DNA of 6,590 nucleotides from a bacterium (GTDB lineage: Bacteria > UBA9089 > CG2-30-40-21 > SBAY01), in assembly GCA_040757115.1 (NCBI GenBank), contig JBFLYA010000210.1:1-6590 (forward strand). The letters are read 5' to 3'. Positions 1 through 6,590 of this stretch are shown here, piece after piece. Position 1 is the stretch's first letter, and every line of letters starts with the position of its first letter. The position numbers were made by a program, and so were the translations under genes. The notes below the pieces were generated by a model. It was not told the DNA's origin. It saw only the letters and a list, made by a program, of their open reading frames with translations, and ran no database searches.

Positions 1-83
1 AAGAAAAAGTAAATTTTACTATTCCTTTATTAACAATAAGTTATGTAAAATATCAATTCACAATTCAAGATGCGACCCTACAC
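1..83. repeat. 83-bp direct repeat, copy 1 (may extend past the window edge)
   Basis: Identical to 188-270 at an offset of 187. It is AT-rich and ends in one copy of the 23-bp GGGTCGCATC unit. No gene is seen on either strand. Confidence 0.92.
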
Positions 84-90
84 ACCCCTT

Positions 91-140
91 GTAAGTAATC
101 TTACCACCATCTCCTGGATTCAGGTCTCTAAAAAATGGTG
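91..140. other. Two adjacent hairpins between direct repeats
   Basis: GTAAG (91-95) pairs with CTTAC (100-104) around TAAT. With no gap, CACCAT (105-110) pairs with ATGGTG (135-140), enclosing CCTG/CAGG (113-116, 121-124). This could be a structured RNA or subterminal hairpins of an IS200/REP-type element; I do not recognise a known class. The minus strand here also carries a short open stretch, so structure and coding cannot be separated by eye. Confidence 0.4.
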
Positions 141-187
141 CTATCTCTATTATCAGGGATGTTTAATTTTCAAAGAGCAATTAAGAG

Positions 188-270
188 AAGAAAAAGTAAA
201 TTTTACTATTCCTTTATTAACAATAAGTTATGTAAAATATCAATTCACAATTCAAGATGCGACCCTACAC
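188..270. repeat. 83-bp direct repeat, copy 2
   Basis: Partner of 1-83. The two copies enclose 104 bp (84-187) with paired hairpins. If repeat copy 1 continues leftward, the whole 187-bp unit may be tandemly reiterated outside the window. Confidence 0.92.
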
Positions 271-326
271 TCCGACAATTCAAGATGCGACCCTACACTC
301 CGACAATTCAAGATGCGACCCTACAC
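248..326. repeat. Three tandem copies of a 28-bp unit (GGGTCGCATCTTGAATTG on the minus strand)
   Basis: A 23-bp unit begins at 248, 276 and 304 with a constant 5-bp filler (TCCGA on the plus strand). A fourth, isolated copy lies at 61-83. Identical fillers mean tandem duplication, not CRISPR spacers. The unit also starts with GGGTC, like the REP-like element at 504-548. Confidence 0.9.
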
Positions 327-479
327 TACACATTCGTATAACTCCTTACCAGTAAATGTCGGTCCACCGACAGGTCCGCCACCTCCAAAGGGATAATAGA
401 AGATTTGTGCTACTACCTTGCCATCCTTGTCACTAATTACCCTTGCTGAACCTAACTGGTCATTATGGTAGTAATATAA
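321..479 (-). pseudogene. Relic of the Rhs-associated core
   Basis: Between a TAA at 485-483 and a TAG at 323-321 the frame reads YYYHNDQLGSARVISDKDGK, VVAQIFYYPFGGGG, PVGGPTFTGKEL, then breaks into repeat sequence. Bases 341-476 align without net indels to 3113-3248 and to 6285-6420, so this is a third copy of the same core segment. It has no start and lacks the GLFYFGARYYDP part, the linker and a toxin. The break falls exactly where the GGGTCGCATCTTGAATTG repeats begin. Confidence 0.85.
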
Positions 480-503
480 GGTTTAAGGTTTTGCTCGTGT
501 GCC

Positions 504-548
504 AAGTGCATTCTACATTCACGGTCCGGTCTGACCCTAACTCCCCAC
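504..548 (-). repeat. REP-like repeat, copy 1
   Basis: Same element as 1370-1409 with an internal CGGTC duplication. It lies between the end of paralogue B and the Rhs-core relic, that is, again at the downstream edge of an immunity gene. Confidence 0.75.
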
Positions 549-566
549 AAGGTTTGCCCCCCTACT

Positions 567-902
567 TTACTCAAGTAATAATTTTTTTAATACCTTATCT
601 ACATTCTGAAAATATTCTTTATTTAATTCCCTCTCTCTTAATTCTCCCTTTAACTTTATCCTTTTCCTAAAAAATTTATCATAGTCCTTACCTGCAAGAA
701 GAGTAACCAAATTTTTCAACGAATTCATAAAATAGGATTTATATCTTTTCCTTCTCATCTCTTTAGCAAACCAATCCACCAAAACGAATAAGCCTTGCTG
801 GTCCGCAAAATTAGATAGAGTCTCGATGTTTTTCTTTATTAGGATTGGATCATCATCATCATAGAAAGTAAGATCAAATCTCTCAAAATATATCTTATCC
901 AT
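567..902 (-). CDS. Unrecognised small protein, tandem paralogue B, probable immunity family
   Basis: 111 residues from the ATG at 902, with AGGAG at 913-909 and a 6-nt spacer. It aligns without gaps to paralogue A over the first 80 or so residues (IYFERFDLTFYDDDDPILIK, KEMRRKRYKSYFMNSLKNL, DYDKFFRKRIKL). The stretch after SNF differs (ADQQGLFVLVDWFAK here, IEQLGLLALEGEFGK in A). Such a localised difference in an otherwise conserved pair is typical of immunity proteins that have diverged in toxin specificity; that reading is inferred. It is followed by REP-like copy 1 and the Rhs-core relic. Family and function are unknown to me. Confidence 0.8.
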   Translation of the reverse strand: MDKIYFERFDLTFYDDDDPILIKKNIETLSNFADQQGLFVLVDWFAKEMRRKRYKSYFMNSLKNLVTLLAGKDYDKFFRKRIKLKGELRERELNKEYFQNVDKVLKKLLLE

Positions 903-925
903 TTTATTCTCCTATTGTGTCCAGA

Positions 926-979
926 TTAAGAGAGGCCTAATTGATCTAACATCCACTTTTGCCCTATAATCTCCCAACC
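926..979 (-). other. Short in-frame tail peptide between the two paralogues
   Basis: Directly after the TAA of paralogue A (982-980), the same frame continues GWEIIGQKWMLDQLGLS and ends at TAA (928-926), 23 nt before the paralogue B start. It has protein-like composition and could be the stub of a toxin tail that once preceded paralogue B, parallel to the stub before the DUF4279 gene. At 17 codons, chance is a real alternative. Confidence 0.25.
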
Positions 980-1324
980 TTAAAAAAACTCAAGAAATAT
1001 CTGTTTTAATATCTTATCCACATCCTGATATTCTTCTTTATTATATAGATTCCTCTTTATTAATCCGCTCTCTAACTTTATCCTTTTTATAAAAAATTTG
1101 TCGTAATCCTCACCTGCAAGAAAAGTAATCAAATTTCTCAACGAATTCATAAAATAGGATTTATATCTTCTCCTTCTCATCTCTTTACCAAATTCCCCCT
1201 CCAGAGCTAATAAACCTAACTGCTCTATAAAATTAGATAAAGTCTCAATGTTTTTCTTTACTAAGATTGGGTCATCAGCATCATAGAAGGTACAATCAAA
1301 TCGCTCAAAATATATCTCATTCAT
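980..1324 (-). CDS. Unrecognised small protein, tandem paralogue A, probable immunity family
   Basis: 114 residues from the ATG at 1324, with AGGAG at 1336-1332 and a 7-nt spacer; the upstream in-frame start at 1366 would add 14 residues absent from the paralogue and lacks such a site. Residues 4-10 (IYFERFD), DDPILVKKNIETLSNF (17-32), KEMRRRRYKSYFMNSLRNL and GEDYDKFF match the next gene closely, so the pair arose by tandem duplication. Divergence is concentrated at about 33-47. It looks helical, soluble and rich in Lys/Arg; no family recognised. Placement in a row of immunity genes after an Rhs locus suggests an immunity role, but no adjacent toxin remains to test this. It lies after REP-like copy 2, in a transferred or rearranged segment. 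Confidence 0.8.
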   Translation of the reverse strand: MNEIYFERFDCTFYDADDPILVKKNIETLSNFIEQLGLLALEGEFGKEMRRRRYKSYFMNSLRNLITFLAGEDYDKFFIKRIKLESGLIKRNLYNKEEYQDVDKILKQIFLEFF

Positions 1325-1369
1325 AATAATTCTCCTTAGGGACATTTGTTGGACAGAATGATTCATCGA

Positions 1370-1409
1370 AAGTGCATTCTACATTCACGGTCTGACCCTA
1401 ACTCCCCAC
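1370..1409 (-). repeat. REP-like repeat, copy 2 (GGGTCAGACC / GTGAATGTAGAATGCAC)
   Basis: Minus strand: GTGGGGAGTTAGGGTCAGAC, then CGTGAATGTAGAATGCACTT. The same sequence is at 504-548, where CGGTC is duplicated (5 bp longer). It contains the small palindrome GGTCTGACC and an imperfect GTG...CAC inverted repeat. It sits between the DUF4279 gene and the first of the tandem paralogues. It resembles REP-type elements mobilised by Y1 (RAYT) transposases, but no transposase is in the window. Confidence 0.75.
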
Positions 1410-1451
1410 CCAAGGCTACGCTCCTCCTTCCAAATTCTCCAACTGATCTGC

Positions 1452-1853
1452 TCAAGTTATGTATATATCAATATCTATGTTAACATTTAATTCAGCCAAT
1501 CGCTTTACCAAGTCGCTATCAAAATGTATTTCAGGGAAAGGTTCAGATTCACTAAAGTAACCAGCACATGATAATTCTGTGTAATATCGGGCAGTTATCG
1601 TCTTAAATAACTCGAGTGACGGTTCGATAGAAGATAGCAGATGTTCCACATGTTCTCTTAGAGGTTTTTCTTTTGGCAACTTTGACTGTAGCTCCCAACC
1701 GTTTTCTTTTTCCTTGATGACTGTTTTTGGTCTTAGATCACCACGATGCCATATTCTAGTTGGCTGGATGTTTGTAGTTGTAGTTATTTCCTCTGGTAAA
1801 GACAAATATTTACTATCAGTAATTCTCATATATACATAGAATTCATATTTCAT
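1452..1853 (-). CDS. DUF4279-family protein, probable immunity protein
   Basis: 133 residues from the ATG at 1853. The pattern fits DUF4279 as I know it: an N-terminal strand (KYEFYVYMRI), PEEITTTTNIQPTRIWHRGD near 20-39, NGWEL with basic flanks, LREHVEHLLSSIEPSLELF near 65-83, and a C-terminal DLVKRLAELNVNIDIDIYIT ending in the typical aliphatic/Asp strand. DUF4279 proteins are common as small cytoplasmic immunity proteins beside Rhs and other polymorphic toxins. The only toxin sequence directly upstream is the 42-codon type-33-like stub, so this is an orphan immunity gene whose toxin has been almost erased. Full length with no frame damage, suggesting retention for protection against siblings; that purpose is inference. 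Confidence 0.85.
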   Translation of the reverse strand: MKYEFYVYMRITDSKYLSLPEEITTTTNIQPTRIWHRGDLRPKTVIKEKENGWELQSKLPKEKPLREHVEHLLSSIEPSLELFKTITARYYTELSCAGYFSESEPFPEIHFDSDLVKRLAELNVNIDIDIYIT

Positions 1854-1858
1854 TCAAT

Positions 1859-1865
1859 CTTCCTC
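1859..1865 (-). promoter_or_regulatory. Ribosome binding site GAGGAAG embedded in the toxin-tail stop
   Basis: GAGGAAG lies 5 nt before the ATG at 1853 and overlaps the TGA of the toxin stub. It fixes the start of the DUF4279 gene and indicates ancestral translational coupling of toxin and immunity. Confidence 0.7.
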
Positions 1866-1995
1866 ATAACTCATTGATATTGATCCCTGTGGAATCGCCA
1901 GGTCCAGTACCATCTTTTGGTTTAACTATAATATTGCCATGTTTATCTTTGAACAAGTCATAACGAGATGCATTTTTCTTAGGTTTGAGATCACT
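1864..1995 (-). pseudogene. Headless toxin tail resembling polymorphic toxin type 33
   Basis: A 42-codon open stretch after a TAA (1998-1996) encodes DLKPKK, RYDLFKDKHGNIIVKPKDG and TGPGDSTGININEL, then TGA (1866-1864). It has no in-frame start codon. From memory, the (R/K)YDLFKD..GNI.VKP..G.GPG..TG.NIN pattern is the conserved end of polymorphic toxin type 33. The stop overlaps the GAGGAAG ribosome site of the next gene and leaves a 10-nt gap to its ATG, the same geometry as the intact toxin/immunity pair at 5370-5357. I infer that it is the 3' stub of a former toxin tip, cut off from any core by the recombination that placed the 75-residue gene upstream. Confidence 0.65.
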
Positions 1996-2218
1996 TTATG
2001 GTAGTCTGATCCCTTTCTGCCTCTTCAAACATATATGCAGGGAATAAATAGTCTTCTCCTGTATCGTCTATTATTCTATAATAGTCATCTCCATTTTCAA
2101 TAGAAACTACTTCATAAATTTTGCCAATGGTTAAAGAACATCTTAATCCATGTTCCACCTCTATATCTTCATCTTCCAAAACTATATAGCTATCATTACT
2201 AATACATTTTACTTTCAT
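1991..2218 (-). CDS. Small acidic protein, probable immunity protein for the orphan HWYEAHG toxin
   Basis: 75 residues from the ATG at 2218, with an AGGGGG ribosome site upstream and a 13-nt gap after the orphan toxin stop. It has 19 acidic and 7 basic residues, complementing the basic toxin tip. SLTIGKIYEVVSIE, then DDYYRIIDDTGEDYLFP looks like a compact beta-rich, SH3-like fold. I recall similar small proteins in toxin loci but cannot name the family. No signal peptide or membrane segment is seen. The tight spacing behind a toxin and the opposite charge support immunity; direct evidence is lacking. Its last codons overlap the start of a headless toxin-tail frame (1995-1864), so its own C-terminus may have been reshaped at a recombination joint. 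Confidence 0.8.
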   Translation of the reverse strand: MKVKCISNDSYIVLEDEDIEVEHGLRCSLTIGKIYEVVSIENGDDYYRIIDDTGEDYLFPAYMFEEAERDQTTIK

Positions 2219-2231
2219 GCTCTTACCCCCT

Positions 2232-3257
2232 CTACTCTTCCAACCATCTTTTTACTTTATACTCTACCTTGCCAACCCCATGAGCTTCATACCAATGAAC
2301 TTCGGCTTTACGTATTCTACCAGATTCATCTTTAGCATAGGCAATCCCTTTTTTCTTTTTCCAGTTTTTCCCTCCATAAGTCTCCTTTAGCCTCTTTATG
2401 TCTTTAATTCCATGCCCTTTTGCAATAGTTTTTTCAGCAGTTATCTTTCCTATTTCTGTAGTTCCTTTTCCTATAACTTTCGTTCCAATTTTACCTATTA
2501 CTTTACTGCCACCAACAAGAACTGTTTTTATTCCACCAACAACTATCTTTCCAGCTCCCAAGAAATCTGTTGGATCAACTGGATCGCTAATAATTGCCTC
2601 TTCCTCTGGAGTAGGTACTGCACCTAAAATAGGTAATAAAGCATTTGCTATTCTAGAACCAACTCCCGAAATAGCTCCTGTTCTTGCTCCTTCCCAGAAG
2701 TCTCCACCGTACATCGCTGCTTCTATTCCCCCATATATCGCTCCTTCTACCCCCCATTCTAATACATCTCCAAATCCTCCTCCCCAATCTCCAAAATTAA
2801 TAGATTTACCAATTCCCGCACTGAATTGATTAAGCATCCAGCTACTACCAGCACTCATTAAGGCTGCGTCCCAGCCACCGTATTGATATGCCTCATAGAT
2901 ATTATAAAGTGTCCTTGCTGCGGTATAGAATTTCCATGCTGCCCATATAAATTGCCAAAATTCACCATTCGGGTCTATATTTGTGAGTGGATTATTGGCA
3001 CAGTAGATATAGAGATTATCTGCTGGGATTTGAACTGGATCAGGTGTAATGAATCTCCCTAACGCAGGGTCATAGTATCTGGCGCCGAAGTAGAATAGGC
3101 CGCTGTCATCCAACTCCTTGCCGGTAAATGTCGGTCCGCCAACAGGTCCGCCACCTCCAAAGGGATAATAGAAATACTGCTCGACTACCTTGCCATCCTT
3201 ATCCGTAATCACCCTTGCTGAACCTAAGTGGTCATTATGGTAGTAATATGACCCCAA
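2232..3257 (-). CDS. Orphan Rhs tip: C-terminal core fragment, linker and an alternative basic toxin domain
   Basis: The frame opens after a TAG at 3263-3261. The first possible start is TTG at 3257, with no good ribosome site, so this is probably a silent or poorly expressed cassette rather than a full gene. The 341 residues begin abruptly at YYYHNDHLGSARV, inside the Rhs-associated core, and run through GLFYFGARYYDPALGRF to IDPNG (about 97). A linker to about 265 follows that nearly matches the main rhs product. From about 273 the sequence is unique: GHGIKDIKRL, KNWKKKKGIAYAK, KAEVHWYEAHGVGKVEYKVK. I have the impression that this HWYEAHG(V/I)GK ending recurs in other polymorphic toxins, but I cannot name it or its activity. 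The tip is strongly basic (19 K/R, 10 D/E). An acidic small gene follows after 13 nt. Best read as a spare tip that could be joined to the full-length gene by recombination. Confidence 0.85.
   Translation of the reverse strand: MGSYYYHNDHLGSARVITDKDGKVVEQYFYYPFGGGGPVGGPTFTGKELDDSGLFYFGARYYDPALGRFITPDPVQIPADNLYIYCANNPLTNIDPNGEFWQFIWAAWKFYTAARTLYNIYEAYQYGGWDAALMSAGSSWMLNQFSAGIGKSINFGDWGGGFGDVLEWGVEGAIYGGIEAAMYGGDFWEGARTGAISGVGSRIANALLPILGAVPTPEEEAIISDPVDPTDFLGAGKIVVGGIKTVLVGGSKVIGKIGTKVIGKGTTEIGKITAEKTIAKGHGIKDIKRLKETYGGKNWKKKKGIAYAKDESGRIRKAEVHWYEAHGVGKVEYKVKRWLEE
2460..3249 (-). repeat. Long direct repeat, copy 1 (Rhs core end plus linker)
   Basis: This segment matches 5632-6421 at a constant offset of 3172 bases, checked at both ends, so there is no net length change over about 790 bp. 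Most of it is near-identical; a patch at about 2709-2810 is clearly more divergent. Homology stops at the unique toxin tip on one side and at the GGGGTCA junction on the other. It is a natural substrate for homologous recombination between the main and orphan tips. Confidence 0.9.
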
Positions 3258-3280
3258 TTCCTAATTCCCTATTCCTAATT
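3251..3280 (-). repeat. G-rich junction sequence ending in GGGGTCA at the orphan-core breakpoint
   Basis: On the minus strand two GGAATTAGGAAT-like units are followed by GGGGTCA, then directly by the TAT TAC TAC codons of the orphan Rhs core. It therefore marks the exact point where homology with the main rhs gene begins. It lies between the stop of the double-CXXCG gene (3284) and the orphan cassette. Relationship to the other GGGTCA-bearing junctions is inferred from shared sequence and position. Confidence 0.45.
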
Positions 3281-3283
3281 CCT

Positions 3284-4135
3284 TTATTCAACTTCCATCT
3301 CTAAAAAATTTATATTAGTGAAGTGATTTTGAAGAATTATATCCCTAACTTTATCATTAACAATAATATATAAAGTTGTATTAAGAAAAAATATATCTGT
3401 TTCTGGAATAATGTCTTTAGTTAAAATAAGAACTCGTTTTGATTCATCAAATTCTTCTCTTCCACAACTTTTACATTGCTTTGTTACTTCAACCCCTGGT
3501 GGTTTTCCACTATTAGAAATAACAACCATTTCAAATAGAGGACCAAATTTATTAGGAGATTTCTCTTTTTCAACCTCCTTAATAATATCCTCTGGCTCTC
3601 CTGTTTCAGGAATAGGAACCGGTCCAACTGATTCTCTTTTCCCAACCTTCTTTATTATTGCTGGACAAAAAGTAATACCTGAAACATTATTAGATTTAAA
3701 TAAACTTTTTACCTTTTGAGATACTATTATGGAACCCAAGGTGGACCATAAAAAATCACTTTTAGGTCGGGAAGGAAACTCAAGATATACAGGTTGAAAT
3801 TCATCACCAGGCAATAAGAAATCAATATTTTGACCTGATTTATTTAGTTCTTTTAAAAGAGATTGTCGTAATTTTAAATGTTCTTCCGACGAGATAGGCC
3901 ATCGATCTCTAATTTCCTTTAGTTTCTGGAATGAACTAGGACATTCAAAGGGTAATATTCTTGAACCACCCCATGTTTCTCCACAAGTAGAACATTTAAC
4001 CCCAGGCAATCCAAATAAATGTTTTCCACTTCCATTTACAAAAATATCCTTGTAATCACTTTCATAATCAGGAGGTTCTATCTTCCAAAAATTTTTATAC
4101 AAGGAGATATTTTTTACTTGACAAACCCTTTTCAT
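3284..4135 (-). CDS. Double-CXXCG motif protein (SitI-like immunity family)
   Basis: 283 residues from the ATG at 4135, with GGGG upstream at 4145-4142; the in-frame GTG at 4147 is less likely. Two CXXCG motifs are plain: CSTCG (C48, C51) in GLPGVKCSTCGETWGG, and CKSCG (C221, C224). LLPGDEFQP (107-115) also matches my memory of the myxobacterial double-CXXCG paralogous family (Gmx_para_CXXCG, TIGR02264), whose members sit beside SitA-type lipoprotein toxins and act as immunity proteins. The cysteines probably bind zinc. SDFLW...IIVSQKVKSLF (126-146) and DIFFL...IIVNDKVRDII (247-267) look like an internal duplication. A Pro/Glu-rich segment (166-192) separates the two halves. It is third after the rhs gene, whose tip is itself SitA-like, so it may be an extra or historic immunity gene. 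The family is fairly sure; the partner toxin is not. Confidence 0.87.
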   Translation of the reverse strand: MKRVCQVKNISLYKNFWKIEPPDYESDYKDIFVNGSGKHLFGLPGVKCSTCGETWGGSRILPFECPSSFQKLKEIRDRWPISSEEHLKLRQSLLKELNKSGQNIDFLLPGDEFQPVYLEFPSRPKSDFLWSTLGSIIVSQKVKSLFKSNNVSGITFCPAIIKKVGKRESVGPVPIPETGEPEDIIKEVEKEKSPNKFGPLFEMVVISNSGKPPGVEVTKQCKSCGREEFDESKRVLILTKDIIPETDIFFLNTTLYIIVNDKVRDIILQNHFTNINFLEMEVE

Positions 4136-4165
4136 AGCTGACCCCACTATCCTTCCCTAATCTAT
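4136..4165 (-). repeat. G-rich junction sequence ending in GGGGTCA
   Basis: Read on the minus strand this is a purine-rich AGATTAGGGAAGGATAGT-type stretch followed by GGGGTCAG, placed immediately before the ATG of the double-CXXCG gene. It resembles the stretch at 3251-3280 and the GGGTCAGACC-containing copies at 504-548 and 1370-1409. It also supplies the only G-rich ribosome-site-like bases for that gene. Interpretation as a remnant of a dispersed repeat is inference. Confidence 0.4.
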
Positions 4166-4196
4166 TCCCCTGAGAAAAATCTTTAGCGTAGTCGTA

Positions 4197-4688
4197 CTAA
4201 TCGATAAAAAATTCTTCCGGATGCAGTTCGATGTAGCGTTTGAAAAAAGGATAAAGTTGTTCCTCCCCATATAATTGTTCGTTTAGTGGCTCAAAATAAG
4301 CTTCTAATTGATCCTCTGGAATATCCAAAAATTTTTGACGAATATTTCTGTCCAGGGGAACTTTCCCATCTGGGAAAAATTTGAATGCCTGACTCAAAAT
4401 TTCTGCATGCAAAGTCATTCCTAAAAGTCTGAAACCTTTAAGCACTTCTTCAGAATAAATTCCGCTGCTGTTCCAAAAAAATTGTTGCAAACCCCCATTA
4501 TCAACTTCACGCATAAATAAAGTTGTAGTATAAATAGCTCTTTGACCTGGACTACCATACGAAATGTGTTTAAGTTCGTCGATAACAGAACTATTAGGCC
4601 AAATCGGTTCAATCACTTTCCAGAAAAGTTCTTCATCATTCATGCCTTTAACAGTAGATTTTGAAATACGGTAATCAAATCCTTTCAT
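4197..4688 (-). CDS. DUF4375 (DMP19-like) family protein, probable immunity or accessory protein
   Basis: 163 residues from the ATG at 4688, preceded at 8 nt by GGGGGG (4702-4697). An in-frame ATG at 4706 would add six residues but has no comparable site. The family signature is clear at about 48-76: PGQRAIYTTTLFMREV, then DNGGLQQFFWNSSG, followed by helices. This is the conserved core of DUF4375, the family that includes the neisserial DNA-mimic protein DMP19. The protein is acidic (26 D/E against 17 K/R), which fits a nucleic-acid mimic or a binder of a basic toxin. It lies 45 nt after the preceding gene in the same direction. Its role here is inferred: a second immunity protein for the DUF2380-type tip, or an orphan left from a lost toxin. 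Confidence 0.88.
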   Translation of the reverse strand: MKGFDYRISKSTVKGMNDEELFWKVIEPIWPNSSVIDELKHISYGSPGQRAIYTTTLFMREVDNGGLQQFFWNSSGIYSEEVLKGFRLLGMTLHAEILSQAFKFFPDGKVPLDRNIRQKFLDIPEDQLEAYFEPLNEQLYGEEQLYPFFKRYIELHPEEFFID

Positions 4689-4733
4689 AAGAGTTACCCC
4701 CCACATTTCTTCAAAGAATCATTTATTTTACCT

Positions 4734-5357
4734 TCAAATCGGTTTAGCTAAATCTTCTGGCCACCGATACTCATTGGATGGAGTAAATTCTATATTACTT
4801 AATTTATGTTTTTCAACAACCTCTTTTACTCGTTCACTAACTAATCCGTAATTACAATCTTTGAGCCTAAAAAAGTCTGAGCCATTCCATCTCTTCTCAT
4901 CCACAAGAATTCCATATTTAAACTCATTTCTTGACCAGTATATTTTTAGATCACATGCTTTGCACTCCTTTGCTAAATATATTTCACAAATAGGATGTGC
5001 ATATCCATCCTTTACTGCAGTAATCAATTCCCATAACTTTGGAAATGATTCCGGATTGCTCAGTCCTCTTACACTTTTTATGATAACAGGACGCAATTCA
5101 TATCCTGTAAGTCCTGCTTCTTTAAACAATTGTGCTACCCGATCAGTAATTAAACCATCACTATCAAGTGTCCAAGTAAAGTCTCCAATCTTAGGAGAAC
5201 GTAGTTCAATACTTAATATTTCCATTCTCTCTCCCGCCCTTTGATGACCAGGATTTACAGGACAATAAATGGTGTTTTTGTATTTCATTTCTTCTGACCA
5301 TATAGCAACAGGGTATTTTTTATCATCAGTACCAATTGTATAAACATAAAACTTCAT
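4734..5357 (-). CDS. Probable immunity protein for the upstream toxin; CxxC protein related to the double-CXXCG (SitI-like) family
   Basis: 207 residues from the ATG at 5357. GAGG at 5369-5366 precedes this ATG by 8 nt and overlaps the rhs TGA, so I prefer it to the GTG at 5366. The gap after rhs is 10 nt, implying translational coupling, as expected for the cognate immunity gene. One CxxC is intact (C132 and C135, CKACD); the first motif is reduced to a CPVNPGH segment around C32. Two similar segments occur: GDFTWTLDSDGLITDRVAQL near 58-77 and DFFRL...GLVSERVKEVVE near 161-182, the latter followed by NIEF. The downstream 283-residue double-CXXCG protein shows the same two-segment pattern, so I read the two as homologues. 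Cytoplasmic; no signal peptide or membrane segment seen. The immunity role rests on position and family resemblance; the exact family name is less certain. Confidence 0.85.
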   Translation of the reverse strand: MKFYVYTIGTDDKKYPVAIWSEEMKYKNTIYCPVNPGHQRAGERMEILSIELRSPKIGDFTWTLDSDGLITDRVAQLFKEAGLTGYELRPVIIKSVRGLSNPESFPKLWELITAVKDGYAHPICEIYLAKECKACDLKIYWSRNEFKYGILVDEKRWNGSDFFRLKDCNYGLVSERVKEVVEKHKLSNIEFTPSNEYRWPEDLAKPI

Positions 5358-5367
5358 CCTTATCACC

Positions 5368-6590
5368 TCACTTAAGATTAAATTGTAATTTCATTTTCTC
5401 TAACTGTTGCAGTATGTGTTCTCGTGTTGGTTTAATTCCCATTCTCTCATATTTATTAAAAAACTCTCGCCACTGCTTATTCCAATTATTAGGTCCTGTA
5501 TGTAATCCTCCGGGTTTTAATCTATGTTTCTCTTGAGAAATTTTAATAGTATATTTCTCAGGATTTAACCCTGCATCTCTAAACCTCTCAGCAAATTCTT
5601 TAGGAAGCAAATGGTGAGTTTCTAATTTTGTAGCTCCTCTTCCTATAACCTTTGCACCAATTTTGCCTATTGCCTTACCACCACCAACAAGAACTGTTTT
5701 TATTCCACCAACAACTATCTTTCCAGCTCCCAAGAAATCTGTTGGATCAACTGGATCGCTAATAATTGTCTCTTTCTCTGCAGTAGGTACTGCACCTAAA
5801 ATAGGTAATAAAGCATTTGCTATTCCAGAACCAACTCCCGAAATAGCTCCTGTTCTTGCCCCTTCCCAGAAATCTCCACCATACATTAATGAACTTATGC
5901 CACCAGTTATCGCCCCTTCTACTCCTAATTGGAATATATCTCCTAATGGACCTCCCCAATCTCCAAAATCTATCCCTGCACTTATCCCCGCACTGAATTG
6001 ATTAAACATCCAGCTACTACCAGCACTCATTAAAGCTGCATCCCATCCACCGTATTGATATGCCTCATAGACATTATAAAGTGTCTTTGCTGCCGTATAG
6101 AATTTCCATACTGCCCATATAAATTGCCAGAATTCTCCATTCGGGTCTATATTTGTGAGCGGATTATTAGCACAGTAGACATAGAGATTATCTGCTGGGA
6201 TTTGAACTGGATCAGGTGTAATAAATCTACCAAGTGCCGGATCATAGTATCTGGCGCCGAAGTAGAATAAGCCGCTGTCATCCAGCTCCTTACCGGTAAA
6301 TGTCGGTCCACCTACAGGTCCTCCACCACCAAAGGGATAATAGAAATACTGCTCGACTACCTTGCCGTCCTTGTCACTAATTACCCTTGATGAGCCTAAG
6401 TGGTCATTATGGTAGTAATAAATCTTGGGAGCAGAGTTAATTGGTTCTTCCTGTAGCTTTGCTACTAACTGCCCATTACCATAGACATACGAAGTTTTAC
6501 TGGTAATAGTTACCTTCTCTGCCGGTGGTGATTCTAACTTCTGGACTACCCGCACTATTTCGTATGCCTTGCCATTGGCAAGTAATGTCT
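5368..6590 (-). CDS. Rhs/YD-repeat polymorphic toxin, C-terminal part, with DUF2380/SitA-like HNH-type toxin tip (5' end outside window)
   Basis: The frame is open to the window edge, giving 406 visible residues; the GTG at 6555 is an internal valine codon, not a start. Visible order: YD-type tail (YVYGNGQLVAKLQ, about 34-46), Rhs-associated core with YYYHNDHLGSSRV, YYPFGG, GLFYFGARYYDPALGRF and terminal IDPNG (57-151), a glycine-rich linker (152-321), then an 85-residue unique tip (322-406). Rhs cores form a shell that encapsulates and releases the C-terminal toxin; that is family knowledge. The tip has HHLLPKEF, then KHRLKPGGLHTGPNNWNKQW. I recognise this pattern from DUF2380/SitA-type toxins, usually placed with HNH/endonuclease VII-like nucleases. 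Candidate catalytic residues are the HH pair and the later His of KHR. The tip is basic (17 K/R, 10 D/E). Its TGA overlaps the ribosome site of the next gene. Unlike classic enterobacterial Rhs, the variable tip starts about 170 residues after DPNG. The Rhs call is secure; the nuclease activity is inferred. Confidence 0.93.
   Translation of the reverse strand, partial: TLLANGKAYEIVRVVQKLESPPAEKVTITSKTSYVYGNGQLVAKLQEEPINSAPKIYYYHNDHLGSSRVISDKDGKVVEQYFYYPFGGGGPVGGPTFTGKELDDSGLFYFGARYYDPALGRFITPDPVQIPADNLYVYCANNPLTNIDPNGEFWQFIWAVWKFYTAAKTLYNVYEAYQYGGWDAALMSAGSSWMFNQFSAGISAGIDFGDWGGPLGDIFQLGVEGAITGGISSLMYGGDFWEGARTGAISGVGSGIANALLPILGAVPTAEKETIISDPVDPTDFLGAGKIVVGGIKTVLVGGGKAIGKIGAKVIGRGATKLETHHLLPKEFAERFRDAGLNPEKYTIKISQEKHRLKPGGLHTGPNNWNKQWREFFNKYERMGIKPTREHILQQLEKMKLQFNLK
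5632..6421 (-). repeat. Long direct repeat, copy 2 (within the main rhs gene)
   Basis: Partner of 2460-3249 in the same orientation. It encodes the end of the Rhs-associated core (from YYYHNDHLG) and the glycine-rich linker. Recombination between the copies would delete the intervening 3.17 kb, which holds the first tip and its three immunity-type genes, and fuse the main rhs gene to the orphan HWYEAHG tip with the 75-residue gene behind it. Confidence 0.9.

Follow-up and report, generated by a model that had tools for sequence, protein, structure and literature searches.

Organization of the locus

The window, i.e., the whole stretch of DNA analysed, is the entire 6590-bp contig C210 of host genome G000 (4.3 Mb, 462 contigs), and it carries two Rhs tip cassettes, W1 and W2, with all features given here lying on the reverse strand. 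Cassette W1 (5368–6590), called the main gene in the preliminary description, is a frame of 406 aa that is open at the contig end and consists of an upstream segment (6421–6588), an Rhs core running from YYYHND to DPNG (~6136–6420), a linker (~5629–6135) and a putative 86-aa SitA6/DUF2380-like toxin domain (5371–5628; DUF2380/SitA6 match, E 3e-10 / 4e-11). The toxin is adjoined by a probable immunity gene (4734–5366) with weak SitI6/Imm11 similarity, followed by a gene for a DMP19-like protein (4197–4706; PF14300, E 1.3e-19), possibly an extra or orphan immunity gene, and by a paralogue of the first (3284–4147), which by family match encodes a SitI6-like (Gmx_para_CXXCG / Imm11) immunity protein. 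The orphan cassette W2 (2232–3257) starts at YYYHND, with no upstream body and no signal, and comprises a core (~2964–3248), a linker (~2460–2963) and a 75-aa putative toxin domain (~2235–2459) named here after its HWYEAHG motif. Directly downstream lies a gene for a 75-aa protein (1991–2218), a homologue of the partner of stand-alone HWYEAHG genes that is probably the immunity protein cognate to the W2 tip. The arrangement of a variable C-terminal toxin followed by an immunity gene is thus present in the window, with the SitI6/Imm11 and HWYEAHG-partner genes downstream of their respective tips.

The remainder of the window encodes a DUF4279 protein (1452–1853; PF14106, E 2.9e-22), possibly another immunity gene, and two unnamed proteins (980–1366 and 567–902) that are 70% identical tandem duplicates with no family match above cut-off and are possibly a duplicated, leftover immunity pair. 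These are followed by a third, truncated core copy of 48 codons (333–476), which breaks off at FTGKEL, and by inter-cassette repeat DNA (1–330) with an 86-bp direct repeat and 28-bp repeats. The repeat DNA includes a remnant of a cassette upstream segment (87–182), and the same segment precedes cassettes on contigs C70, C112 and C347 of the same genome.

The repeat shared by the two cassettes

The preliminary description had proposed that the two cassettes share a core-plus-linker repeat of about 790 bp at a constant offset of 3172 with no net indel, and this was confirmed by ungapped comparison of 2460–3250 (copy 2) with 5632–6422 (copy 1), where 791 bp at offset 3172 align without indel at 89.1% identity (86 differences) before running into unrelated toxins. 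Outside the repeat the identity falls to chance, on the toxin side below ~2445 and on the core side above 3250. The longest identical run is 88 bp (2509–2596), and the differences are clustered, with 32 of them within one 100-bp stretch, an extreme reached in 0 of 5000 shuffles. In copy 2, difference clusters are found at 2701–2820 and near-identity at 2509–2687; at the level of codons, identity is 97% in the 31 codons from DFWEGA and 71% just upstream. Both cores match the Rhs core model TIGR03696 above cut-off (E 2.7e-20 for W1 and 2.2e-20 for W2) and end in DPVQ-(18)-DPNG, the boundary classically seen in Rhs proteins (PMC2935791), and in both copies the homology goes on for ~170 residues further, again as first described. 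This linker contains four moderately hydrophobic, glycine-rich stretches, which are compatible with a translocation role, and it may act as an entry or translocation domain.

A single crossover between the copies had been expected to delete exactly one toxin/immunity block. Only one toxin would indeed be lost, but the block contains three downstream genes (4734–5366, 4197–4706 and 3284–4147), and the assembled sequence examined did not contain a junction of the kind expected from a W1-to-W2 deletion. Searching for relatives of the linker revealed none in GTDB r220 contigs, and among 40 relatives in the phylum a full-length match was found solely in G001, a sister species within the same genus, with two weaker partial matches elsewhere.

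A body gene and an array of tip cassettes

Core-like matches number 22 in G000, yet a complete N-terminal body of this type occurs only once, on C70, where a gene of 2917 aa combines Rhs repeats with a Colicin_E5 tip. This ColE5-like body gene is followed by several cassettes on the same contig, and these share their upstream segment (..SLANGKAYEIVRVVQKLESPPAEKV..) with W1. The N-terminal export/delivery part with its Rhs repeats is present on C70 and absent in W2, and the W1 frame is cut by the contig end. One and the same linker precedes three unrelated toxins, namely in W1, in W2 and in the cassette at C70:11192–12577. In addition, the repeat DNA at the left end of the window is found ahead of cassettes on C70, C112 and C347, indicating that the array extends beyond this contig. 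Taken together, the cut W1 frame, the already tipped C70 gene, the shared upstream segment and the left-end repeats are most simply explained if W1 and W2 are two members of an array, so that the window most likely holds at least two reserve cassettes belonging to a single array, and W1 would be one of these reserves and not another main gene.

The preliminary assignment of 5368–6590 as the main gene could accordingly not be upheld, as its frame is open at the contig end and G000 has a single body of this type, which already carries a tip. Likewise, the simple two-state switch between main and orphan gene gives way to an array of many cassettes whose full-length gene lies on a different contig. 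Both G000 and G001 are fragmented, metagenome-style assemblies, which limits what can be said of array order, copy number and the W1 body; C210 has no 127-mer in common with any other G000 contig that was tested. Contig C112 (L024) can be placed upstream of C70 by a 127-bp end overlap, and its reverse strand contains pieces of another Rhs family, distinct from the first (FEDILEDTIDSSSP type), such that two cassette arrays appear to lie side by side at C112/C70.

Evidence for tip exchange from a sister species

In G001, contig C370 contains a long frame that matches the C70 body at 84% identity over its first 1.5 kb but has a tip of the ColE3 type ('Cytotoxic', PF09000). The same type of tip is an orphan in G000, at C70:11192–12577, while the ColE5-like tip of C70 was absent from G001–G003 when these were searched. 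The end of the G001 body contig C390 (L082:1–127) is identical over 127 bp to the starts of two tip contigs, C370 (L053:1–127) and C312 (L055:4805–4931). Past these 127 bp, C370 and C312 drop to 83% identity and terminate in different toxins. The assembly thus forks here, which may reflect two copies of the gene, the presence of two strains, or switching.

Comparison of orthologous cassettes revealed mosaics in both directions. The cassettes on C112 (G000) and C396 (G001) are 55–78% identical across most of the upstream segment, mostly 95–100% in core and linker (with dips to 85–90%), 45–75% over ~500 bp covering the toxin end and the 5' part of the immunity gene, and again 96–100% over the 1.6 kb that follow (with one 60-bp step at 93%). 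Conversely, C347 (G000) and C312 (G001) are 53–75% identical in core and linker and mostly 85–100% from the toxin onwards, so that near-identical toxins follow linkers of 53–70% identity. In line with this, the tree of upstream segments groups by species (G001 clade, bootstrap 100; the one exception is gC317b of G001), whereas in the core tree C112 and C396 are sisters (bootstrap 100). These mosaic identities and incongruent segment trees call for recombination with breakpoints inside the linker. Hence the original proposals that tips are exchanged through the shared core and linker, and that the exchange points lie past DPxG, found support in the divergence patterns, in the linker shared by three toxins and in a sister species whose body gene carries a tip that is an orphan in G000. 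Nevertheless, C396 and C370 are identical over 130 bp where the upstream segment meets the core, and the single C112/C396 breakpoint at this border may be a chimera introduced by the assembler at k=127; at the breakpoints of the toxin block, the contigs under comparison had no stretch in common of this kind.

The SitA6-type tip and its candidate immunity genes

The tip of W1 is a SitA6-type toxin domain, judged by its sequence match, and not a SitA6 protein, as the whole-protein model TIGR02269 scores 42.9 bits against a cut-off of 85.75 and matches at positions 115–202 only. A search of PDB sequences with this tip returned nothing significant. Similarly, the protein encoded at 3284–4147 reaches 37.5 against the SitI6 whole-protein model TIGR02264 (cut-off 100.15, not reached), yet it passes the Pfam cut-off of PF09535 (44.6 versus 25). 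The paralogues 4734–5366 and 3284–4147 of the SitI6/Imm11 group are both candidates for the cognate immunity gene of the W1 toxin; the better SitI6 match, 3284–4147, is the one farther from the SitA6-type toxin. The toxin domain and the double-CXXCG immunity family are both shared with the myxobacterial SitA6/SitI6 system, but here the toxin is carried on an Rhs protein and the W1 frame has no lipoprotein escort domain.

The HWYEAHG tip and its partner gene

The tip of W2 (2235–2459) has no match in Pfam or NCBIfam, and searching PDB sequences gave nothing significant. Four relatives in the phylum, one of them in G000, are stand-alone genes of about 73–78 aa, each followed by a gene resembling 1991–2218, and at least 544 related stretches were detected in a scan of the genomes of 84,980 named species, along with one distant match in a plasmid collection. 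Of these 544 or more, 80 loci from many phyla were examined, and the partner adjoins the HWYEAHG gene in 78. The two are small, adjacent, co-directional genes that are conserved together, in the manner of type II toxin-antitoxin pairs; net charge, computed for the window pair, is +9 (basic) for the tip and −12 (acidic) for the partner. For the AlphaFold2 fold of the tip (mean pLDDT 88), all Foldseek matches had an E of 0.49 or more and all VIA-align Z values were under 5; with no telling match, no function was deduced from the fold.

Polymorphic toxins are known to recruit stand-alone toxin/immunity cassettes (PMC3482391), and the best reading of the HWYEAHG genes is that a widespread stand-alone toxin/antitoxin-like pair was recruited as an Rhs tip with its immunity gene, their activities being presumed. 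The order of toxin then immunity gene and the recruitment of a stand-alone pair are as in the cassettes of Zhang et al. 2012 (PMC3482391), but the pair found here differs in having no Pfam or NCBIfam family model, and it is a candidate for a new toxin-antitoxin-like family without a name in either database.

A model for tip exchange

Considering the array, the mosaics and the switched tips, it is probable that the locus belongs to a tip-cassette array in which recombination in core and linker swaps toxin/immunity blocks among cassettes and onto the body gene. Each cassette would consist of part of the upstream segment, an Rhs core, a glycine-rich linker, a toxin and one or more immunity genes, with the full-length gene on C70 supplying the N-terminal body and the silent tips serving as its reserve. 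Homologous recombination of the RecA type between copies of core and linker would then move the toxin/immunity blocks, with RecA dependence presumed, and the tips themselves are predicted to be active antibacterial toxins.

The strongest competing explanation, to which somewhat less than even weight is given, sees the tips as leftovers of earlier lateral acquisitions, pushed aside by incoming DNA (C-terminal displacement) and since then switched rarely or never inside the genome. This would fit the model of Jackson et al. (PMC2935791), the truncated remnants (333–476, C112 and, in G001, C317/C312) and the near-identical segments between species, which suggest lateral import. Yet the toxin frames are intact, and continuing recombination is needed to account for upstream segments that are homogenised within species next to tips that are orthologous across species. 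A bolder version of exchange, in which the shared post-DPxG translocation linker is a regular recombination platform, blocks, a captured stand-alone gene pair among them, are switched frequently in populations and the G001 fork represents one body with two tips in living cells, can be held only tentatively. The original view, that W1 is an expressed main gene with W2 as its single orphan and that a crossover replacing the SitA6-type with the HWYEAHG-type tip deletes 3172 bp, is unlikely; the repeat geometry fits, W2 lacks body and start signals like the Salmonella orphan, and the open contig end leaves room for a W1 body, but the sole body of this type in the assembly is already tipped, the W1 upstream segment also occurs on orphan cassettes and further cassette DNA lies beyond the left end. 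Finally, it is very improbable that the likeness of the linkers reflects shared ancestry and functional constraint with no exchange, as a constrained translocation domain with recurring hydrophobic glycine-rich segments would not account for the abrupt identity changes inside linkers in both directions, the long synonymous-site identity or the incongruent segment trees.

Relation to known systems

The favoured model of an exchanging cassette array resembles several described systems. In Salmonella Typhimurium LT2, recombination between rhs-main and rhs-orphan over 522 bp of 95% identity has been demonstrated (Koskiniemi et al. 2014, PMC3967940). There, a full gene shares its repeat with a downstream orphan that, like W2, lacks start and export signals, and crossing over is expected to join the orphan tip to the body with loss of the resident immunity gene. 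In contrast to LT2, the repeat here, between W2 and the open-ended W1, is 791 bp at 89%, there are many cassettes, the full-length gene is on another contig, the exchange points also lie inside the linker and the W1–W2 junction is a prediction. The identity of W1 and W2 (89%) is below that of the Salmonella pair (95%), and lower recombination rates are therefore expected.

In Enterobacteria, Rhs C-terminal displacement gives rise to arrays in which dissociated core fragments bearing different tips follow one another (Jackson et al. 2009, PMC2935791). The present cassettes can be likened to these fragments, which are nearly identical to the resident core, the core ending in DPxG-(18)-DPxG, but there the tips differ right after the core, whereas here several tips share ~170 more residues. 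A further parallel is contact-dependent inhibition (CDI), where the entry domain of CdiA-CT precedes the toxin and is common to different toxins (reviewed in PMC9086364). In both cases, a conserved module on the delivered side stands before the toxin and is shared by different toxins; unlike in CDI, an Rhs core takes the place of CdiA and the entry role of the linker is a presumed one. What is new here is a multi-cassette example from an uncultured lineage, together with cross-species evidence for exchange points in the post-DPxG linker. Main/orphan tip exchange is thereby extended to an uncultured lineage, with exchange points beside the toxin and not at the core border, such that a delivery linker could stay in place while only toxin and immunity gene change. 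Moreover, mosaics between sister species offer a sequence-based test of how often tips are switched.

Core remnants and repeat DNA

Besides the window, core remnants occur on C112 of G000 and on C317/C312 of G001. The four truncated remnants are located at 333–476 of the window, L024:1620–1727 (C112), L054:3073–3378 and L055:232–528 (C312 of G001), and three of the four stop near the same codons (FTGK). Several of them adjoin REP-like repeats or palindromes (GTAGGGTCGCATCTTGAATTG; GGTCAGACCTTGAATGTAGAA). The repeat ATTCAAGATGCGACCCTACAC, found in the window at 1–330 and at G000:C347:2525–2999, occurs at 8 places in the genome when at most one mismatch is allowed, 7 of which are in these two contigs.
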